Shown here piece after piece: positions 1 through 64,000 of a stretch of DNA of 64,000 nucleotides. The translations under genes were made by a program, and so were the position numbers. The notes below the pieces were generated by a model. The model made no database searches, had not been told where the DNA came from, and worked only from the letters and a program-made list of their open reading frames with translations. The stretch is from contig CP051242.1 in the NCBI GenBank assembly GCA_017795005.1, positions 1,884,976 through 1,948,975 of the forward strand. The letters run 5' to 3'. Origin of the DNA: Balneolaceae bacterium. Its GTDB lineage: Bacteria; Bacteroidota; Rhodothermia; Balneolales; Balneolaceae. Position 1 is the first letter of the stretch. Each line of letters begins with the position of its first letter.

Positions 1-1
1 T

Positions 2-2683
2 AAAAACAAAACACAAAACACACGTAGCAAAGCTTCTCGCTTTGCGTGGTTGTTTTTGGTTTTTGGCGTTTTACTCAGCATTACATCTGTAGATGTATTT
101 GCTCAGGTGCCTCCTGCCAATACACCCATTGGTAACCAAGCCAGTGCAACCTATGTTGACAATGGCGGTACTCCGCAATCGGTTACATCGAACACAGTTG
201 AAACCATCGTTCAACAAGTAGCTGGTGTTACCATTACTCAGGATATTAGCCTTACGGTTAGCCCTGGTGGTCAGGTATCATACCCACATACAATCACAAA
301 CACCGGTAACGGGGTGGATAAGTTTGATCTTACCACGCTAGCCGGAAGCGGTGATTTTACCTACAGCAACATTCAAATCTTTCCCGATGTGGATGGTAAC
401 GGGGTTCCGGATAACTTTACGGAAATCTTTGAAACTCCAAATATTTCCTTTCCGGGAAATACAGGAGGGAATCCAAACACCTACGGCGTAGTAGTTGTTG
501 CGACTGTTCCTTCGGGAGGAGTTAACGATGGAGATTCACAAAGTTTCCAACTTACCGCAACAAGTGATCTCGATTCAAATGAATCTGCTTCAAATACCAA
601 CACGACAACTGTAGATGAAGATGCTGTCGTAAATGTGCAAAAAGCAAGGAGTGTACAGAACGTAGCAGTAGGTGATACGGTAACGTATACGTTATCCTAC
701 ACCGAGGCGGGTGGTAACTCTAACGCTTCGAATCTTGTCATCAAAGATCCACTTCCAGCGGGAGTAACTTATGTTCCTGGATCCGGTCGTTGGTCTGGTG
801 CATCAGGTGTGCCTTTAACAGATTCCAATACTGGCGAAACAGCAAGTGGTATCACGTATGAGTTTGACGATTCCGGAGTTGCAGACTCTGTAATCGTACA
901 AATTGCGAATATCAATTTTGGATCTGCGGGTAATATCTCATTCAAGGTTACAGTAAACGCTGGAACAGAAGGAAATACTATCCTAAACACGGGTTCTTAT
1001 TACCATGATGATGCGTTAACACCAACTACTACAAACGCAGCCGATATCATTGTTGATGAGAATTATGATATCGAATCGATTGGAACTGATACCGTTTCTA
1101 TCGGAGAAGTAAACCAGGGCTCGATCGTTAATTTTGTGAACAAGTTTGTAAACGAAGGTACAGCTACCGATACCTATACGATTACTACTACTAACAATAA
1201 CTACCCATCTGGTACTACTTTTACGTTCTACAAAGCGGATGGTGACGATCTTCCAACTTCTCCGTTTACCCAAGGTGGAGGAGGACAGTATATCACGGGG
1301 CCGGTTGCCGTAGGTGATACTATTACGGTTATTTTACAAGTAAACCTACCTTCTGGTGTAAGTGGGGGACCATATTCGGTTGTTAAAACCCTTACGTCGG
1401 TAAATGATCCGTCTGAAAGTGATTTCCATGTGGATGCTTTAGACGGTATTAAAACTCCTACTGTAGATATCACCAACGATGGAGCAATCGGAACAGGAAC
1501 AGGTGTGGGGCAAGGACCTGAAACCAATCCGGTAAGTACTATTACAACCAATCCGAACAATACAGTTACGTTCAGTTTATGGATTACCAATACCAGTGCT
1601 CAAAGTGATAAATATGCACTTGCATTTGGTACTGATACAACTGTTGCCGGAGATATCACCGGAACCTTACCTACTAATTGGACGGCTACTTTTACAGACC
1701 CTAACAATGGGAATTCAACTGTAACATCAATGCCTCCAAACGGACAAGGTAATCTTGCTCCGGGAGATTCTATTGAAGTAGATTTCAACGTGACTATTCC
1801 TGCCGGTTATGCTCCGGGAGATGTGGAACTATACGTTCGTGCTTTATCTCAAACAACCGGTGCAAAGGATATAAAACATGAAAGAGTTGCTGTAAACACA
1901 GTAAGAAGTCTATCTCTAACATCTAATAATACTGGTGTTGTAGCTCCGGGTGGTTCTGTGAATTACACTCACACACTAACGGTAAACAGTAACGTAACAG
2001 AGAATGATGGTACTAACACTGATTTCTACATCGAACTAACTAATTCCATCCCAGTAGGTTGGTCAGCTGTGGTTTATTGGGATACAGATGAAGATGGAAG
2101 TGTAACATCCGCTGATTCATTGCTAACGGATGCGGCTACTCCAGGTTCTATAGACCTGCCATCTGGCGTTGGATCGTTGGTTTTTGGTGACCAACTCAGG
2201 TTCATTGTCAACGTAAATGCAAGTGTGGCACTTGAAGATGGTGCTACTAATCAGACCACCATCACCATATCTGATGAGGGTGTTGTCGGACTTGCTGATG
2301 TTTTCAACAACGACCAAACCGAAGTTCAAGCTGGTGTAATAAACATTTCCAAGTTCCAGGCACCTGACGTTTCAGGTTCTGCTGGAACATTTACATCAAA
2401 CCAGTTTAATGTATTTCCCGGGGATACCGTTTGGTATAAAATCGTGGTAGTAAACGATGGTTCTCAGACGGTAACTAATGTAGTTGTACAAGACGTAGTT
2501 CCTTCCTACACCACCATAGCTGTACCAGCTACGGTAACGCAAGACATTGGTACCATTACCGGACTTGCATTGGATCCAGCCAATCCAACAGCAGGAAACA
2601 CAGGTACTGTAAAGGTGACCACACCATCACTTCAATCAACCCACCAATTCACCATCATTTTTGCGGTGAAAGTGGATGAATAA
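2..2683 (+). CDS. Large exported DUF11-repeat surface protein (5' end outside window)
   Basis: The reading frame is open from base 2. Codons before the TTG at 50 encode a basic stretch (KASRFAW) directly ahead of a hydrophobic run ending in VFAQ, so the signal peptide and true start lie upstream of the window and a start at 50 would cut off the n-region. The mature protein is over 850 residues of beta-rich, Asn/Thr/Gly-rich sequence. It opens with an ATYVDNGGT..SV.SN motif shared with the next gene. It has DUF11-type (TIGR01451) repeats, clearest at about residues 194-330 and 764-877 counted from base 50, and ends in VKVDE, close to the end of the third giant (VKIDE). There is no T9SS tail, sortase motif or membrane anchor. 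Its role is probably cell-surface or adhesive; this is inferred from family and neighbours only. Confidence 0.8.
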   Translation, partial: KNKTQNTRSKASRFAWLFLVFGVLLSITSVDVFAQVPPANTPIGNQASATYVDNGGTPQSVTSNTVETIVQQVAGVTITQDISLTVSPGGQVSYPHTITNTGNGVDKFDLTTLAGSGDFTYSNIQIFPDVDGNGVPDNFTEIFETPNISFPGNTGGNPNTYGVVVVATVPSGGVNDGDSQSFQLTATSDLDSNESASNTNTTTVDEDAVVNVQKARSVQNVAVGDTVTYTLSYTEAGGNSNASNLVIKDPLPAGVTYVPGSGRWSGASGVPLTDSNTGETASGITYEFDDSGVADSVIVQIANINFGSAGNISFKVTVNAGTEGNTILNTGSYYHDDALTPTTTNAADIIVDENYDIESIGTDTVSIGEVNQGSIVNFVNKFVNEGTATDTYTITTTNNNYPSGTTFTFYKADGDDLPTSPFTQGGGGQYITGPVAVGDTITVILQVNLPSGVSGGPYSVVKTLTSVNDPSESDFHVDALDGIKTPTVDITNDGAIGTGTGVGQGPETNPVSTITTNPNNTVTFSLWITNTSAQSDKYALAFGTDTTVAGDITGTLPTNWTATFTDPNNGNSTVTSMPPNGQGNLAPGDSIEVDFNVTIPAGYAPGDVELYVRALSQTTGAKDIKHERVAVNTVRSLSLTSNNTGVVAPGGSVNYTHTLTVNSNVTENDGTNTDFYIELTNSIPVGWSAVVYWDTDEDGSVTSADSLLTDAATPGSIDLPSGVGSLVFGDQLRFIVNVNASVALEDGATNQTTITISDEGVVGLADVFNNDQTEVQAGVINISKFQAPDVSGSAGTFTSNQFNVFPGDTVWYKIVVVNDGSQTVTNVVVQDVVPSYTTIAVPATVTQDIGTITGLALDPANPTAGNTGTVKVTTPSLQSTHQFTIIFAVKVDE

Positions 2684-2699
2684 CAAGAATTCTTAACCC

Positions 2700-2736
2700 A
2701 GACATGGAGATGGGGGTGATACCCCTGTCTCTCTTT
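2700..2736 (+). terminator. Intercistronic hairpin between the first two giant genes
   Basis: GGGGT (2713-2717) pairs with ACCCC (2721-2725), and AGACA (2700-2704) can pair outside with TGTCT (2726-2730) around a bulge. A pyrimidine/U-rich stretch follows (2731-2737). It lies in the 64 bp gap between the stop of the first gene and the GTG of the second. It could be a partial terminator or a processing/stability element that sets different levels of the operon's proteins. The U-tract is short. Confidence 0.4.
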
Positions 2737-2747
2737 TAAAACAAATA

Positions 2748-5700
2748 GTGAATAGATTTTTCCCACATATTATCCTTTTGATACTTGCCATGTTCGGCGG
2801 GGTGGGAAGAGTTTATGCACAAGATGCTCCGCCTCCAGGTGAACAGATTATTAATCAGGTTACCAGTACCTATGTTGAAAATGGAGGAACTGCTGTAAGT
2901 GTATTCTCGAACGAAGTACAAGTGGTAGTTGAAGGGATAACAGAATTTAATTTCTGGCCAAACAATTCAATGGTTCAATTCAGAGGGAGAAGTGTTGAGT
3001 TTAGTCATTATGTGAGAAACACTGGCAACGCATCAACAATAATTGATATCAAAGGGTACAATACTGGCGGAGATGACTTCGATATGCAGGATCTTGCATG
3101 GACAAGTTCTGGATTGACAGAAAATAGTGCGGCAATTGCAAGTGATGATACAATTTCAACATCGGTCGTCCTTGAACCGGGACAAGAATTTGGAGTCACA
3201 TACATAGGATGGATTAGTAACCTTGAGGAGAGAGAAAGACTTTCCTCAATTATGGTATTTGAAGCCACTTCGAGAGAAACAGGCCTGACAGTTACAAATG
3301 CCGATACAATCACCATTCAACTTGGAGCAGTTGTTGATGTACAAAAAGAACAAATTGGAGTAACTGAAGATCTGAGACAAGGGGATAGCTTTGGGTACCG
3401 AATTCAGGGAGAAAATATTGGTGATTTAACTGCACTGCCGAGATTAATTACAGTTGATGGTATTGAAGTTGAAAAAGTAATTCTAACTGATTCAATTCCG
3501 GTAAATCTGACATTCAACTCATTTGAAGAATTCGACAAAGGAGTACCATACTACCATGTTAACGAAGGTGGAGTTCTTGAATTTACAACTGCACCACCTG
3601 AAGACCTTTCTACTGTAGATATTATTGGAATAGGGTTTGATTCGCTAAATGTGGGTGAAACTTTTGATGCAACTTTCTCAGTGTCTGTAAATGATAATGC
3701 TACTGGTTCAGTCTTAAATATCGCCGAAATTTCTTATGTAGATCCGGATGGTACTGTTACTTCTGCTGCGGCTTCAAATGAGGTTGTCGCTGAACTCCCG
3801 GAAGTCGCGGCTGCCATCGATTATTTTACAAATGATGAATTTGATGAAGAAACCGGAACTTCCGGAATTGGAGAACCGCTTCATATTCAGGCATCTGCAT
3901 CTGCTTGTAATGAAAACAGAGCTGAAATCGAGATCGTAATCATTGAAATAAGTTCTACTCTCACAGGAGATATGGAAACATATACTGGTGTTGAAACCGG
4001 TCCGAATACGGGTAAATTCAGGATTCAGGAAGAAGTACCAACTAGAGACGGCTTCGTTTTTCCAGTGGTAATCGATAATAAAATTCTGGAAACAGGCGAG
4101 GATGATGTAATAATAGCCGAACTACAGTGTAATGGATTAAGAGGCGGTGGAGGTACAGCGGCAACTATTGAAGCTGAAGTGCTGGTTGATCCATTTGGTA
4201 TTGTATTTGATAGTGAGACAAATCAGGTTGTTCCGGGCGCAGAAGTTCGCATTTACGATGTTACGGGAGCAAATAATGGTGGCAACCCGGGCGGACTTGC
4301 CAGAGTATTTACAGCCACTGGAAGGGAAGAGACTTCCAGTATTTCAATCAGCGAAAGTGCAGGTAAATTTAAATTCCCATTCCTTCGCCCGGGGACATAC
4401 AGGATTGAAGTTACTCCTCCAAGGGGGTATACATTTAGCTCGGTTGTGCCTGTTGATTCATTACCGGATAATCGGGTTGTTGAAAGAAGTGCTTCCTACG
4501 GTATGGACTTTGATATCATTGGGCAACCAACTGGTTTAGACTTTGATATTCCATTAGATCCACAAGCTCTCGGTGTTCTTTTAGCAGAAAAGACCGTTGA
4601 TCGTTCGGTCGCAGAAATAGGTGACTTCGTAAACTATACTATAACACTTAAAAGTGAAGCTGTAAATACGGTAGAGAATCTGACTGTTTATGATAAACTC
4701 CCATTTGGTTTCGAGTATCAACCTGGGTCTGCAAAACTGGATGGAGTAGCATTGGAGGATTCAGCTTCAGGGATTGGACCGGATCTGGAATTCGAAATTG
4801 GAGATATAGAACCAGGACAAACATTAGTTCTTACTTACCGGGTATATCTGGGACCGGGATCAGAAAGAAGTGACGGGATTAATGTCGCTGTTATTCAAAG
4901 TGATGAACTTGTTGTAAAGACCAGTAATCAGGCCAAAGTTAAAATTGAAGTGCGTGGAGGGGTATTTAATGACGAAGCACTGATTATCGGAAAGGTATTT
5001 CTGGATTGTGATGAGAATAATATGCAGAACGGCACAGAAATGGGGATTCCTGGAGTCCGTCTGTATCTTGAGAATGGTAATTATGTTATTACAGACAGCA
5101 ACGGGATGTATTCTTTCTATGCAATTAATCCAAATAAGCATGTTCTGAAACTGGATAATTACTCGCTTCCTACCGGAGCAAAAATGAAAGTACTTGACAA
5201 TCGACATGCTTTTGACCCTTCCAGTCGTTTTGTTGATGTGAAAAAAGGAGAGCTGCACCGTGCCGATTTTGCTGTTTGTGAATGTAATGGTGATATCATT
5301 AACGAGATAAAAGAAAGAGCTGACTTGATTAACGGGGTTGTAAAAGACAATCTGTCTTCTTCGCTAAAACAAAGTTTTTCAATCAATGAAAGAGTCGCAG
5401 GTTCAGGAAACTCAAGTATTGCAACCGGTACAATTGGTAATGTAAAAGCCCCTGTAATTGAACAATCGACTCCGGGCAAGGTGATCGAAGAAGTGTCTAT
5501 GGTAGAAATCAATAATGATTCTACTCCTTCTCTTTCAATTGAAGAAATGATTCTGAATACAGATGCTGAGCTTGGTTTCCTGAATATTGCAGATGGAGAT
5601 ACAATCAGAAGTGAAAAAGTTACTATTTGGGCTAAAGGAAAACAGGGAGCATTATTCGATTTATTTGTGAATGGAGAAATAATAGGAGCCCACAGAATTG

Positions 5701-8700
5701 GACAGCGTTCTGTTCTTCAAGCGGAAGGAATTCAGGTTTGGGAATATGTAAGTATAGATTTACAGCCAGGAAAGAATGAAATCGAGTTGGTTGAGGGCGA
5801 TCCATTTGGAAATATCAGAGCATCAGAAAAAATTACATTGGTTACCCCTGGTGCCCTGAGTGAAGTGGTTGTAACTGTTCCAAGAAATAATGTTTCTGCC
5901 GATGGTACTTCCACAGCTTTAGTTAACATAAAACTGGTGGATGGAGACGGCGTTAAGATAGGTTCCAGGATGCCGGTTACTTTGGACGTTTCAAAAGGAG
6001 TATGGAAAGTTGCGGACCTTGATGCCCAACAACCCGGAACTCAGGTATTTATTGAGAATGGAGAAGCTACATATGAACTTCAATCTACCATAGAACCTGC
6101 GACATCAAAAGTAAGAGCATCGGTAGGTGTTATTCAGGGAGGGGCAAAAGTTGAGTTTCTTCCCGATCTGCGACCAATAATTGCAGCTGGTATTCTGGAA
6201 GGAACTATCCGATTGAGGGAACCACTTAATATCAGCAGCGATGTAGATAATGACGGGTTTGAAAGAGAGTTGAAACAGCTTTCATACAACATGAATGCGT
6301 TTACCGCTGACGGACGTTTCGCATTCTTCCTAAAAGGGAAAGTTTCCGGAAAGACATTACTGACAGCTGGGTTTGATTCAGAAAAGGAAAAAGAAGAGCG
6401 TCTGTTCAGAGATATCAGACCTGAAGAATATTATCCTATATATGGTGAGTCTTCTATCAAAGGATTTGATGCACAATCTTCAGGAAGACTATATATACGT
6501 CTTGATCGAGGCAAAACTTACGCTCTTTACGGTGATTTTATCACTCAGGAAAATCATCAGGATATTCAGTTAAGCGGTTATAGTCGTTCTCAGAATGGAT
6601 TGAAAACATATCTGGAACAAGGAAAACTTTCGGTGGAAGCGTTTGGTGTAAGCTCAATTTCTGCAAGAAGAATAAGAGAATTCAGAGCTCAAGGGGTATC
6701 CAGATACGAACTCCCAGACCGCGATCTGATAGATAACAGTGAAATTATTGAGTTAATTACTTATGACCGTGAGCAAAGTGAAGTAATTCTTTCAACAGAG
6801 CGGTTAACAAGATTTAGTGATTACGTAATTGATCCTTTTTCAGGAGTTATCACTTTTAAAAATCCTGTGTTTAGTGTGGATGGAGATTTTAATTCGGTAT
6901 TTATCAGAGCGACCTACGAAGTCGAAAATGATTCTGAAAGATATTTAATAGGTGGTGTAAGAGGTGATGTTGAAGTAATAGACGGTCTTAACGTTGGTGC
7001 AGGTATCGTTCAGGATAATAATCCAACAGGCGATTTCACTATGGCCAGCACTAATTTGAATTTTGAGTTAGGTCAATCCACAAAAATTATTGCCGAAGCC
7101 GCACATACAATATCAGAAAATGAAGGAACCGGAAATGCGGGAAGGGTAGAAGTTCGTCATAAAGGAAACAGGTATGAATTAAATGGTCAGGTTGGGCGAT
7201 CGGATGAGAACTTTAGTAATCAAGGTGCAAGTTTAGGACAATCAAGAACAGAAGCCAATGCAAGAGGTCGATTTAATCTGACTTCATCAACTAACCTAAA
7301 TGCTGAATTCAGGTTATCAAGAAATGATACTACCGGGGATCAGACTCTTGGAACTCTTGTGGGAATTAAGCATTCATTCCAGTCAGGAATCAATGCTGAA
7401 TTAGGAGTTCGTCATTCTGAACAGACTAATAGCACTTCTGAAGATGTAACTAATACCAATCTTAGAACTAAAGTTACAACTAAGCTTCCTTTTGTTATCG
7501 GGGCTTCAGCATTTGGTGAGTATGAACAGGATCTGAATGCAGTTGACCGGAAGACCATAGCTGTTGGTGGCGACTATAAAATCAAAAACATTGCTAAGGC
7601 TTATGCTAAGCATGAATTTATTTCAAGTGCAGGTGGCCGATATACCCTTCAAAGTAATGCGCAGAGAAATAATACTGTATTCGGTATTGATGCAAATTAT
7701 ATGAAGAATGGTAAAATTTTCAGTGAATACCGAATGAATGATGCGCTGGATGGAAGAAGCGGTCAGGCTTCATTAGGACTGAGAAACAGATTTAGTTTGA
7801 GAGAAGGATTAGCATTAAATGCAGGATTCGAACGGATATTTACAGTTCAGGGGCCAAGTACCAATGATGGAACCGCAATTTCAAGTTCTATTGAATACAC
7901 TGGAAATCAAAACTGGAAAGGATCTGCAAGAGCAGAGGCTCGTTTTGGAGCGAATGCCAATAACTATTTGAGCAGTCTTGGATATGGTTTGAAAATCAAT
8001 ACCGACTGGACTTTCCTTGCAAGGAATATCATGGCAATCACCACAACTGAAGGAACTTCAGGAATTCGAAAACTTCAGGAGCGACTTCAGATTGGTGCCG
8101 CTTACCGTAATACAGCTACAAACCAGTTTGATGCACTAGTCAGGTATGAGTTCAAATATGAGATAGATCAGAACATAGCCCCGGATTTCTTCCGAACAGC
8201 TCATGTGCTTTCTACTCATGCGAATTATCATCCGACTTCAGATTGGGTATTCTCAGGAAGAGTGGCTGCTAAATATGCACTTGAAAGCGATGATCAACTT
8301 AGGTCGGAGTCATTCCTTGAATTAATCTCGGGAAGAGCAATGTATGACATCAATGAAAGATGGGACGCTGGTATCAATGCAAGTATTCTCGCTAACAGTG
8401 ATTTCACTACTAAAGATTATGGTCTGGGTCTGGAAGTAGGTTATCTGGTTGCTACAAACCTTCGTCTTGCTATCGGTTTTAACTTCTTTGGGTATGAAGA
8501 TGAGGATCTGGCGGCTAATAACTATACCCAAGCAGGAACTTATCTGGGCTTCAGTTATAAATTTGATGAGCAAATATTTAAGAATCTGGCACCTGAGCGA
8601 AGTAAGAATTTCATCGATGAAGACATGTACCTGACCTGCGTTCCTTGTGAGAAGCCAATGGATATTCAAACAATGCCTGTGGATATGCCTGATTACTCTC

Positions 8701-9923
8701 TTGATCCGGTTACTCTGGCGGCAGCAGATTTTGATTATAAACCACTTACGACTTACGTACTTCTTCCTCGTCAAATCCATTTCGATAACAACAAATCCTA
8801 TATCAATCAGTCGACGGCACAAATGCTGGATAAAGTTGCCAAGTTCCTGATGAATGAAGACGATTACATAATCAATCTATCCGGATTTACAGATACAAAA
8901 TCTTCTGTGGAATATAACCAGGCATTATCTGACAGAAGATCCATGGCTGCTCGTGCTTATCTGATTGCAGCAGGTGTTGAAGACAGAAAACTTGTAATAG
9001 ACGGGTATGGTGAACTTCAATCTAAAGGAGAGAATATTGTTGAAATGGCACTGGAGCGTAAGGTTCAACTTGATCTTAATGAGTTGAACAGCAAAGTTAC
9101 ATTTGTTGATCAGGTTGAGGATTTACAGATTCAGCAAAAAGCAGCAAGAATCGGAGCATGGGATTACATCTTTAAATCTGAACATAATGCTGTTCCAACG
9201 AATATGAATCTTGCTTCCGGAGCAACCCGATTGAGCTACCTGAATAAATACATTCTCCAAAGAATAGCGATGACCATGAAGCAGTATCCATCGGTAGTTG
9301 TAACAATTGGTCTTCCAAATGATGACAGATTTAATACACTTCAAAATGTGATTCTTGAAGAATTAAGTAATCATGGTGCGGATATCATGAGATTCATGTT
9401 TACACGTGGAGCAACCGGAGATGCCAATACTGTTCGATTTGATTACAGAAATGCTGAGAACCTGACCTTTATTGATCAGCGTGATGACGTGAAGTTTGCT
9501 AATAACAATGAAATCCCTGCATTGCTTGAAAGTTTACTGCAAATACTTAATACACGTCAAGATTATGCATTAATACATGACTTGTCTCAAAGTTATGTAG
9601 TTCCTGATCGTGTAAACTTTAGCCCGGGTATTGCGCTACTGGATAATGAAACAGAGGCTGTATTATCAAGAATTGGATCTTACCTCAGAAATAATCCATC
9701 AGTATATCTGGAATTAATTGGAGACGGAAGCGCCATTGAATCCAGAAGAATGAAAGCTATGCTCGATTATCTGGAAGAATGGGGTATTCAGCCAAACAGA
9801 ATTACAACAAGCAGAAGTACGATTAATACACAAGGAAAGTCTATTCGTATTGAATATAGAAATGCAGATTCCATCAACCTAAGAAACATCGAGTTCTTAA
9901 ACAGAGATAGGGGGCAAAACTGA
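2748..9923 (+). CDS. Giant outer-membrane protein: DUF11, SdrD-B-like, Ig-like, barrel-like region and two OmpA-like domains
   Basis: 2391 residues from a GTG start that gives a clean signal peptide (hydrophobic core, then RVYAQ). Reading along: an N-terminal module related to the previous gene (TYVENGGT); a carboxypeptidase-regulatory-like fold at about 480-566; DUF11 at about 609-726; an SdrD-B-like domain at about 742-811 (IIGKVFLDCDENNMQNG); an Ig-like module at about 940-1022; and a BIG/invasin-like domain at about 1033-1135. A roughly 800-residue region of alternating strands (about 1148-1940) contains YPIYGESS and FDAQSSGRLY and looks like an outer-membrane barrel. An OmpA-like domain follows at about 2005-2115 (HFDNNKSYIN, then DRRSMAARAYL). 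A second, diverged OmpA-like domain at about 2281-2378 has IESRRMKAMLDYL. Known OmpA-like domains bind peptidoglycan. I infer an outer-membrane platform for the two flanking exported proteins. Confidence 0.8.
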   Translation: MNRFFPHIILLILAMFGGVGRVYAQDAPPPGEQIINQVTSTYVENGGTAVSVFSNEVQVVVEGITEFNFWPNNSMVQFRGRSVEFSHYVRNTGNASTIIDIKGYNTGGDDFDMQDLAWTSSGLTENSAAIASDDTISTSVVLEPGQEFGVTYIGWISNLEERERLSSIMVFEATSRETGLTVTNADTITIQLGAVVDVQKEQIGVTEDLRQGDSFGYRIQGENIGDLTALPRLITVDGIEVEKVILTDSIPVNLTFNSFEEFDKGVPYYHVNEGGVLEFTTAPPEDLSTVDIIGIGFDSLNVGETFDATFSVSVNDNATGSVLNIAEISYVDPDGTVTSAAASNEVVAELPEVAAAIDYFTNDEFDEETGTSGIGEPLHIQASASACNENRAEIEIVIIEISSTLTGDMETYTGVETGPNTGKFRIQEEVPTRDGFVFPVVIDNKILETGEDDVIIAELQCNGLRGGGGTAATIEAEVLVDPFGIVFDSETNQVVPGAEVRIYDVTGANNGGNPGGLARVFTATGREETSSISISESAGKFKFPFLRPGTYRIEVTPPRGYTFSSVVPVDSLPDNRVVERSASYGMDFDIIGQPTGLDFDIPLDPQALGVLLAEKTVDRSVAEIGDFVNYTITLKSEAVNTVENLTVYDKLPFGFEYQPGSAKLDGVALEDSASGIGPDLEFEIGDIEPGQTLVLTYRVYLGPGSERSDGINVAVIQSDELVVKTSNQAKVKIEVRGGVFNDEALIIGKVFLDCDENNMQNGTEMGIPGVRLYLENGNYVITDSNGMYSFYAINPNKHVLKLDNYSLPTGAKMKVLDNRHAFDPSSRFVDVKKGELHRADFAVCECNGDIINEIKERADLINGVVKDNLSSSLKQSFSINERVAGSGNSSIATGTIGNVKAPVIEQSTPGKVIEEVSMVEINNDSTPSLSIEEMILNTDAELGFLNIADGDTIRSEKVTIWAKGKQGALFDLFVNGEIIGAHRIGQRSVLQAEGIQVWEYVSIDLQPGKNEIELVEGDPFGNIRASEKITLVTPGALSEVVVTVPRNNVSADGTSTALVNIKLVDGDGVKIGSRMPVTLDVSKGVWKVADLDAQQPGTQVFIENGEATYELQSTIEPATSKVRASVGVIQGGAKVEFLPDLRPIIAAGILEGTIRLREPLNISSDVDNDGFERELKQLSYNMNAFTADGRFAFFLKGKVSGKTLLTAGFDSEKEKEERLFRDIRPEEYYPIYGESSIKGFDAQSSGRLYIRLDRGKTYALYGDFITQENHQDIQLSGYSRSQNGLKTYLEQGKLSVEAFGVSSISARRIREFRAQGVSRYELPDRDLIDNSEIIELITYDREQSEVILSTERLTRFSDYVIDPFSGVITFKNPVFSVDGDFNSVFIRATYEVENDSERYLIGGVRGDVEVIDGLNVGAGIVQDNNPTGDFTMASTNLNFELGQSTKIIAEAAHTISENEGTGNAGRVEVRHKGNRYELNGQVGRSDENFSNQGASLGQSRTEANARGRFNLTSSTNLNAEFRLSRNDTTGDQTLGTLVGIKHSFQSGINAELGVRHSEQTNSTSEDVTNTNLRTKVTTKLPFVIGASAFGEYEQDLNAVDRKTIAVGGDYKIKNIAKAYAKHEFISSAGGRYTLQSNAQRNNTVFGIDANYMKNGKIFSEYRMNDALDGRSGQASLGLRNRFSLREGLALNAGFERIFTVQGPSTNDGTAISSSIEYTGNQNWKGSARAEARFGANANNYLSSLGYGLKINTDWTFLARNIMAITTTEGTSGIRKLQERLQIGAAYRNTATNQFDALVRYEFKYEIDQNIAPDFFRTAHVLSTHANYHPTSDWVFSGRVAAKYALESDDQLRSESFLELISGRAMYDINERWDAGINASILANSDFTTKDYGLGLEVGYLVATNLRLAIGFNFFGYEDEDLAANNYTQAGTYLGFSYKFDEQIFKNLAPERSKNFIDEDMYLTCVPCEKPMDIQTMPVDMPDYSLDPVTLAAADFDYKPLTTYVLLPRQIHFDNNKSYINQSTAQMLDKVAKFLMNEDDYIINLSGFTDTKSSVEYNQALSDRRSMAARAYLIAAGVEDRKLVIDGYGELQSKGENIVEMALERKVQLDLNELNSKVTFVDQVEDLQIQQKAARIGAWDYIFKSEHNAVPTNMNLASGATRLSYLNKYILQRIAMTMKQYPSVVVTIGLPNDDRFNTLQNVILEELSNHGADIMRFMFTRGATGDANTVRFDYRNAENLTFIDQRDDVKFANNNEIPALLESLLQILNTRQDYALIHDLSQSYVVPDRVNFSPGIALLDNETEAVLSRIGSYLRNNPSVYLELIGDGSAIESRRMKAMLDYLEEWGIQPNRITTSRSTINTQGKSIRIEYRNADSINLRNIEFLNRDRGQN

Positions 9924-12900
9924 TGGAACATGGAAAAAGAAAATTACTGGGTAAAAAAATGAATATGAAAACGATCATAAAAGGACTTGTATTCCTGTTT
10001 ATGGTTTCCCTGATACTGGGAAATACAGAGAAAGTGATAGGGCAGGTAGTTGTAAATGAAACCACTTTAACATCTGGGACTTACACGGTACCAGAAGACG
10101 GACAGGTAACCATCACAATAGCTGGAGCAGATGGTGGTAATGGAACAAATACTATTGGTGGAGAAGGAGCAACAGCTACTGCAACCTTTACTGTGAATGC
10201 TGGGGATGTAATTCGCTATGTTGTTGGAGAAGCTGGAGTGAATAGCAGTTCCGGATCAAGTGCTGGTGGTGGTGGGAGTACCGGAGTATATATAAATGAT
10301 ACATTGGTAATGGTTGCTGGTGGCGGTGGTGGTGGAGATAACTCAAATGGAGCGATAGGATTAGGAGGTAACAATACAACCGCAGGTGATGCAGGTACTG
10401 GAAATGGTCCGGGTACAGGGGGTACAAATGGAAATGGAGGAGGAACAACTACTCAAACCAATGCCGCCGGTGGAGGTGGTGGTATATTTTCAGCAGGGGG
10501 ATCTGGTGATGCAAACGGTGGAGCTCGAGCAGATGCAACCGTAACAAATCTGAATCAGTTACTGGATATTGCAAACGGGGGAGCGGGAAATGGTAGTGGT
10601 ACAGAAGGTGGACGAGGCTTTACAGGAGGTGGTGGAGCAGACAGTAACTATAGTGGCGGTGGTGGTGGATACTCTGGCGGTGGTGGAGCTGGAGCTAATG
10701 GCTCTGCCGGTGGTGGTGGTTCTTTTGTTGATGCTTCTGCAGTTTCCAGTAACATAATTGCCGGAAGTGATGGAAGCGGATCTCTTTCAAATGGTAGTAT
10801 TTCTGTAACCTATACAGATCAGACATCACCTGGAGCTCCGGTTAATGTCAGTGCTTCTTCAGTTTCTTCTGGAAATATTGAAATTAGCTTTGATGATGTT
10901 GAAGATGTGGGAAGTGGTGTCTCATCTTATTCTGTTAAACGGGCAATTGCTCAGGGTGGTCCTTATTCTCAGATAGGAACCGTTACAGAAGATGGAAGTA
11001 CTTCATACACCTTTACCGACAATGCTACTGTAAACGCTACTACTTATTATTATATAGTCACAGCTATTGATGGAGCTGGTAATGAAAGTACAAATTCCAC
11101 GGAAATATCGGCAATCAGTGATGATACTGCTCCAACACTTAGTTCAGCTACGATAAATGAAGCAGTCTTAATCCTGATCTATGATGAGGACTTAAATTAT
11201 GGATCAGTTCCTGCATCTGGTGACTATACTGTCCTTGTAAATTCTTCACCTTCCTCAATTTCCCAATTAGAGATCTCTTCGGATTCTGTAATAATCACCT
11301 TAAATACCGCTGTTGAAACTGGAGATATTGTTACTATTTCTTACACAGCTAATGCAAATCCTATTGAAGATTCAGCAGGTAATAATGGCGCTAACCTATC
11401 AGGAGAAAGTGTAACCAATACTACAATAACAATACTACCAACTCCACCAGACAATATTACTGTTAATGCAGTAGCTGGTGGTAATATTGAACTAACGTTT
11501 GATGATGTTAATTCTCCGGATGGAATTGATAGCTATTCAATTAAAAGATCAACTTCAGAAGGCGGACCGTACTCCCAAATCGGTACGGTTACAGATAATG
11601 AAAGTACCAGCTATACTTTCACTGATAACACAGTTACCAATGGCACAACCTACTATTATGTAGTTTCCTCTATAGATGATAACTCACAGGAAAGTGTTAA
11701 TTCGGAGGAAGTATCAGCTACATCAGACAATGTAAACCCGGTTCTTCAGCTTGCTTCTGTAAATGGAGAATTTCTGACTTTGGATTATGATGAAACAATG
11801 GATTTAGGTTCTGTCCCTTCTATTGGAGATTTTACTGTAAGAGTTAACGGAAGTAATAGAACTCTTACTAATGTTGCGATTAATGGGCCGAGGGTAATAT
11901 TAACTCTTGACCCCGAAGTTCAAAGCGCGGATAATGTTGAGATTGATTACGTTTTTGGTACTAATCGATTACAGGATGTGGCCGGAAATGATGTTGCTGA
12001 ATTCTCCAATCAAAATGCCGCTAACTATACCTACAATCCAACCTCTTACGGACCAGACCCGTGTCCAATTGTAAATGGTCAGGATGCAGCCTGGGCATGT
12101 TTTTCAGGAACTTACGGTGGTGCTTCTATGACGGCAGCGGTTGGTGGACTTGAAATAGCTACAGTTTCAGCGGTTGGAGCAAATGCTACTTTCGCACCTA
12201 ATGCATTACAGCAGTGGGCAAGCGGAGCTTTTTCAGGTGATCAATTCAATGGACCTCAGATAAATCCAAGCGGTGCAAGCGGAGATGCTTCTTCTTTGGA
12301 TATCAATATTCCTTCTTTTATTCCATCTGATGCATTGATTTTATCCCTTAACAGATTACGTCCTAATGCTGGCGGTACTTCCTATACTCTTGAAGCTTTT
12401 GATGGAACCAATACCAAGGTCACCGTTAACGATTGGATTACTGGTCAGGGAACAGATGGTGGAGTTTGTACCAATAGTGTAATTCTTAACTATACCAATG
12501 GAAATACCACCATCGAGTTCCAACCTACGGTTTCAGGAAATCCTTCGTGTGCATCTTCATCAACACCCGTTTGGTTCAGAATTACAGATCCCGATGTTGA
12601 GCGTATTGAAATTCGAAAAGTAGCTTCGCAAGCCGATAACATTCATATTGGTCTGGCTGTAGTTGCAGATTTTGGAGATGCTCCTGCTACTTATGGAACT
12701 CAATATAGCGGAATCGGAAACCCTCCCGCATTCCATTTGTTAAACAATGGAAGTCCAAATACTATGTTTTTTGGGGCTAATGTTGATGGAGATGGGAACG
12801 GAGCTCCGGGATCTTCATCAAACGGAGATGATACAGAATCAGTTGGTCTGGGGAATGGTGATGACGAGGATGCAATATCTCAACTTAATGATTTCAATTC

Positions 12901-15900
12901 AGCGCAATCCAGTTACAGCACAACCCTTGTATGTACAAATGGAGGGAACGTAGGGGGATGGATTGATTTCGATCTCTCCGATACCTTCGATCCGGATGAA
13001 TTTACATCTACGGTTTGTTCAGCAGGCAGTGCAACCCTAACCTGGACTGGTTTAAGCGGGTTAGTGACTGGACCAACCTATGCAAGGTTCAGAATAGCAA
13101 GCTCATTGAGTGATGTTATCAATCCAACCGGATACGCTTTAGATGGTGAAGTAGAAGATTATCAGGTAAACATTATTGAACCACCAACGCCAGATCTTGA
13201 ACTCGTCAAAACGGTTGATACCCCAAATGCTGTTGAAGGAGATCAGGTAATATTCACACTTATGGTTACCAATCCCGGAGAATACATTGCATCGGGAATA
13301 AAAGTGACAGATCAACTTCCAAATGGACTGACTTATGTTTCATCAGTAGCGAGTCAGGGTACATATAATTCATCGAGTGGGATATGGAATATCGGCACTA
13401 TTGATGAAGGTGATACCACAAGTGTAACTTTGAATATTATTGCTTTGATTGATGCCGGAACACTTGGCAATACAATTCTGAATACAGCCATTATTACTTC
13501 TCTAAATGAAAGTGACCCTGAGCTCGGTAATAACTCGGCGTCTGCAGGGGTCACGGTAGTTCCTGAATCTTCAGATATTGAACTATCCATCTCCGTTGAT
13601 GATAATACTGCCTTAGAAGGGCAGCTCCTTGTTTTCACAATTACAGCAACAAATAATGGTCCCAAGGGAGCAACCGGACTTACAATCATTGATCAGATCC
13701 CATCCGGATTAGCCTATATTTCTTCTTCAGCTACAAAAGGTACATACGCTAACAGTACCGGAATTTGGACGATCGGAAACCTCGCAAACGGAGAAACAGC
13801 CACCTTAACACTATCAGCAACAGTTAATGCGGGTACAGAGGGCAATCAAATAACAAATTCGATAGATGTTAATGCTTTAAATCAAACAGACCCGATTCCC
13901 GGGAATAATACGGTCTCACAAGTAATAGATGTAGTAACCCCGGGTTTCCCATCTAATTGTAGTGAAGTTCCATACTTAAAGTTTAATGGTAATACTTTAA
14001 TTAATGGATCGGCAGGACAAGTTGGGGCAATTTATCTCTTCGAAGATATTGTATCTGGAGTTGATGCAGAAGTAGAAATCATTACGATTAATAATGCCGT
14101 ACTTAATGCCTTTGATGCTACCGGAGCAGGGGGAGCAGTAAATAATTTCCAACCTGAAATAGGTGTAGTGGATGATACTCAGGCTAATGGATACATAGAT
14201 TTTGAATTCAGGTTTTTTGTTGCAAACTCTCAAACACCAAAATATTTAACATTTGCAGCTTCAGGAATTGATATTGATGGAGATCCTTTAAGTGAATTTG
14301 TTGGCTTTCAGCAGCTAACCTCTTTTACAGTTGAACAAAATACAAATCTTGTTGTTGATGCTTTTGGCATTTACACAACATTTGAAGCTCCCGGAACTCA
14401 GGAAATCGGAGGCATTGATACATCAGCAACCAGCAATCTTGTTTATTCTACTTATACAAACGAACAAAAATTTAGATACAGGGCAGGGATAAAAAACCCC
14501 AGCGGAACTACAGCACGACAATTTTCTTTGGGATTTAGTCCTTGTATCGTAAACGGTTTCAGCAACCCAACATCAACAAATATTGTAGATGTTTCAGTTA
14601 CAAAATCGGTTAATTTTGTAACTCCCTCAGTTGGCGATACCGTTACATATACCATTAATGCAAAAAACGAACAGGGTAATACAGTTGGTAATGTTGAAAT
14701 TACCGATCAGTTACCTGTTGGATTAACTTTTGAATCTGCTTCTGCAACTTTAGGCTCTTATAATTCGGGATCAGGAATTTGGAATATTGGAACTCTCTCT
14801 GGACAACAAACGGCTTCACTTACATTAAAGGCTATTGTTAATTCAGGTCAGGAAGGCAACACCATTGGAAATTCCGCTACACTTACAAATCATACGGGAA
14901 CAGATGGCAATACCACCAACAATTCTGGTAGTGTAGATATTATCGTTTTTGATCCAACTTCGGGATTAACATGTAACGAGCCTCCATTGTTTTCTTTTGT
15001 GAATCCATCCCTTGAGCAAGGCGTTCCGCTGCAAGTGAACTCAGTGTATCGTTTCAGTAATGTAAGTTCAGGGGTAGACGCTCTTGTAAGAGTTGTAGCT
15101 ATAAACAATGCAACTCTCGATGATATCGATGAAGATGGAATAGCGAATTCTCCAGCAAACTTCAGTCCATTTTTTACCGCTAATGCAGGAGGTGGATATA
15201 TTGATTATAAAATTACGCTGGTACAAACAGGTACAAATACACCTGTAAAAAGAAACTTTGCTCTAACCGGTTTAGATATCGATGGATACAATGCAGGAAA
15301 TGGAAATACAATCCGTGATTATCTCGGTTTTTCTCAAAACCAATCTAATACGGTAGAGTTTGCAACTAACCTTGGCGTCTCTACCGCCGGTGCATTCCAG
15401 TTATTCGAATCGTCAGTAACAACAGATGGGAACGGTACCTTTGATACCGACCACATGGCGTATATCGTGTATAATTATACATCAACTTTCGATTTGAGAA
15501 CAGGCTCATTTACAACCGGAAGTTATTCGGATGACCGATTGGTAGACATAGACTTCACCCAGTGTAGAAATCAGGATTTTAACAACCCTGTATTAACTAC
15601 AAGAGATGCTGATCTTGCAATTACTAAAACTGCAGATCAAACAAACCCGCTTTCAAATGAGACTGTAAATTTCACCGTTACTGTGACTAACAATGGTCCG
15701 GAACCGGCAACAGAAATTGATATCAACGAAACGTTGCCAACAGGACTTACTTTAGTTCAGGCTACTCCAAGTCAGGGTACTTACAATCAAATCACAAAAT
15801 TATGGGCGGTTGGTTCTTTGGCTGTTGGTAATTCTGCAACCCTGACTCTTGAAACAACTGTGAATTCAAATATCAGTCAGGATTCACTTATCAATAAAGC

Positions 15901-18900
15901 TTTTATCCAGGGTTTGAATCAAAGTGACCCAACCATCGCTAATGATACATCTGCCGTTACTATATATATAAGTATTCCTATAAGTGGTACTGTATTCGAA
16001 GATCGCACTGGGAATGGTTTTGCTGATGATCCAAACTTTGGTGATGCCAGCGGTGATCAGCAGGCGCTTGAAAATGTGGAAGTTCACCTGTTCAAAGACG
16101 GAGGTGATGGTATTGCTGATGGAAATGACGACACCTATGAAACCACTACCACTACAAATAATCTGGGTAAATATGCTTTCCAGATTGGGGATGACGGAGA
16201 TTATTGGATAGCTGTTGATTCTAAAACGGGTGAATTATCAGACGGAACTACCTGGGCTGAACAAACATATGCTCCTGTTGGTGGCCTTTGTGAAGATGGT
16301 GCCGGTGCTTTTAATATTAAAACTGTTGCTGGTCATTGTTTTGGTGGTAGAAGGGGTGCTCAGTCGGACAATATATCTGCAAACCCTGTTCCTTCAGATC
16401 TTGCAAATGCAGAACATGTCGCAAAAGTTATCGTTACCGGAGCCGAAATAACTGCAATTGATTTCGGATTCAGTTTCAATGTGGTTACCCAGGTTTCTGA
16501 TACAGATCAGGATGGAAGTGCAGCACGAGTTTCTCAAGGTTCTTTACGGCAGTTTATCTTAAATGCTAACTCGATTACTGGTGCAAATACCATGCGATTT
16601 ATTCCGGCAGTTCCAACTAACAACTCTGGAGGAGGTGGTAACTGGTGGAGATATAGTCTGGCTAGTGAACTTCCTGCAATTACAGATCCACTGACAACTA
16701 TAAATGGTACTGCATTTCAGCTGAATGCGCCTACAAGTACCAGAGATGATAATTCCGGAACAATTGGAACGGGCGGATCGGTAGGGATTGATAACATTGC
16801 CTTGAATACAGTTAGCCGAAAAGAATTTGAAATCGATCTGGGTGATACCGGAACAAACGCTTTATTAGTAAATACATCCGGATCTTTTGCAATTCGCCAG
16901 GTTGCTATCATTAATGGTGATGTTGGGATAAGAATTCAAAGTGCTTCAGGTGGAATTATCGAGAAAAACCTGATTGGTGCAAGAGCAAATGGAGCTGATC
17001 CTGCCGGAGCTGAAAGATTGAATACTGGTGTTGAATTCAATGGAAGCGGATCTGGATCAACCTTAATACAGGAAAACTTTATTGGATATCTGACAGGTTC
17101 CGGGGTCAAATCTTCTAATGGTACAGCAAGTATTACAATTCATAAGAATGAATTAACACAAGCTGGACTAAGTGAAACAGATGCAGATGGTATAGAAGGG
17201 GTGGGTACATGGACAATTACTCAAAACCTTATTCATCTTGTTGGAAACGGTAGCAGTACAGCTTTAAATGGAGGAAGTGGTATTCAAATAGGAAATAGCT
17301 CAGGCAATAGTTCCGGAAATACTATTCGAAATAACACAATCAGAAACCATAGTGTAGCGGGTATCACAGTACTGAATAATGTGACTAATTCTTTAGTTGA
17401 GAAAAACATCATCCATGGAAACGGAACTAATTATAGTTCATCAGGACAGAAATTAGGAGCCGGAATAAAGCTCACTTCTCCAAACTCTGTTGCTCAGCAA
17501 GGAATCAGAATTACAAGAAACAGTTTTTACGCCAACTACGGAATATCAATAGATGTAGTGTATGGCGGTTCGGGAGTTGCAGATGGAGTTTCTTCGAATG
17601 ATGGGGTGCTTCAAAGTGCGACAACCACTCCGAACAGAGGGCTAGATTATCCGGTATTTACATTGGCAACGCTTAACAATGGTGTGTTAACTGTGGAAGG
17701 TTATGTAGGGACAAATGGGAGCAAACTCCCCGGAGTATACACGATTGAAATTTATAAAGCGGAAAATGATGGAGATAGCAATGGACTGGTCGAGCAAGGT
17801 GGTTCTTTAAATAGCCCACATGGCGAAGGCAGATACTATCTGGGTACTATCACTACTAACAGCAATGGTATATTCAGCACAAGTATTGCTCTTTCAGGCT
17901 CTCCAACACTTGCTTTTAATGATAGAATTACTGCCATTGCAATAAGTGCAGCAAATAACACGTCTGAATTTGGGGGGAATCAACGAGTTGTTCCAACAGG
18001 AGTAACAGTAAGCGGGAATGTGTATCACGATTTAAACCATAATATGATCAAAGATGCTTCTGAACCAGGTTTACAAGGCATTACAATGGTATTATATAAC
18101 GTAGCTTTAAATAACTGTAAGAGTGTTCTTACCGACTCGAATGGGGATTATCAGTTTAACAATGTATTGAACGGAAGCTATAATCTGATTGAATCTTTCG
18201 GTCAAAGTATTCCAACTCCGGATATTTGTACTCCTGCGGAAGTAGATCCCGATAACTTTATTTCAACAACTCCGAATCTAAGATCAGTAACAGTTAATAA
18301 CCTTCCTGTATTCCAAAACTTTGGAGATTATGAAGGGATCAAGATTTCTGGTAAAGTTATAAATGATAATGGGATTGCAGATGGAACTGCAAACGATGGT
18401 ACGCAAAACGGAGGAGAAACTGGTTTCGAATCTCAAACAGTAAAAGTAGTTACTTCATCAAATACTCTGATAGAGCAAGTAGTAACTGCTGCTGATGGAA
18501 CGTATTCCTTATTTGTTCCTGCAGCTACTGTGGGAGAGGGAGGGACAGTTAAAGTAGTAGAAACAAATGGTTCTGAAAAGATCTCAACCGGAGGGTCGGC
18601 CGGAACTACTTCTGGTAGTTATAACTTAGCAACCGACGAAACTACGTTTAGTATTTCATTGGGAACGGTTTATACCGGTGTAAACTTTGCTGATGTTCAG
18701 GTAAGCAGGTTGCTTACAGACGGTGAAAGAACCGTTCTTCCGGGTGCAGTTGTCGTATTTCAACATATTTTTGATGCAAACACCGCCGGTGATGTTACTT
18801 TTTCAACTACACCTGTCAACAACCCAAGTAATCCAAGCTGGCCGGTAGTTCTCTATCAGGATTTAAATTGTAGTGGAGCAATTGATTCTGGAGAACCAAT

Positions 18901-19405
18901 CCTGCTTTCATCAACTTCAGTTTCAGTTAATGCTGGTCAGGATGTATGTCTTTTATTGAAAGTTACTGCTCCAAGTGGATTAAATAGTGGTGCATCAAAC
19001 CAAACTACCATAACGGCTACTTTTAGTTTTACAAACACAAGTCCTGTTATTCAGCAAATACTTAACAGGGTTGATTTGACCACTGTTGGAACCGAAGAAG
19101 CAGGGTTAGTAATTCTTAAGTCGGTTGATAAAACACAGGCATTACCAGGTGCAAACTTAGTGTATTCAATTAATTATGAAAATCTGGGCGACGAACCTAT
19201 TTCTCAGGTCGAAATCACTGATGTAATTCCCAGCTATACAACCTATGTATCCAGTAGTTGTGGTTCTTTACCAACCGGGATCACAAACTGTACAATTACC
19301 GCTCCAAATGTTGGAGCATCAGGCACCCTTAAATGGATTTTCACTGGTACCCTTAATCCCGGACAAACAGGGATTGTAACATTCACAGTAAAGATAGACG
19401 AGTAA
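9923..19405 (+). CDS. Giant exported multidomain protein: glycine-rich, FN3, GEVED, DUF11, beta-helix, SdrD-B
   Basis: 3160 residues, sharing one base with the previous stop (TGATG) and preceded by a GGGG Shine-Dalgarno-like run. The signal peptide begins more naturally at Met13 (base 9959). Approximate modules: glycine-rich domain 46-303; two alternations of FN3 and a SwmB-like Ig domain 301-705; a GEVED-type domain 916-1083 (GGWIDFDLSDTF, then DGEVEDYQV); DUF11 repeats at 1089-1213, 1217-1338, 1556-1675, 1896-2016 and the C-terminus. Two copies of an unrecognised ~200-residue module lie at 1340-1550 and 1683-1890. SdrD-B-like modules are at about 2018-2186 and 2693-2803, and a parallel beta-helix is at about 2310-2546. 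It ends in VKIDE with no T9SS tail or anchor. Probably a cell-surface or matrix adhesin; function is inferred. Confidence 0.8.
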   Translation: MEHGKRKLLGKKMNMKTIIKGLVFLFMVSLILGNTEKVIGQVVVNETTLTSGTYTVPEDGQVTITIAGADGGNGTNTIGGEGATATATFTVNAGDVIRYVVGEAGVNSSSGSSAGGGGSTGVYINDTLVMVAGGGGGGDNSNGAIGLGGNNTTAGDAGTGNGPGTGGTNGNGGGTTTQTNAAGGGGGIFSAGGSGDANGGARADATVTNLNQLLDIANGGAGNGSGTEGGRGFTGGGGADSNYSGGGGGYSGGGGAGANGSAGGGGSFVDASAVSSNIIAGSDGSGSLSNGSISVTYTDQTSPGAPVNVSASSVSSGNIEISFDDVEDVGSGVSSYSVKRAIAQGGPYSQIGTVTEDGSTSYTFTDNATVNATTYYYIVTAIDGAGNESTNSTEISAISDDTAPTLSSATINEAVLILIYDEDLNYGSVPASGDYTVLVNSSPSSISQLEISSDSVIITLNTAVETGDIVTISYTANANPIEDSAGNNGANLSGESVTNTTITILPTPPDNITVNAVAGGNIELTFDDVNSPDGIDSYSIKRSTSEGGPYSQIGTVTDNESTSYTFTDNTVTNGTTYYYVVSSIDDNSQESVNSEEVSATSDNVNPVLQLASVNGEFLTLDYDETMDLGSVPSIGDFTVRVNGSNRTLTNVAINGPRVILTLDPEVQSADNVEIDYVFGTNRLQDVAGNDVAEFSNQNAANYTYNPTSYGPDPCPIVNGQDAAWACFSGTYGGASMTAAVGGLEIATVSAVGANATFAPNALQQWASGAFSGDQFNGPQINPSGASGDASSLDINIPSFIPSDALILSLNRLRPNAGGTSYTLEAFDGTNTKVTVNDWITGQGTDGGVCTNSVILNYTNGNTTIEFQPTVSGNPSCASSSTPVWFRITDPDVERIEIRKVASQADNIHIGLAVVADFGDAPATYGTQYSGIGNPPAFHLLNNGSPNTMFFGANVDGDGNGAPGSSSNGDDTESVGLGNGDDEDAISQLNDFNSAQSSYSTTLVCTNGGNVGGWIDFDLSDTFDPDEFTSTVCSAGSATLTWTGLSGLVTGPTYARFRIASSLSDVINPTGYALDGEVEDYQVNIIEPPTPDLELVKTVDTPNAVEGDQVIFTLMVTNPGEYIASGIKVTDQLPNGLTYVSSVASQGTYNSSSGIWNIGTIDEGDTTSVTLNIIALIDAGTLGNTILNTAIITSLNESDPELGNNSASAGVTVVPESSDIELSISVDDNTALEGQLLVFTITATNNGPKGATGLTIIDQIPSGLAYISSSATKGTYANSTGIWTIGNLANGETATLTLSATVNAGTEGNQITNSIDVNALNQTDPIPGNNTVSQVIDVVTPGFPSNCSEVPYLKFNGNTLINGSAGQVGAIYLFEDIVSGVDAEVEIITINNAVLNAFDATGAGGAVNNFQPEIGVVDDTQANGYIDFEFRFFVANSQTPKYLTFAASGIDIDGDPLSEFVGFQQLTSFTVEQNTNLVVDAFGIYTTFEAPGTQEIGGIDTSATSNLVYSTYTNEQKFRYRAGIKNPSGTTARQFSLGFSPCIVNGFSNPTSTNIVDVSVTKSVNFVTPSVGDTVTYTINAKNEQGNTVGNVEITDQLPVGLTFESASATLGSYNSGSGIWNIGTLSGQQTASLTLKAIVNSGQEGNTIGNSATLTNHTGTDGNTTNNSGSVDIIVFDPTSGLTCNEPPLFSFVNPSLEQGVPLQVNSVYRFSNVSSGVDALVRVVAINNATLDDIDEDGIANSPANFSPFFTANAGGGYIDYKITLVQTGTNTPVKRNFALTGLDIDGYNAGNGNTIRDYLGFSQNQSNTVEFATNLGVSTAGAFQLFESSVTTDGNGTFDTDHMAYIVYNYTSTFDLRTGSFTTGSYSDDRLVDIDFTQCRNQDFNNPVLTTRDADLAITKTADQTNPLSNETVNFTVTVTNNGPEPATEIDINETLPTGLTLVQATPSQGTYNQITKLWAVGSLAVGNSATLTLETTVNSNISQDSLINKAFIQGLNQSDPTIANDTSAVTIYISIPISGTVFEDRTGNGFADDPNFGDASGDQQALENVEVHLFKDGGDGIADGNDDTYETTTTTNNLGKYAFQIGDDGDYWIAVDSKTGELSDGTTWAEQTYAPVGGLCEDGAGAFNIKTVAGHCFGGRRGAQSDNISANPVPSDLANAEHVAKVIVTGAEITAIDFGFSFNVVTQVSDTDQDGSAARVSQGSLRQFILNANSITGANTMRFIPAVPTNNSGGGGNWWRYSLASELPAITDPLTTINGTAFQLNAPTSTRDDNSGTIGTGGSVGIDNIALNTVSRKEFEIDLGDTGTNALLVNTSGSFAIRQVAIINGDVGIRIQSASGGIIEKNLIGARANGADPAGAERLNTGVEFNGSGSGSTLIQENFIGYLTGSGVKSSNGTASITIHKNELTQAGLSETDADGIEGVGTWTITQNLIHLVGNGSSTALNGGSGIQIGNSSGNSSGNTIRNNTIRNHSVAGITVLNNVTNSLVEKNIIHGNGTNYSSSGQKLGAGIKLTSPNSVAQQGIRITRNSFYANYGISIDVVYGGSGVADGVSSNDGVLQSATTTPNRGLDYPVFTLATLNNGVLTVEGYVGTNGSKLPGVYTIEIYKAENDGDSNGLVEQGGSLNSPHGEGRYYLGTITTNSNGIFSTSIALSGSPTLAFNDRITAIAISAANNTSEFGGNQRVVPTGVTVSGNVYHDLNHNMIKDASEPGLQGITMVLYNVALNNCKSVLTDSNGDYQFNNVLNGSYNLIESFGQSIPTPDICTPAEVDPDNFISTTPNLRSVTVNNLPVFQNFGDYEGIKISGKVINDNGIADGTANDGTQNGGETGFESQTVKVVTSSNTLIEQVVTAADGTYSLFVPAATVGEGGTVKVVETNGSEKISTGGSAGTTSGSYNLATDETTFSISLGTVYTGVNFADVQVSRLLTDGERTVLPGAVVVFQHIFDANTAGDVTFSTTPVNNPSNPSWPVVLYQDLNCSGAIDSGEPILLSSTSVSVNAGQDVCLLLKVTAPSGLNSGASNQTTITATFSFTNTSPVIQQILNRVDLTTVGTEEAGLVILKSVDKTQALPGANLVYSINYENLGDEPISQVEITDVIPSYTTYVSSSCGSLPTGITNCTITAPNVGASGTLKWIFTGTLNPGQTGIVTFTVKIDE

Positions 19406-19412
19406 GAGAGAG

Positions 19413-19799
19413 ATGACGATAAATAAAAAACCATTAGTATTTGTATTAGAAGATAATCCGGCCTATCGAAAATTGATTAGTAGGATTCTTCAGAAAAATG
19501 GCTTCGTTGTAATGCTATTTGAAAACGGAAAGAAAGCAGCAGATATGTTGAGGTACGTACGACCAGCACTGATTATATCTGATATTGAAATGCCTAAAAT
19601 GGATGGCTTCGAATTTAATGAGTACGTCCGGGAACATTTCACAGAACATGAAATTCCGTTCATTTATATTTCATCAACCTCATGTGAACATATGAAAGTA
19701 AAAGCTTCAGAACTGGGAGCTACTGGTATGCTTGATAAACCAGTTTCTACCGAGAAACTTAAAGAAGCTATAAATTATGTACTGGAAATCGGACGTTAG
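19413..19799 (+). CDS. Single-domain response regulator (CheY-like receiver)
   Basis: 128 residues, a complete receiver with no output domain. The acidic pocket is Glu13-Asp14 (LEDN), the phospho-acceptor Asp57 (ISDIEMPKMDG), the switch residue Ser87 and the conserved lysine Lys109 before Pro110 (DKPVS). All key residues are present, so phosphotransfer is plausible. It begins 7 bp after the stop of the 3160-residue protein with a purine-rich GAGAGAG before ATG, so it is very probably co-transcribed with the giants. No histidine kinase is nearby. Stand-alone receivers usually act by binding a partner protein. I infer post-translational control of export, assembly or motility, but no target is visible. 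Confidence 0.9.
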   Translation: MTINKKPLVFVLEDNPAYRKLISRILQKNGFVVMLFENGKKAADMLRYVRPALIISDIEMPKMDGFEFNEYVREHFTEHEIPFIYISSTSCEHMKVKASELGATGMLDKPVSTEKLKEAINYVLEIGR

Positions 19800-19836
19800 G
19801 TCTTTCTTTTAATTATTACTAAGAATATGTTCGGGG

Positions 19837-20577
19837 ATGATCACCCACACGCAGGCAATAATACTTCGATCAGTAGATTATCAGGAATCAAGTAAAATAC
19901 TTACAGTATTAAGTCAGGAGCATGGTAAGATTGCCTTAATAGCCCGGGGAGCCAAAAAACCAAAGAGTAAATTATCCGGGTTGATCGAGATTGGTAATAT
20001 TCTTGATGTTGTTTATTACTATAAATCTACAAGAGGAGTTCAAAGTCTTACAGAAGCTTCAATTCATTACTCCAGTTCAAACTTTAGAATTCATTTTGAT
20101 AAAGCGGCTATCCTTTATGCTACACTCGAACTTGCTTCTCAATTAGTTCATGAGAACGAAATAAATACTCCTGTGTTCAATTATTTAATAAAATTTATTC
20201 CCTGGTTGGGAGAAGAAGAGGGGGTTCCGCCTTCTATTTTTTGTTATAATCAGTTGCGTTGTGCGGAACTATGTGGGTTCAATTTAAATGATAGTAATTC
20301 GGACTTAGCAAAAGATGTTTACTTAAATATTGCGCAGGGAACAATTTCGAATGCAATTGATTCGGAACTTTCGTATAAATTAACCGTCTTACAGGCACGT
20401 TTTTTAAAAGAGTCAATCGCTTCCAAAAACCGGGCTGTTCTTTCTTTAGGACTACAAGGTCAGGAACTAAAACAATTGATTCGCCATTTGGATGTATACT
20501 TTAAGTACCACTTAGAAGGTTATAAAGAACGTAAATCAGACTCAATTTTTGAACAGATGTTGCAGGATAGTAAATGA
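19837..20577 (+). CDS. recO: DNA repair protein RecO
   Basis: 246 residues, the usual RecO length. The N-terminal OB-fold signature is clear (QAIILRSVDYQESSKIL, then LIARGAKKPKSKL), followed by the helical C-terminal domain with the LRCAELCG stretch. RecO works with RecR to load RecA onto SSB-coated gaps and anneals single strands in the RecFOR pathway. The four-cysteine zinc site of some RecO proteins is not evident: I see Cys near FCYNQLRCAELCG but no second CxxC. The ATG at 19837 follows a GGGG run. Its stop overlaps the next ATG (ATGA), so it is translationally coupled to the htrA-like gene. Confidence 0.92.
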   Translation: MITHTQAIILRSVDYQESSKILTVLSQEHGKIALIARGAKKPKSKLSGLIEIGNILDVVYYYKSTRGVQSLTEASIHYSSSNFRIHFDKAAILYATLELASQLVHENEINTPVFNYLIKFIPWLGEEEGVPPSIFCYNQLRCAELCGFNLNDSNSDLAKDVYLNIAQGTISNAIDSELSYKLTVLQARFLKESIASKNRAVLSLGLQGQELKQLIRHLDVYFKYHLEGYKERKSDSIFEQMLQDSK

Positions 20578-22097
20578 AAAGAAGAGATATTTATTTAACA
20601 GGACTTCTCCTGATTTTAGTAGGGGTTTCAATTGGGACAATTTTTGCCCTTTACACCATTAATCCTGACCTGGCCCCGCTTTCCGATGTTAAAATTACTG
20701 AGGTAAAGAAAAGTGAAGCTCCTCTTTTTACCGAAGAAGACCTCGCAAAAATTGATACCCGTTTTGTTTTTAAAAAAATTGCAGAAGAAGTAACCCCTAC
20801 AGTTGTTTATATAGAAACAATTATTCCTGTAGATGCCCCTGATGATGAAAATCATGATTTTAATGAAAGTATTTGGGATAGAATTGTGCCTAGAAGAGCG
20901 CGTACAGTTGGTTCAGGAGTGGTAATCACCAATAATGGGTACATACTTACTAATTATCATGTAATTGAAGGCGCTGTAAGAAATGGATTGAAGGTTGTAC
21001 TTAACGACAAACGCGAATATGATGCTAAACTCGTAGGTCAGGATCCAAGCACCGATTTAGCTGTTATCAAAATCGATGCACAGAACCTGCAGGCGGTAAC
21101 CGTAGGAAATTCAGATAGTGTTGATGTGGGAGAGTGGGTACTTGCAATTGGGAATCCATTCAGACTCCGTTCTACCGTTACAGCGGGCATTGTAAGTGCA
21201 TTAAGTAGAGATGTTCAGATTATTAATGATCGTATGCGTATAGAAAGTTTCATACAAACGGATGCTGCTATTAACAAAGGTAATAGTGGCGGCGCACTCG
21301 TTAATACAAGTGGACAGTTAGTTGGGGTTAATACAGCTATTGCATCACAAAGTGGAGCCTATCAGGGATATGGATTTGCTGTTCCAAGTAATCTGGCACT
21401 TAAAGTCGCTACAGACTTGATTCAATACGGTGAAGTCAAAAGAGCATTATTAGGTGTTACAATTGGAGCTGTAGACTTTAACAGAGCAACTGAAATAGGC
21501 CTGGCTGAAGTTAGAGGTGTTGAGATACTTTCGGTAAGCAGAGATGGAGCTGCTGATTTATCTGGTATTCGTTCAGGTGATGTTGTTCTTGAAGTAAATG
21601 GCCAAGCGGTAAACGAATCAAACGAATTACAGGAGAAAGTAGCTGTTCTTCGACCTGGAGATCTGGTTGACCTTAGAATTTGGAGAAACGGGCAGGAATT
21701 CAATCAAAGTGTACTTTTGAAAATGTTGGAACCTGCTCCTGAAGAGGAACTTGCTTTCGAAGATCAGTCCATTATTCCTGATGAAATACCGGAAGGCGAT
21801 AATACAGGCGTGGATGTTCATGAGTTTGATCTCGGCTTCAGAGTAATGGCACTTGTTAAGCCGGAAAATGAAGAAACATATGATCTTATTGTAAGTCATG
21901 TTTATAAATATTCTGAAGCCTGGAACAGAGGATTAAGAGAGAATCAAAAAATCTTAACCATCGATGAAGAAAAGGTTGAAGATATCGACAGTTTAAAAGA
22001 ACTTATCTCCCGAAAATTAACTAACAAAAAATCGGTGATGCTCGAGGTTTTAAATGAAGAAAATGCACGGGGATACATCGAACTGGAACGTAATTAA
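20574..22097 (+). CDS. HtrA/DegP-type periplasmic serine protease with two PDZ domains
   Basis: 507 residues. A single N-terminal hydrophobic segment (residues 7-29) acts as membrane anchor or uncleaved signal. The trypsin-like domain carries the triad His129 (TNYHVIEG), Asp161 (STDLAVIKI) and Ser238 (KGNSGGALV). A PDZ domain follows (about 285-385, with the LSGIRSGDVVLEVNG motif). A second, more diverged PDZ-like domain sits at the C-terminus (about 420-505, RGLRENQKILTIDEE). Such proteases degrade or refold misfolded envelope proteins. It overlaps recO by 4 bp and is followed without a gap by the lipoprotein gene. The neighbourhood does not show whether it acts on the giant surface proteins upstream. 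Confidence 0.92.
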   Translation: MKRRDIYLTGLLLILVGVSIGTIFALYTINPDLAPLSDVKITEVKKSEAPLFTEEDLAKIDTRFVFKKIAEEVTPTVVYIETIIPVDAPDDENHDFNESIWDRIVPRRARTVGSGVVITNNGYILTNYHVIEGAVRNGLKVVLNDKREYDAKLVGQDPSTDLAVIKIDAQNLQAVTVGNSDSVDVGEWVLAIGNPFRLRSTVTAGIVSALSRDVQIINDRMRIESFIQTDAAINKGNSGGALVNTSGQLVGVNTAIASQSGAYQGYGFAVPSNLALKVATDLIQYGEVKRALLGVTIGAVDFNRATEIGLAEVRGVEILSVSRDGAADLSGIRSGDVVLEVNGQAVNESNELQEKVAVLRPGDLVDLRIWRNGQEFNQSVLLKMLEPAPEEELAFEDQSIIPDEIPEGDNTGVDVHEFDLGFRVMALVKPENEETYDLIVSHVYKYSEAWNRGLRENQKILTIDEEKVEDIDSLKELISRKLTNKKSVMLEVLNEENARGYIELERN

Positions 22098-22637
22098 ATG
22101 AAGTTTTTAAATTTTGGGGTACTCTCACTTTTTGTAATTGTAACATTCGCAGCTTGTGCTTCTTCAGGTTCAGTGGGAACAGATTCTTCTCCTTCAACAA
22201 ATTCTATATTCCCTGTTTGGTATCAATCTACAGGGGTTAGCTCCGATAGTACATCTTATTCTGGATACGCAACAGCCATTGCTGCTGATTCTTTAGTGGC
22301 AATTGATAGAGCCCAGAAACAAGCGCGTGTCAATCTTGAGAAAAGTATTGCTCAGATTACAGAAGAGATTAGAAGCGATTTAGCAGATGCTGGTTCAACA
22401 AATGTAAGAAATACTGATTTCATTATTATTCTCAGAACCGCACATGCTCAGGTTGAATCGGCGGCTAAACTTAAAGAAAGTATTTCAAGAAGTACCGATG
22501 GATATTATCGCGGTTTTGCTTCTGTTGAAATTTCCAGACCTGAATTAAGAGAAGTGTTGGAAAAGGGTTTTGCAGGACATCCAAGATACTGGGGGGAGTT
22601 CTCGTCTTCTGATGGATTTAGCAACGCGTTTGAATAG
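22098..22637 (+). CDS. LPP20-like lipoprotein
   Basis: 179 residues starting at the base after the htrA stop. The signal peptide ends in a lipobox (FAACASS), with the lipidated Cys at about residue 20. The mature part has a helix rich in Ala, Arg and Gln (DSLVAIDRAQKQARVNL) followed by a mixed alpha/beta region, which resembles the LPP20 lipoprotein family. Members are envelope proteins of unclear function. The tight spacing with htrA suggests a shared transcript and a role in envelope maintenance. Family assignment is by pattern only. Confidence 0.7.
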   Translation: MKFLNFGVLSLFVIVTFAACASSGSVGTDSSPSTNSIFPVWYQSTGVSSDSTSYSGYATAIAADSLVAIDRAQKQARVNLEKSIAQITEEIRSDLADAGSTNVRNTDFIIILRTAHAQVESAAKLKESISRSTDGYYRGFASVEISRPELREVLEKGFAGHPRYWGEFSSSDGFSNAFE

Positions 22638-22715
22638 TTTATAACAAAAGCTGTTCATTTTCTCTTGAAAAATATTACGATATTAAATTAACCAACCAGA
22701 AAGAGAAGGAATTTA

Positions 22716-24086
22716 GTGAAGGAATTTATTCGAATTGCATCCGGACAAGGATTCTGGGGTGATCTCCCAAATGCACCGGTAAATCAGGTTAAAAACGGAC
22801 CAATCGACTATTTGGTGATGGACTACCTGGCAGAGGTAACTATGTCTATCATGCAAAAGCAAAAAATGAAAAATCCGGATTGGGGGTATGCCCGCGATTT
22901 CGTTGGAGTAATTGACCAAATCTTACCGGAAATCTCAGAAAAAAAAGTTAAAGTTATTAGTAATGCTGGAGGGGTTAACCCTTTGGCGTGCAAAGATGAA
23001 ATCCTGAAAATTGCAAAACGAAAAGGCTATACGGGAATTAAGGTTGCGGTCGTTGATGGAGATAATATTCTGGACGATATCGATAACCTAATAGAGGATG
23101 GTCACCAACTTAAAAACATGGATACTGGTGAGCCAATTTCGAGTGTAAAAGATCAGTTATTGAGTGCTAATGTTTATTTTGGATGCAGAGCAATCGTTGA
23201 GGCGTTAAAATTAGGAGCAAATGTTATTATTACAGGAAGGGTAACAGATACTGGATTAACTCTTGCTCCTATGATTCATGAGTTCGGATGGAATTTTGAT
23301 GATTTTGATAAAATGTCGGTTGGCACAATAGCCGGACATATACTGGAATGTGGAGCTCAGGCTTCAGGTGGTAATTTTACTGATTGGGAGAAGGTAGAAG
23401 ATTTCACAAATATAGGTTTTCCAATTGTTGAAGCATACCCCAATGGGGAGTTTTTTGTCACAAAACATGAGGGAACAGGAGGGTTGGTAAGTTCACAGAC
23501 AGTTAAAGAACAGCTTCTTTATGAAATAGGAGACCCTAAAGACTATATCACTCCCGATGTGGTTGCGGATTTTACTTCCATTCATGTGGAAGATGTAGGG
23601 TCAAATCGGGTAAAAGTACATGGAATTACAGGTGCTCCTGATACTGAGTTTTATAAAGTATCGGCAAGTTATAATGATGGATATAAACTATCGGCAACAT
23701 TAGTGTATTCCTGGCCTGATGCTCTTAAAAAAGCAGTAAAAGGGGCAGAAATACTTGAAGAAAGAGCAAAAGACTTGGGGCTTAAAATTAATGAATTTAA
23801 TAAAGAATTCGTTGGTTTTAATGGAACTACAGAAAAGATGGCAACAGAAAATGATTTAAATACTGATCATGATGAAATCCAAATGAGGATTTCTATTTCC
23901 GGTCCGGATAAAAGAGATATTGACCGGTTTGGTATGGAAGTAGCGCCGCTAATTCTTACAGGTCCAAGTGGGGTTACAGGTTTTGCAGGAGGGAGGCCCA
24001 AAGCCAGTGAAGTTGTGGCATACTGGCCGGCGCTGCTAAGTAAAAAAGCTGTAAAACCTCGTGTAAATGTCTTCGAAATCAATTAA
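22716..24086 (+). CDS. AtuA-family protein (DUF1446)
   Basis: 456 residues from a GTG start preceded by a good Shine-Dalgarno (AGAGAAGGA). The N-terminus (IRIASGQGFWGD), the KVISNAGGVNP segment, and GRVTDTGLTLAP with HEFGWN are typical of the AtuA/DUF1446 family. That family is named for acyclic terpene utilisation in Pseudomonas. In other bacteria it is linked to breakdown of branched acyl-CoA compounds, with no well-defined reaction. No terpene or leucine catabolic genes are adjacent, so the substrate cannot be read from context. It stands alone between the htrA group and the ABC exporter genes. Confidence 0.8.
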   Translation: MKEFIRIASGQGFWGDLPNAPVNQVKNGPIDYLVMDYLAEVTMSIMQKQKMKNPDWGYARDFVGVIDQILPEISEKKVKVISNAGGVNPLACKDEILKIAKRKGYTGIKVAVVDGDNILDDIDNLIEDGHQLKNMDTGEPISSVKDQLLSANVYFGCRAIVEALKLGANVIITGRVTDTGLTLAPMIHEFGWNFDDFDKMSVGTIAGHILECGAQASGGNFTDWEKVEDFTNIGFPIVEAYPNGEFFVTKHEGTGGLVSSQTVKEQLLYEIGDPKDYITPDVVADFTSIHVEDVGSNRVKVHGITGAPDTEFYKVSASYNDGYKLSATLVYSWPDALKKAVKGAEILEERAKDLGLKINEFNKEFVGFNGTTEKMATENDLNTDHDEIQMRISISGPDKRDIDRFGMEVAPLILTGPSGVTGFAGGRPKASEVVAYWPALLSKKAVKPRVNVFEIN

Positions 24087-24146
24087 ACTGAAGCAATAGA
24101 ATTATCAAGACTGTTTCTGGTATCATAACTATTCAAGGAAGAGCAA

Positions 24147-25940
24147 GTGGGTGCACTTAAAGACCTAAATAAATATCTCAGGAAATACAGAGTAGCTGTA
24201 ATATTAGGTACTCTTTTCCTAACTGCAGCAAACTTTTTCCTTGTTTGGATTCCGGTACTCATCCGTAGAACTATAGATCGGGTTGAAGACCTATCTGCGG
24301 AAAACTTTGAAGTTCCGGAAAGTCTTATTTCAACACTATTTTCCAGCGAAGTTGGAAAAATTCTGGGGATGAATTCTTTGTATTTGGTTGGAACTGTTGC
24401 TTTATATGGAGTATTCCTGTTCTTGACTCGTCAAACACTTATTGTTTCCTCGAGAAAAGTTGAGTTTGACATGCGAAATCAAATCGTTGAAAAATTGATG
24501 GCGCTACCACAACGTTTTTATGAGAAGTATTCACAGGGAGAAGTATATGTTCGAGCAACTGAAGATGTAAATAAAGTCAGAGAATATTATGGACCTGTAA
24601 TTATGTACAGTATTAATACAGTTACAAGAGCTGGTTTTGTAATTACAATGATGTACTTGGTCAATAAGGAGTTGATGGTGTGGGCACTGCTCCCTTTACC
24701 CTTACTCTCAATTTTTGCTTATTGGATAACAGGATTCATTCATAAACACTCTATTATAATTCAAGAACAATATTCCCGATTAGCAGGACAGGCTAAAGAG
24801 AGTTTTTCAAGCATCCGATTAATAAAGGCTTATAATCGAATTGATAATGAACAATCCAAGTTTGAAGTACTCAGTGAAGATTACAGAAAAAAGAAACTGA
24901 GACTGGATTTAATAGAATCTCTGTTTCATCCGGGACTTAATTTCCTAATAGGCATCTCTCTTATAATTGTGATCTGGCAGGGAGGTAACATGATTATAGA
25001 AGGAACTCTGACCGTTGGTAATATTGCTGAGTTCCTTATTTATGTAGCTTATTTAATCTGGCCGGTTGCTGCTCTTGGATATACCACCAATCGTTTCCAA
25101 AAATCGTTGGCATCATGGTATCGAATCAAAGAAATACTGGATTACCCTATCGAAATTTCTGATAAAGAGGACGCAATTGTTCAGGAAGTGAAGGGAGAAA
25201 TTGAATTTAAAAATGTGTCATTTAAATATCCTGATGCTGATGAGTTCGTGATCAAAGATTTGAATCTAAAAATCGAAGCCGGACAAAATATTGCAATAGT
25301 TGGAAGAACAGGTTCCGGAAAGACAAGTCTTATACAATTAATTCCAAGACTTTTTGACCCAACGGTAGGAGCAATTTTGTTAGATGGGATTGATTTAAGA
25401 AAGCATTCGGTTGAAAATATCAGAAAGGCCATTGGCTTTGTTCCACAGGATACATTTTTGTTTTCTGATACTATTGGAGAGAACATTGCTTTTGGTGTTG
25501 AAGATGCAAGTGAAGAACAAATTGAATTTGCTGCAGAGAAAGCTCAGGTTAAAGAGAATATTTTGGATTTTGAGAAAAAATTTAAGACTATGCTCGGAGA
25601 ACGGGGTATCACGTTATCAGGAGGACAAAAACAAAGGACAGCCATTGCAAGAGCACTGATAAAAGATCCCAAGGTATTAATATTTGATGATTCGCTAAGT
25701 GCGATAGATACAAAAACAGAAGACGCAATATTAAAACAATTACAAGAAGAGTTGGGCGGACGGACAACCATCATGATTAGTCACAGAATATCCACTATAA
25801 AGGATGCCGATATCATTTATTATATAGAAGACGGGAAAATTGCAGAATACGCCACCCATGAAGAACTTTTATCAAAAGAAGGCCATTATAAGGCCATGTA
25901 TACCAAACAATTACTAGAACAAGAATTAGCAGAAATATAA
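24147..25940 (+). CDS. ABC exporter half-transporter with degenerate Walker B (DD)
   Basis: 597 residues from GTG with an upstream AAGGAAGAG. It has six membrane segments (about 15-310), then an ATPase domain with Walker A at 386-394 (GRTGSGKTS), canonical signature LSGGQ at 490-494, Walker B LIFDD with Asp515 in the catalytic glutamate position, and the switch histidine in ISHRIS. Asp for Glu with an intact signature is typical of the degenerate half of heterodimeric exporters such as BmrC/BmrD, LmrC/LmrD and TM287/288. The half transporter at 27353-29140 has the opposite pattern, so the two probably form one heterodimer. The substrate is unknown; multidrug or lipid export is plausible. Confidence 0.9.
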   Translation: MGALKDLNKYLRKYRVAVILGTLFLTAANFFLVWIPVLIRRTIDRVEDLSAENFEVPESLISTLFSSEVGKILGMNSLYLVGTVALYGVFLFLTRQTLIVSSRKVEFDMRNQIVEKLMALPQRFYEKYSQGEVYVRATEDVNKVREYYGPVIMYSINTVTRAGFVITMMYLVNKELMVWALLPLPLLSIFAYWITGFIHKHSIIIQEQYSRLAGQAKESFSSIRLIKAYNRIDNEQSKFEVLSEDYRKKKLRLDLIESLFHPGLNFLIGISLIIVIWQGGNMIIEGTLTVGNIAEFLIYVAYLIWPVAALGYTTNRFQKSLASWYRIKEILDYPIEISDKEDAIVQEVKGEIEFKNVSFKYPDADEFVIKDLNLKIEAGQNIAIVGRTGSGKTSLIQLIPRLFDPTVGAILLDGIDLRKHSVENIRKAIGFVPQDTFLFSDTIGENIAFGVEDASEEQIEFAAEKAQVKENILDFEKKFKTMLGERGITLSGGQKQRTAIARALIKDPKVLIFDDSLSAIDTKTEDAILKQLQEELGGRTTIMISHRISTIKDADIIYYIEDGKIAEYATHEELLSKEGHYKAMYTKQLLEQELAEI

Positions 25941-26000
25941 TATAACCCGATAAATGCATTGTTTGACAGGCAATGTTTATTGGAAAATGGGAGAAATAAA

Positions 26001-27341
26001 ATGATTGTAGTACCATTAGGAATAGCCTCAGCAACACCAACCGCAGTTCGACATCTACCTGCAGTAGCTCTTTGGAGAGAAGGAAGTGTTTTTCTCTTTG
26101 ATTGTGGCGAAAATGCACAGATGAGTATGCTTCAAGCAGGCTTAAAACGTTCAAAAATTGATGCAATTTTCATTTCACATTTTGATGTAGATCATTACTC
26201 AGGATTAATGGGTTTGCTTTCAACTTTACAGCTTCAGCGAAGAGATCGTGAGCTTACCATAGCCGGACCGAAAGGGATTAAAGAGTTCATAGAGTGGAAC
26301 CTTAATTTCTCAGGTGTTGAATTAGGTTTTGCTATCAATTATAGCGAAGTGGAAGAAGGTGAAGAGGTTACCCGCGTTATTGATGAAGAAGACTATTACG
26401 TAGAAGCCCGACCACTGAAACACCGTAGATTTTGTCTTGGATTCCGCTTTCAGGAAAAAGATAAGCCGGGTAAGGTTGACTCAGAAAAAGCTGAAAAATT
26501 TGGAATCACTGAAGATCAGCAGTTCAAAGATTTAAAAGCGGGTAAGAATATTAAACTTGCAGATGGAACCGAAATTGAGGCGTATGAGATCGTAGGTCAC
26601 CCACGCCCGGGTGATAGTTTTGCGTATGTTTCAGATACAGAATACTGCCCAAATGCAGTGAAATTGGCAATGAATACCAATATCCTGTACCACGAAGCAA
26701 CGTTCGGAAATCAGTTAGCAGATAAAGCGAAAGAAACAGGTCATTCTACAGCTGGTGATGCAGCACGTGTTGCTACGGAAGCTCAAACAAAATTATTGGT
26801 AATAGGTCATTTCTCAGCGAGATATACTAACCTGCATGTGTTACTAAAAGAAGCCCGTGATGGTTTTTACCCAACTTGGTTGGCAAATGAACTTCGTCCA
26901 ATTTTTACTGATCCAACTCATGAGAGAGGAATCATAAAACCAAAGGTAGAAATTAAAGATCTTACTAAGAGTTCTTCTTCATCAGATGGACGTCCATCCC
27001 ACTCTTCTGGACGAAGAGACAGCCGTGGTCAAAGCCGCGGTGGTAAAAACTTCCGTCCACGTAGAGGCGGTAGTGGAGGAGGAAACTACCGTAGTGATAA
27101 CAGAGGTGGAGGAAACTACAGCCGTGATAATAGAGGCGGCGGCGGAGGATACCGAAACAACCGATATAATTCCGGTGGTGGAGACAGAAACCGTGACGAT
27201 CGATACAATAATCGTGGAGGTGGTGAAAGACGTTCCTATGGAAGTAGCTCTTACAACCGCGACCGAAATGATGATCACGAATCGCAACCAAAAAAAACGA
27301 TTACGCCGAGAACATCTTATGATGATTTCGACAGATTCTAA
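26001..27341 (+). CDS. RNase Z-like metallo-beta-lactamase protein with RGG-rich C-terminal tail
   Basis: 446 residues from the ATG at 26001, which has GGGAG just upstream and starts the fold correctly (MIVVPLGIASATPT); an in-frame TTG at 25959 would add an unlikely extension. RNase Z features present: PLKHRRFC, FAYVSDT, LYHEATF, GHSTAGDA and IGHFSARY. The metal motif is unusual: ISHFDVDHYSG places Asp62 where the second His of HxHxDH normally sits. Residues from about 322 form a disordered tail of Arg, Gly, Ser, Asn and Tyr with many RGG/GGG blocks, as in RNA-binding proteins. RNase Z matures tRNA 3' ends. The gene lies between the two ABC halves. It could be the tRNase Z or a diverged RNA-binding paralogue. 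Confidence 0.8.
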   Translation: MIVVPLGIASATPTAVRHLPAVALWREGSVFLFDCGENAQMSMLQAGLKRSKIDAIFISHFDVDHYSGLMGLLSTLQLQRRDRELTIAGPKGIKEFIEWNLNFSGVELGFAINYSEVEEGEEVTRVIDEEDYYVEARPLKHRRFCLGFRFQEKDKPGKVDSEKAEKFGITEDQQFKDLKAGKNIKLADGTEIEAYEIVGHPRPGDSFAYVSDTEYCPNAVKLAMNTNILYHEATFGNQLADKAKETGHSTAGDAARVATEAQTKLLVIGHFSARYTNLHVLLKEARDGFYPTWLANELRPIFTDPTHERGIIKPKVEIKDLTKSSSSSDGRPSHSSGRRDSRGQSRGGKNFRPRRGGSGGGNYRSDNRGGGNYSRDNRGGGGGYRNNRYNSGGGDRNRDDRYNNRGGGERRSYGSSSYNRDRNDDHESQPKKTITPRTSYDDFDRF

Positions 27342-27352
27342 CAAGTATTTCT

Positions 27353-29140
27353 GTGAGTAAGTCGAAAGACAAAAAAGCCGTTGATAGAAAACTGATTCGA
27401 CGGCTTTACTTTTTTGTAAAACCATATAGATGGTACGTAGCTCTGGCAGTGGTTCTCACATTAAGTGCGTCCTTTCTGGGAACTGTGCGTCCAAAATTAA
27501 CCCAACTTGCTGTAGATGATTACATTGCTGAAGGGGATTTTGAAGGCCTTATGTACATCATTATGTTGCTTTTTGGAGCATTACTCGGAGAATTTATTCT
27601 CCAAATGATCAATACTTACCTCACCCGGTGGTTTGGACAGGGAACCCTATATTCGCTCAGAAATACCATTTTCGAAAAAATTCAGTCTCTTAATGTACAG
27701 TTCTTCGATAAAAACCCAATAGGCAGGTTAATAACCAGAACAACCAGTGATGTTGAAGCTCTGAGTGAACTTCTTTCGGATGGTGTTGTGGCTATTATTG
27801 GTGATTTATTCAGAATCATATTCATACTCTATTTTATGTTCAGTATGAATTGGGAGTTGAGCTTGGTTACGATCGCTATTCTTCCGGTACTATTTTATGC
27901 TACTTTCTGGTTTAAAGAAAAAGTGCGTGTTTCCTTCCTGAAAGTGAGGGATCAGATATCGAATCTTAACTCTTTTGTACAGGAACATATAAATGGAATG
28001 GATGTAGTTCAGTTGTTTAACAGAGAGAAAAAACAACAGAAAAAATTCAAAAATATCAATGCTGATCACAAAGAAGCTCATATAGAGACAATTTTTTATT
28101 TTTCCATTTTCTGGCCCATTGTAGAGGTTTTTTCAAGTTTTGCAATGGCTCTGATTGTATGGTACGGAGGTGGAAGGGCATTGATGGGTGGTGTTACTTT
28201 TGGGGTACTTTTAGCATTCATACAATATTCCCGACAGTTTTTTATGCCTATCCGTGGACTTTCAGAAAAGTTCAATACACTTCAATCTGCATTGGCATCT
28301 TCTGAGCGTATTTTCAACGTGTTAGATACAGATACAGAAGTAATAGAGACGGTTTCTCCTAAAAGAATTGACAACCCAAAAGGAGAAATCGAGTTTGAGA
28401 ACGTTTGGTTTAAATACAATGAAGGAGAAGACTATGTACTCAAGAATGTATCCTTTAAAGCAAAAGCAGGTGAAACTGTAGCAATTGTCGGAGCAACCGG
28501 AGCAGGTAAAACCACAATCATCAATTTGTTACTTCGATTCTATGATATAGAAAAAGGAACTATCCGTCTGGATGGAGTTGATATTAGAGAATTGTCGCTC
28601 GAAAATCTTCGAACTTACTTCTCATTGGTACTACAGGATAATGCCTTATTTACAGGTTCGATTATGGACAATATCACACTTGGTGAAAAATCTATCAGTA
28701 GAGAAAAAGTAATTGAAGCTGCTCATCAGGTTGAAGCTCATCGCTTTATTGAAAAGCTTCCCAAAAAATACGATTTCAAATTAAAGAAACAGGGAACATC
28801 CCTTTCAATGGGGCAAAGGCAACTTATTTGTTTTGTGAGAGCAATGGTCTTTGATCCTAAAATATTGATCCTGGATGAAGCTACATCCAGTATAGATTCA
28901 GAAACAGAAGCTTTGGTTAATGAAGCAAGTCTTAAGATGATGGATGGAAGAACTTCTATCGTAATTGCTCATCGATTATCAACCATACAGCATGCTGATA
29001 AAATTCTGGTTATGCACAAAGGGGAAATAAGAGAAGAAGGATCTCATACAGACCTTATTCAGCAGGAGGGTGGAATTTATAAGAAATTGTATGAGCTTCA
29101 GTATAAAGATCAGTTAGTGGAGGCGACGAAAGACGAATGA
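27353..29140 (+). CDS. ABC exporter half-transporter with canonical Walker B, degenerate signature
   Basis: 595 residues from GTG 11 bp after the RNase Z-like gene. Six membrane segments are followed by an ATPase domain with Walker A at 380-388 (GATGAGKTT), signature LSMGQ at 484-488 instead of LSGGQ, Walker B LILDE with the catalytic Glu509, and the switch histidine in IAHRLS. The intact catalytic site combined with a degenerate signature is the mirror image of the protein at 24147-25940. This supports one heterodimeric exporter with one active and one degenerate ATP site. The basic N-terminus (KSKDKKAVDRK) is cytoplasmic. The substrate is not evident. Confidence 0.9.
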   Translation: MSKSKDKKAVDRKLIRRLYFFVKPYRWYVALAVVLTLSASFLGTVRPKLTQLAVDDYIAEGDFEGLMYIIMLLFGALLGEFILQMINTYLTRWFGQGTLYSLRNTIFEKIQSLNVQFFDKNPIGRLITRTTSDVEALSELLSDGVVAIIGDLFRIIFILYFMFSMNWELSLVTIAILPVLFYATFWFKEKVRVSFLKVRDQISNLNSFVQEHINGMDVVQLFNREKKQQKKFKNINADHKEAHIETIFYFSIFWPIVEVFSSFAMALIVWYGGGRALMGGVTFGVLLAFIQYSRQFFMPIRGLSEKFNTLQSALASSERIFNVLDTDTEVIETVSPKRIDNPKGEIEFENVWFKYNEGEDYVLKNVSFKAKAGETVAIVGATGAGKTTIINLLLRFYDIEKGTIRLDGVDIRELSLENLRTYFSLVLQDNALFTGSIMDNITLGEKSISREKVIEAAHQVEAHRFIEKLPKKYDFKLKKQGTSLSMGQRQLICFVRAMVFDPKILILDEATSSIDSETEALVNEASLKMMDGRTSIVIAHRLSTIQHADKILVMHKGEIREEGSHTDLIQQEGGIYKKLYELQYKDQLVEATKDE

Positions 29141-29165
29141 CAAACGACTAATGCAGTCATTTGTC
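29139..29165. terminator. Hairpin between convergent genes
   Basis: GACAAACGACT (29139-29149) and AGTCATTTGTC (29155-29165) pair over 10 of 11 positions with a 5-base loop. It overlaps the stop of the ABC gene and lies 20 bp before the end of the convergent GH3 gene. There is no long U-tract, so it may be a weak bidirectional terminator or an intergenic palindrome. Confidence 0.35.
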
Positions 29166-29184
29166 TTTGGTCAATTATAATTGG

Positions 29185-31368
29185 TCATTCAATAGCCACA
29201 GTAATCGAACCTCTGATATCCCTCGAGCTTGAGCCAATCAAAAAAGTATACTCGCCCGGTTCAACTACCCAGCTCATAGAGTCTTCATCAAAGTAAGCCA
29301 GGTTTTCGACATCAATGGAAATGGTAGCAGTTTCAGATTCTCCAGCACTTACTTCGATTTTAGTAAAACCTTTTAGGTCTTTTTCAGCTCGCATTACTTC
29401 AGAATTATTTTTTTGAACATATACCTGAATGGTTTCCTTGCCATAAACATCCCCGTTATTTTCAATCGAAACGGTTAACTCAATGGTTTCGCTGGAAGAG
29501 TAAGAGCTTTTGTTTGTTGAAGGTGAGCTGTATTCGAAATTTGTGTAAGAAAGCCCATGTCCAAATGGGTACATAGGTTCCACGTCTTTGGTATCAAACC
29601 AGCGATATCCAACTAGAATGCCTTCTTCGTATGAAACTTCGGTTTCATTTCCGGGGAAACTATTAGTTGCGTGAGCAGGAGAGTCGTCCAGTTTTTTGGG
29701 CATAGTAAATGGAAGTTTGCCTGATGGATTCACGGTTCCAAGCAATACATCAGCGATAGCATTACCAGCTTCAGAGCCATTAAACCATGACCAAACTATA
29801 GTTGAAGCAGCACCTTCAATTTCACGAATATCAAAGGCTGTTCCTGCAACAAATACAACAATGGTGTTTGGGTTTGCTTCGGCAACAGCACTTACTAATT
29901 CAGACTGTCCAAAAGGTAACTCCATAGTGGTACGGTCTGCGGCTTCCGATTCTACTTGACGATTCCCTCCAACAAATACAATCGCCACATCCGAATTTGA
30001 AGCCATTTCAACGGCTTCTGCAACCAGTTCGGGGTTCCCTTCATAATCAGGAATTCCAACAAATCCCCGGCGTTCATATTCTTCTTCATATCCCTGAGCA
30101 AAATTGATTTCGGTGTTCGGAAGTCTGTTTTTAAGTCCTTCCAGCGGAGTGATTTCATACAACGCTTTTACGCCTGCGCCAAAACCTCCGCTTGCCAGTG
30201 TTTGAGTTGCATTATCGCCAATAACGGCGATGCTTTTAATTTGACCAGTGTTTAAAGGAAGTATGTCCTGATCATTCTTAAGTAAAACAATAGATTCAGA
30301 AGCAACATCATACACCAATTTGTGATGTTCCGGGGTATTAATTGCACCGGTTTTTCTAGTGGGATCATCTTTATTTACATTCAGCAGCACTCTTACCACA
30401 CGCTCAGCCATTTCATCAAATACCTCCATTGGTACATCGCCATTTTGAACAGCTTCGACCAGTGGATCTCCAAAATATGTTTCATGATAAGTTCCTTCAC
30501 CACCATCTCCCATACTGATATCCAATCCATAAAGTGCAGACTCTACAGTGCTGTGAGTTGCTCCCCAATCTGACATTACGGTTCCCTTGAATCCCCACTC
30601 TCCTTTAAGAATATCTCTTAGCAGAAACTCATTTTCACAAACATAGGGACCACGGAAGCGATTGTAGGAACACATCACAGAATAAACATCAGCTTCCATA
30701 ACCGCAGCTTTATATACCGGAAGATAGATTTCGCGAATAGTTCGTTCACTGGCAAGCACATCAATACTACCGCGACGAGTTTCCTGATTATTAATCGCAT
30801 AATGTTTGATAGTAGCAGCCACATCCTGACTTTGAATTCCTTTTATCATTGGGACTGCGAAAGCTGCATTTAATACTGGGTCTTCAGAAAAGTACTCATA
30901 GTTTCTTCCCCCAAGTGGGCTTCTCTGGATATTCACCGCAGGAGCTAACAAATAATCCTTGTTTCGGGCACGTGCTTCAGCTCCCATGGCTACTCCATAC
31001 TTATAAGCAAGTTCCGTATTCCAAGAGGCTGATAGTCCGCCTCCTGCAGGGAAGAAAGTGGCTGAGTCAGTGGTCCACCCGGCAGGAGACCAGGAGTGAC
31101 GACCAAGTTCCTCACGAATTCCTAAAGGTCCATCCGCATATTGTACTTCACTGAAACCCAATCGTTCTATTCCAGCTGACCAGAATTTCCCATTTCCATA
31201 AAAAAGTTTTCCTTTTTCCTCTAGGGAGAGTGAGGAAACAATTTCAGAAACTTTAGTTTCCAAAGCCGGATCAAATTGCCAACTGGTGTCTTCTGGTTCT
31301 TTTGGAGTGCTGCAGGAAATTAAAAGAACAAATATCATTCCATAAGTAAATACGATATTAGATTTCAT
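29185..31368 (-). CDS. Glycoside hydrolase family 3 beta-glucosidase, lipoprotein
   Basis: 727 residues. I start at Met 31368 because it gives a lipoprotein signal (VLLISC, lipid Cys19); an upstream in-frame start at 31401 would add 11 residues before the signal. The GH3 N-terminal barrel has the KHYAINNQETRR segment (Lys188-His189) and nucleophile Asp267 in VMSDWGATHS. The alpha/beta sandwich domain follows (IAVIGDNA, then FVAGTAFDI and NPSGKLPFTMP), then a C-terminal FN3-like domain (about 610-725). The family removes terminal glucose or xylose from oligosaccharides. Lipidation implies attachment in the outer membrane or periplasm. It stands alone with no SusCD pair nearby. The exact sugar cannot be read from sequence. 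Confidence 0.92.
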   Translation of the reverse strand: MKSNIVFTYGMIFVLLISCSTPKEPEDTSWQFDPALETKVSEIVSSLSLEEKGKLFYGNGKFWSAGIERLGFSEVQYADGPLGIREELGRHSWSPAGWTTDSATFFPAGGGLSASWNTELAYKYGVAMGAEARARNKDYLLAPAVNIQRSPLGGRNYEYFSEDPVLNAAFAVPMIKGIQSQDVAATIKHYAINNQETRRGSIDVLASERTIREIYLPVYKAAVMEADVYSVMCSYNRFRGPYVCENEFLLRDILKGEWGFKGTVMSDWGATHSTVESALYGLDISMGDGGEGTYHETYFGDPLVEAVQNGDVPMEVFDEMAERVVRVLLNVNKDDPTRKTGAINTPEHHKLVYDVASESIVLLKNDQDILPLNTGQIKSIAVIGDNATQTLASGGFGAGVKALYEITPLEGLKNRLPNTEINFAQGYEEEYERRGFVGIPDYEGNPELVAEAVEMASNSDVAIVFVGGNRQVESEAADRTTMELPFGQSELVSAVAEANPNTIVVFVAGTAFDIREIEGAASTIVWSWFNGSEAGNAIADVLLGTVNPSGKLPFTMPKKLDDSPAHATNSFPGNETEVSYEEGILVGYRWFDTKDVEPMYPFGHGLSYTNFEYSSPSTNKSSYSSSETIELTVSIENNGDVYGKETIQVYVQKNNSEVMRAEKDLKGFTKIEVSAGESETATISIDVENLAYFDEDSMSWVVEPGEYTFLIGSSSRDIRGSITVAIE

Positions 31369-31484
31369 AGGATAAGAGTTTTTTTGAGTGAGACTGCCCA
31401 AAGAGGAGAGCGGTTGGTTAGCGACAATGTATAATTTTTTTCCTAACCATAAAATCTTAAAAGCTTAGCGTAAAAGGAGTTACC

Positions 31485-31976
31485 TCAATTTGTTTTTCGA
31501 AGAACGTTAATAAGTATTTCGTAAACAGAATTATAGATTCCGGGAGAATTAACTTCACTCCATCCCGCAACGTTCAGGATTTCGATTTGATTTTCTTCTA
31601 TCCAATTTCTGATCTGTTTAATATTTGACATTTCAGAAATAATGCTCAAATAAGGCCTCCTAAATTCTTTTGCTTTCTCTAAACTCAACTCTGTGCCTTG
31701 ATCCCTTTGTGCCTTTAATCCTTTCAGTATCAATAACCCATCTGCATCTCTCACATTCCATATTGTTCTTTGAGAGCGGGGAATTTCCAAAGCTGATAGA
31801 TCCCGTTCTTCAGGGGTTTCTTTTAGGTTAAAATGATCAGGAATAATTCCGGTTTCACACATTCTGCCGGGTGGACACCAACCTCCGTGTTCAAGTCCCA
31901 TATCAATAGCAGCCTGTAATGCTGCCTGATCAACGCCCGTTTGTCCACCTGATAATATTTTTTTGAGTGTTTTCAT
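31485..31976 (-). CDS. YpsA-like / putative molybdenum carrier (SLOG-fold) protein
   Basis: 163 residues. The N-terminal ISGGQTGVD-type nucleotide motif (KILSGGQTGVDQAAL), the GGWCPPGR segment and the RDADGLLIL stretch match the small 'putative molybdenum carrier' family (PF12694) of the SLOG/YpsA superfamily, which has a Rossmann-like nucleotide-binding fold. The biological role is poorly known; the molybdenum link comes from a structural similarity to a carrier protein, not from this locus. No molybdopterin genes are nearby. It is transcribed away from the GH3 gene's 5' end as part of a minus-strand cluster. Confidence 0.75.
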   Translation of the reverse strand: MKTLKKILSGGQTGVDQAALQAAIDMGLEHGGWCPPGRMCETGIIPDHFNLKETPEERDLSALEIPRSQRTIWNVRDADGLLILKGLKAQRDQGTELSLEKAKEFRRPYLSIISEMSNIKQIRNWIEENQIEILNVAGWSEVNSPGIYNSVYEILINVLRKTN

Positions 31977-31988
31977 TTAAACTTTCTT

Positions 31989-32103
31989 TGTTATTTCGAA
32001 CCCGCCTTTGCCGAAGCGGCTACGTGCAGGCAGGCGGAGTGAGAAATCTAAAAGAGGTGTTAAAATAAAATATTAGATTTCTCCTTACAGTCGAAATGAC
32101 AAA
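31989..32103. repeat. Intergenic palindromic repeat, copy 1 (TTATTTCGA ... TCGAAATGACAAA)
   Basis: The outer arms TTATTTCGA and TCGAAATGACAAA, and the inner arms GAGAAATCTAAA and TTAGATTTCTC, form a nested inverted repeat filling the gap between two minus-strand genes. The left half also holds a GC-rich internal palindrome beginning CCCGCCTTTGCCG and ending GGCAGGCGG. The same arms recur at 58380-58471 and, more diverged, at 56692-56782. I recognise this type of element as common between genes in Bacteroidota. Confidence 0.7.
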
Positions 32104-32104
32104 T

Positions 32105-32704
32105 CTATATGTAATTTTTAGCAAGTAGGAGAGAAAAAGTATACAACCCAAGCCATCCTTTACTTGTCATCTTAAACTCAACTTTAAACTTCTTTTCTAA
32201 AAGTTGAAAAACATTAGCCTCAAAGGAAACATGATTCTTTTTCATCCATTTTGAAAACCAGTTAAATGCTGTGGAATCAAAATCTACAACAAGTAACATC
32301 CCTGAATGTTTAAGATGGTTCTGAATAGTAGTAACTATAGTTGGAATATCATCCATCATGGTAAGTGAATAAGAGCATACAATCAGATCAAATTGATCTT
32401 CAGTAAAAGTATCAGCCTCATAATATTCGTTTCTTATCTCAACAGATTCAACGATTGAACGATTAACTAATCGTAGCATATCGCTAGATAAATCTATTCC
32501 GGTAATTTCTGCCTTTGGATAAAATAACCTAAGTTGTTTCAAATGCTTTCCGGTTCCGCATCCCAAATCCAGAATGTTCGCTTTATCAGGAAGTTCTGGG
32601 AAGAACTTCTGGAGAGAGTTTCTGCCAAACAGAAAAGCCCAGCGTGTTACATCATAGAATTTTGAATGTAGTCGATAATAACTTCCAAGATCCGTTGGAA
32701 TCAT
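32105..32704 (-). CDS. btaB: BtaB-like SAM-dependent methyltransferase (betaine lipid synthesis)
   Basis: 199 residues from the ATG at 32704, which overlaps the upstream stop as ATGA and has GGGAG eight bases before it; an earlier in-frame ATG at 32722 would give 205. It is a class I methyltransferase with SAM motif ILDLGCGTGKHLKQL, then ITGIDLSSDML and DLIVCSYSLTMMDD. Rhodobacter BtaB, of about this length, trimethylates diacylglyceryl-homoserine to make the betaine lipid DGTS. The assignment rests on coupling to the BtaA-like gene, since the methyltransferase fold alone is not specific. Acts at the inner membrane on the lipid product. Confidence 0.75.
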   Translation of the reverse strand: MIPTDLGSYYRLHSKFYDVTRWAFLFGRNSLQKFFPELPDKANILDLGCGTGKHLKQLRLFYPKAEITGIDLSSDMLRLVNRSIVESVEIRNEYYEADTFTEDQFDLIVCSYSLTMMDDIPTIVTTIQNHLKHSGMLLVVDFDSTAFNWFSKWMKKNHVSFEANVFQLLEKKFKVEFKMTSKGWLGLYTFSLLLAKNYI

Positions 32705-33825
32705 CGGATTTCTCCCAGCCATGTTGTGGTATATGTGCCAACTTTATCATTAAGTTTAATCCAATCCGGGTCAACTTGACGAAGTTTCATTTTTTGAGAA
32801 GCTAAATCAGGGAGAAAATCTGAATTCGAATAGGAAGTTCGGAATAAGATTTTAGAACCTTTAGTTGTCTTAGTTAAAATATGATCCCAATCTATGATTA
32901 ATTGGGCTTCATCATTTCCAACCAACCAATCCATATAATCCAGAAGAACAACATGTGAAAAAGTCTGATTGGTTTGATCAAGAAGATCATGAATTCCACT
33001 AGTTGAAATTATTAATCGATCAATATTGGATCGCATGAGTTCGAAATTTTCTTCCTTTAAATATTCAGGGCAGTAGTTTTTTGTAAAAGCACCTTCAAGA
33101 TAAACACGCCAGTAATAGTTCGTTTCAGGATTTTGCTTTACAAAGACGTTATGAAGTACTTGTTGCATAAATAAGTTAATATCTCCAATCGCATCACGTT
33201 GCTTCTCCGGAATACCAGCTAAGCTTAGCATAAAGGAAGATTTCCATAGATTTTTTTCGGGGCCATTCCAAAGCTTCTTTTTAATCTTTGCATATAATTC
33301 AGCTCTTTGTTCTCTGGACGGTTCAGAGAGAATAGCTTTTACTACATTATGAAGGTTTTTCCGATTAATCGTTCGATTTAAAAATCGGGCAAAAATTCCA
33401 CTACCTCCTTGGTAGAATAATCCTCTACCTTTTGGATCGAAATAATCTATATGGTTGTCCCAGAATTTCCGTGAAGCAGGCGAAAGATAAGTTCTCACAA
33501 TTTGATATCCGGTCTCATAATGAACAGATTTTCCATTCCCAAAAAAATCGAAAAAGAGTTCATAATCACCATATTTAATGAACGCCGTTTTCAATTCCAG
33601 CAAAGCTGTTTGTTTTGGATTTATATCTACGGAATGAATAGAATTTGGACTTTCAAGCAAGTAATTAAGTACATTGCATCCGGCACTGGTGATGGTAAGG
33701 AGAGAAGTTTCAGGGTTGATCTGCAACAAGTGTCGGTCAACATCCGAATCCTCCCAGCAGATATTGTAGACCAGAAAATTTGTATGAATAAAACGAAACC
33801 AATACTTAGAGAGAAAACTGGTCAT
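32701..33825 (-). CDS. btaA: BtaA-like 3-amino-3-carboxypropyltransferase (DUF3419)
   Basis: 374 residues from ATG 33825 (the preceding codon is TTG). The N-terminal YNICWEDSDVDRHLL motif, the SAM-binding LLTITSAGCNVLNYLL, then VDINPKQTALLELK, and the central RTYLSPASRKFWD and QGGSGIFARFL are typical of BtaA/DUF3419. BtaA moves the aminocarboxypropyl group of SAM to diacylglycerol, giving diacylglyceryl-homoserine, the first step to the phosphorus-free lipid DGTS. The stop overlaps btaB's ATG by 4 bp, so the two form a coupled pair. In known bacteria the pathway is induced by phosphate starvation; I see no Pho box in the 96 bp upstream, though I would not recognise the Bacteroidota version. 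Confidence 0.85.
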   Translation of the reverse strand: MTSFLSKYWFRFIHTNFLVYNICWEDSDVDRHLLQINPETSLLTITSAGCNVLNYLLESPNSIHSVDINPKQTALLELKTAFIKYGDYELFFDFFGNGKSVHYETGYQIVRTYLSPASRKFWDNHIDYFDPKGRGLFYQGGSGIFARFLNRTINRKNLHNVVKAILSEPSREQRAELYAKIKKKLWNGPEKNLWKSSFMLSLAGIPEKQRDAIGDINLFMQQVLHNVFVKQNPETNYYWRVYLEGAFTKNYCPEYLKEENFELMRSNIDRLIISTSGIHDLLDQTNQTFSHVVLLDYMDWLVGNDEAQLIIDWDHILTKTTKGSKILFRTSYSNSDFLPDLASQKMKLRQVDPDWIKLNDKVGTYTTTWLGEIR

Positions 33826-33921
33826 CAATATTAAAAACTGAAACTAAATGAGTATTAAAAGCTTTAAACTTACAAACAAAAACACTCATTTTATATTTAG
33901 GAACATCAAAAAGAGGAAACA

Positions 33922-34191
33922 ATGGCTAATACAATTAAAATAGAAGAAGCTCAAAAGAAGATTGGAAAGAAAGTGAATGAAGCATCTGATGTAATTCAGG
34001 AAAAGGTTGAAAAAACATACGATGATGTAATTGACAGGCTTAAAGACGAGCGGGACTGGCTTGAAACCGAACTTAAGCACGAATACAGAAATGCACGAAG
34101 ATATGTAAGAGCTAATCCGGAACAGGGAGTAGGAATAGCTTTAGCAGCTGGATTTTTTGTAGGAGTGCTTATAGGTAGAGCGATCAGATAA
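33922..34191 (+). CDS. YqjD/ElaB-like membrane-anchored protein (DUF883)
   Basis: 89 residues with a good AGAGG Shine-Dalgarno. A charged, helical N-terminal part (residues 1-60, coiled-coil-like, rich in Lys/Glu) is followed by RANPEQGVGIALAAGFFVGVL, one C-terminal membrane segment ending in GRAIR. This layout and the VRANPEQ..GIA motif match the YqjD/ElaB/YgaM family. E. coli members anchor ribosomes to the inner membrane in stationary phase. A strong terminator follows, so it is a single-gene unit, divergent from btaA. Confidence 0.75.
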   Translation: MANTIKIEEAQKKIGKKVNEASDVIQEKVEKTYDDVIDRLKDERDWLETELKHEYRNARRYVRANPEQGVGIALAAGFFVGVLIGRAIR

Positions 34192-34214
34192 ACATCTTTT
34201 AAATTTTATTTTTT

Positions 34215-34264
34215 AGAAAGTCATTTTGAGTGAATACTTCGCTCTGAGTGACTTTCTTTTTATT
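34215..34264 (+). terminator. Intrinsic terminator after the YqjD-like gene
   Basis: AGAAAGTCA (34215-34223) pairs perfectly with TGACTTTCT (34249-34257), with further partial pairing inside, and is followed by TTTTATTTT. It separates the small membrane protein gene from prfB. Confidence 0.8.
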
Positions 34265-34294
34265 TTAGACCAGATTTAAAAATTATTATAACTG

Positions 34295-35414
34295 ATGGCA
34301 ATTAATAAAGATCATTTACAGGAAAACTACGAGCGATTGGACGCGCTCAGGAGGTACCTTTGACTACGATAAAAGAAAAGTCCGAATAATAGAGCTTACC
34401 GAAAAAACACAAGACCCTGAGTTTTGGGGCGACCCTGCTAAAGCACAGGTAACCATGAAAGAACTGGATAACGAAAAAAGTCTGGTAGAAGCATGGAATA
34501 AGTTAAACGAACTTAGAGAAAGCATTAACGTTTTTTTTGAGTTTCTGGAAATGGGAGAAGATGTAGAAAAAGAACTCGATGACGAATATGCTAAACTGCT
34601 GAAGGGATTGGAAAGCCTTGAACTTCGAAATATGTTGAAAGGCTCAGATGATCACAGAGATGCTGTTGTAACTTTTAATCCCGGAGCTGGTGGAACAGAG
34701 AGTCAGGATTGGGGAGAAATGCTTTACCGCATGTATACAAGATGGGCAGATAGAAGCGGATTTAAGGTTTCTGTGATGGATTATCAGGATGGTGATGTAG
34801 CGGGATTGAAAAGTGCTACTATCGAAGTACAGGGACAAAATGCTTACGGTTTTCTTAAGGCTGAAAGTGGGGTGCATCGGTTAGTACGAGTTTCCCCTTT
34901 TGATAGTAATGCTCGTCGACACACCTCTTTTTGCTCGGTATTTGTTTCTCCATTGATTGATGATACCATTGAATTGAATCTTAATGACAGTGATATTGAG
35001 CTCCAACGATTTCATTCTAGTGGAGCCGGGGGACAAAACGTTAACAAAGTTGAAACAGGTGTTAGACTAATTTGGACAGGTAAATTATCGGATGGAAGTG
35101 AACAAAAAGTAGTAGCTGAATGTCAGCAGGAACGTTCACAACTTCAGAACCGTGAAAAAGCAATGATCCTTCTGAAATCCCGTATTTATGAACTTGAAAA
35201 AGAAATTCAGGAAGCGGAAAAAGCCCGGTTAGAAGGCTCGAAAGGAAAAAATGAGTGGGGTTCTCAAATTCGTAGTTATGTATTTGATGATCAACGGGTA
35301 AAAGATCATCGTACCAATTATGAAACATCCAATGTAAGTGCTGTAATGGATGGTGATCTGGATGAATTTATAAAGGCATATTTACTCATGATTTCTACTG
35401 AAGCACAGGAATAG
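34295..35414 (+). CDS. prfB: Peptide chain release factor 2, expressed by programmed +1 frameshift
   Basis: Translation starts at ATG 34295, reads 22 codons and meets an in-frame TGA at 34361-34363. The site carries the classic signal: AGGAGG (34349-34354), three bases, then CTT TGA C. A +1 shift at CTT continues in GAC TAC GAT and gives ALRRYLDYD, matching the E. coli RF2 junction. The product is 372 residues (E. coli 365). The GGQ motif (SSGAGGQNVNK) and the SPF codon-recognition tripeptide (RVSPFDSNARRH) are present. RF2 ends translation at UGA and UAA; low RF2 favours the shift, so the site is autoregulatory. An ATG at 34455 would give an N-terminally truncated protein and is not the real start. 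Confidence 0.96.
34349..34364 (+). promoter_or_regulatory. prfB programmed +1 frameshift site
   Basis: The Shine-Dalgarno-like AGGAGG is spaced by TAC from the slippery CTT codon and the in-frame stop TGA, followed by C. Spacing and sequence are those of the conserved RF2 autoregulatory frameshift. Slow termination at UGA when RF2 is scarce lets the ribosome slip from CUU to UUU. Confidence 0.95.
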
Positions 35415-35434
35415 TTTTTAGAAAATAACTGCCA

Positions 35435-35486
35435 ACTGTATACTGCCTACTTTTTTAAAAAAAGTCAGCAGTAAGCAGTATGCAGT
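35435..35486. repeat. Intergenic inverted repeat between prfB and coaE
   Basis: ACTGTATACTGCCTACT (35435-35451) and AGTAAGCAGTATGCAGT (35470-35486) pair at 15 of 17 positions, with complementary T-run and A-run at the loop. It could terminate prfB transcription on either strand (T-run inside the loop, not after the stem), or be a small dispersed palindrome. No second copy was seen in the window. Confidence 0.5.
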
Positions 35487-35515
35487 AAAATCAATATTTA
35501 ATTCGGAATTTATTA

Positions 35516-36103
35516 ATGATCAAAATCGGCGTAACAGGAGGAATCGGATCTGGTAAAACCACTTTTTGTAAAAAGTTGGAAGAGCTAGGTGCTTTTGTTC
35601 TTTATGCCGATGATTTTGCTAAAGAGCTCATGGTTTCTGATTCTGAGTTGATCACTTCTATCAAAAAGACGTTTGGAAGCGAAGCTTATTTCGGGGATGG
35701 CAGTCTGAATAGAGAGTATCTCGCCAAAGAAGCTTTTGCGAAGGGTAGAGTAGAAGAGTTGAATGCAATTGTTCATCCGGTCTTATGGAAGCGAACAGAA
35801 GAACTCGCAAAAGAAAAGGAACAAGAGGGAGTGCAAGTTTTTGTGAAGGAAGCAGCCATTCTTTTAAATAATGGAAGACCCAAAGATCTCGACTATGTAA
35901 TTTTGATCTTAGCAGATGAACAAGAGAGAATCCAACGCTCGATCAAAAGAGACCAAACTGATCCGCAAAAGATAAAAAACCGTATTAAAGAACAGCCAGA
36001 TTTTAATAAAAAAAAGAAAGATTCAGATATCATTTTATCTAATGATGGTTCTTTAAATGATTTGGAAAATGAAGCAGAACGAATTTTTCATTTACTCAAA
36101 TAA
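35516..36103 (+). CDS. coaE: Dephospho-CoA kinase
   Basis: 195 residues, usual length for CoaE. The P-loop is at the very N-terminus (IGVTGGIGSGKTTFCKKL), followed by LYADDFAKELM with the catalytic acid region, IVHPVLWKR, and the lid segment ILADEQERIQRSIKRD. It phosphorylates the ribose 3'-OH of dephospho-CoA with ATP, the last step of coenzyme A synthesis, in the cytoplasm. It stands between prfB and fbp with an inverted repeat upstream. Nothing about the sequence is unusual. Confidence 0.95.
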   Translation: MIKIGVTGGIGSGKTTFCKKLEELGAFVLYADDFAKELMVSDSELITSIKKTFGSEAYFGDGSLNREYLAKEAFAKGRVEELNAIVHPVLWKRTEELAKEKEQEGVQVFVKEAAILLNNGRPKDLDYVILILADEQERIQRSIKRDQTDPQKIKNRIKEQPDFNKKKKDSDIILSNDGSLNDLENEAERIFHLLK

Positions 36104-36195
36104 ATTGGTCAATTAGAATTTTATTAGCTCTTCAATATCTGTGCAAAACATTCGTATATTCTCCAGAAAAGCGCTTCCAATTAAATTTTTCTTGT

Positions 36196-37224
36196 ATGGA
36201 TTTAAAACAGAATGATCGGTTAGTAACCCTAGAAGAATTCATCATTCAATCACAAAACAGGTTTCCCGGAGCTACAGGTGAGCTATCTCAATTACTGCGT
36301 GATATTGGTCTTGCAGCAAAAATAATTTCCAGGGAAGTAAATAAAGCCGGTATTACAAATATCCTTGGAAATGAAGGCTCAACAAATGTACACGGAGAGT
36401 CGGTTAAGAAGCTGGATACTTTCGCAGATCAGCAGTTGATATCCTCTCTTGAACGATCTTCTATAACCTGTATGGTAATTTCCGAAGAAAATGATGGTAT
36501 AGTAAGGTTGAGAAGTTCTGGAGGTAAGTACATCGTTTACCTGGACCCGCTTGATGGTTCTTCAAATATTGATGTAAACGTCTCAATTGGATCTATTTTT
36601 TCAATTTATATGAGAGAGCCAAGGTTTGATCCGGCAGTAGAAGAGAAAGAAGCTTTGCAGCCCGGAACACGTCAGGTTGCTGCTGGTTATGTGTTATACG
36701 GTTCAAGTACCACTCTTTCTTACACAACCGGGCTAGGTGTTTCTTTATTTACTCTCGATCCAAGTATCGGGGAATTTATTCTAACAGAAAGAAAAGTTCA
36801 GATACCTGATCATGGAACTATCTATAGTATTAATGAAGGAAGTTATAATTCGTGGGATCTGGGATTAAAAAAATACATCAAATATTGTCAGGAAGAAGAC
36901 CAGGAAACAGGGCGCCCTTATTCTGCGCGTTATATAGGCTCAATGGTAGCAGACATACATCGAACTTTGATCAAAGGCGGTATTTTTATCTATCCTCATA
37001 GCAAAAGATATCCCGACGGGAAGCTACGGTTGATGTATGAATGCAATCCATTGAGCTTTATTATTGAACAGGCAGGGGGTATGGCTACAAATGGTAAAAA
37101 AAGAATTATGGATATAAAGCCGGATTCTATCCACCAACGAACTCCGATTTATATTGGCTCTAAAGAGAATGTGGAGATGGTGATGGATTTCTTATTTGAA
37201 TATGCTGAAGAAGAAGCTGTTTAA
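36196..37224 (+). CDS. fbp: Fructose-1,6-bisphosphatase class I
   Basis: 342 residues. Metal-binding acid motifs are present: ISEENDG and YLDPLDGSSNIDVN (the DPxDGSSN signature), then the substrate-binding region YSARYIGSMVADIHRTLIKGG and KLRLMYECNP. This is the class I enzyme that hydrolyses fructose-1,6-bisphosphate to fructose-6-phosphate in gluconeogenesis. The TAA at 37222-37224 directly abuts the end of the convergent minus-strand gene, leaving no space for a terminator of its own. Confidence 0.96.
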   Translation: MDLKQNDRLVTLEEFIIQSQNRFPGATGELSQLLRDIGLAAKIISREVNKAGITNILGNEGSTNVHGESVKKLDTFADQQLISSLERSSITCMVISEENDGIVRLRSSGGKYIVYLDPLDGSSNIDVNVSIGSIFSIYMREPRFDPAVEEKEALQPGTRQVAAGYVLYGSSTTLSYTTGLGVSLFTLDPSIGEFILTERKVQIPDHGTIYSINEGSYNSWDLGLKKYIKYCQEEDQETGRPYSARYIGSMVADIHRTLIKGGIFIYPHSKRYPDGKLRLMYECNPLSFIIEQAGGMATNGKKRIMDIKPDSIHQRTPIYIGSKENVEMVMDFLFEYAEEEAV

Positions 37225-38931
37225 TTACTTCAACAGCAGCATTTTTCTGGTCAGCATTCTTTCTCCATCAACTTTTAAGGTATAGAAATATATTCCTGAA
37301 CTCAGGTTACTTCCATTAAAAGTGATTTGGTGCTGTTGAGCATTTAGATGTCTGTTTAATAGAGAAGTAATTTTTTGACCAATAGAATTATAAACCTCTA
37401 TCTCAACAAATCCTGAAACAGGTAACTCGAATTCAATTTGAGTAGTTGGATTAAATGGATTAGGATAATTCTGATTCAACTTAAATCTGGTAGTAAGCTC
37501 TATAGGCTCTTCGTTACTTGTACCAACCGCAGGTAAAGTAACCGCATACATTCTGGTAGTATTATTTCGGTTTAACCAGCTATTATTTTTATGCTCAACC
37601 AAATAGATGATATTACCAACAATTTCAGTATCAATCGGATTTAGAAATCCACGGACCAAACTGGTTGCTGAAATTTGGTAATTATCTTCTGTTTCAGTGA
37701 ATTCAAGATGAATTAAATCTTCTCCGTGATAATCCATTCGGTCTAACAAAAAAGCATCATTCGGATCTCCTCCGGAAAATCCTAACATAAATCCATCTCT
37801 GGTATATGCTCCACCAAAAGCTGATTCTGTATCAAAGGAAAGTCCGAGAGGAGAGAGATGTGATGAAAAAGTAGTAATACTTGTATCCTGTTCACTGGCA
37901 TCTTTAATTAATCCATCTTCCGCATCACGGTAAGTATCTGCATCAGGACCAATATTTGTTATGGCATCGGTAAATTCTATTCCATCTGGACGATCCGGAT
38001 AATCAGGATCGTTATAAAAAGTCCCTAAATTGGCCGCAGTGGAATTAGAAGGAATAAAGATATCTGAACCGGGATCATATCCTTCATACTGCATTGGTGT
38101 GTCATTACCACCAATAACCCATGGAAACCCATAATGATGTCCTTCTCGTAACCAGTTTAATTCTTCTGAATCGTCACGGTCTCCAGCGTTCTCAGTTCCA
38201 AATAAATTCCCGTCTGCATCAAATGCCAGGCTGAAATTATTTCTGATTCCTTCTGCGTAAACAAATCCATTCATTTTCAGAAAATCCAGATCATTTTCAA
38301 GAAGCAGGCTTGTTGTATCTGCAGGAATTCTGAGGATCTTAGCTGTTAATGCTGTTTCTCTCAATCCCGGATATTTACCATTTACATCATGAATTTCACC
38401 ATGGTCGGTTCTGGAACCACTATTTATATACAGGGTACTTCCATCCGGACTGAGTACAATCCCATTCATTATATGATCAAAAGCAGTATTACTGGTAGGA
38501 TAAGGCTCAGTTTGGGCTACTGTTTCCCATGTCCAGTCACCGTTATTAACTGTACCTCTTATTATGGTAGCAACATTTGTAGCCGCTTCTTCATCTTTAT
38601 CATTTCCAACAATGTAAAAAGTACCGTTGTCCGAAATTTCAAATCCCTGAGTGTCTTCCAACCCATGATCATCACTATCTTGCTGAAGTAGGGTAAAACC
38701 CAGGCCGAGCTGGATTCGATAGAGTTCCCCATTCTGGGTAATAGTATATAACGAACTATCTGCTTTGTTGAATTCCAAACGTACTGTACCGCTAGGTAAA
38801 TCCTGAACTACGGGGGTAACTTCAATTCCATTAACCAAAACTTCCGGACTGGATGTGCCACTACTCTGGAAACGGGCAAAAAGAGAGGATGGGATTAACA
38901 GAAATACAAAAAACAGGGCATGTAACTTCAT
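37225..38931 (-). CDS. Secreted glucose/sorbosone dehydrogenase-like protein with T9SS type A tail
   Basis: 568 residues from Met 38931, where a normal signal peptide begins (MKLHALFFVFLL); a longer in-frame start at 38973 is less likely. The body is a beta-propeller like PQQ-dependent sugar dehydrogenases (GLEDTQGFEIS, EGIRNNFSLAFDADGNLFGTENAG, ELNWLREGHHYGFPW). The C-terminal ~85 residues are a T9SS type A sorting domain (LNQNYPNPFNPTTQIEF, then GIYFYTL and KMLLLK). T9SS cargo is moved across the outer membrane and usually linked to the surface. Whether PQQ is bound and which sugar is oxidised cannot be read here. Confidence 0.85.
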   Translation of the reverse strand: MKLHALFFVFLLIPSSLFARFQSSGTSSPEVLVNGIEVTPVVQDLPSGTVRLEFNKADSSLYTITQNGELYRIQLGLGFTLLQQDSDDHGLEDTQGFEISDNGTFYIVGNDKDEEAATNVATIIRGTVNNGDWTWETVAQTEPYPTSNTAFDHIMNGIVLSPDGSTLYINSGSRTDHGEIHDVNGKYPGLRETALTAKILRIPADTTSLLLENDLDFLKMNGFVYAEGIRNNFSLAFDADGNLFGTENAGDRDDSEELNWLREGHHYGFPWVIGGNDTPMQYEGYDPGSDIFIPSNSTAANLGTFYNDPDYPDRPDGIEFTDAITNIGPDADTYRDAEDGLIKDASEQDTSITTFSSHLSPLGLSFDTESAFGGAYTRDGFMLGFSGGDPNDAFLLDRMDYHGEDLIHLEFTETEDNYQISATSLVRGFLNPIDTEIVGNIIYLVEHKNNSWLNRNNTTRMYAVTLPAVGTSNEEPIELTTRFKLNQNYPNPFNPTTQIEFELPVSGFVEIEVYNSIGQKITSLLNRHLNAQQHQITFNGSNLSSGIYFYTLKVDGERMLTRKMLLLK

Positions 38932-38991
38932 AAAATTTCTTGTTGTGTAAATTAACTTTACCAATAACGACAAATTAATGTTATCAAATAG

Positions 38992-39486
38992 TTAAAAACG
39001 GATTCTCATCCCTTCTGTAATACCATAAGTAAGTGCATAACCGCCGTTAGTTTCCACTACAAATTGAGCGGGTGCTTCAGACGGTAAACTGGTTTCAGAA
39101 AAGGGTGTTGTATTTTGATAAATCCTGACAATGACACTATCACTGTTTACATACATGATATCTAAGGGAAGAGGTGTATTTGCCATCCAGAAACTTCTGG
39201 GAGCATCCCCATCAAAGATAAAGAGCATACCTGTATCCTGAGGCATAGTTCGAACATCCATTAAACCCTGATTCCTTTCATCAGGCAAATCAGCAATAGC
39301 AATTTTAAGAGAAGAAATTTCTTCTCCTAAATTATTCAGAAATGATAAATCCGCTTCGGGAGTTACCACTCTTCCTTTAGGTTGAGTGGTTGTTGAAGGT
39401 TCCTGTTTTTCAGGACCGCAGCTCCAGAAAAGAACTGCGGTTATGATCAATAATACTTGTTTACCTGATTTCAAATTCAACTTCAT
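38992..39486 (-). CDS. DUF192 lipoprotein
   Basis: 164 residues from ATG 39486; a GTG three codons earlier is less likely. The signal peptide ends in LFWSC, a lipobox. The core LKIAIADLPDERNQGLMDVRTMPQDTGM followed by SFWMANTPLPLDIMYV is the DUF192 signature. DUF192 proteins are small exported beta-rich proteins of unknown function in bacteria and archaea. The 5' end overlaps the end of the upstream BNR-repeat gene by 26 bp, so the two are probably translated from one transcript. Confidence 0.85.
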   Translation of the reverse strand: MKLNLKSGKQVLLIITAVLFWSCGPEKQEPSTTTQPKGRVVTPEADLSFLNNLGEEISSLKIAIADLPDERNQGLMDVRTMPQDTGMLFIFDGDAPRSFWMANTPLPLDIMYVNSDSVIVRIYQNTTPFSETSLPSEAPAQFVVETNGGYALTYGITEGMRIRF

Positions 39487-42247
39487 GACTTGCACGTCCG
39501 GTTTTAAATGTGAGTGTATATATTCCTTTTTTCATAAATGTAATGTCTTCATTTGTTTTCTCAGTTACTAAATCCCAGCTGAAAGTATTAAATCCATATG
39601 ATCCTTCTGTTTCAATAGTAAGGATACTTGTACCGTCTTTGTCAGTAATTTCTATTTCCACATTCTGGTTCTCTTTTTTATCTCCAAGGAAGTACAAAAG
39701 TTCCACTTCGGGCATAAATGGTTCAGCCCAATCTGCTCTTCGGTTTCCCCAAAAGTTAGAGGCTCTGATTGATTCAGGTTGAACTGCAGTAATGGTTTCA
39801 TCCAATCTTTCAGCAACAGTATGGAGTGGTTTAACATCCATAACCCACATGCTTCTGCCATGAGTTGCAACAACCAGCTCAAGATCTCGGGGATGTATAA
39901 TCATATCATAAGATGCAACATTGGGCATGTTTACCATATAATGCCATTCCTTGCCGTCATCAAAGCTCACATAACTTCCGAAATCCATTCCGGCATAAAG
40001 TATAGATGGGTTTACAGGATCCTGCACAATTACATTAGCCACTTCATTTGGAAGGTTTCCTTTAATAGAAGTCCACGTTTTTCCGTAGTCAGTGGTTTTG
40101 TATAAATAGGTCTTAAAATTATCCCAGCGATATCCATTTAAAGAAGCATAAGCTGTTCCTTCATCAAATTTAGAGGCGTGTATTTCACTTACCCATAAAC
40201 GCTGAGGAAGGTTTTCAGAAACTTTAGTCCATGTACTTCCCCCATCTCTGGTAATATGAATGTTCCCATCGTCAGAACCGACCCAAATTAAATCAAAGGA
40301 GAGGGGAGATTCGGCAATGGTTGTTAAGGTAGAGTAGGGTACATCTCCGTTGGGTAAATCATCGGTTAAATCGGGACTGATTGCTTTCCAGTCTTTCCCT
40401 TCATTAAGTGAACGGTTTAATCTTTGTGAGCCGAAATACACAATTTCAGGATTATGATGACTCAGATTAACAGGGCTATTCCAATTATATCGGTATCGTG
40501 GCTCACCTAATTTATGTGTAGGAGTGATTCTGGAGTTTTCTCCACTTTCCAAATCCCGTCTTGAATAGTTTCCATATTGAAAACCAACATAAACGATATC
40601 AGGGTTTTTGGGATTTGGATTAACATGCATTCCATCACCACCACCAATACGTGTCCAAGGTCGTTCTCTGTTACCGGTAGAAGTGGAAGGCCCCATAAAG
40701 GTACCATTATCCTGTAATCCACCATAAATATTATATGGCTCTTCCATATCTACATTTACCGTATAAAACTGTCCTGCAGCAATAGTGTTGTGATGAATGA
40801 AGTTTTCTCCGCCGTCATGACTTTCATACAAACCACCATCATTTCCCAGTAGAATATGTTCAGAATCGTTTGGGTTAATCCAAAGAGCATGATGGTCGAC
40901 GTGAACAGACTGATTATTAGCTTTTGCTTCCCAGGTTTTTCCGCCATCAGTAGATTTCAGAAAAGGAACACCAAATGTATAGACTGTTTCCGGGTCATTT
41001 GGATCTACTCTGATTTCACCAAAATAATATCCATAGGTAAACACCACACTTTCGAGAGGGTAACTATTTGCAAGCTCCCAGCTTTCTCCACCGTCATTGG
41101 AGCGATAAACTTCAAGACCTTTGATACTGGTATTAAATAAAGCTGCATTTGCATCACCTAAGTAATCCGCAAGTGCTCTGGGTTCGTATTTATCCGCTTC
41201 AATATCCGCTTTTACGCTTGCAGCCGTGTACTCAGTTGGGAAACGATTACTTCTTAAATAAGAATTCAGTTCTTTATCATCCAGACGAAGAAAAGCTCGT
41301 TTATTCATGTCTATGAAATCTATGGAGGTCATTCCTTCTGATTCTTCCCGTTCTGTTTTCATTTCAAACTGGTTATCTAAAAAAGCATACAGGATATCAG
41401 GATTAGAACGACTTACGTCCAATCCAATTCTACCTACATGTTCTCCAGATGGTAATCCGTTAGTCATTTGTGTCCAGCTTTCGCCACCATCAGTAGATTT
41501 ATACACACCGGAACCGGCACCACTTTCTTTAAAATTCCAGGTTTTACGATCTCTTTCCCATGCAGAAGCCCAAAGGACGTTTGGGTTTGTTGGATGAATA
41601 ACCAGATCAATTACTCCTGTACTATCATTGATAAATAAGGTCTTTTCCCAGCTTTCTCCGCCATCAGTTGTTTTAAAAACTCCACGGTCTTCATTGGTGC
41701 TGTACAGTGCACCCTGACTTGCAACCCAAACCGTATTTTCATCTGTAGGGTGACTCACAATTTTTCCAATATGTTGAGTTCCTCTTAAACCCGCGAAGCT
41801 CCAGGTTTCACCGCCATCCATACTTTTATATACTCCTGTTCCGGCATAGGTAGAGCGACTGCTGTTATTCTCACCGGTTCCAACCCATAAAATATCCGGG
41901 TTTGCACGGGATAATTCCATGTCTCCAACTCCAAGAGCTCCGTCCTGATGATCAAATACCGGCATCATCGTATTCCCACTATTGGTCGTTTTAAAAACTC
42001 CTCCCGATCCTAAACCAATGTAAAATACTCTTGGATTATCAGGATGAACGGCGATATCAGTAATACGCCCACTCATCACAACAGGGCCGACTGATCGCAT
42101 TGGATAGTCATGAAATATAGAATTGGCTCGTAGCTCTGATCGTTGTTCAATAGAAGCTTCAATTTCTGAAATAGAAGTAGGAGCAACAGGTTGAGCCAGT
42201 AGAGAGGCTGAGCTCAGAATAAAAACGGCAAGTAGTAAAAAACGCAT
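39461..42247 (-). CDS. Secreted BNR/sortilin-like beta-propeller protein
   Basis: 928 residues with a clean signal peptide (SASLLAQ). The sequence is built from BNR/Asp-box repeats (S.DGG.TW pattern): KTTNSGNTM, KSMDGGETW, KTTDGGESW, KSTDGGESW, RSNDGGESW, KSTDGGKTW and ITRDGGSTW. Together they predict one or two large propellers like VPS10/sortilin and xyloglucanase-type proteins. The C-terminal ~110 residues are a beta-sandwich-like segment without a T9SS tail. No catalytic signature can be assigned. It heads a two-gene unit with the DUF192 lipoprotein. In Bacteroidota such proteins are often annotated as glycosyl hydrolases, which I would not claim. Confidence 0.85.
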   Translation of the reverse strand: MRFLLLAVFILSSASLLAQPVAPTSISEIEASIEQRSELRANSIFHDYPMRSVGPVVMSGRITDIAVHPDNPRVFYIGLGSGGVFKTTNSGNTMMPVFDHQDGALGVGDMELSRANPDILWVGTGENNSSRSTYAGTGVYKSMDGGETWSFAGLRGTQHIGKIVSHPTDENTVWVASQGALYSTNEDRGVFKTTDGGESWEKTLFINDSTGVIDLVIHPTNPNVLWASAWERDRKTWNFKESGAGSGVYKSTDGGESWTQMTNGLPSGEHVGRIGLDVSRSNPDILYAFLDNQFEMKTEREESEGMTSIDFIDMNKRAFLRLDDKELNSYLRSNRFPTEYTAASVKADIEADKYEPRALADYLGDANAALFNTSIKGLEVYRSNDGGESWELANSYPLESVVFTYGYYFGEIRVDPNDPETVYTFGVPFLKSTDGGKTWEAKANNQSVHVDHHALWINPNDSEHILLGNDGGLYESHDGGENFIHHNTIAAGQFYTVNVDMEEPYNIYGGLQDNGTFMGPSTSTGNRERPWTRIGGGDGMHVNPNPKNPDIVYVGFQYGNYSRRDLESGENSRITPTHKLGEPRYRYNWNSPVNLSHHNPEIVYFGSQRLNRSLNEGKDWKAISPDLTDDLPNGDVPYSTLTTIAESPLSFDLIWVGSDDGNIHITRDGGSTWTKVSENLPQRLWVSEIHASKFDEGTAYASLNGYRWDNFKTYLYKTTDYGKTWTSIKGNLPNEVANVIVQDPVNPSILYAGMDFGSYVSFDDGKEWHYMVNMPNVASYDMIIHPRDLELVVATHGRSMWVMDVKPLHTVAERLDETITAVQPESIRASNFWGNRRADWAEPFMPEVELLYFLGDKKENQNVEIEITDKDGTSILTIETEGSYGFNTFSWDLVTEKTNEDITFMKKGIYTLTFKTGRASHEVEFEIR

Positions 42248-42372
42248 AGTAATTAGTTTATTGAATTAGACCAGTGATGATATAAAATGCAGTTCAAAAA
42301 AAATGAAAAAGATTTTACTATTTGGTTTTTAAAAACAAATCAGATAACCTGATTCTAATAATTTAGACCTCG

Positions 42373-42415
42373 TTCCGTAGCTCCGCTGCGGAACTCAGAT
42401 TAGAGGCTCCGCCTC
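42373..42415. repeat. REP palindromes, left of the RAYT gene
   Basis: Two hairpins: TTCCG...CGGAA (42373-42393, 21 bp) and GAGGC-TCC-GCCTC (42403-42415). Both recur in inverted orientation and order on the other side of the transposase gene; the 21 bp element is an exact reverse complement of 43046-43066. Confidence 0.9.
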
Positions 42416-42476
42416 AAACAACCTAAAAACTGTAAGGAACCACCATGTAAATGATCTAACAAGAAAAAGATCGAAC

Positions 42477-43013
42477 ATGGGACGAAGTCGGTATAAAATT
42501 AAAGAAAGGTATTATCCATACTTCATCACAACCTCAGTAGTGGATGGGATATCATTATTTGCTGAATCAGAATTATCAGAAATAGTACTAAACAGCTTAG
42601 AGTATCTACAAAATGAACTCGATATAACTCTTTATGCCTATGTACTCATGCATAATCATGTACATATGGTAATCGAAGGAATGGATCTTAGTGGAAAACT
42701 CAGAAAGTTTAAATCCTATACTGCTCGGAAGATCATTGACTTAATAAAGGAAAGAAATCGAACTCTTATACTCAGAAAACTATCTATGAATAAACACGAT
42801 CATCATAAAGACAGTGAATACCAGGTATGGCAGGAGGGGTTTCATCCTAAGCAAATTAACTCATTAGAAATGATGACTCAGAAAATTGAGTACATTCATT
42901 ATAATCCTGTGAAAGCTGGATTTATAGATAGACCGGAAGATTGGAGAAATTCATCGGCTAGGAATTACTCAGGATTGGAAGGAGTGATTAGCGTTAGCTT
43001 ATTTGAGGGATAA
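42477..43013 (+). CDS. REP-associated tyrosine transposase (RAYT, Y1/HUH superfamily)
   Basis: 178 residues. The HUH metal motif is His61-Val-His63 (LMHNHVHMV). The helix with the candidate nucleophile Tyr139 lies in KIEYIHYNPVKAGF, a signature of RAYTs rather than of mobile IS200/IS605 TnpA. RAYT proteins nick and bind REP hairpins and are usually single-copy and domesticated. The gene is flanked by matching inverted REP palindromes on both sides, so the whole is a 'REPtron'. It lies between the BNR protein (divergent) and two unrecognised exported proteins, in an otherwise accessory stretch. Confidence 0.9.
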   Translation: MGRSRYKIKERYYPYFITTSVVDGISLFAESELSEIVLNSLEYLQNELDITLYAYVLMHNHVHMVIEGMDLSGKLRKFKSYTARKIIDLIKERNRTLILRKLSMNKHDHHKDSEYQVWQEGFHPKQINSLEMMTQKIEYIHYNPVKAGFIDRPEDWRNSSARNYSGLEGVISVSLFEG

Positions 43014-43020
43014 GTAATTA

Positions 43021-43066
43021 ATTGAGGCAGAGCCTCAATGTTGGATTCCGCAGCGGAGCTACGGAA
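43021..43066. repeat. REP palindromes, right of the RAYT gene
   Basis: ATTGAGGC-AGA-GCCTCAAT (43021-43039) and a 21 bp element beginning TTCCGCAGCGG (43046-43066). The latter is the exact reverse complement of the left copy at 42373-42393. The pair mirrors the left side in order and orientation. Confidence 0.9.
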
Positions 43067-43194
43067 CCAGAGTAAACTCAGCATTTTTGTTATTTAATAA
43101 GATTAGAAATAAAAAAATGAATTGGTTGTTAGTAAAGGATTAACAAGTAGACGTCTTGCAGAATTCAAAATTTATACTCTCGGAGGATATTAGA

Positions 43195-43650
43195 ATGAGA
43201 TATATTAATTATGTTACACTATTATTTTTAATAGTATGTTGTTCAAATGTAAAGTCACAGGATTTAGAAAATAACTTTATTGGAAAATGGGAAGTGACAG
43301 ATTACAAATTCTCTGCAATCGGAAGTGAATTAACTTTTGAAGAAGCAAGGGAAAGGCTAGATGTAATAGTAGAAATAACAGATGACAGTGTAGCCATATT
43401 TGGACAAACTTGCTTTAACCCAATTTTTTTAAGTCAAAAAGTAAACATAAACGAGTATCTTTATTTAAGCTATCGAACAAATATTTCTTCATCGGACTTG
43501 GGAATCACAAAAGATAGTGTTTTTGTAACCTCAATTGAGTGTGGAGATTCTCAAAATTTATCAGATTATTTTTTGTATGGATTGATCTATTTAGATGAGA
43601 ATTCGTACATATTAGAGGCAGAAGAGTTTTTTTACATCACTAGATTATAG
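43195..43650 (+). CDS. Small exported protein of unknown function
   Basis: 151 residues from ATG 43195, which has a strong GGAGGA Shine-Dalgarno and starts directly into a signal sequence (YVTLLFLIVCCSNVKSQ). An in-frame TTG at 43156 would put 13 extra residues before it. Signal cleavage may be lipoprotein-type at the CCS or after SQ. The mature part begins NNFIGKWEVTDYKF, a pattern seen in lipocalin-like 'lipoprotein, copper/heat-shock' domains (GxW at the start of a beta-barrel), but I cannot name a family. It lies between the REPtron and a related MITE-like relic, in a patch of higher AT content. Confidence 0.65.
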   Translation: MRYINYVTLLFLIVCCSNVKSQDLENNFIGKWEVTDYKFSAIGSELTFEEARERLDVIVEITDDSVAIFGQTCFNPIFLSQKVNINEYLYLSYRTNISSSDLGITKDSVFVTSIECGDSQNLSDYFLYGLIYLDENSYILEAEEFFYITRL

Positions 43651-43673
43651 TAAGGAAGTTAAGGTATTCTTCC

Positions 43674-43735
43674 CCTCGTTCCGTATGCTAACAGTATTTC
43701 TTTAACTTGACTTACTCTTAGAATACGGAACCAGA
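43674..43735. repeat. MITE-like relic sharing the REPtron's outer ends
   Basis: Starts CCTCGTTCCGTA (43674-43685) and ends TACGGAACCAGA (43724-43735). The same 12-mers are the outer edges of the RAYT element (42368-42379 and 43060-43071). The interior is unrelated and carries no gene. Confidence 0.6.
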
Positions 43736-43750
43736 ACAAAATGTGCCAGT

Positions 43751-44695
43751 ATGCTAAATTACAGAAATAAAAAAGCTGTGTTCTTGCTGCTACTCTTGGT
43801 AATATGTGTTAACAATGCATGTATTGATAAGAATGAACAAGGAGAAATTCTTACGGACTTTGATATTTCAGGTGATGAAAAACAGGTCGTTTTTTCCTAT
43901 TCGGAAGGAAGTAAAATTTCAATATATACACTTGATCTTGATACAGAAGAAATTTCTCTGGTAATAAAAGCCGATGATAATTGGGACTATATTAAACCCC
44001 AATATTTCTCTGATCACCAAATACTATACATCAAGGCAAAAGCAGATGATATCTTTGAAAATGAGGTTTGCATTTATTCTACTAATAATGAAACAGAAGA
44101 ATGTTTCGATCTTGGTGAGGGAATATTAATAGATATACTTATTTCAGAGAATCATGAAAAACTCTTTTTTACCAAAGCATCTCAGTACAAAAGAAATTCA
44201 CCAATCGGAATAGCTTCACCAAGGGGAATGGATATTTTTGAGTACTCCTTTTCTGAAAAAAGAATTACAAAAATAACGGATTTAAATGCCTACTCAATTC
44301 CAAATATTGAGAGGTTAGTAAGTGATCAGTTAATTTTCGAATTACATAGCATTGACAATTCTGGAATGTACCAATATGTTGCTAAGGATAGTCTGGTCTC
44401 TTTTAACCCAATAAATGATCCTCGTAATTTTAAAGGACGGTTAGGATATGGAAAGCCAGCCTACTCGGCCAAATCGGACGAGCTTTTTTTTACAGCACCT
44501 TACCAGATTTATAAAATGAATCCAGAAGACCGGATCGCAGAATTAGTTCTCGACAACAGAGGTATTAATTTAATTGCTGGTCTAAAAATATTTCATAAGA
44601 ATGAGACATTGTTATACACAGAATCCTTTTCGAGTTCATTTATAATCCTTTCTTTGAAAAGCGGAGAGATTAAGAAATTCAGCATCGATTTTTAA
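43751..44695 (+). CDS. TolB-like beta-propeller lipoprotein of unknown function
   Basis: 314 residues with a lipoprotein signal (VCVNNACID). The rest is a series of about 45-residue beta-blade units with the 'sequence-then-SDD/FSG' rhythm of TolB/WD40-like propellers: FDISGDEKQVVFSYSEGSKISIY, ILISENHEKLFFTKA, PAYSAKSDELFFTAP. Probably a periplasmic or outer-membrane propeller for protein or ligand binding. No family beyond this fold can be named. It sits directly after the MITE-like relic and is not obviously linked to the rimP operon downstream. Confidence 0.65.
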   Translation: MLNYRNKKAVFLLLLLVICVNNACIDKNEQGEILTDFDISGDEKQVVFSYSEGSKISIYTLDLDTEEISLVIKADDNWDYIKPQYFSDHQILYIKAKADDIFENEVCIYSTNNETEECFDLGEGILIDILISENHEKLFFTKASQYKRNSPIGIASPRGMDIFEYSFSEKRITKITDLNAYSIPNIERLVSDQLIFELHSIDNSGMYQYVAKDSLVSFNPINDPRNFKGRLGYGKPAYSAKSDELFFTAPYQIYKMNPEDRIAELVLDNRGINLIAGLKIFHKNETLLYTESFSSSFIILSLKSGEIKKFSIDF

Positions 44696-44841
44696 ACTCA
44701 TTAACGAAGCCCTCACTGATGCGAGCGTCTGCTTTTGCAGGGAATGTCCGAGTTGGAGCTTATACTTTGTTATTAGTTTGGAACAAGTTTTAACAACAAT
44801 CAAACAATAGCAGATCACCCAAAACAAATCCTCTCCAATTC

Positions 44842-44873
44842 ATTGAAATTTAGAGGAAATAGAGCTACCTTTG
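44842..44873 (+). promoter_or_regulatory. Bacteroidota-type promoter of the rimP-nusA-infB operon
   Basis: ATTG (44842-44845) and TACCTTTG (44866-44873) are separated by 20 bp, matching the Bacteroidota -33/-7 consensus (TTTG / TAnnTTTG). The predicted transcription start falls about at 44880, so the RNA would begin with the hairpin at 44881. Confidence 0.65.
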
Positions 44874-44880
44874 GGTCTCG

Positions 44881-44909
44881 GTGAGCGTCGAAAGGCACTC
44901 ACTTTTTTT
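44881..44909 (+). terminator. Leader hairpin with U-tract before rimP (possible attenuator)
   Basis: GTGAGCGTC and GGCACTCAC pair (one mismatch, one G-U) around a GAAA tetraloop and are followed by seven Ts. It has the form of an intrinsic terminator but lies between the predicted promoter and the rimP ATG at 44928. It could attenuate the operon, for example through NusA level, or protect the 5' end. Confidence 0.55.
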
Positions 44910-44927
44910 GTTTTTGAAATTTGCTGT

Positions 44928-45392
44928 ATGAACCCTGACGTAACCTCAACAATTAAAGAACTTGCATCGCCACTGGCCGAAGAGAAAGGACTGTTTTTGG
45001 TGGATGTGGAGTTGAAAACCGGTGGTGGCACCGAGGTATGGGTGTATCTGGATGGGGAAGACAGAGGCGTAAATTTGGACGAATGTGCAGATATCAGCAG
45101 AGAGCTTGGCTTTCTGATTGACGCTCACGAATTACTAGGTGATAAATACAGATTGAATGTTTCGTCACCCGGTTTAAGTCGACCACTGTCAGATAAACGG
45201 CAATACAAGAAGAACAAAGAACGCACCGTGAAAGTACGGTATTGGAAAACAGATGAAGACGTAGAAAAACTTGAAGGAATCATTGCAGGAGTTACTGAAC
45301 AAGGAGTCTTAGTAAATCCGAATGAAAAAGAACAGACGGAAATTTCTTTCGAGTCTATTATTGAAGCAAAAATTATCCCCGTAATAAAATAG
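44928..45392 (+). CDS. rimP: Ribosome maturation factor RimP
   Basis: 154 residues from ATG 44928; the open frame extends further 5' but through the leader hairpin, so that is not coding. The N-terminal domain has GLFLVDVELKTGGGTEVWVYLD and LDECADISRELG, then LNVSSPGLSRPLSDKRQY, the RimP signature. It is followed by a small SH3-like C-terminal domain. RimP binds the 30S subunit late in assembly. It is the first gene of the conserved rimP-nusA-infB-rbfA-truB-ribF cluster, 10 bp before nusA. Confidence 0.95.
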   Translation: MNPDVTSTIKELASPLAEEKGLFLVDVELKTGGGTEVWVYLDGEDRGVNLDECADISRELGFLIDAHELLGDKYRLNVSSPGLSRPLSDKRQYKKNKERTVKVRYWKTDEDVEKLEGIIAGVTEQGVLVNPNEKEQTEISFESIIEAKIIPVIK

Positions 45393-45402
45393 GCAAGCCC
45401 TG

Positions 45403-46662
45403 ATGCAAAACGATTTATCAAAACAGATTATCTCCTCATTTGCTGAGATCGCGAAAGAAAAAGGCATTGACCGTGACCTGCTGCTTTCGATTCTTGAAGA
45501 TGTATTCAGAACCATGATTCGTAAAAAGTACGAAACTGATGACGCATTCGAGGTTATTTTAAATGCTGACAGGGGAGAGATCCAGATTCTACATGTACAG
45601 GAAGTAGTTCCTGCGGAAGAGCTTTCTGATGAAGTTGCTGAAATTTCACTGGAAGATGCTCAAAAAGTTGATCCTGATATCGAACTATATGATGAATTAG
45701 CACAGGAAGTACAGATTCTTGATTTCGGTCGCCGTGCTGTTATGATGGCGCGCCAGCAGCTTGCTCAACGTATTCGTGAGATCGAAAAAGACAATATTTA
45801 TGAAGATTACACCGATCGTGTGGGTGAAATCATTCTAGGTGATGTATATCAGGTACGTCACAACAAAGATATTTTAGTGAACCATAATGGTGTGGAATTG
45901 CTGCTTCCTAAAAGTGAGCAGATTTATAAAGACCGTTACCGCAAAGGAGATACTATTCGTGCGGTAGTGATTGGTGTTCACATGAAGAATGGTAATCCTA
46001 CTGTCGTGATTTCCAGAACTTCTGAGTTATTCCTTGAGCGCTTATTCGAAAATGAAATTCCTGAAGTATTTGATGGTATTATCGAATTAGTAAAGATTGC
46101 ACGTGCACCTGGAGATCGTTCTAAAGTGGCAGTTCTTTCTCACGACGAAAGAGTTGACCCTGTTGGAGCTTGTGTTGGTATGAAAGGAATCAGAATTCAT
46201 GCCATTGTGCGTGAGCTTCAGAACGAGAATATAGATGTTATCAACTACTCAAAGGATAAAATCGAATTTATCAAAAGAGCCCTTCAACCGGCAGAAGTAT
46301 TAAAAGTGGAATTGGATGAAGAAGGAGCAAAAGCAAATGTATTAGTTCCTGCTGATGAAGTATCCAAAGCCATTGGTAAAGGTGGAGTAAATATCCGTTT
46401 GGCTTCGAAGCTTGCTGAGTGTGAAATCGATGTTTACCGCGAAGTGGAAGAAGAAGATGATATTGATCTGGCTGAATTCGAAGAAGATTTTGGTGCAGAA
46501 ACCATCGCGAAATTGCACGAAATTGGTTGTGATACAGCAAGAGCGGTATTGGAGCTTAGTCGTGAAGAAATAGTAAGCCGTACTAACGGTGAAATTGATG
46601 AAGAGCAGGCAGCAAAAATCATCAATGTAATTGCTTACGAATTTGATGAGGAAGCAGGCTAA
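45403..46662 (+). CDS. nusA: Transcription elongation/termination factor NusA
   Basis: 419 residues. The N-terminal RNA-polymerase-binding domain (about 1-125, ending ILDFGRRAVMMARQQL) is followed by S1 (about 134-200, GDVYQVRHNKDILVNHNGVELLLP), KH1 (VAVLSHDERVDPVGACVGMKG) and KH2 (VSKAIGKGGVNIRLASKL). The C-terminus after about residue 350 is short and very acidic with one helix-hairpin-helix (IAKLHEIGCDTARAVLELS). It lacks the two full acidic repeats of E. coli NusA (495 aa), as is common outside Proteobacteria. NusA modulates pausing, termination and antitermination. Confidence 0.95.
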   Translation: MQNDLSKQIISSFAEIAKEKGIDRDLLLSILEDVFRTMIRKKYETDDAFEVILNADRGEIQILHVQEVVPAEELSDEVAEISLEDAQKVDPDIELYDELAQEVQILDFGRRAVMMARQQLAQRIREIEKDNIYEDYTDRVGEIILGDVYQVRHNKDILVNHNGVELLLPKSEQIYKDRYRKGDTIRAVVIGVHMKNGNPTVVISRTSELFLERLFENEIPEVFDGIIELVKIARAPGDRSKVAVLSHDERVDPVGACVGMKGIRIHAIVRELQNENIDVINYSKDKIEFIKRALQPAEVLKVELDEEGAKANVLVPADEVSKAIGKGGVNIRLASKLAECEIDVYREVEEEDDIDLAEFEEDFGAETIAKLHEIGCDTARAVLELSREEIVSRTNGEIDEEQAAKIINVIAYEFDEEAG

Positions 46663-46713
46663 GCAATTACACTTATTTTTATTTAGTTTTAGAGTACAAT
46701 TTAAAAGCAAAAC

Positions 46714-49529
46714 ATGCCCATAAACAGACCAAAACCCTTATTTAAAGTAGCTTCAGAGTTTAATGTCTCTACTCAGTCTATTGTAGACACACTGGAAGAC
46801 AATGGGTTCTCTGCAGCTAACCGACCTAACTTCAAAATCACACCAGAGATGTATGAAGTGTTGGACGGAGTTTATGGGGAAGACAAAGCTAAAAGTCAGG
46901 ATCACGAACGAGCTAAAGAAGAGTACGAGAGTCGTCGTAATCACATGATGAATCAGCGTAATGAAAGTGTTACGCTTGATAACATCTTAGAGCCACTGGA
47001 TGGGCTAGAACCCATCGATGAAAAAGCAGAGCCTTCTATTGAAGATGATCTTGTTGCTGGTTTAGAACCTCTTGAAGAGGAAACAGAGGAAGTTGCTGAG
47101 TCAGAAACAGCTGAGGAACCGGAAGAAGCTTCAGAGCCTGAAGTGGAAGAACAGGAAGAGGAAGTTGTAGCAGAAGAGCAGGAAGAAGAGCCAGATCCTG
47201 AAGTTGAGGAAGAGGAAGTCGTCGCAGAACAACCGGAGGATTCCGAGGAAGAAGATGGGGATGACGAAGAAGAAGACGACGAGACCGAAGATTCTGATGA
47301 GGACGATGACGAAGATGAGGACGAAGAGGAAGACGAAACGGATGATTCCAACGACGACGATGAAGAAGATCAGGAAAAAATCATTCGTGTGGACGTGCAA
47401 AGCAACTTAAAGGAACTAAAGTTCTAGGTAAAACGGCTTTTACAAACGATCTAACCTCTGATTCAAAAGTACGCAAGAAGAGAAAGCGCAAAAAAGATCG
47501 TCCAGGGTTTGACGAAAAGTCTAAGGATAATAAGTCTGAAAATAAGGAGCGCAAACGTAAGCCTTCTCCTAAAAAAGACACAAAAGGCAAAGCTAAGCCT
47601 AAGACCGAAGTTGATGAGGTAGATGTTGATCGTATGATGCGAGAGACACTGAAGAAAATGCAGGGTAACAGTACGGTTGGTAATAAAAGAGGGAAGCGCC
47701 GTCGCCAACGTAAAGAAGAACGAGAAGAGGAATTACTCCAACAGCAGGAAATGGAGGAAATGGAATCAGGTACCATTGAAGTAACTGAATTCATTACTGC
47801 AAATGATCTTGCTGAAGAGCTTGAAGTTGGAGTTAACGATATTATTTCTGCCTGTATGAGTATCGGTCTGATGATTACCATTAACCAACGTTTAGATGCT
47901 GGTACTATTGAATTAGTCGCCAGTGAGTTCGGTAAAGATGTGAAATTCATCGATGCTGAAGAACTCGTTGAAGATTTGGTAATTGAAGAAGACGCTGAAG
48001 AAGATCTTAAGCCTCGCGCTCCAATTATTACCGTTATGGGTCACGTAGATCACGGTAAAACTTCCTTACTTGATTACATTCGAGAAGCTAAAGTAGCAGA
48101 AGGTGAAGCCGGTGGTATCACACAGCACGTTGGTGCCTACGAAGTGATCCATCAGGATAAAAAAGTAACCTTCCTTGATACTCCGGGTCACGAAGCTTTT
48201 ACCGCTATGCGTTCCCGTGGTGCTCAGGCAACCGATATTGTAATTCTTGTTGTAGCTGCGGATGATTCTGTGATGCCTCAGACCATTGAGGCTATTAATC
48301 ATGCGAAAGCTGCGGGTGTTCCAATTGTTGTTGCTATCAACAAAATTGATAAAGATGGTTCTTCTCCCGATAAAATTAAGCAACAGCTTTCAGAACACGA
48401 TGTAATTGTTGAGGAGTGGGGTGGAACGGTTCAGTTTGCTCTTGTATCAGCTAAAACTGGTCAGGGAATCGATGACCTTCTCGAGAAAGTATTGATTGAA
48501 GCTGAACTTCTGGATCTTAAATCTAATCCTGATCGTCGTGCTGATGGTGTTGTTCTTGAGGCTCGCCTTGATAAAGGAAAAGGTATTGTTGCTAATATTC
48601 TGGTACAAAATGGAACTCTGAATGTTGGCGATGCTTTTGTGGCAGGACCTTGTTTCGGAAGAGTTCGCGCCATGGAAAATGATCATGGGGTGAGAATTAA
48701 ATTAGCAGGACCTGCAACTCCTGTTCAGTTAACTGGTTTTGATGAAATGCCTCAGGCAGGTGATAAACTTGTAGTTGCTGAAGATGAGAAAACAGCAAAA
48801 GAAGTTGCTAATCAGCGTCAGCAAATTCGTCGTGAACAGGCAATGCGTAAGACCAAGCATATGACACTTGACGATCTGTCTCGTCGACTGGCTCTTGGTG
48901 AAGTTTCTGAACTTAATATCATCATTAAAGCTGATGTAGACGGTTCTATTGAAGCACTTTCTGGTTCTTTACAGAAAATCAGCACTGATGAGGTGGCTGT
49001 AAATATTATTCATACCGGCGCAGGTGCAATTTCTGAATCTGATGTATTACTTGCGTCTGCTTCTGATGCAATCATCATTGGTTTCCAGGTTCGTCCCACT
49101 GCACAGGCACGTAAACTGGCTGAAACAGAAGAAATCGATATCCGATTATTCAGTGTTATTTACGATGCTGTTGATGAGGTAAAAGATGCCCTCGAAGGAT
49201 TGTTATCTCCTGAACTAAAAGAGCAGATGATGGGTATTGTTGATGTACGTGAAATCTTCAAAGTATCTAAAGTTGGTACAATTGCTGGATGTTATGTGAC
49301 AGAAGGCAAGATTGATCGAAACAATCCGATCCGAATCATCCGTGAAGGAGTGGTAATTTATGACGGTGCCATTGGTGCTCTGAAACGTTTCAAAGATGAT
49401 GTTAAAGAAGTAGCATCAGGATACGAATGTGGTATCAGCATACAGAACTACAACGACATCAAAGTGGGAGATATGTTCGAAAGCTACAAGATTACTGAAG
49501 AGAAACGTACGCTGGAAGACGTTAATTAA
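46714..49529 (+). CDS. infB: Translation initiation factor IF-2, reading frame interrupted (-1)
   Basis: IF-2 is spread over two frames. The first part (46714-47427) has the IF2_N domain (PLFKVASEFNVSTQSIVDTL) and a long, extremely acidic Glu/Asp linker, ending at a TAG. The second frame is open from 47364 and gives LKGTKVLGK, a basic Lys/Arg linker, a second IF2_N-like segment and the GTPase domain: G1 VMGHVDHGKTS, G3 DTPGHEAF, G4 NKID, G5 SAK, with the C2 domain to 49529. Joining them by a -1 shift within 47364-47427 restores about 938 residues. ATGs at 47634/47637 could start a shorter IF-2, as E. coli makes. The break could be a sequence error, real mutation or recoding. IF-2 is essential and places fMet-tRNA. 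Confidence 0.85.
47364..47427 (+). other. Window in which the infB frame change must occur
   Basis: Upstream limit: a TGA at 47361-47363 in the downstream frame. Downstream limit: the TAG at 47425-47427 in the upstream frame. The stretch contains six As (47375-47380) and CTTAAAG (47406-47412). A one-base loss in either, or a -1 slip, would explain the split. CTTAAAG is not a canonical X-XXY-YYZ slippery site and no clear Shine-Dalgarno or downstream stem stimulator is visible. Confidence 0.7.
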
Positions 49530-49543
49530 ACCTGACCGGAACA

Positions 49544-49921
49544 ATGAGTTTAAGAGTAGAACGCTTAGGCGCACTTCTTAAAAAGGATTTGGCTGAAATC
49601 ATTCAAAAAGATTATCAGCCGGATGGTACGTTTGTGACTATTACCAATGTTCGCGTTACTCCGGATTTATCTATTGCTAAAGTATATCTGAGTGTATTCG
49701 CTCCCGGGAGAGACGAACAGGTTGTGTATGAGTTTATTGATGAACACGTACCATCTATTCGCCATAAACTGGCCGGTAAGATTAAAAATCAGGTTCGAAA
49801 AATTCCCGAACTCCATTTTTATGCAGATGATACCGCTGAGTACGTCAATAAAATGGAAACACTCTTCAAAAAAGTAGAAGAGCAGCCCAAAGCACCTCTC
49901 GACGATAACGAAGAAGAATAA
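49544..49921 (+). CDS. rbfA: Ribosome-binding factor A
   Basis: 125 residues with the RbfA KH-like fold: N-terminal SLRVERLGALLKKDLAEII, central TITNVRVTPDLSIAKVYLSVF and C-terminal RKIPELHFYADDT. A short acidic tail follows (DDNEEE). RbfA binds the 30S subunit near helix 1 of 16S rRNA during late assembly and cold adaptation. It starts 14 bp after infB and abuts truB with no gap. Confidence 0.95.
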   Translation: MSLRVERLGALLKKDLAEIIQKDYQPDGTFVTITNVRVTPDLSIAKVYLSVFAPGRDEQVVYEFIDEHVPSIRHKLAGKIKNQVRKIPELHFYADDTAEYVNKMETLFKKVEEQPKAPLDDNEEE

Positions 49922-50659
49922 ATGGCGAAGCCACTTCCTTTAGAAACCATTCCGGTTTTCTCTAAAGAAAATCCTCCTTCACCGGATTTTGATTTCAGTG
50001 CCGGTTCAATTTTACTTGTGAACAAAGAAAAAGACTGGACAAGTTTTGATGCCGTTAAGTATATCCGAGGAAGAGTAAAAACAAAGAAAGTGGGGCACGC
50101 AGGTACCTTGGACCCAATGGCAACAGGTTTATTGATTCTTTGCACAGGAAGAGCTACCAAATCGATAAACCAAATCCAGGAAATGCCGAAAACCTATGTT
50201 GGGGAAATTACCTTTGGCGGATCTACACCAAGTTACGATGCTGATTCAGAAATTGATCAGAAAGCTCCAATGGATCATATTACTGAAGAGAATATTCAGG
50301 AAATCCTGAATAAACGGTTTTCCGGAGAAATTCAGCAAGTTCCTCCAATGTATTCAGCATTAAAGAGAGATGGAAAAAAGTTATATGAATTAGCCAGAAG
50401 AGGAAAGACAGTAGAGTTGGAACCCAGACCTGTTACTATTTATGAAGCAAAGATTATAGAATATAATGCTCCTAAATTAGTTTTGAAGGTGACCTGTAGT
50501 AAAGGGACTTATATTCGTTCTATAGCTCATGATTTAGGTTTGACCTTAGATTCAAGGGCTCATTTATCTGCGTTGGAACGAACTCAAATCGGAAGTTATT
50601 CCTCGGTAAATGCTTACACTCCACATGAAATTGATAAACTGCTAAGACCTGATGGCTAA
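49922..50659 (+). CDS. truB: tRNA pseudouridine(55) synthase TruB
   Basis: 245 residues. The catalytic Asp64 lies in HAGTLDPMATG; LLVNKEKDWTSFDAV, QVPPMYSALKRDGKKLYELAR and CSKGTYIRSIAHDLG are further TruB signatures. It isomerises U55 in the T-loop of tRNAs and acts as a tRNA chaperone. The C-terminal PUA domain of E. coli TruB is absent or very short, which fits the smaller size. Its end overlaps ribF by 8 bp, so they are translationally coupled. Confidence 0.95.
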   Translation: MAKPLPLETIPVFSKENPPSPDFDFSAGSILLVNKEKDWTSFDAVKYIRGRVKTKKVGHAGTLDPMATGLLILCTGRATKSINQIQEMPKTYVGEITFGGSTPSYDADSEIDQKAPMDHITEENIQEILNKRFSGEIQQVPPMYSALKRDGKKLYELARRGKTVELEPRPVTIYEAKIIEYNAPKLVLKVTCSKGTYIRSIAHDLGLTLDSRAHLSALERTQIGSYSSVNAYTPHEIDKLLRPDG

Positions 50660-51587
50660 ACTGGTATACCTGAAAGATATTGATCATCAACTGAATACGG
50701 TGGTAACAGTTGGTACTTTTGATGGTGTACATGAAGGGCACCGGGCATTAATGGAAACAGTGGTGGTCAAAGCCAAAAAAAGAAATGCCCGAAGCGTAGT
50801 CGTAACCTTTGATCCGCATCCAAGAACGATTATTCATCCGAAAGGAGAGAGTATCCGTCTATTGACTTCTCTCAGAGAACGAGCGGAAATTCTAAATGAA
50901 ATCGGGGTAGATGTACTTTGTGTTATTCCATTCACTCGGGATTTTTCATTATTGAGTTCGGAAGAATTTGTCAGAAATGAAATCCATGCCAGAATTGGAA
51001 TCAGCGAGTTCGTAATTGGGTACGATCATCATTTTGGAAAAGACCGTTCCGGTACCATCGAAACACTGGAAAACTTAGGTCCGGAACTCGAATTTGATGT
51101 ATATGTAGTTTCCAAGAGAGAAATGGGAGAGGTGACCATCAGCAGTACGGTAATTCGTAATGCTATCCAGGAAGATGGAGATATGAGTCAAGCCGCTAAA
51201 TTACTGGGCAGACCTTATATGCTGAATGGATTGGTGATTCATGGGGATGAACGTGGAAGAAAAATCGGATTTCCAACAGCGAATTTGCAACCGGAACATC
51301 CTGACAAAATCATTCCAAAAAATGGTATTTATGCGGTTAAAGTGAGAGTGGATGATGTTTGGTATAACGGAATGATGAACATCGGTGTCCGACCAACTTT
51401 TGATGGAATCACTAAAACCCTGGAAGTTAATATCTTTGAATTTGATCAATCTATTTACGGAAAAACGGTACAAATCCGCTTTTTTGGTAGTATAAGGGAT
51501 GAAAAAAAGTTTGACGGGATGGATGAATTGAAAGAGCAGTTGGAAAGGGATAAAGAGAGAGCCAAAGAGGTTTTACTTCTAGCTTAG
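50652..51587 (+). CDS. ribF: Bifunctional riboflavin kinase / FAD synthetase
   Basis: 311 residues. The N-terminal FAD synthetase domain has TVGTFDGVHEGHRALM (HxGH-type nucleotidyltransferase motif), then VVTFDPHPR and ISSTVIRNAIQEG. The C-terminal kinase domain has GLVIHGDERGRKIGFPTANL and MNIGVRPTF. It converts riboflavin to FMN and FAD with ATP. Last gene of the conserved block before the inserted minus-strand gene; overlaps truB by 8 bp. No visible anomaly. Confidence 0.96.
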   Translation: MAKLVYLKDIDHQLNTVVTVGTFDGVHEGHRALMETVVVKAKKRNARSVVVTFDPHPRTIIHPKGESIRLLTSLRERAEILNEIGVDVLCVIPFTRDFSLLSSEEFVRNEIHARIGISEFVIGYDHHFGKDRSGTIETLENLGPELEFDVYVVSKREMGEVTISSTVIRNAIQEDGDMSQAAKLLGRPYMLNGLVIHGDERGRKIGFPTANLQPEHPDKIIPKNGIYAVKVRVDDVWYNGMMNIGVRPTFDGITKTLEVNIFEFDQSIYGKTVQIRFFGSIRDEKKFDGMDELKEQLERDKERAKEVLLLA

Positions 51588-51637
51588 CTTTATAGATGCT
51601 GAAATAAATTCAGTATTAAAGTATTAAAGGAACACTC

Positions 51638-52231
51638 TTAAATAGATATTGGGATTCTTCTTATCTGATCATTTTGGCTAATTTCAATATTAGTTATTCC
51701 ATTTTGATCAAGTGCATTAAAAACTGAAAAGAAATTCTTTTCATCACTTTGTGACTCTTCTTTTAAAACAAACTCAATTCCATGAAGCATAAAACCTGTG
51801 TTACTCTTCTTTCCAATATTTTCATGTTGCTTAATATCTGAAATAGTTTCAGTAACAAAATTATAAGTTAGAATATTGATTTCTTCTATTTGACGATTCA
51901 AATAGTTTTTTAATTCTTCCTTACCATTTTCTTTCCATATGAGTGGTAACTCGTCACCCATTCCATACCAATTCAGGTTTTTGTTTAAATCTATATTATT
52001 AATTGTGAGACTAAACTTATCTAATTCAGATGCACAGAACTCATATTGATCTCCTTCAATTTCCAATACAATTGGACCATCAGGAAAAAATTCATTTTCT
52101 CTTTTATCCCACATAACCCAAAATTTTTTAATGTTTTTCCCAACAATCTTTCTAAGTCTTGATGCAAATTCTACTCGAAATTTATTTGAATCGGAGAAAA
52201 AACTTGGTTCGTAATTAGATACACCTAGCAT
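51638..52231 (-). CDS. Unknown protein inserted between ribF and rpsO
   Basis: 197 residues, no signal peptide, AT-rich and rich in Asn, Lys, Ile and Phe. Features: VMWDKRENEFFPDGPIVLEIEGDQYEFC, NWYGMGDELPLIWKENGKEELKNYLN and, later, GIEFVLKEESQ. The organisation suggests a soluble two-part alpha/beta protein. I do not recognise a family; small cytosolic proteins of this look are often contact-system immunity proteins, but no toxin is adjacent. It lies on the opposite strand between ribF and rpsO, which are often neighbours in this gene cluster, so it is a likely later insertion. Confidence 0.6.
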   Translation of the reverse strand: MLGVSNYEPSFFSDSNKFRVEFASRLRKIVGKNIKKFWVMWDKRENEFFPDGPIVLEIEGDQYEFCASELDKFSLTINNIDLNKNLNWYGMGDELPLIWKENGKEELKNYLNRQIEEINILTYNFVTETISDIKQHENIGKKSNTGFMLHGIEFVLKEESQSDEKNFFSVFNALDQNGITNIEISQNDQIRRIPISI

Positions 52232-52390
52232 TCTAAGAAATTAGGTTTGAATTAGAATTAGTTTTAATGAATGATCAAATTAGTATGCGTTGAAAATAAT
52301 AGAAACTAATTCTTCCAAAATTATTCACAAACTATATCTTTGATTCGTAATTAACGATTTGTTGGTTTTAAATAAATCTACGCTTAAATC

Positions 52391-52422
52391 ATTGTTGCTT
52401 ACCTTTAAAACCCTTATCTTTG
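52391..52422 (+). promoter_or_regulatory. Bacteroidota-type promoter of rpsO
   Basis: ATTG (52391-52394) and TATCTTTG (52415-52422) are 20 bp apart, a close match to the -33/-7 consensus. The start site is predicted about 10 bp downstream, 30-35 bp before the rpsO ATG at 52464. Confidence 0.7.
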
Positions 52423-52463
52423 GTGTCTATTAAATCGATTTAAAGTTATAACTGAACATTGCA

Positions 52464-52733
52464 ATGAGCATTACTGCAGAAGAAAAAAAAGATATTTTCA
52501 AAAAGTTTGGTGGAGAAGAAGCCAATACGGGCACCACTGAAGGTCAGATTGCACTATTTACCCACAGAATCAATCATCTTACTGAGCATTTAAAAGAAAA
52601 TCAGAAAGACCACGCTTCTCGTCGTGGATTATTGAAATTAGTTGGTAAAAGACGTCGTCTGCTCAACTACTTGATGAAAACCGATATCGCAAAATACCGT
52701 GAGCTTATCAAAGAGCTTGGTATTCGTAAATAA
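52464..52733 (+). CDS. rpsO: 30S ribosomal protein S15
   Basis: 89 residues, standard size. The [23 protein letters not shown]-type stretch (here [16 protein letters not shown]), then [21 protein letters not shown], is the S15 signature. S15 is a primary 16S rRNA binder that nucleates the platform of the 30S subunit. It has its own promoter and a terminator, ahead of pnp as in many bacteria. Confidence 0.97.
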
Positions 52734-52736
52734 TTT

Positions 52737-52766
52737 AAAAGGCTCCACCTCTTTGGAGCCTTTTTC
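52737..52766 (+). terminator. rpsO terminator
   Basis: AAAAGGCTCCA (52737-52747) pairs with TGGAGCCTTTT (52754-52764), followed by TTTTT (from 52761). It separates rpsO from pnp, so read-through or a distinct promoter supplies pnp. Confidence 0.9.
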
Positions 52767-52851
52767 TATTCTTCCCGTCTCATTTTAGCTTATCAACCAA
52801 CCTATTTACCGACGGGAATAAAGCAATAAAACAAACAGACAAAAGAAATAA

Positions 52852-54975
52852 ATGAAAGAAGATTTTAGAAGTATAGAATTTGCACCGGGAAAGGTGCTAT
52901 CCGTAGAAACAGGCCGAATAGCTAAACAAGCTGATGGTTCTGTTGTTGTTAAAATGGGGGACACCATGGTGCTTTGTACTGCGGTAAGTGCCAAAGAACC
53001 AAAACCGGGACAGGATTTCTTCCCGTTAACCGTAGATCATAAAGAAAGTTTTTCCGCTGCAGGACGTTTTCCGGGCGGATTTATGAAAAGAGAAGGACGT
53101 TCAAACGAAAAGGAAATTCTTTCCAGTCGTTTAATTGATCGTGTACTTCGTCCGCTTTTCCCAAAAGGATATGTATGTGACACTCAGGTAATTTCAAGTG
53201 TTATTTCATCAGACGATGAAAACGACGGTGATGTGCTGGGTGGAGTTGGAGCTTCATTAGCTATTCACTTATCAGATATTCCATTCGACGGCCCAATGGC
53301 TGAAGTTCGTGTTGGACGTGTGAATGGTGAATTCATTATCAACCCTACAGTAACTGAGCTAAAAGACAGCGACATTGATATGGTTGTTGGAGGTACTGAG
53401 GACAGTATCCTGATGATTGAAGGTGAAATGATGGAAATTTCAGAAGCAGAGATGCTTGATGCTATCAAAGCTGCTCATGAAGCCATTAAGAAATTATGTG
53501 ATTTCCAGAACGAGCTTCGTAAAGAACTCGGAAAAGAAAAAAGAGAATTTATTCCTCCGGCTGTAGATGAAGACCTCGAATCAAAAGTAAAAGGACTTGC
53601 TGAAGCTGCTATCGTTGATATTGTGAACATTGGTCTTAACAAAGAAGACTACAATGGTAAAATCAAAGAAGCGAAAGAAGAAGCAATGGCTAAGCTGGAA
53701 GAAGAGTTAGCTGAAGATGAAGGCGCAGATGCAAAGCTATCAGAAGCAAAAAAGATTTTAGGCAGCATCGAGAAGAATGCACTTCGTAACATGATTCTTG
53801 AGAAAGGTCGTCGTATTGATGGTCGTTCTACTACTGATATCCGTGATATTTGGACTCAGGTAGGATACATTGCAAGAGCACACGGTTCTTCTATTTTCAC
53901 CCGTGGTGAAACTCAGGCGTTAGTTTCTGCGACTTTAGGAACTCGTCGTGACGAGCAAAGTGTGGATACATTATTTGATCAGGATGCAAAGCAATTTTTC
54001 CTGCACTACAACTTCCCTCCATATTCTGTGGGAGAAGCTGGTTTCATGAGAGGTCCCGGACGTAGAGAAATTGGTCACGGTCATCTTGCAGAAAGAGCGC
54101 TTAAAATGTTGATGCCAACTTTCGATGAATTCGGATATGTAGTTCGTGTTATTTCTGACATCACAGAATCAAACGGTTCTTCATCTATGGCTTCTGTTTG
54201 TGGTGGTTCTATGGCATTGATGGATGCTGGTGTCCCATTGAAAAAACCAATCGCTGGTATTGCGATGGGAATGATTGTTGGTGAAGACAAAACTGCGATT
54301 CTTTCTGACATCCGTGGAGAGGAAGATTTCATGGGAGACATGGACTTCAAAACAGCTGGTTCTTCAGAGGGAATTACAGCTTGCCAGATGGATATGAAAG
54401 TTCAGGGAATCAGCTTCGAAACGATTGAAGAAGCTCTTGCTCAGGCTCATACAGGTCGTATGCACATACTTGGTGAGATGGCGAAAACGATTACTTCTTC
54501 AAGAGAAAACATTTCTCAATATGCTCCTCAGTTCCTGAAAATGGAAATCGATGGCAGCGATATTGGTGCAGTAATCGGACCTGGTGGTAAAGTAATTCAG
54601 ACTCTTCAGAAAGAAACCGGAACTGAGATTATCATTGAAGAAGACAACAATGGTAAAGGTCAGATTACGATTTCAGCGAACGACCTTAGCAAAGCTGAAG
54701 AAGCTAAAAACCGAATTAAGATGATTGTAGGTCACCTTGAAGAAGGCGCAACCTACAAAGGAATTGTGAAGTCTATCAAAGACTTTGGTGCATTTGTTGA
54801 AATCGCACCGGGTAAAGATGGCTTATTGCACATTTCTGAAATCGATCATAAGCGAGTGGAGAAAGTAACCGATTACCTTCAGCTTGGAGATGAGCTGGAT
54901 GTAAAACTGCTCAAAATTGAGCACGGCGGTAAACTTCGTCTCTCCAGAAAAGCATTGATCGAAAGAGAAGATTAA
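52852..54975 (+). CDS. pnp: Polyribonucleotide nucleotidyltransferase (PNPase)
   Basis: 707 residues. Two RNase PH-like domains (N-terminal VKMGDTMVLCTAV and FMKREGRSNEKEIL; second with GRRIDGRSTTDIRDI and FLHYNFPPYSVGE) flank a helical region. KH (about 565-620, IDGSDIGAVIGPGGKVIQTL) and S1 (about 630-695, YKGIVKSIKDFGAFVEIAPGKDGLLHISE) domains follow. It degrades RNA 3'-to-5' with phosphate and forms part of the degradosome. It follows rpsO, as is usual. A strong terminator follows. Confidence 0.97.
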   Translation: MKEDFRSIEFAPGKVLSVETGRIAKQADGSVVVKMGDTMVLCTAVSAKEPKPGQDFFPLTVDHKESFSAAGRFPGGFMKREGRSNEKEILSSRLIDRVLRPLFPKGYVCDTQVISSVISSDDENDGDVLGGVGASLAIHLSDIPFDGPMAEVRVGRVNGEFIINPTVTELKDSDIDMVVGGTEDSILMIEGEMMEISEAEMLDAIKAAHEAIKKLCDFQNELRKELGKEKREFIPPAVDEDLESKVKGLAEAAIVDIVNIGLNKEDYNGKIKEAKEEAMAKLEEELAEDEGADAKLSEAKKILGSIEKNALRNMILEKGRRIDGRSTTDIRDIWTQVGYIARAHGSSIFTRGETQALVSATLGTRRDEQSVDTLFDQDAKQFFLHYNFPPYSVGEAGFMRGPGRREIGHGHLAERALKMLMPTFDEFGYVVRVISDITESNGSSSMASVCGGSMALMDAGVPLKKPIAGIAMGMIVGEDKTAILSDIRGEEDFMGDMDFKTAGSSEGITACQMDMKVQGISFETIEEALAQAHTGRMHILGEMAKTITSSRENISQYAPQFLKMEIDGSDIGAVIGPGGKVIQTLQKETGTEIIIEEDNNGKGQITISANDLSKAEEAKNRIKMIVGHLEEGATYKGIVKSIKDFGAFVEIAPGKDGLLHISEIDHKRVEKVTDYLQLGDELDVKLLKIEHGGKLRLSRKALIERED

Positions 54976-54994
54976 TTTTTCTCTATGCTTATTT

Positions 54995-55028
54995 AAGGCG
55001 CTGCTCATTCCGGGTAGCGCCTTTTTTA
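54995..55028 (+). terminator. pnp terminator
   Basis: GGCGCT (54997-55002) and AGCGCC (55016-55021) form the stem, followed by six Ts. Confidence 0.9.
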
Positions 55029-55039
55029 TTATAGTTGAT

Positions 55040-55310
55040 TTGTTGCATAATTCACCCCACCCCCACCCTCCCCTTAATAAGGGGAGGGAGCTCTTTAATG
55101 GAATAATTGATATAACAAAGAGTTTTTATACTTGTTTAAGGGGAAGACAGATGGGGTTATAAATATGGTTGGATTGAAATGCAAAGAGTCCTCCCTCTGA
55201 ATTCAAAACAAGTTTGAATTCTGTCTCCCTCCAAAGTGAGACAGGTACCTGTCCCTCCTTGGGGAGGGACAGATCAGCGCACTTGTGTGCTGATCAGGGA
55301 GAGGAAAAAC
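55040..55310. repeat. Gene-free tract of tandem palindromes (pnp to M16 gap)
   Basis: Fills most of a 430 bp gap. Palindromes: CCCTCCCCTT (55066-55075) with AAGGGGAGGG (55079-55088); GAATTCAAA with TTTGAATTC (55199-55221); GACAGGTACCTGTC (55240-55253, perfect); GTCCCTCC with GGAGGGAC (55251-55270); GATCAGCGCAC (55272-55282) with GTGTGCTGATC (55285-55295). No protein of any support is encoded. Confidence 0.75.
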
Positions 55311-55333
55311 GGGGAGATATTTCACAAACCATT

Positions 55334-55365
55334 ACTGATTATAGCTGTCAAACATAGTATATTTG
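55334..55365 (+). promoter_or_regulatory. Possible Bacteroidota-type promoter of the M16 peptidase gene
   Basis: TATATTTG (55358-55365) matches the -7 element exactly. The -33 is weak (ACTG at 55334-55337) but sits at the same 20 bp spacing. It is about 40 bp before the ATG at 55406. Confidence 0.45.
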
Positions 55366-55405
55366 ACACCATCAAAAAATTAAGAGACGCACACATATAT
55401 TCTGC

Positions 55406-56656
55406 ATGGAAAACCTGAAAGAAATCGATTTTGTACATAAAACTACCTTAGATAACGGTCTCAGAATTGTTACTGAACACATTGAAAGTGTAAAGAGTAT
55501 TTCGGTAGGTATCTGGGTGAAAACAGGATCCAGAAATGAAAAAGAAGAATTGGGTGGAGTAACCCATTTTCTGGAGCATATGCTTTTTAAAGGAACAGAT
55601 TCCAGAACAGCGTTCGATATTGCTCAGAGTATGGAATCGGTAGGAGGATATTTGAATGCCTTCACTTCCTCAGAGTACACCTGTTATTATGCCCGATGCG
55701 TGGAAGACCAACTGGACCGGGCTCTGGATGTCCTTTCTGATATGGTACTCCATCCTTCTTTTCCGGAAGAAGAAGTTGAGAAAGAGAAGAAAGTGGTGAT
55801 CGAAGAGATGAAAATGTACCGCGATTCTCCGGATGATTATCTTTTTGAAGAATTCAGTTCGAAAATGTTTGAAGGCCATGCTTTGGGTCGACCAATTCTT
55901 GGAACCGAAGAAACCGTATCTGCTTTTAGCCGGGATGATTTATATCAGTACATGGCTGATCGGTACAAACCTTCCAATTTGTTAGTCGCTGTTGCCGGAC
56001 ACGTGGATCATGATAAAGTGGTGGAAGTGGTCAACAGTTACTTTGGTCAGTTGGATTACGATCAGATTGAAAATGAAAAACAACCTATTGAAGAGTTAAA
56101 CCCAGAGAAGCTGGAGCTTACCAAGTCCATTGAACAAACGCATTACATTCTTGGAAGGAGAGGATTAAACTTCGATCATCCTGATAAATATCTGCTTCTT
56201 CTGGCAAATACGGTACTTGGAGGAGGAATGAGCTCAAGATTGCACCAGAATGTGCGTGAGAAATATGGCTATTGTTATTCTATCCAGACATTTAATCAAT
56301 CCTATTCAGATTCAGGAATTTGGGGCGTATATGTGGGGACTGATAAGGAATACGTGGAGCATGTGCACGAATTAGTAGTAGCTGAACTGAATAAAATCAG
56401 CACCGAACTTATTCCGGAAAAGGAACTAGAAGAAGCGAAGTCTCAGTTAAAAGGAAAGCTTTTGTTATCGCAGGAAAACACCAGCAACCGAATGATGCGC
56501 CTGGCAAAAAGTGAACTGTATTTCGATCGTTTTGTGACTTTAGATGAATTGGAAGAAAACATAATGAACGTCACAGCCGAACAAATTCAGGAATTTGCTA
56601 AAGACTTCTTCGACCAGAAAAACTATATGGAAGCCGTTTTAACCCCGGAGGGGTAA
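55406..56656 (+). CDS. M16 family zinc metallopeptidase (processing-protease-like)
   Basis: 416 residues. The inverted zinc motif HxxEH is His54-Phe-Leu-Glu57-His58 (VTHFLEHMLFKG); the downstream glutamate lies in the VVIEEMKMYRDSPDDYLFEE region. The C-terminal half is the inactive M16 domain (YILGRRGLNF, then GGGMSSRLHQNVREKYGYCYSI). Homologues include mitochondrial processing peptidase beta and B. subtilis MlpA/YmxG, which often lies next to pnp. No signal peptide, so cytoplasmic. The neighbouring pnp gene fits that conserved arrangement. Confidence 0.93.
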   Translation: MENLKEIDFVHKTTLDNGLRIVTEHIESVKSISVGIWVKTGSRNEKEELGGVTHFLEHMLFKGTDSRTAFDIAQSMESVGGYLNAFTSSEYTCYYARCVEDQLDRALDVLSDMVLHPSFPEEEVEKEKKVVIEEMKMYRDSPDDYLFEEFSSKMFEGHALGRPILGTEETVSAFSRDDLYQYMADRYKPSNLLVAVAGHVDHDKVVEVVNSYFGQLDYDQIENEKQPIEELNPEKLELTKSIEQTHYILGRRGLNFDHPDKYLLLLANTVLGGGMSSRLHQNVREKYGYCYSIQTFNQSYSDSGIWGVYVGTDKEYVEHVHELVVAELNKISTELIPEKELEEAKSQLKGKLLLSQENTSNRMMRLAKSELYFDRFVTLDELEENIMNVTAEQIQEFAKDFFDQKNYMEAVLTPEG

Positions 56657-56658
56657 TT

Positions 56659-56818
56659 ATAAATTATGAATGCTGAATTTTGAATGAAGGTTTTGTCACT
56701 TCGAGAGAAAACGAGAAGTCTAAAGAGCTCATCGAAGTATCAATACTCTTTAGATGTCTCACCTGAGTTCGACATGACAAAACAATTCAAAATTCAGCAT
56801 TTAAAATTCAAAATTTTA
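56659..56818. repeat. Nested inverted repeats before asnS, including intergenic palindrome copy 3
   Basis: Outer pair: ATGCTGAATTTTGAAT and ATTCAAAATTCAGCAT, exact reverse complements. Inside it, TTTTGTCACTTCGA to TCGACATGACAAAA (56691-56783) is a diverged copy of the palindrome family at 31989 and 58380, with inner arms GAGAAGTCTAAAGAG and CTCTTTAGATGTCTC. Probably one element inserted within another. Confidence 0.7.
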
Positions 56819-56824
56819 AAATAA

Positions 56825-58318
56825 ATGATCTACATCAATCAACTCGCTAACCATGTTGATAACACCGTAACGTTGAAAGGTTGGGTGTATAATTACCGCA
56901 GTAGCGGAAGCCTTGTATTCATAGAAATGAGGGATGGAACCGGAATCACCCAATGTGTGGTGGCTAAAGACGATGTTTCTGAACAAGCCTGGGAAGCTGC
57001 AACATCACTTAAGCAGGAAAGTTCACTTGAAATCACTGGAACGGTTAAAGCGGACGAGCGTAGTGTGGGCGGACATGAAATTCATGTTTCCGATGTAAAC
57101 GTGATTCAGATTGCAGAAGATTACCCGATTACACCAAAAGATCACGGGGTAGAGTTCCTGATGAATAACCGTCACTTGTGGCTGCGTAGTCAGCGTCAGT
57201 GGGCGGCCATGAGAGTAAGAAACGAGATCATTTTTGCGATACACACTTTTTTCCAGGAGCGGAATTTCGTGCAGATGGATTCCCCGATTTTTACCGGGAA
57301 TGCGGCAGAAGGAAGTACGACTCTTTTTGAAACAGAATTCTTTGAAGAGCCGGCTTATCTGGCTCAAACCGGTCAGCTTTATGGTGAAGCAATGGCAATG
57401 GCACACGCGTTGATTTACACCTTTGGACCTACGTTCCGTGCCGAAAAATCCAAAACACGTCGACATTTATCTGAATTCTGGATGATTGAGCCTGAAATGG
57501 CTTATTACGATCTGAAAATGAATATGGATCTTGCAGAAGACATGATTCGTTTCATCGTAAAAACCGTGCTTGAGAAACGAAAAGCCGAGCTGGATATTCT
57601 TGAACGGGATACTTCAAAACTAGAAGCATTGGTGGAAAACCCATTCATACGAATGACCTATACAGAAGCAGTGGATATTTTGACCAGCGATGCCACGGCT
57701 CAGATGCTGGACGATATGATGGATTCACGAAAAGAAGAAGAAAAAGCGATGAAGCAGGAACGGGAAGAAATTAAGAAAGAGCATGGCTCTGCCAAAAAGT
57801 GGCGTAAGAACCAGATTGATGCCCGGATTAAAGAAATAGGTTCACGGCTGGATCAGATTGAAGAGGATTACCGGAATATTCCTCAATGGAAAGAATCGGC
57901 TCAGAGCTTTGAGTGGGGGAATGATTTCGGCGGAAGCGACGAAACCGTGCTGACTATGCAATATGATGTCCCGGTTATGGTGACTCACTGGCCGGCGGAG
58001 ATCAAAGCCTTTTATATGAAGCGGGATGAATCCGGTAAACATGCGCTGGGAGTGGATGTACTGGCACCTGAAGGTTACGGCGAGATTATCGGGGGAAGTC
58101 AGCGTGAAGACGATCTCGAGCTCATGCACGAGCGTATTGAAGAGGAGGGACTCGATAAAGAAGTCTTTGAATGGTACCTGGATTTACGTCGCTACGGAAC
58201 CGTACCACATGCAGGCTTCGGTCTGGGTTTAGAACGTACCGTTGCGTGGCTCTGCGGACTTGCTCACGTTCGCGAAACTATTCCATTCCCAAGAATGATG
58301 GGAAGGTTGAAACCCTAG
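56825..58318 (+). CDS. asnS: Asparaginyl-tRNA synthetase
   Basis: 497 residues. The N-terminal anticodon-binding OB-fold ([24 protein letters not shown]) is followed by class II motifs: motif 2 ([28 protein letters not shown]) and motif 3 ([15 protein letters not shown]). The asparaginyl form is supported by [13 protein letters not shown]. Relative to E. coli AsnRS (466 aa) there is a roughly 70-residue, highly charged coiled-coil-like insertion at about 290-360 ([19 protein letters not shown]). It charges tRNA-Asn with asparagine. It follows nested repeats rather than an operon partner. Confidence 0.95.
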
Positions 58319-58322
58319 TTCT

Positions 58323-58471
58323 TAGTCATCCTGAGGATACTTCCGAAGGATCTTAGCGGATATAAGCTTATTACGGACTTTTGTCATTTCGAAGGAGTGA
58401 AACGACTGAGAAATCTAAAGGGTAATTTAAAAGCAATTTGTTAGATTTCTCGCTCCGCTCGAAATGACAAA
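58323..58471. repeat. Intergenic palindromic repeat, copy 2, with adjacent REP-like segment
   Basis: TTTGTCATTTCGA (58380-58392) and TCGAAATGACAAA (58459-58471) are exact reverse complements, with inner arms GAGAAATCTAAA and TTAGATTTCTC. This is the clearest copy of the family at 31989. Just before it, GTCATCCTGAGGATAC...GAAGGATCTTAG (58325-58356) looks like another short repeat type. Confidence 0.75.
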
Positions 58472-58484
58472 GCCCAAACCCAAA

Positions 58485-59042
58485 TCACCCCGTTTTCTTT
58501 TCCAGAAAAACAGTTTCGTTTCGTTCAAAATTGAATGAGTTTTTTAGATGAATACGGTGCTTTAAAAACCGCAAGAGGGTGTGCATTCCGGTATTGCTTC
58601 CGGGTCCATATCCAGCGTATTCAGGAAAAATAGGATCATTGGGGTTTTGGTTATTGGCCATGTACCTGAAGTAAAACTCTGAAAAGCCAAAATCAATGAC
58701 ATAGCTGTCTCCAAAAGCCTTCGGGTATTCTTCTTCTAACGTAACCACTCCCGGTTGATATACATAAGCAAAGGTATCACCATAAGCTTCATAGTAGACA
58801 AAGGCATTGACACTGTATTTACCGGGATCCATGTCATCGAATTCATAGTATCCAAACTCGTTTGTCTTGGTTTGAACCGGTGGATTGAAGGCTATATTAA
58901 ATTCGTCATGTAAAAATACAGTTGCTCCGGCTATCGGTTCTCCCAGCTGCATATCTACAATATGTCCGGATATATTGGTTTGACCATAACCAGTAACTGA
59001 AATAAAGAATAGGATGGAAAAGAGAATAAGGCTTCGTGTCAT
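58485..59042 (-). CDS. Exported protein with carboxypeptidase-regulatory-like domain
   Basis: 185 residues with signal peptide (ISVTGYGQ). Residues about 22-100 form a carboxypeptidase-regulatory/CNA-B-like beta-sandwich: ISGHIVDMQLGEPIAGATVFL, KTNEFGYYEFDDMDPGKYSVN. The rest (about 100-185), with NPNDPIFPEYAGYGPGSN, is unrecognised. Such domains are common in Bacteroidota exported proteins and usually serve as extracellular binding or spacer modules. No T9SS tail. Its 3' end lies close to repeat copy 2. Confidence 0.75.
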   Translation of the reverse strand: MTRSLILFSILFFISVTGYGQTNISGHIVDMQLGEPIAGATVFLHDEFNIAFNPPVQTKTNEFGYYEFDDMDPGKYSVNAFVYYEAYGDTFAYVYQPGVVTLEEEYPKAFGDSYVIDFGFSEFYFRYMANNQNPNDPIFPEYAGYGPGSNTGMHTLLRFLKHRIHLKNSFNFERNETVFLEKKTG

Positions 59043-59148
59043 TTCGGGGTTTTTTAATGTTATTTAGAATACTAAAAAAGAATTTTAATAATGAAATAAT
59101 GGTCATCCTGATCCTGAATTTTCGGGAGAGAAAATAAAGACTAAATTT

Positions 59149-59285
59149 ACTCCCTTGAGGCCTGCCTGTCGGCAGACAGGGAGGTGTCCGAAGGGCGGAG
59201 GGTGTCCTTTTAGGAAATCACGTCCCCACAAACACCCCTCACAATCTCGTTTGAACAACGATATTGATCTCCCCTCAAGGGGAGA
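59149..59285. repeat. GC-rich inverted element in the 59043-59355 gap
   Basis: This 313 bp gap has no gene. Its left edge has CTCCCTTGAGG, the right edge TCTCCCCTCAAGGGGAGA (perfect palindrome at 59268-59285). Between them are CCTGCCTGTCGGCAGACAGG and a GGAGGTGTCC...GGAGGGTGTCC tandem. It resembles the GGGGAGGG-type element at 55040-55310. The rest of the gap shows nothing. Confidence 0.55.
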
Positions 59286-59355
59286 TTTTCAACAAAGCTT
59301 TTTTGTAACTCAATTAAAGCTTGAATCTCTTATTTTCAAAATAAAGTAAGAGTTC

Positions 59356-60396
59356 ATGAATCGATTCTCCCACAAACTGTTAGCACTGGTAATCCTTATA
59401 GGGAGTTCAACGTCATTGTTCGCTTTTCAGGATGGAGATTTATCCGACGATTTTGAAACTGCCGGAGAACTCACAGGGTTTGTTACCAATAATCCTAATT
59501 CATTACCGGATGTTGTCAAAGTGGATGGTCGGTATCGGGCGAATGTGGTGAATAATGATAATAACATCACCTTGCACTTCAATGAATTCCAGGGCAGACT
59601 TGATGCGAAATTACTTGCGTTTCCATTTGAGTTCATTGCGAGAAATATCGGTATTGGTACACAGGAAGATTCTCAGTCTGCACCAACTTCAACTGGCGAT
59701 CCCTATATTTTCTCTGGAGTTCAGGTACATACAACAGAACTTAGCTCTCCGAACTCTTCCCATGTAGTTGTAGGTCACCGCGGACCTACCGAATTCACGA
59801 TAGAAGGAAAGAACACCTTAAATGGTGTGTCAAGCGTTAACGACGCAGGTGAAGGAATTGTGCCGGACGGACGTGCGGATATCAGAATAGTAGGAAACGA
59901 AGACCGAACCATTACCGTCTACTGGCAATTACCTGAACTGTCTGAGGATAGCTGGACCTTATATAACGGTACGGGTGAGCTTCCGGGAACAGCTCCAACC
60001 TATGGCGATAGTGTATACGTTGGGTTGATTACCTACATCTTTGAATTTAACGGACTCCCTTTTGTAGGAACCTGCGATGGAATAGAGGTTACCCAAAATA
60101 CTCCAACATCGAATGAAGAAACAGAGCAGCCGATTGGGATTTCTTTATCTCAAAATTATCCGAATCCATTTAATCCAAGTACTATTATTGATTTTAGTTT
60201 GAGTAAACCCGGATTTACCAGCTTAATACTGTACGATATGTTTGGAAGAAAAATAACTACACTTGCGAGTAAACATTTTACAACCGGGAGTCATAGCGTG
60301 GAATTCGATGCATCTACCTTAGCAAGTGGAAATTATATATACACTCTTACAGTAGAAGGGAAGAGCTTGTCCAGAGTGATGAGCATCATCAAATGA
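59356..60396 (+). CDS. T9SS-sorted secreted protein of unknown function
   Basis: 346 residues with signal peptide (STSLFAFQ). The body (about 25-255) is a single beta-sandwich-like domain (SDDFETAGELTGFVTNN, ITVYWQLPEL, WTLYNGTGELP) resembling carbohydrate-binding or concanavalin-like folds; no catalytic motif is evident. The final ~80 residues are a T9SS type A tail: LSQNYPNPFNPSTIIDFSL, LYDMFGRKITTLA, SGNYIYTL, and a basic end. It is probably cell-surface or secreted. It directly abuts the convergent gene at 60397. Confidence 0.8.
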   Translation: MNRFSHKLLALVILIGSSTSLFAFQDGDLSDDFETAGELTGFVTNNPNSLPDVVKVDGRYRANVVNNDNNITLHFNEFQGRLDAKLLAFPFEFIARNIGIGTQEDSQSAPTSTGDPYIFSGVQVHTTELSSPNSSHVVVGHRGPTEFTIEGKNTLNGVSSVNDAGEGIVPDGRADIRIVGNEDRTITVYWQLPELSEDSWTLYNGTGELPGTAPTYGDSVYVGLITYIFEFNGLPFVGTCDGIEVTQNTPTSNEETEQPIGISLSQNYPNPFNPSTIIDFSLSKPGFTSLILYDMFGRKITTLASKHFTTGSHSVEFDASTLASGNYIYTLTVEGKSLSRVMSIIK

Positions 60397-60819
60397 TCAA
60401 TTCAAGTAATCCCTGATTTTTGTCATCTTTACATTTCGATCTATTGAATAGATACGCTCATCTTTCTCAATAAATTCATAAAGGGTCAGGCTCCTGGCAA
60501 AGTAGGAAAGAGATTCTTCATGTTGATTGGAAGATTCAAAAGATTGTTCGGCAAGCTCGTACATAATATCAGCAAGAATACTCAGGTGTTCATTAGTAAA
60601 TCCGAGTTCCTTTTTTAAGTGCCCGATTCCTTTACTTTCTAAAAGAGAAATCAGTTCAGAAAAGGAAATACCAAGTTCCTCGGTAAGCATTTCACTTGCA
60701 ACTGTAATTACTTCGGCATCCTGATCCTGCTTTTTAAGCTTCAGAACCTGAGTTAATATGGCGTTCAGCACTTGAGTCATTTGCTGAATCTGACGCATGA
60801 TATAATCCTGACTAAACAT
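60397..60819 (-). CDS. Small helical cytosolic protein, DUF6483-like
   Basis: 140 residues, all predicted helical. The start (FSQDYIMRQIQQMTQVLNAIL) resembles the DUF6483 family of short helical proteins of unknown role; this is a weak pattern match. No signal peptide or membrane segment. It ends one base after the convergent T9SS-protein stop. Function not known. Confidence 0.6.
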   Translation of the reverse strand: MFSQDYIMRQIQQMTQVLNAILTQVLKLKKQDQDAEVITVASEMLTEELGISFSELISLLESKGIGHLKKELGFTNEHLSILADIMYELAEQSFESSNQHEESLSYFARSLTLYEFIEKDERIYSIDRNVKMTKIRDYLN

Positions 60820-60844
60820 ACCTGAGGATAGTGAATTTTAGCCC

Positions 60845-61147
60845 TTAATACTTCTTCTTGGCTATTCTATTATTGGTACTCGGATTCTGTGCAGCTGAGA
60901 CAAAACGGTTAACCTTTTCACTTCTTTTCTTGCGGTGTTTGGTATTTCTGCCCGAAACCCGTTTTCTCCATCTTTCCCAGCTTTTGCGTTTCAGGTTTCG
61001 ACGCATAAAGTCAATAACTTCATCCTCAGACAGCCCAAACTGAGCTTCTATAGCATCAAAAGGAGTTCGGTCTTCCCAAGCCATACCAATAATGCGATCT
61101 GCTTCGTGAGGTTCGAGATTATATTTTTCTATGTAGTTAATACTCAT
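60845..61147 (-). CDS. TIGR03643/DUF2805 family protein
   Basis: 100 residues, very basic at the C-terminus. The core IIGMAWEDRTPFDAIEAQFGLSEDEVIDFMRRNLK, then SWERWRKRVSGRNTKHRKKR, is a clear match to the TIGR03643/DUF2805 family, a helix-turn-helix-like small protein of unknown function in Bacteroidota and Proteobacteria. The basic tail suggests nucleic acid binding. It lies 25 bp upstream of the DUF6483-like gene on the same strand and may be co-transcribed. Confidence 0.85.
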   Translation of the reverse strand: MSINYIEKYNLEPHEADRIIGMAWEDRTPFDAIEAQFGLSEDEVIDFMRRNLKRKSWERWRKRVSGRNTKHRKKRSEKVNRFVSAAQNPSTNNRIAKKKY

Positions 61148-61210
61148 ATTGCATGAGCAATTTTTAGAATTAATCCGTTCAAAAAAAGAGTCCCGAAGAA
61201 CTCTTTGAAT

Positions 61211-61537
61211 TTAAAATTGTGGGGTTATTTGAACGGAAGAGGAATCTTCATTGAATTCGGTTCGGAAGTACCAGTTATCCGGACTGCCGCCTACTTCGGT
61301 AGCGGTAATCGTATACTGGATTCCTTCTTCAAATCCTTCATAGGTAGCCATTGAAGATGCATTAAGCGTACCCTGAAGTGTTTGCTCCCCACTAGTCCCG
61401 GCTTGTGTATAGATATCCAGATTAAACTGTAGTGTATTTGTTACCTCAATAGAGTAAGTATTATCGTCGGATGAAGTTGATTTACAGCCAACGAAAATAA
61501 GAGTACATAAAAGACCAACGAGTATTGAATTTTTCAT
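61211..61537 (-). CDS. Small lipoprotein of unknown function
   Basis: 108 residues. Lipobox LIFVGC at about residue 18, followed by a Ser/Thr/Asp linker. The remaining ~80 residues (YSIEVTNTLQFNLDIYTQAG, ATYEGFEEGIQYTITATEVG) look like one small beta-sandwich. No family recognised. It stands between the TIGR03643 gene and the SRPBCC operon. Confidence 0.7.
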   Translation of the reverse strand: MKNSILVGLLCTLIFVGCKSTSSDDNTYSIEVTNTLQFNLDIYTQAGTSGEQTLQGTLNASSMATYEGFEEGIQYTITATEVGGSPDNWYFRTEFNEDSSSVQITPQF

Positions 61538-61640
61538 ATCTGATGAGATGATTTAGGTTTTGGTTTGAACCAAAGAGCTAAATCACTTTCATGCATTACA
61601 TGAACTATTCTTTTGTAGACCTTTTGTAGAGAATTTTTAC

Positions 61641-62183
61641 TTAATTATAAAATCTCTCCTCATACTCATCTTCAAGCGGCATATGGACACTCCAGAACGG
61701 TCCTGTTTTTTTTCCTTCCAGGATATTTCTGAGGATATTCAGATGGGTATGCCATCCGGCACTTACACCAATTCTGAAGTCTTTGGAATCCGGAACTTTT
61801 GTATGGATCAGAATAAGTTTCACTTTTCCTTCTTCATGATCCGAAAGTTTGAAAATAACTTCCGATGAAGATCCATCACCTTCTTCCCAGGTATAGCTAA
61901 GTAAGGTATAAGGCTCCCATGCCAACACTTTTCCGTACATAGTTACCTGATCTGGCATATCGCGATACTTTTCAGGAGTTGGTTCGGGTTTGTCACTGAT
62001 CTTTTGATTATCAAAGTGATGAGTAACCTTCCCACCAATTTTGGATTCCACGTCACCTCCCGAAAGCCACTTGCCTTTATGTTCAGATTCTGTTAAACAA
62101 GCCCATACTGTTTCAATAGGACCGGGAAGTATACGTTCTAGGGTAAGAGTGTCATCATCAATGAACCGTGCGTAATCATTCAT
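61641..62183 (-). CDS. SRPBCC/AHSA1-like protein, third of operon
   Basis: 180 residues with the START-like SRPBCC fold: TLERILPGPIETVWACLTESEHKGKWL, then GKVLAWEPYTLLSYTWEEG and GVSAGWHTHLNILRNILEG. This is the AHSA1 (Aha1 C-terminal-like) branch, widespread in bacteria as proteins that bind hydrophobic ligands; the real ligand is unknown. It ends a four-gene unit (arsR, then three SRPBCC genes), 5 bp after the preceding stop. Members of such operons are often co-regulated with the ArsR repressor. Confidence 0.85.
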   Translation of the reverse strand: MNDYARFIDDDTLTLERILPGPIETVWACLTESEHKGKWLSGGDVESKIGGKVTHHFDNQKISDKPEPTPEKYRDMPDQVTMYGKVLAWEPYTLLSYTWEEGDGSSSEVIFKLSDHEEGKVKLILIHTKVPDSKDFRIGVSAGWHTHLNILRNILEGKKTGPFWSVHMPLEDEYEERFYN

Positions 62184-62188
62184 AAATC

Positions 62189-62659
62189 TTAGGAATTTAA
62201 TTCAGTAAGGTATTTTTTGAGGCGGTTAAGGGTTTGTTTCTGTCCTTCAAGAGCTCCGTATTCATTGATAACATGATCAAGGAAATCTTTATCCCGGAAG
62301 GTCATTTTCATTTCAAATTTTGTTTTTCCATCTGATTCTGTGAAGTCAAGTTCTACAAAGAACGCATCTTCCTCAGAACTAGGGTCACCCATTTGAATGT
62401 ACTCAATACGCTTAGGTTTAACTATTTTCGTAAACCGAATCAGATTAGGATAGTCTCTTCCATCAGGGCCGTGCATAGTAAATTCCCATTCACCTCCGGG
62501 TACCGAGCTGAATCGTTTGGTTGTGATGGTAAACCCATCCGGTCCAAACCAATTCGCAAGATGTTCTGATTTTGTCCATGTCTCAAACACTAGAGCGGGA
62601 GGAGCATTGAAAACCCTACTGGTATATAGTTCTTTATCATTCCGTATTGTTTCATCCAT
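62189..62659 (-). CDS. SRPBCC/AHSA1-like protein, second of operon
   Basis: 156 residues. The hydrophobic-ligand fold is indicated by RVFNAPPALVFETWTKSEHLANWFGPDGFT, then KRIEYIQMGDPSSEEDAFFVELDFTES and the C-terminal helix GALEGQKQTLNRLKKYL. Closest in pattern to the 62671-63168 protein; the two look like paralogues from a tandem duplication. Ligand and role not known. It is 11 bp downstream of the first SRPBCC gene. Confidence 0.85.
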   Translation of the reverse strand: MDETIRNDKELYTSRVFNAPPALVFETWTKSEHLANWFGPDGFTITTKRFSSVPGGEWEFTMHGPDGRDYPNLIRFTKIVKPKRIEYIQMGDPSSEEDAFFVELDFTESDGKTKFEMKMTFRDKDFLDHVINEYGALEGQKQTLNRLKKYLTELNS

Positions 62660-62670
62660 AACCGTATAAG

Positions 62671-63168
62671 TTAAGATTGAATTTTAGCAAGGTGTTTGTC
62701 GAGGCAATCAAAGCTGGAATTCCATCCGCTTTCCACACCAAGTTTTTCATGAAGTTCTTTATCACGCTGAGTAGCATGACTCATAATTAATGTAAGTCTG
62801 GTTTTCCCGTTGATATCTTCAAAATTCAAAGTGAGCTTACTTATTTTTGGAAGTTCAATATTATTCTGTTCTGCCATTTCTTTGTATTCATCCCCAAAAT
62901 CATCGGTAGAAACAATCTTTTTATTGGCTATAACTTCCAGAAATACTCCATTAACCGGGTACTCAGTTCCATCCGGTCCAGTCATTACAAGTTTAGACTT
63001 TCCACCTACTCTTAAATCATATTCTTCAACCCGAGTAGTAAAACCTTCAGGTCCCCACCATTGTTCAATATGTTCGGGTTCAGTCCATGCTTTATAAAAG
63101 AGTTCTACCGGAGCATCAAATACTCTGGTTAAGATTATAGCGTGTTGATCTGTGTTAGTATTAGTCAT
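62671..63168 (-). CDS. SRPBCC/AHSA1-like protein, first of operon
   Basis: 165 residues from ATG 63168; an in-frame start at 63252 would lie deep within arsR. It overlaps the arsR stop by 8 bp, so it is translationally coupled. SRPBCC pattern: LTRVFDAPVELFYKAWTEPEHIEQWWGPEGFT, then VNGVFLEVIANKKIVSTDDFG and the C-terminal LGVESGWNSSFDCLDKHL. The WWGPEGFT motif is typical of this AHSA1 group. Function unknown. Confidence 0.85.
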   Translation of the reverse strand: MTNTNTDQHAIILTRVFDAPVELFYKAWTEPEHIEQWWGPEGFTTRVEEYDLRVGGKSKLVMTGPDGTEYPVNGVFLEVIANKKIVSTDDFGDEYKEMAEQNNIELPKISKLTLNFEDINGKTRLTLIMSHATQRDKELHEKLGVESGWNSSFDCLDKHLAKIQS

Positions 63169-63493
63169 TGCTTTTATTTTTTGTTTGAATTTTATCCAGG
63201 TAGCTCTCAAGTCGATCAAGTCTTGCATTCCAAAGTTTCCGATTCTTTTCAACCCAATCAGAAACAGGTTCTAATTCCTGAGGTTTAAGTTCGCAAATGC
63301 GTTCTCTGCCTTCCTGCTGGATGTCAATCAGATTACATTCTTCCAGAATCTTGATATGTTTGGAAATGGCAGGGCGTGAAATATCAAACTGATCTGCTAT
63401 TGTATTCAGATTCATAGAATCACCTGAAGCGAGTAAAGTGATAATATCTCTGCGGGTTGGATCAGCAATGGCTTGAAAAACATCTCGTCTCAT
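63161..63493 (-). CDS. ArsR-family transcriptional regulator
   Basis: 110 residues, a winged helix-turn-helix. MRRDVFQAIADPTRRDIITLLASGD is followed by LNTIADQFDISRPAISKHIKILEECNLI, the recognition helix. The C-terminal VEKNRKLWNARLDRLESYLDKI is typical of the ArsR proteins found next to SRPBCC genes. No metal-binding ELCV box is seen, so a small hydrophobic ligand or no ligand is more likely. Two matching palindromes at its promoter suggest autorepression of the four-gene unit. Confidence 0.93.
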   Translation of the reverse strand: MRRDVFQAIADPTRRDIITLLASGDSMNLNTIADQFDISRPAISKHIKILEECNLIDIQQEGRERICELKPQELEPVSDWVEKNRKLWNARLDRLESYLDKIQTKNKSND

Positions 63494-63508
63494 AAAAGTG
63501 AAAATTAT

Positions 63509-63524
63509 GTAACTGTTTGGTTAC
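63509..63524. promoter_or_regulatory. ArsR operator, site 1
   Basis: GTAAC-TGTTTG-GTTAC, a perfect 5-6-5 palindrome downstream of and touching the -7 element of the minus-strand promoter (shared base 63524). Binding here would block the start site. Confidence 0.7.
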
Positions 63525-63555
63525 AAATATATATGTAACCATTTTGTTACGCAAA
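63524..63555 (-). promoter_or_regulatory. Promoter of the arsR-SRPBCC operon
   Basis: Read on the minus strand: TTTG (63555-63552), 20 bp, TATATTTG (63531-63524). It is an exact match to the Bacteroidota -33/-7 consensus. It is interleaved with the two operator palindromes. Confidence 0.75.
63535..63550. promoter_or_regulatory. ArsR operator, site 2
   Basis: GTAAC-CATTTT-GTTAC, the same palindrome as site 1, with the centre 26 bp away. It lies wholly in the spacer between the -33 and -7 elements. Confidence 0.7.
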
Positions 63556-63627
63556 TTTAAATTCAATTTTTTTCAAAAGCTGACATTTACTTGTGATTTG
63601 AGAGTGGTTATTTGATATTTTCCATCA

Positions 63628-64000
63628 ATGGCAGCGAAGAAGCAAAACAGTTCAGACATATTTCATCAGGTTAAGCAGGAAATTGGTTCGGGCAATCTCA
63701 AACCAGTATACTATTTATATGGGGATGAAGAGTTTTATCTGGATCAACTGTTGGATTCATTTTCAAATCTACTTCCTACAAACGAAAAAGATTTTAACTT
63801 CGACTTGCTCTATGGTCAGGATGTAACTCCTGCTCAGGTTCTTGGCATAGCCCGAAGTTTCCCTATGATGGCAGAGAGAAGGGTGTTGATTGTCCGGAAT
63901 TTTCTTCAGACAGGAAAAGGGGCAGCCGGAGAAGGAGAGATGAATGATTTTATCTCTTATTTCGAAAACCCAAATCCATCTTGTCTGGTTGTGCTGTTTG
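63628..64000 (+). CDS. holA: DNA polymerase III subunit delta (3' end outside window)
   Basis: About 124 residues visible from ATG 63628. The start AKKQNSSDIFHQVKQEI, then PVYYLYGDEEFYLDQLLDSF, NFDLLYGQDVTPAQVLGIARSFPMMAERRVLIVRN and FENPNPSCLVVLF, matches HolA. Delta opens the sliding clamp in the clamp loader. It is divergent from the arsR operon. The rest runs past base 64000. Confidence 0.93.
   Translation, partial: MAAKKQNSSDIFHQVKQEIGSGNLKPVYYLYGDEEFYLDQLLDSFSNLLPTNEKDFNFDLLYGQDVTPAQVLGIARSFPMMAERRVLIVRNFLQTGKGAAGEGEMNDFISYFENPNPSCLVVLF

Follow-up and report, generated by a model that had tools for sequence, protein, structure and literature searches.

An order-wide RNase Z of the Balneolales with aspartate in metal-binding motif II and a predicted disordered basic tail

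The open reading frame at 26001 to 27341 of the window (the whole 64,000-nucleotide stretch of Balneolaceae DNA that was analyzed) encodes a protein that belongs, by sequence homology, to the RNase Z orthologous family. The second His of its motif II is replaced by Asp (D62), and its core is followed by a basic C-terminal tail. The most probable reading is that the protein still acts as a tRNA 3'-endonuclease; its metal site, made more acidic, would prefer Mn or Fe, and its tail would tether RNA and dock to a partner. A probability of about 0.6 was assigned to its being the working RNase Z of this bacterium with the inferred activity, metal, and tail roles. The features referred to below are as follows.

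24147 to 25940, + strand: upstream half-ABC exporter gene (PF00664 and PF00005; neighbor conserved)
26001 to 27341, + strand: rnz, the RNase Z gene, ATG to stop, 446 amino acids plus stop (TIGR02651)
26100 to 26120, + strand: motif I DCGENAQ, residues 34 to 40, with N38 in place of Gly at 26112 to 26114 (arm and motif alignment)
26178 to 26195, + strand: motif II HFDVDH, residues 60 to 65, with the D62 codon GAT at 26184 to 26186 (D in 101/101 Balneolales, H in 49/49 others)
26445 to 26615, + strand: exosite (flexible arm), approximate, residues about 149 to 205 (alignment to 2cbn and 1y44)
26937 to 27338, + strand: predicted disordered basic tail, residues 313 to 446 (pLDDT below 50 at 313 to 318 and 330 to 446)
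27300 to 27338, + strand: conserved C-terminal peptide ITPRTSYDDFDRF, residues 434 to 446 (pairwise identity of tips)
27353 to 29140, + strand: downstream half-ABC exporter gene (PF00664 and PF00005; neighbor conserved)

In a profile search, the frame scored 311.3 bits against TIGR02651, above the curated equivalog cut-off of 292.95, which bears out the original reading as an RNase Z-like enzyme. The ATG at 26001 was in line with the starts of the orthologues, and GGGAG at 25989 to 25993 is a plausible ribosome-binding site. Alignments to Escherichia coli ZiPD (2cbn) and Bacillus subtilis RNase Z (1y44) spanned residues 3 to 298 and 5 to 289, respectively, each including the arm. An AlphaFold model that drew on 50 relatives had pLDDT values of at least 90 at 297 residues, nearly the entire core, and its top Foldseek matches were the RNase Z-tRNA complexes 2fk6 and 4gcw (target TM, 0.88 to 0.89). 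Alignment and model therefore agreed on the MBL fold of RNase Z with its exosite arm. Nothing was found in favor of the overlapping open reading frames across the tail (26982 to 27425, − strand; 26986 to 27360, + strand) as genes.

The source genome is closed, a single contig of 3.75 Mb with 99.5% completeness. As had been suggested with the original prediction, all of it was searched for a second, canonical RNase Z, and no further full RNase Z was recognizable. The other MBL matches examined in this genome as canonical RNase Z candidates were PhnP-like, YtnP-lactonase-like, or ComEC-like, and one was an arm-less MBL protein.

Motif II of the window protein reads HFDVDH, and the enzyme is therefore not of the canonical HxHxDH type. 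In the alignment, D62 fell where 2cbn and 1y44 both have the second His of HxHxDH. The HxHxDH motif is regarded as the hallmark of the MBL superfamily (PMC7785958). In RNase Z of the B. subtilis type, the second motif II His (His65) is given as a Zn ligand (PMC8549757); the inactive-site B. subtilis tRNA complex 2fk6 has Ala in the D62 column. Activity with Asp at this position is therefore not assured. The claim that all other motifs were kept was correct for the remaining metal ligands (H60, D64, H65, H141, D212, and H270) and for the HEAT/HST histidines (H231 and H248). It was too broad for motif I, where G38 is changed to Asn, and for the arm, which lacks the GP motif and reads GITEDQQF; the arm alignment placed the loss of GP already in the sister lineage. 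No report of HxDxDH in an RNase Z was found in the literature searched, where the literal text HXDXDH was encountered only for a putative quorum-quenching lactonase.

Both D62 and the tail had been referred to an alignment of homologues, and 150 RNase Z orthologues were compared: 101 from Balneolales and 49 others from the same GTDB phylum, the sister family included. Some records duplicate one genome, so that 87 of the 98 complete genes were distinct in core sequence. Asp was present in 101/101 Balneolales sequences, encoded by both GAT and GAC, and in 0/49 outside the order, and every complete Balneolales orthologue carried a tail. A further 20 Balneolales genes, picked for deep branches and small genomes, all had Asp as well; the smallest D62-bearing genomes sampled were about 1.5 Mb, with RNase Z retained there. 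No reversion was seen in these 121 Balneolales sequences. The catalytic positions besides D62 were invariant in the 150 orthologues with the lone exception of H231Y outside Balneolales, and within the order the ligands, HEAT/HST motifs, and arm were kept throughout. Hence, the site is under selection rather than decaying. The change of G38 to Asn accompanies that of His to Asp, with Asn in 101/101 Balneolales sequences and Gly in 46/49 others. Three deep or small-genome members (L287, L288, and L295) have motif I as DAGEN, with Cys35 changed to Ala and GEN, including N38, kept.

The original prediction had allowed for D62 being standard among relatives with unchanged activity. At the sequence level, the first half of this proved correct, since the residue is standard in the whole order, and the change is therefore ancient and stable and not peculiar to the window gene. 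In the tree, the D-bearing sequences formed a single clade with 100/100 support, whose sister was family f7 with HLHGDH and without a tail, pointing to an old, single, and fixed replacement. Judged from these sequences, the swap of His to Asp arose once, at the base of Balneolales. The f7 enzymes (L017 and L018; 50 to 53% identity) share the arm type (ITEDWQF) and the ABC-rnz-ABC neighborhood but differ in having HLHGDH, Gly in motif I, and no tail. This gene order (window 24147 to 29140) was kept across Balneolales, f7, and f17; as it also flanks canonical RNase Z in f7 and f17, it explains neither the Asp nor the tail.

A search with the D-type motif II nucleotide pattern matched nearly all Balneolales genomes and gave zero matches in same-class genomes outside the order. 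In other parts of the phylum, the pattern also occurred in 14 genomes, where the residues of the matching genes look ComEC-like or otherwise unlike RNase Z (HLDNDHIGG and HVDSDHYKG). Beyond the phylum, His was found in 6/6 plasmid-borne RNase Z genes, a thin sample that was supplemented by PDB sequences; an independent Asp elsewhere is possible, outside phyla being thinly sampled. Sequencing or annotation error was ruled out, as D62, tail, and tip recurred in independent isolates and MAGs. Tree and neighborhood gave no support to horizontal gain of an unusual RNase Z. Misbinning or misnaming is probable for three records named as Osedax symbiont Rs2, Rhodothermaceae, and Chitinophagaceae (L051, L104, and L116), each of which carried an RNase Z of the Balneolales type.

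Encoded CCA was absent from 24 of the 28 distinct tRNA genes examined in the source genome, and the RNA-binding domain of CCA/poly(A) polymerase was present. RNase PH was absent from the genome, the PF01138 matches being confined to one 707-codon frame of PNPase size. Taken together, these features make an endonuclease that cuts after the discriminator a natural need. The enzyme would cut pre-tRNA directly after the discriminator base, letting CCA be added, and we regard this step, predicted from sequence, as very probable. RNase Z is indispensable in Streptococcus, in which CCA is missing from every tRNA (PMC8549757). CCA was encoded only in Cys-GCA, Val-TAC, one Met-CAT, and Ser-GCT, and these four tRNAs would need either ends produced by exonucleases or an RNase Z that tolerates CCA. 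The PNPase-sized PF01138 frame lies 27 kb downstream of rnz, at about 52897 to 54237 of the window (G000:C1:1937872-1939212).

No full RNase Z match was obtained in four genomes of the same class, G013 (f6), G085, G135, and G239 (f9). The tRNA genes of G013 and G085 were mostly CCA-less, and the PF01138 frames found there were PNPase-sized only; another tRNA 3' route therefore exists in the class, and these exceptions weaken CCA-less tRNA genes as proof of a need for RNase Z. Candidates for the tRNA 3' enzyme in the four genomes are RNase Z-like MBL proteins that lack the arm, for example L275 (from the set L273 to L282).

The C-terminal extension was the second departure from known RNase Z. 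All 84 good-quality Balneolales genomes in the order-wide survey had an RNase Z match, and where complete, the Balneolales frames were about 400 to 566 codons long, compared with about 300 to 350 for most genes outside the order. In the window protein, the low-complexity R/G/S/N/D part comprised residues 328 to 446 (119 amino acids), with an entropy of 3.21 bits versus about 4.0 in the core. All 98 complete orthologues extended 79 to 229 residues past residue 320, with a net charge of +7 to +38 and almost no hydrophobic residues. The window tail contains five RGG triplets. At least one was found in 40/98 tails and none in 58/98; RGG was common in this genus, other lineages being K/S-rich, and RGG/RG repeats were thus not conserved across the orthologous group. 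Therefore, RGG composition cannot be the shared function of these tails. Of the long RGG tail originally predicted, the disordered, basic, low-complexity character is supported, and RGG is a lineage-specific form.

What the tails have in common, judging from the aligned sequences, is positive charge and the C-terminal peptide, not RGG; the peptide was not mentioned in the original prediction, which had characterized the tail by RGG/GGY. The tips of the orthologues had the consensus ITPRTxFDDFDRF. Mean pairwise identity was 78% over the last 11 residues, 31% over the preceding 11, and about 15% in the inner tail, and R-10, R-2, and the final F were invariant in the 87 distinct sequences. Two deep members of the order ended in DRL in place of DRF. 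Codon differences in the tip were concentrated at third positions (0.24, 0.09, and 0.55 for positions 1, 2, and 3), as expected of selection on the peptide, and the C-terminal peptide is, on this pattern, under purifying selection. Within the genome, the exact motif occurred in rnz alone, and with up to three mismatches the tip pattern gave 48 matches compared with 44 for the reversed pattern.

The tail would raise local RNA affinity through nonspecific charged contacts, a role that is reasonably likely. The tip, R-x-x-[FY]-D-D-x-D-R-F, may dock on a partner protein or back on the enzyme itself, with the chances about evenly balanced. The architecture resembles, by analogy, that of bacterial single-stranded DNA-binding protein (SSB) and RNase E style tails, which have a folded core, a fast-evolving disordered linker, and a conserved short C-terminal peptide, although the peptide here, DDFDRF, is unlike the SSB tip. 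Basic low-complexity tails also occur on three DEAD-box frames of the same genome (L260, L261, and L270); such tails on RNA enzymes are thus a habit of this genome. Two of the three helicase frames end in short, W/F-rich, amphipathic-looking stretches, GLWGLIKSFFPR and GVFGWVKKLFD. The RNase Z tail is a clear example from bacteria of an RNA enzyme whose disordered extension drifted in composition between RGG and K/S with charge and terminal peptide fixed.

With respect to the metal, D62 would remain a ligand, now as a carboxylate, making the site more acidic; by analogy, a shift from Zn2+ towards Mn2+ or Fe2+ has roughly even odds. This preference is predicted from two precedents with an acidic motif II residue. 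ComEC, in which the same His is replaced by Asp, requires and binds Mn2+ and gains no stability from Zn2+ (PMC8579336), and flavodiiron proteins, with His to Glu in motif II, hold iron (PMC7785958). Altered metal use, as originally suggested, thus remains the best reading of the site by analogy. The analogy to the ComEC C-terminal MBL nuclease domain is partial because ComEC carries Asn in place of the motif III His, a residue that the window protein retains (H141); ComEC is, moreover, a membrane DNA transporter and not an RNase Z by sequence, and among the families listed the window protein had no ComEC match. Flavodiiron proteins share the acidic residue and the harder metal but have Glu instead of Asp and are oxidoreductases of another family. 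Compared with bacterial short-form RNase Z (1y44/2fk6/4gcw and ZiPD/RNase BN 2cbn), the window protein has the full-length match, the fold, the arm, and all ligands but one; it differs in HxDxDH for HxHxDH, in N for G/A in motif I, and in a disordered tail of about 130 residues with a conserved tip.

The fuller account, in which Mn or Fe took the place of Zn in catalysis through one ancestral ligand swap and its companion change in motif I and the tethering and docking tail was gained on the same branch, is tentative, somewhat short of an even chance. Under this account, tRNA 3' maturation in an entire bacterial order would rely on a different metal and on a new protein contact. An ordinary dizinc RNase Z, in which Asp is tolerated as a Zn ligand and D62 with N38 is compensated drift leaving metal and activity unchanged, is a serious possibility that also falls below even. 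Asp commonly serves as a ligand in the metal sites of MBL proteins (PMC7785958), and all remaining features (score, ligands, and fold) are RNase Z-like. However, the absence of reversion in the order and of Asp outside it fits a functional state better than drift, and the MBL precedents for an acidic residue in motif II work with Mn or Fe. It is very unlikely that the protein is no longer a tRNA 3'-endonuclease, its fold being reused for another phosphodiester reaction (on other RNA, or deAMPylation) or surviving as a dead RNA-binding scaffold. One Zn ligand is altered, deAMPylation has been reported among other possible RNase Z activities (PMC12663964), and G013 and G085 mature their CCA-less tRNAs with no full RNase Z match; yet the other ligands, the HEAT/HST motifs, and the arm are kept order-wide, RNase Z persists in the smallest genomes, and the protein is the sole full RNase Z of a genome with CCA-less tRNAs and no RNase PH. 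As a stable natural change across an order, the swap to Asp provides a ready-made test of how metal choice in an essential nuclease depends on first-shell ligands, for which D62H, N38G, and the sister-family enzyme are controls at hand.

For the tail, an alternative to tethering and docking is RGG-driven phase separation, by which RNase Z would join helicases and PNPase in a bacterial RNA body. The RGG/RG repeats of the window tail and the basic tails of the three DEAD-box frames are in keeping with this, and condensates of RNase E have been described in bacteria (PMC9312465); since more than half of the tails lack RGG, however, RGG condensation is not a shared function, and the proposal is unlikely as a general account, although condensate formation by the window tail itself is possible. 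A neutral, functionless expansion of low complexity is very unlikely as an account of the tail. The sequence from core to tip is barely conserved, and the tail DNA contains a two-copy 30-bp tandem repeat, but a tail in every complete orthologue, its unfailing positive charge, and purifying selection on the tip argue against neutrality. Tethering and docking remain the preferred roles of the tail.

Two further features of the assembly were recorded. Tandem arrays at window 47243 to 47376 would encode a D/E-rich acidic repeat. A 737-codon helicase frame occurs twice, at about 14489 and 3737173 of G000:C1 (L262 and L263), near both contig ends, and reflects either a genuine duplication or overlapping ends left untrimmed in a circular assembly.
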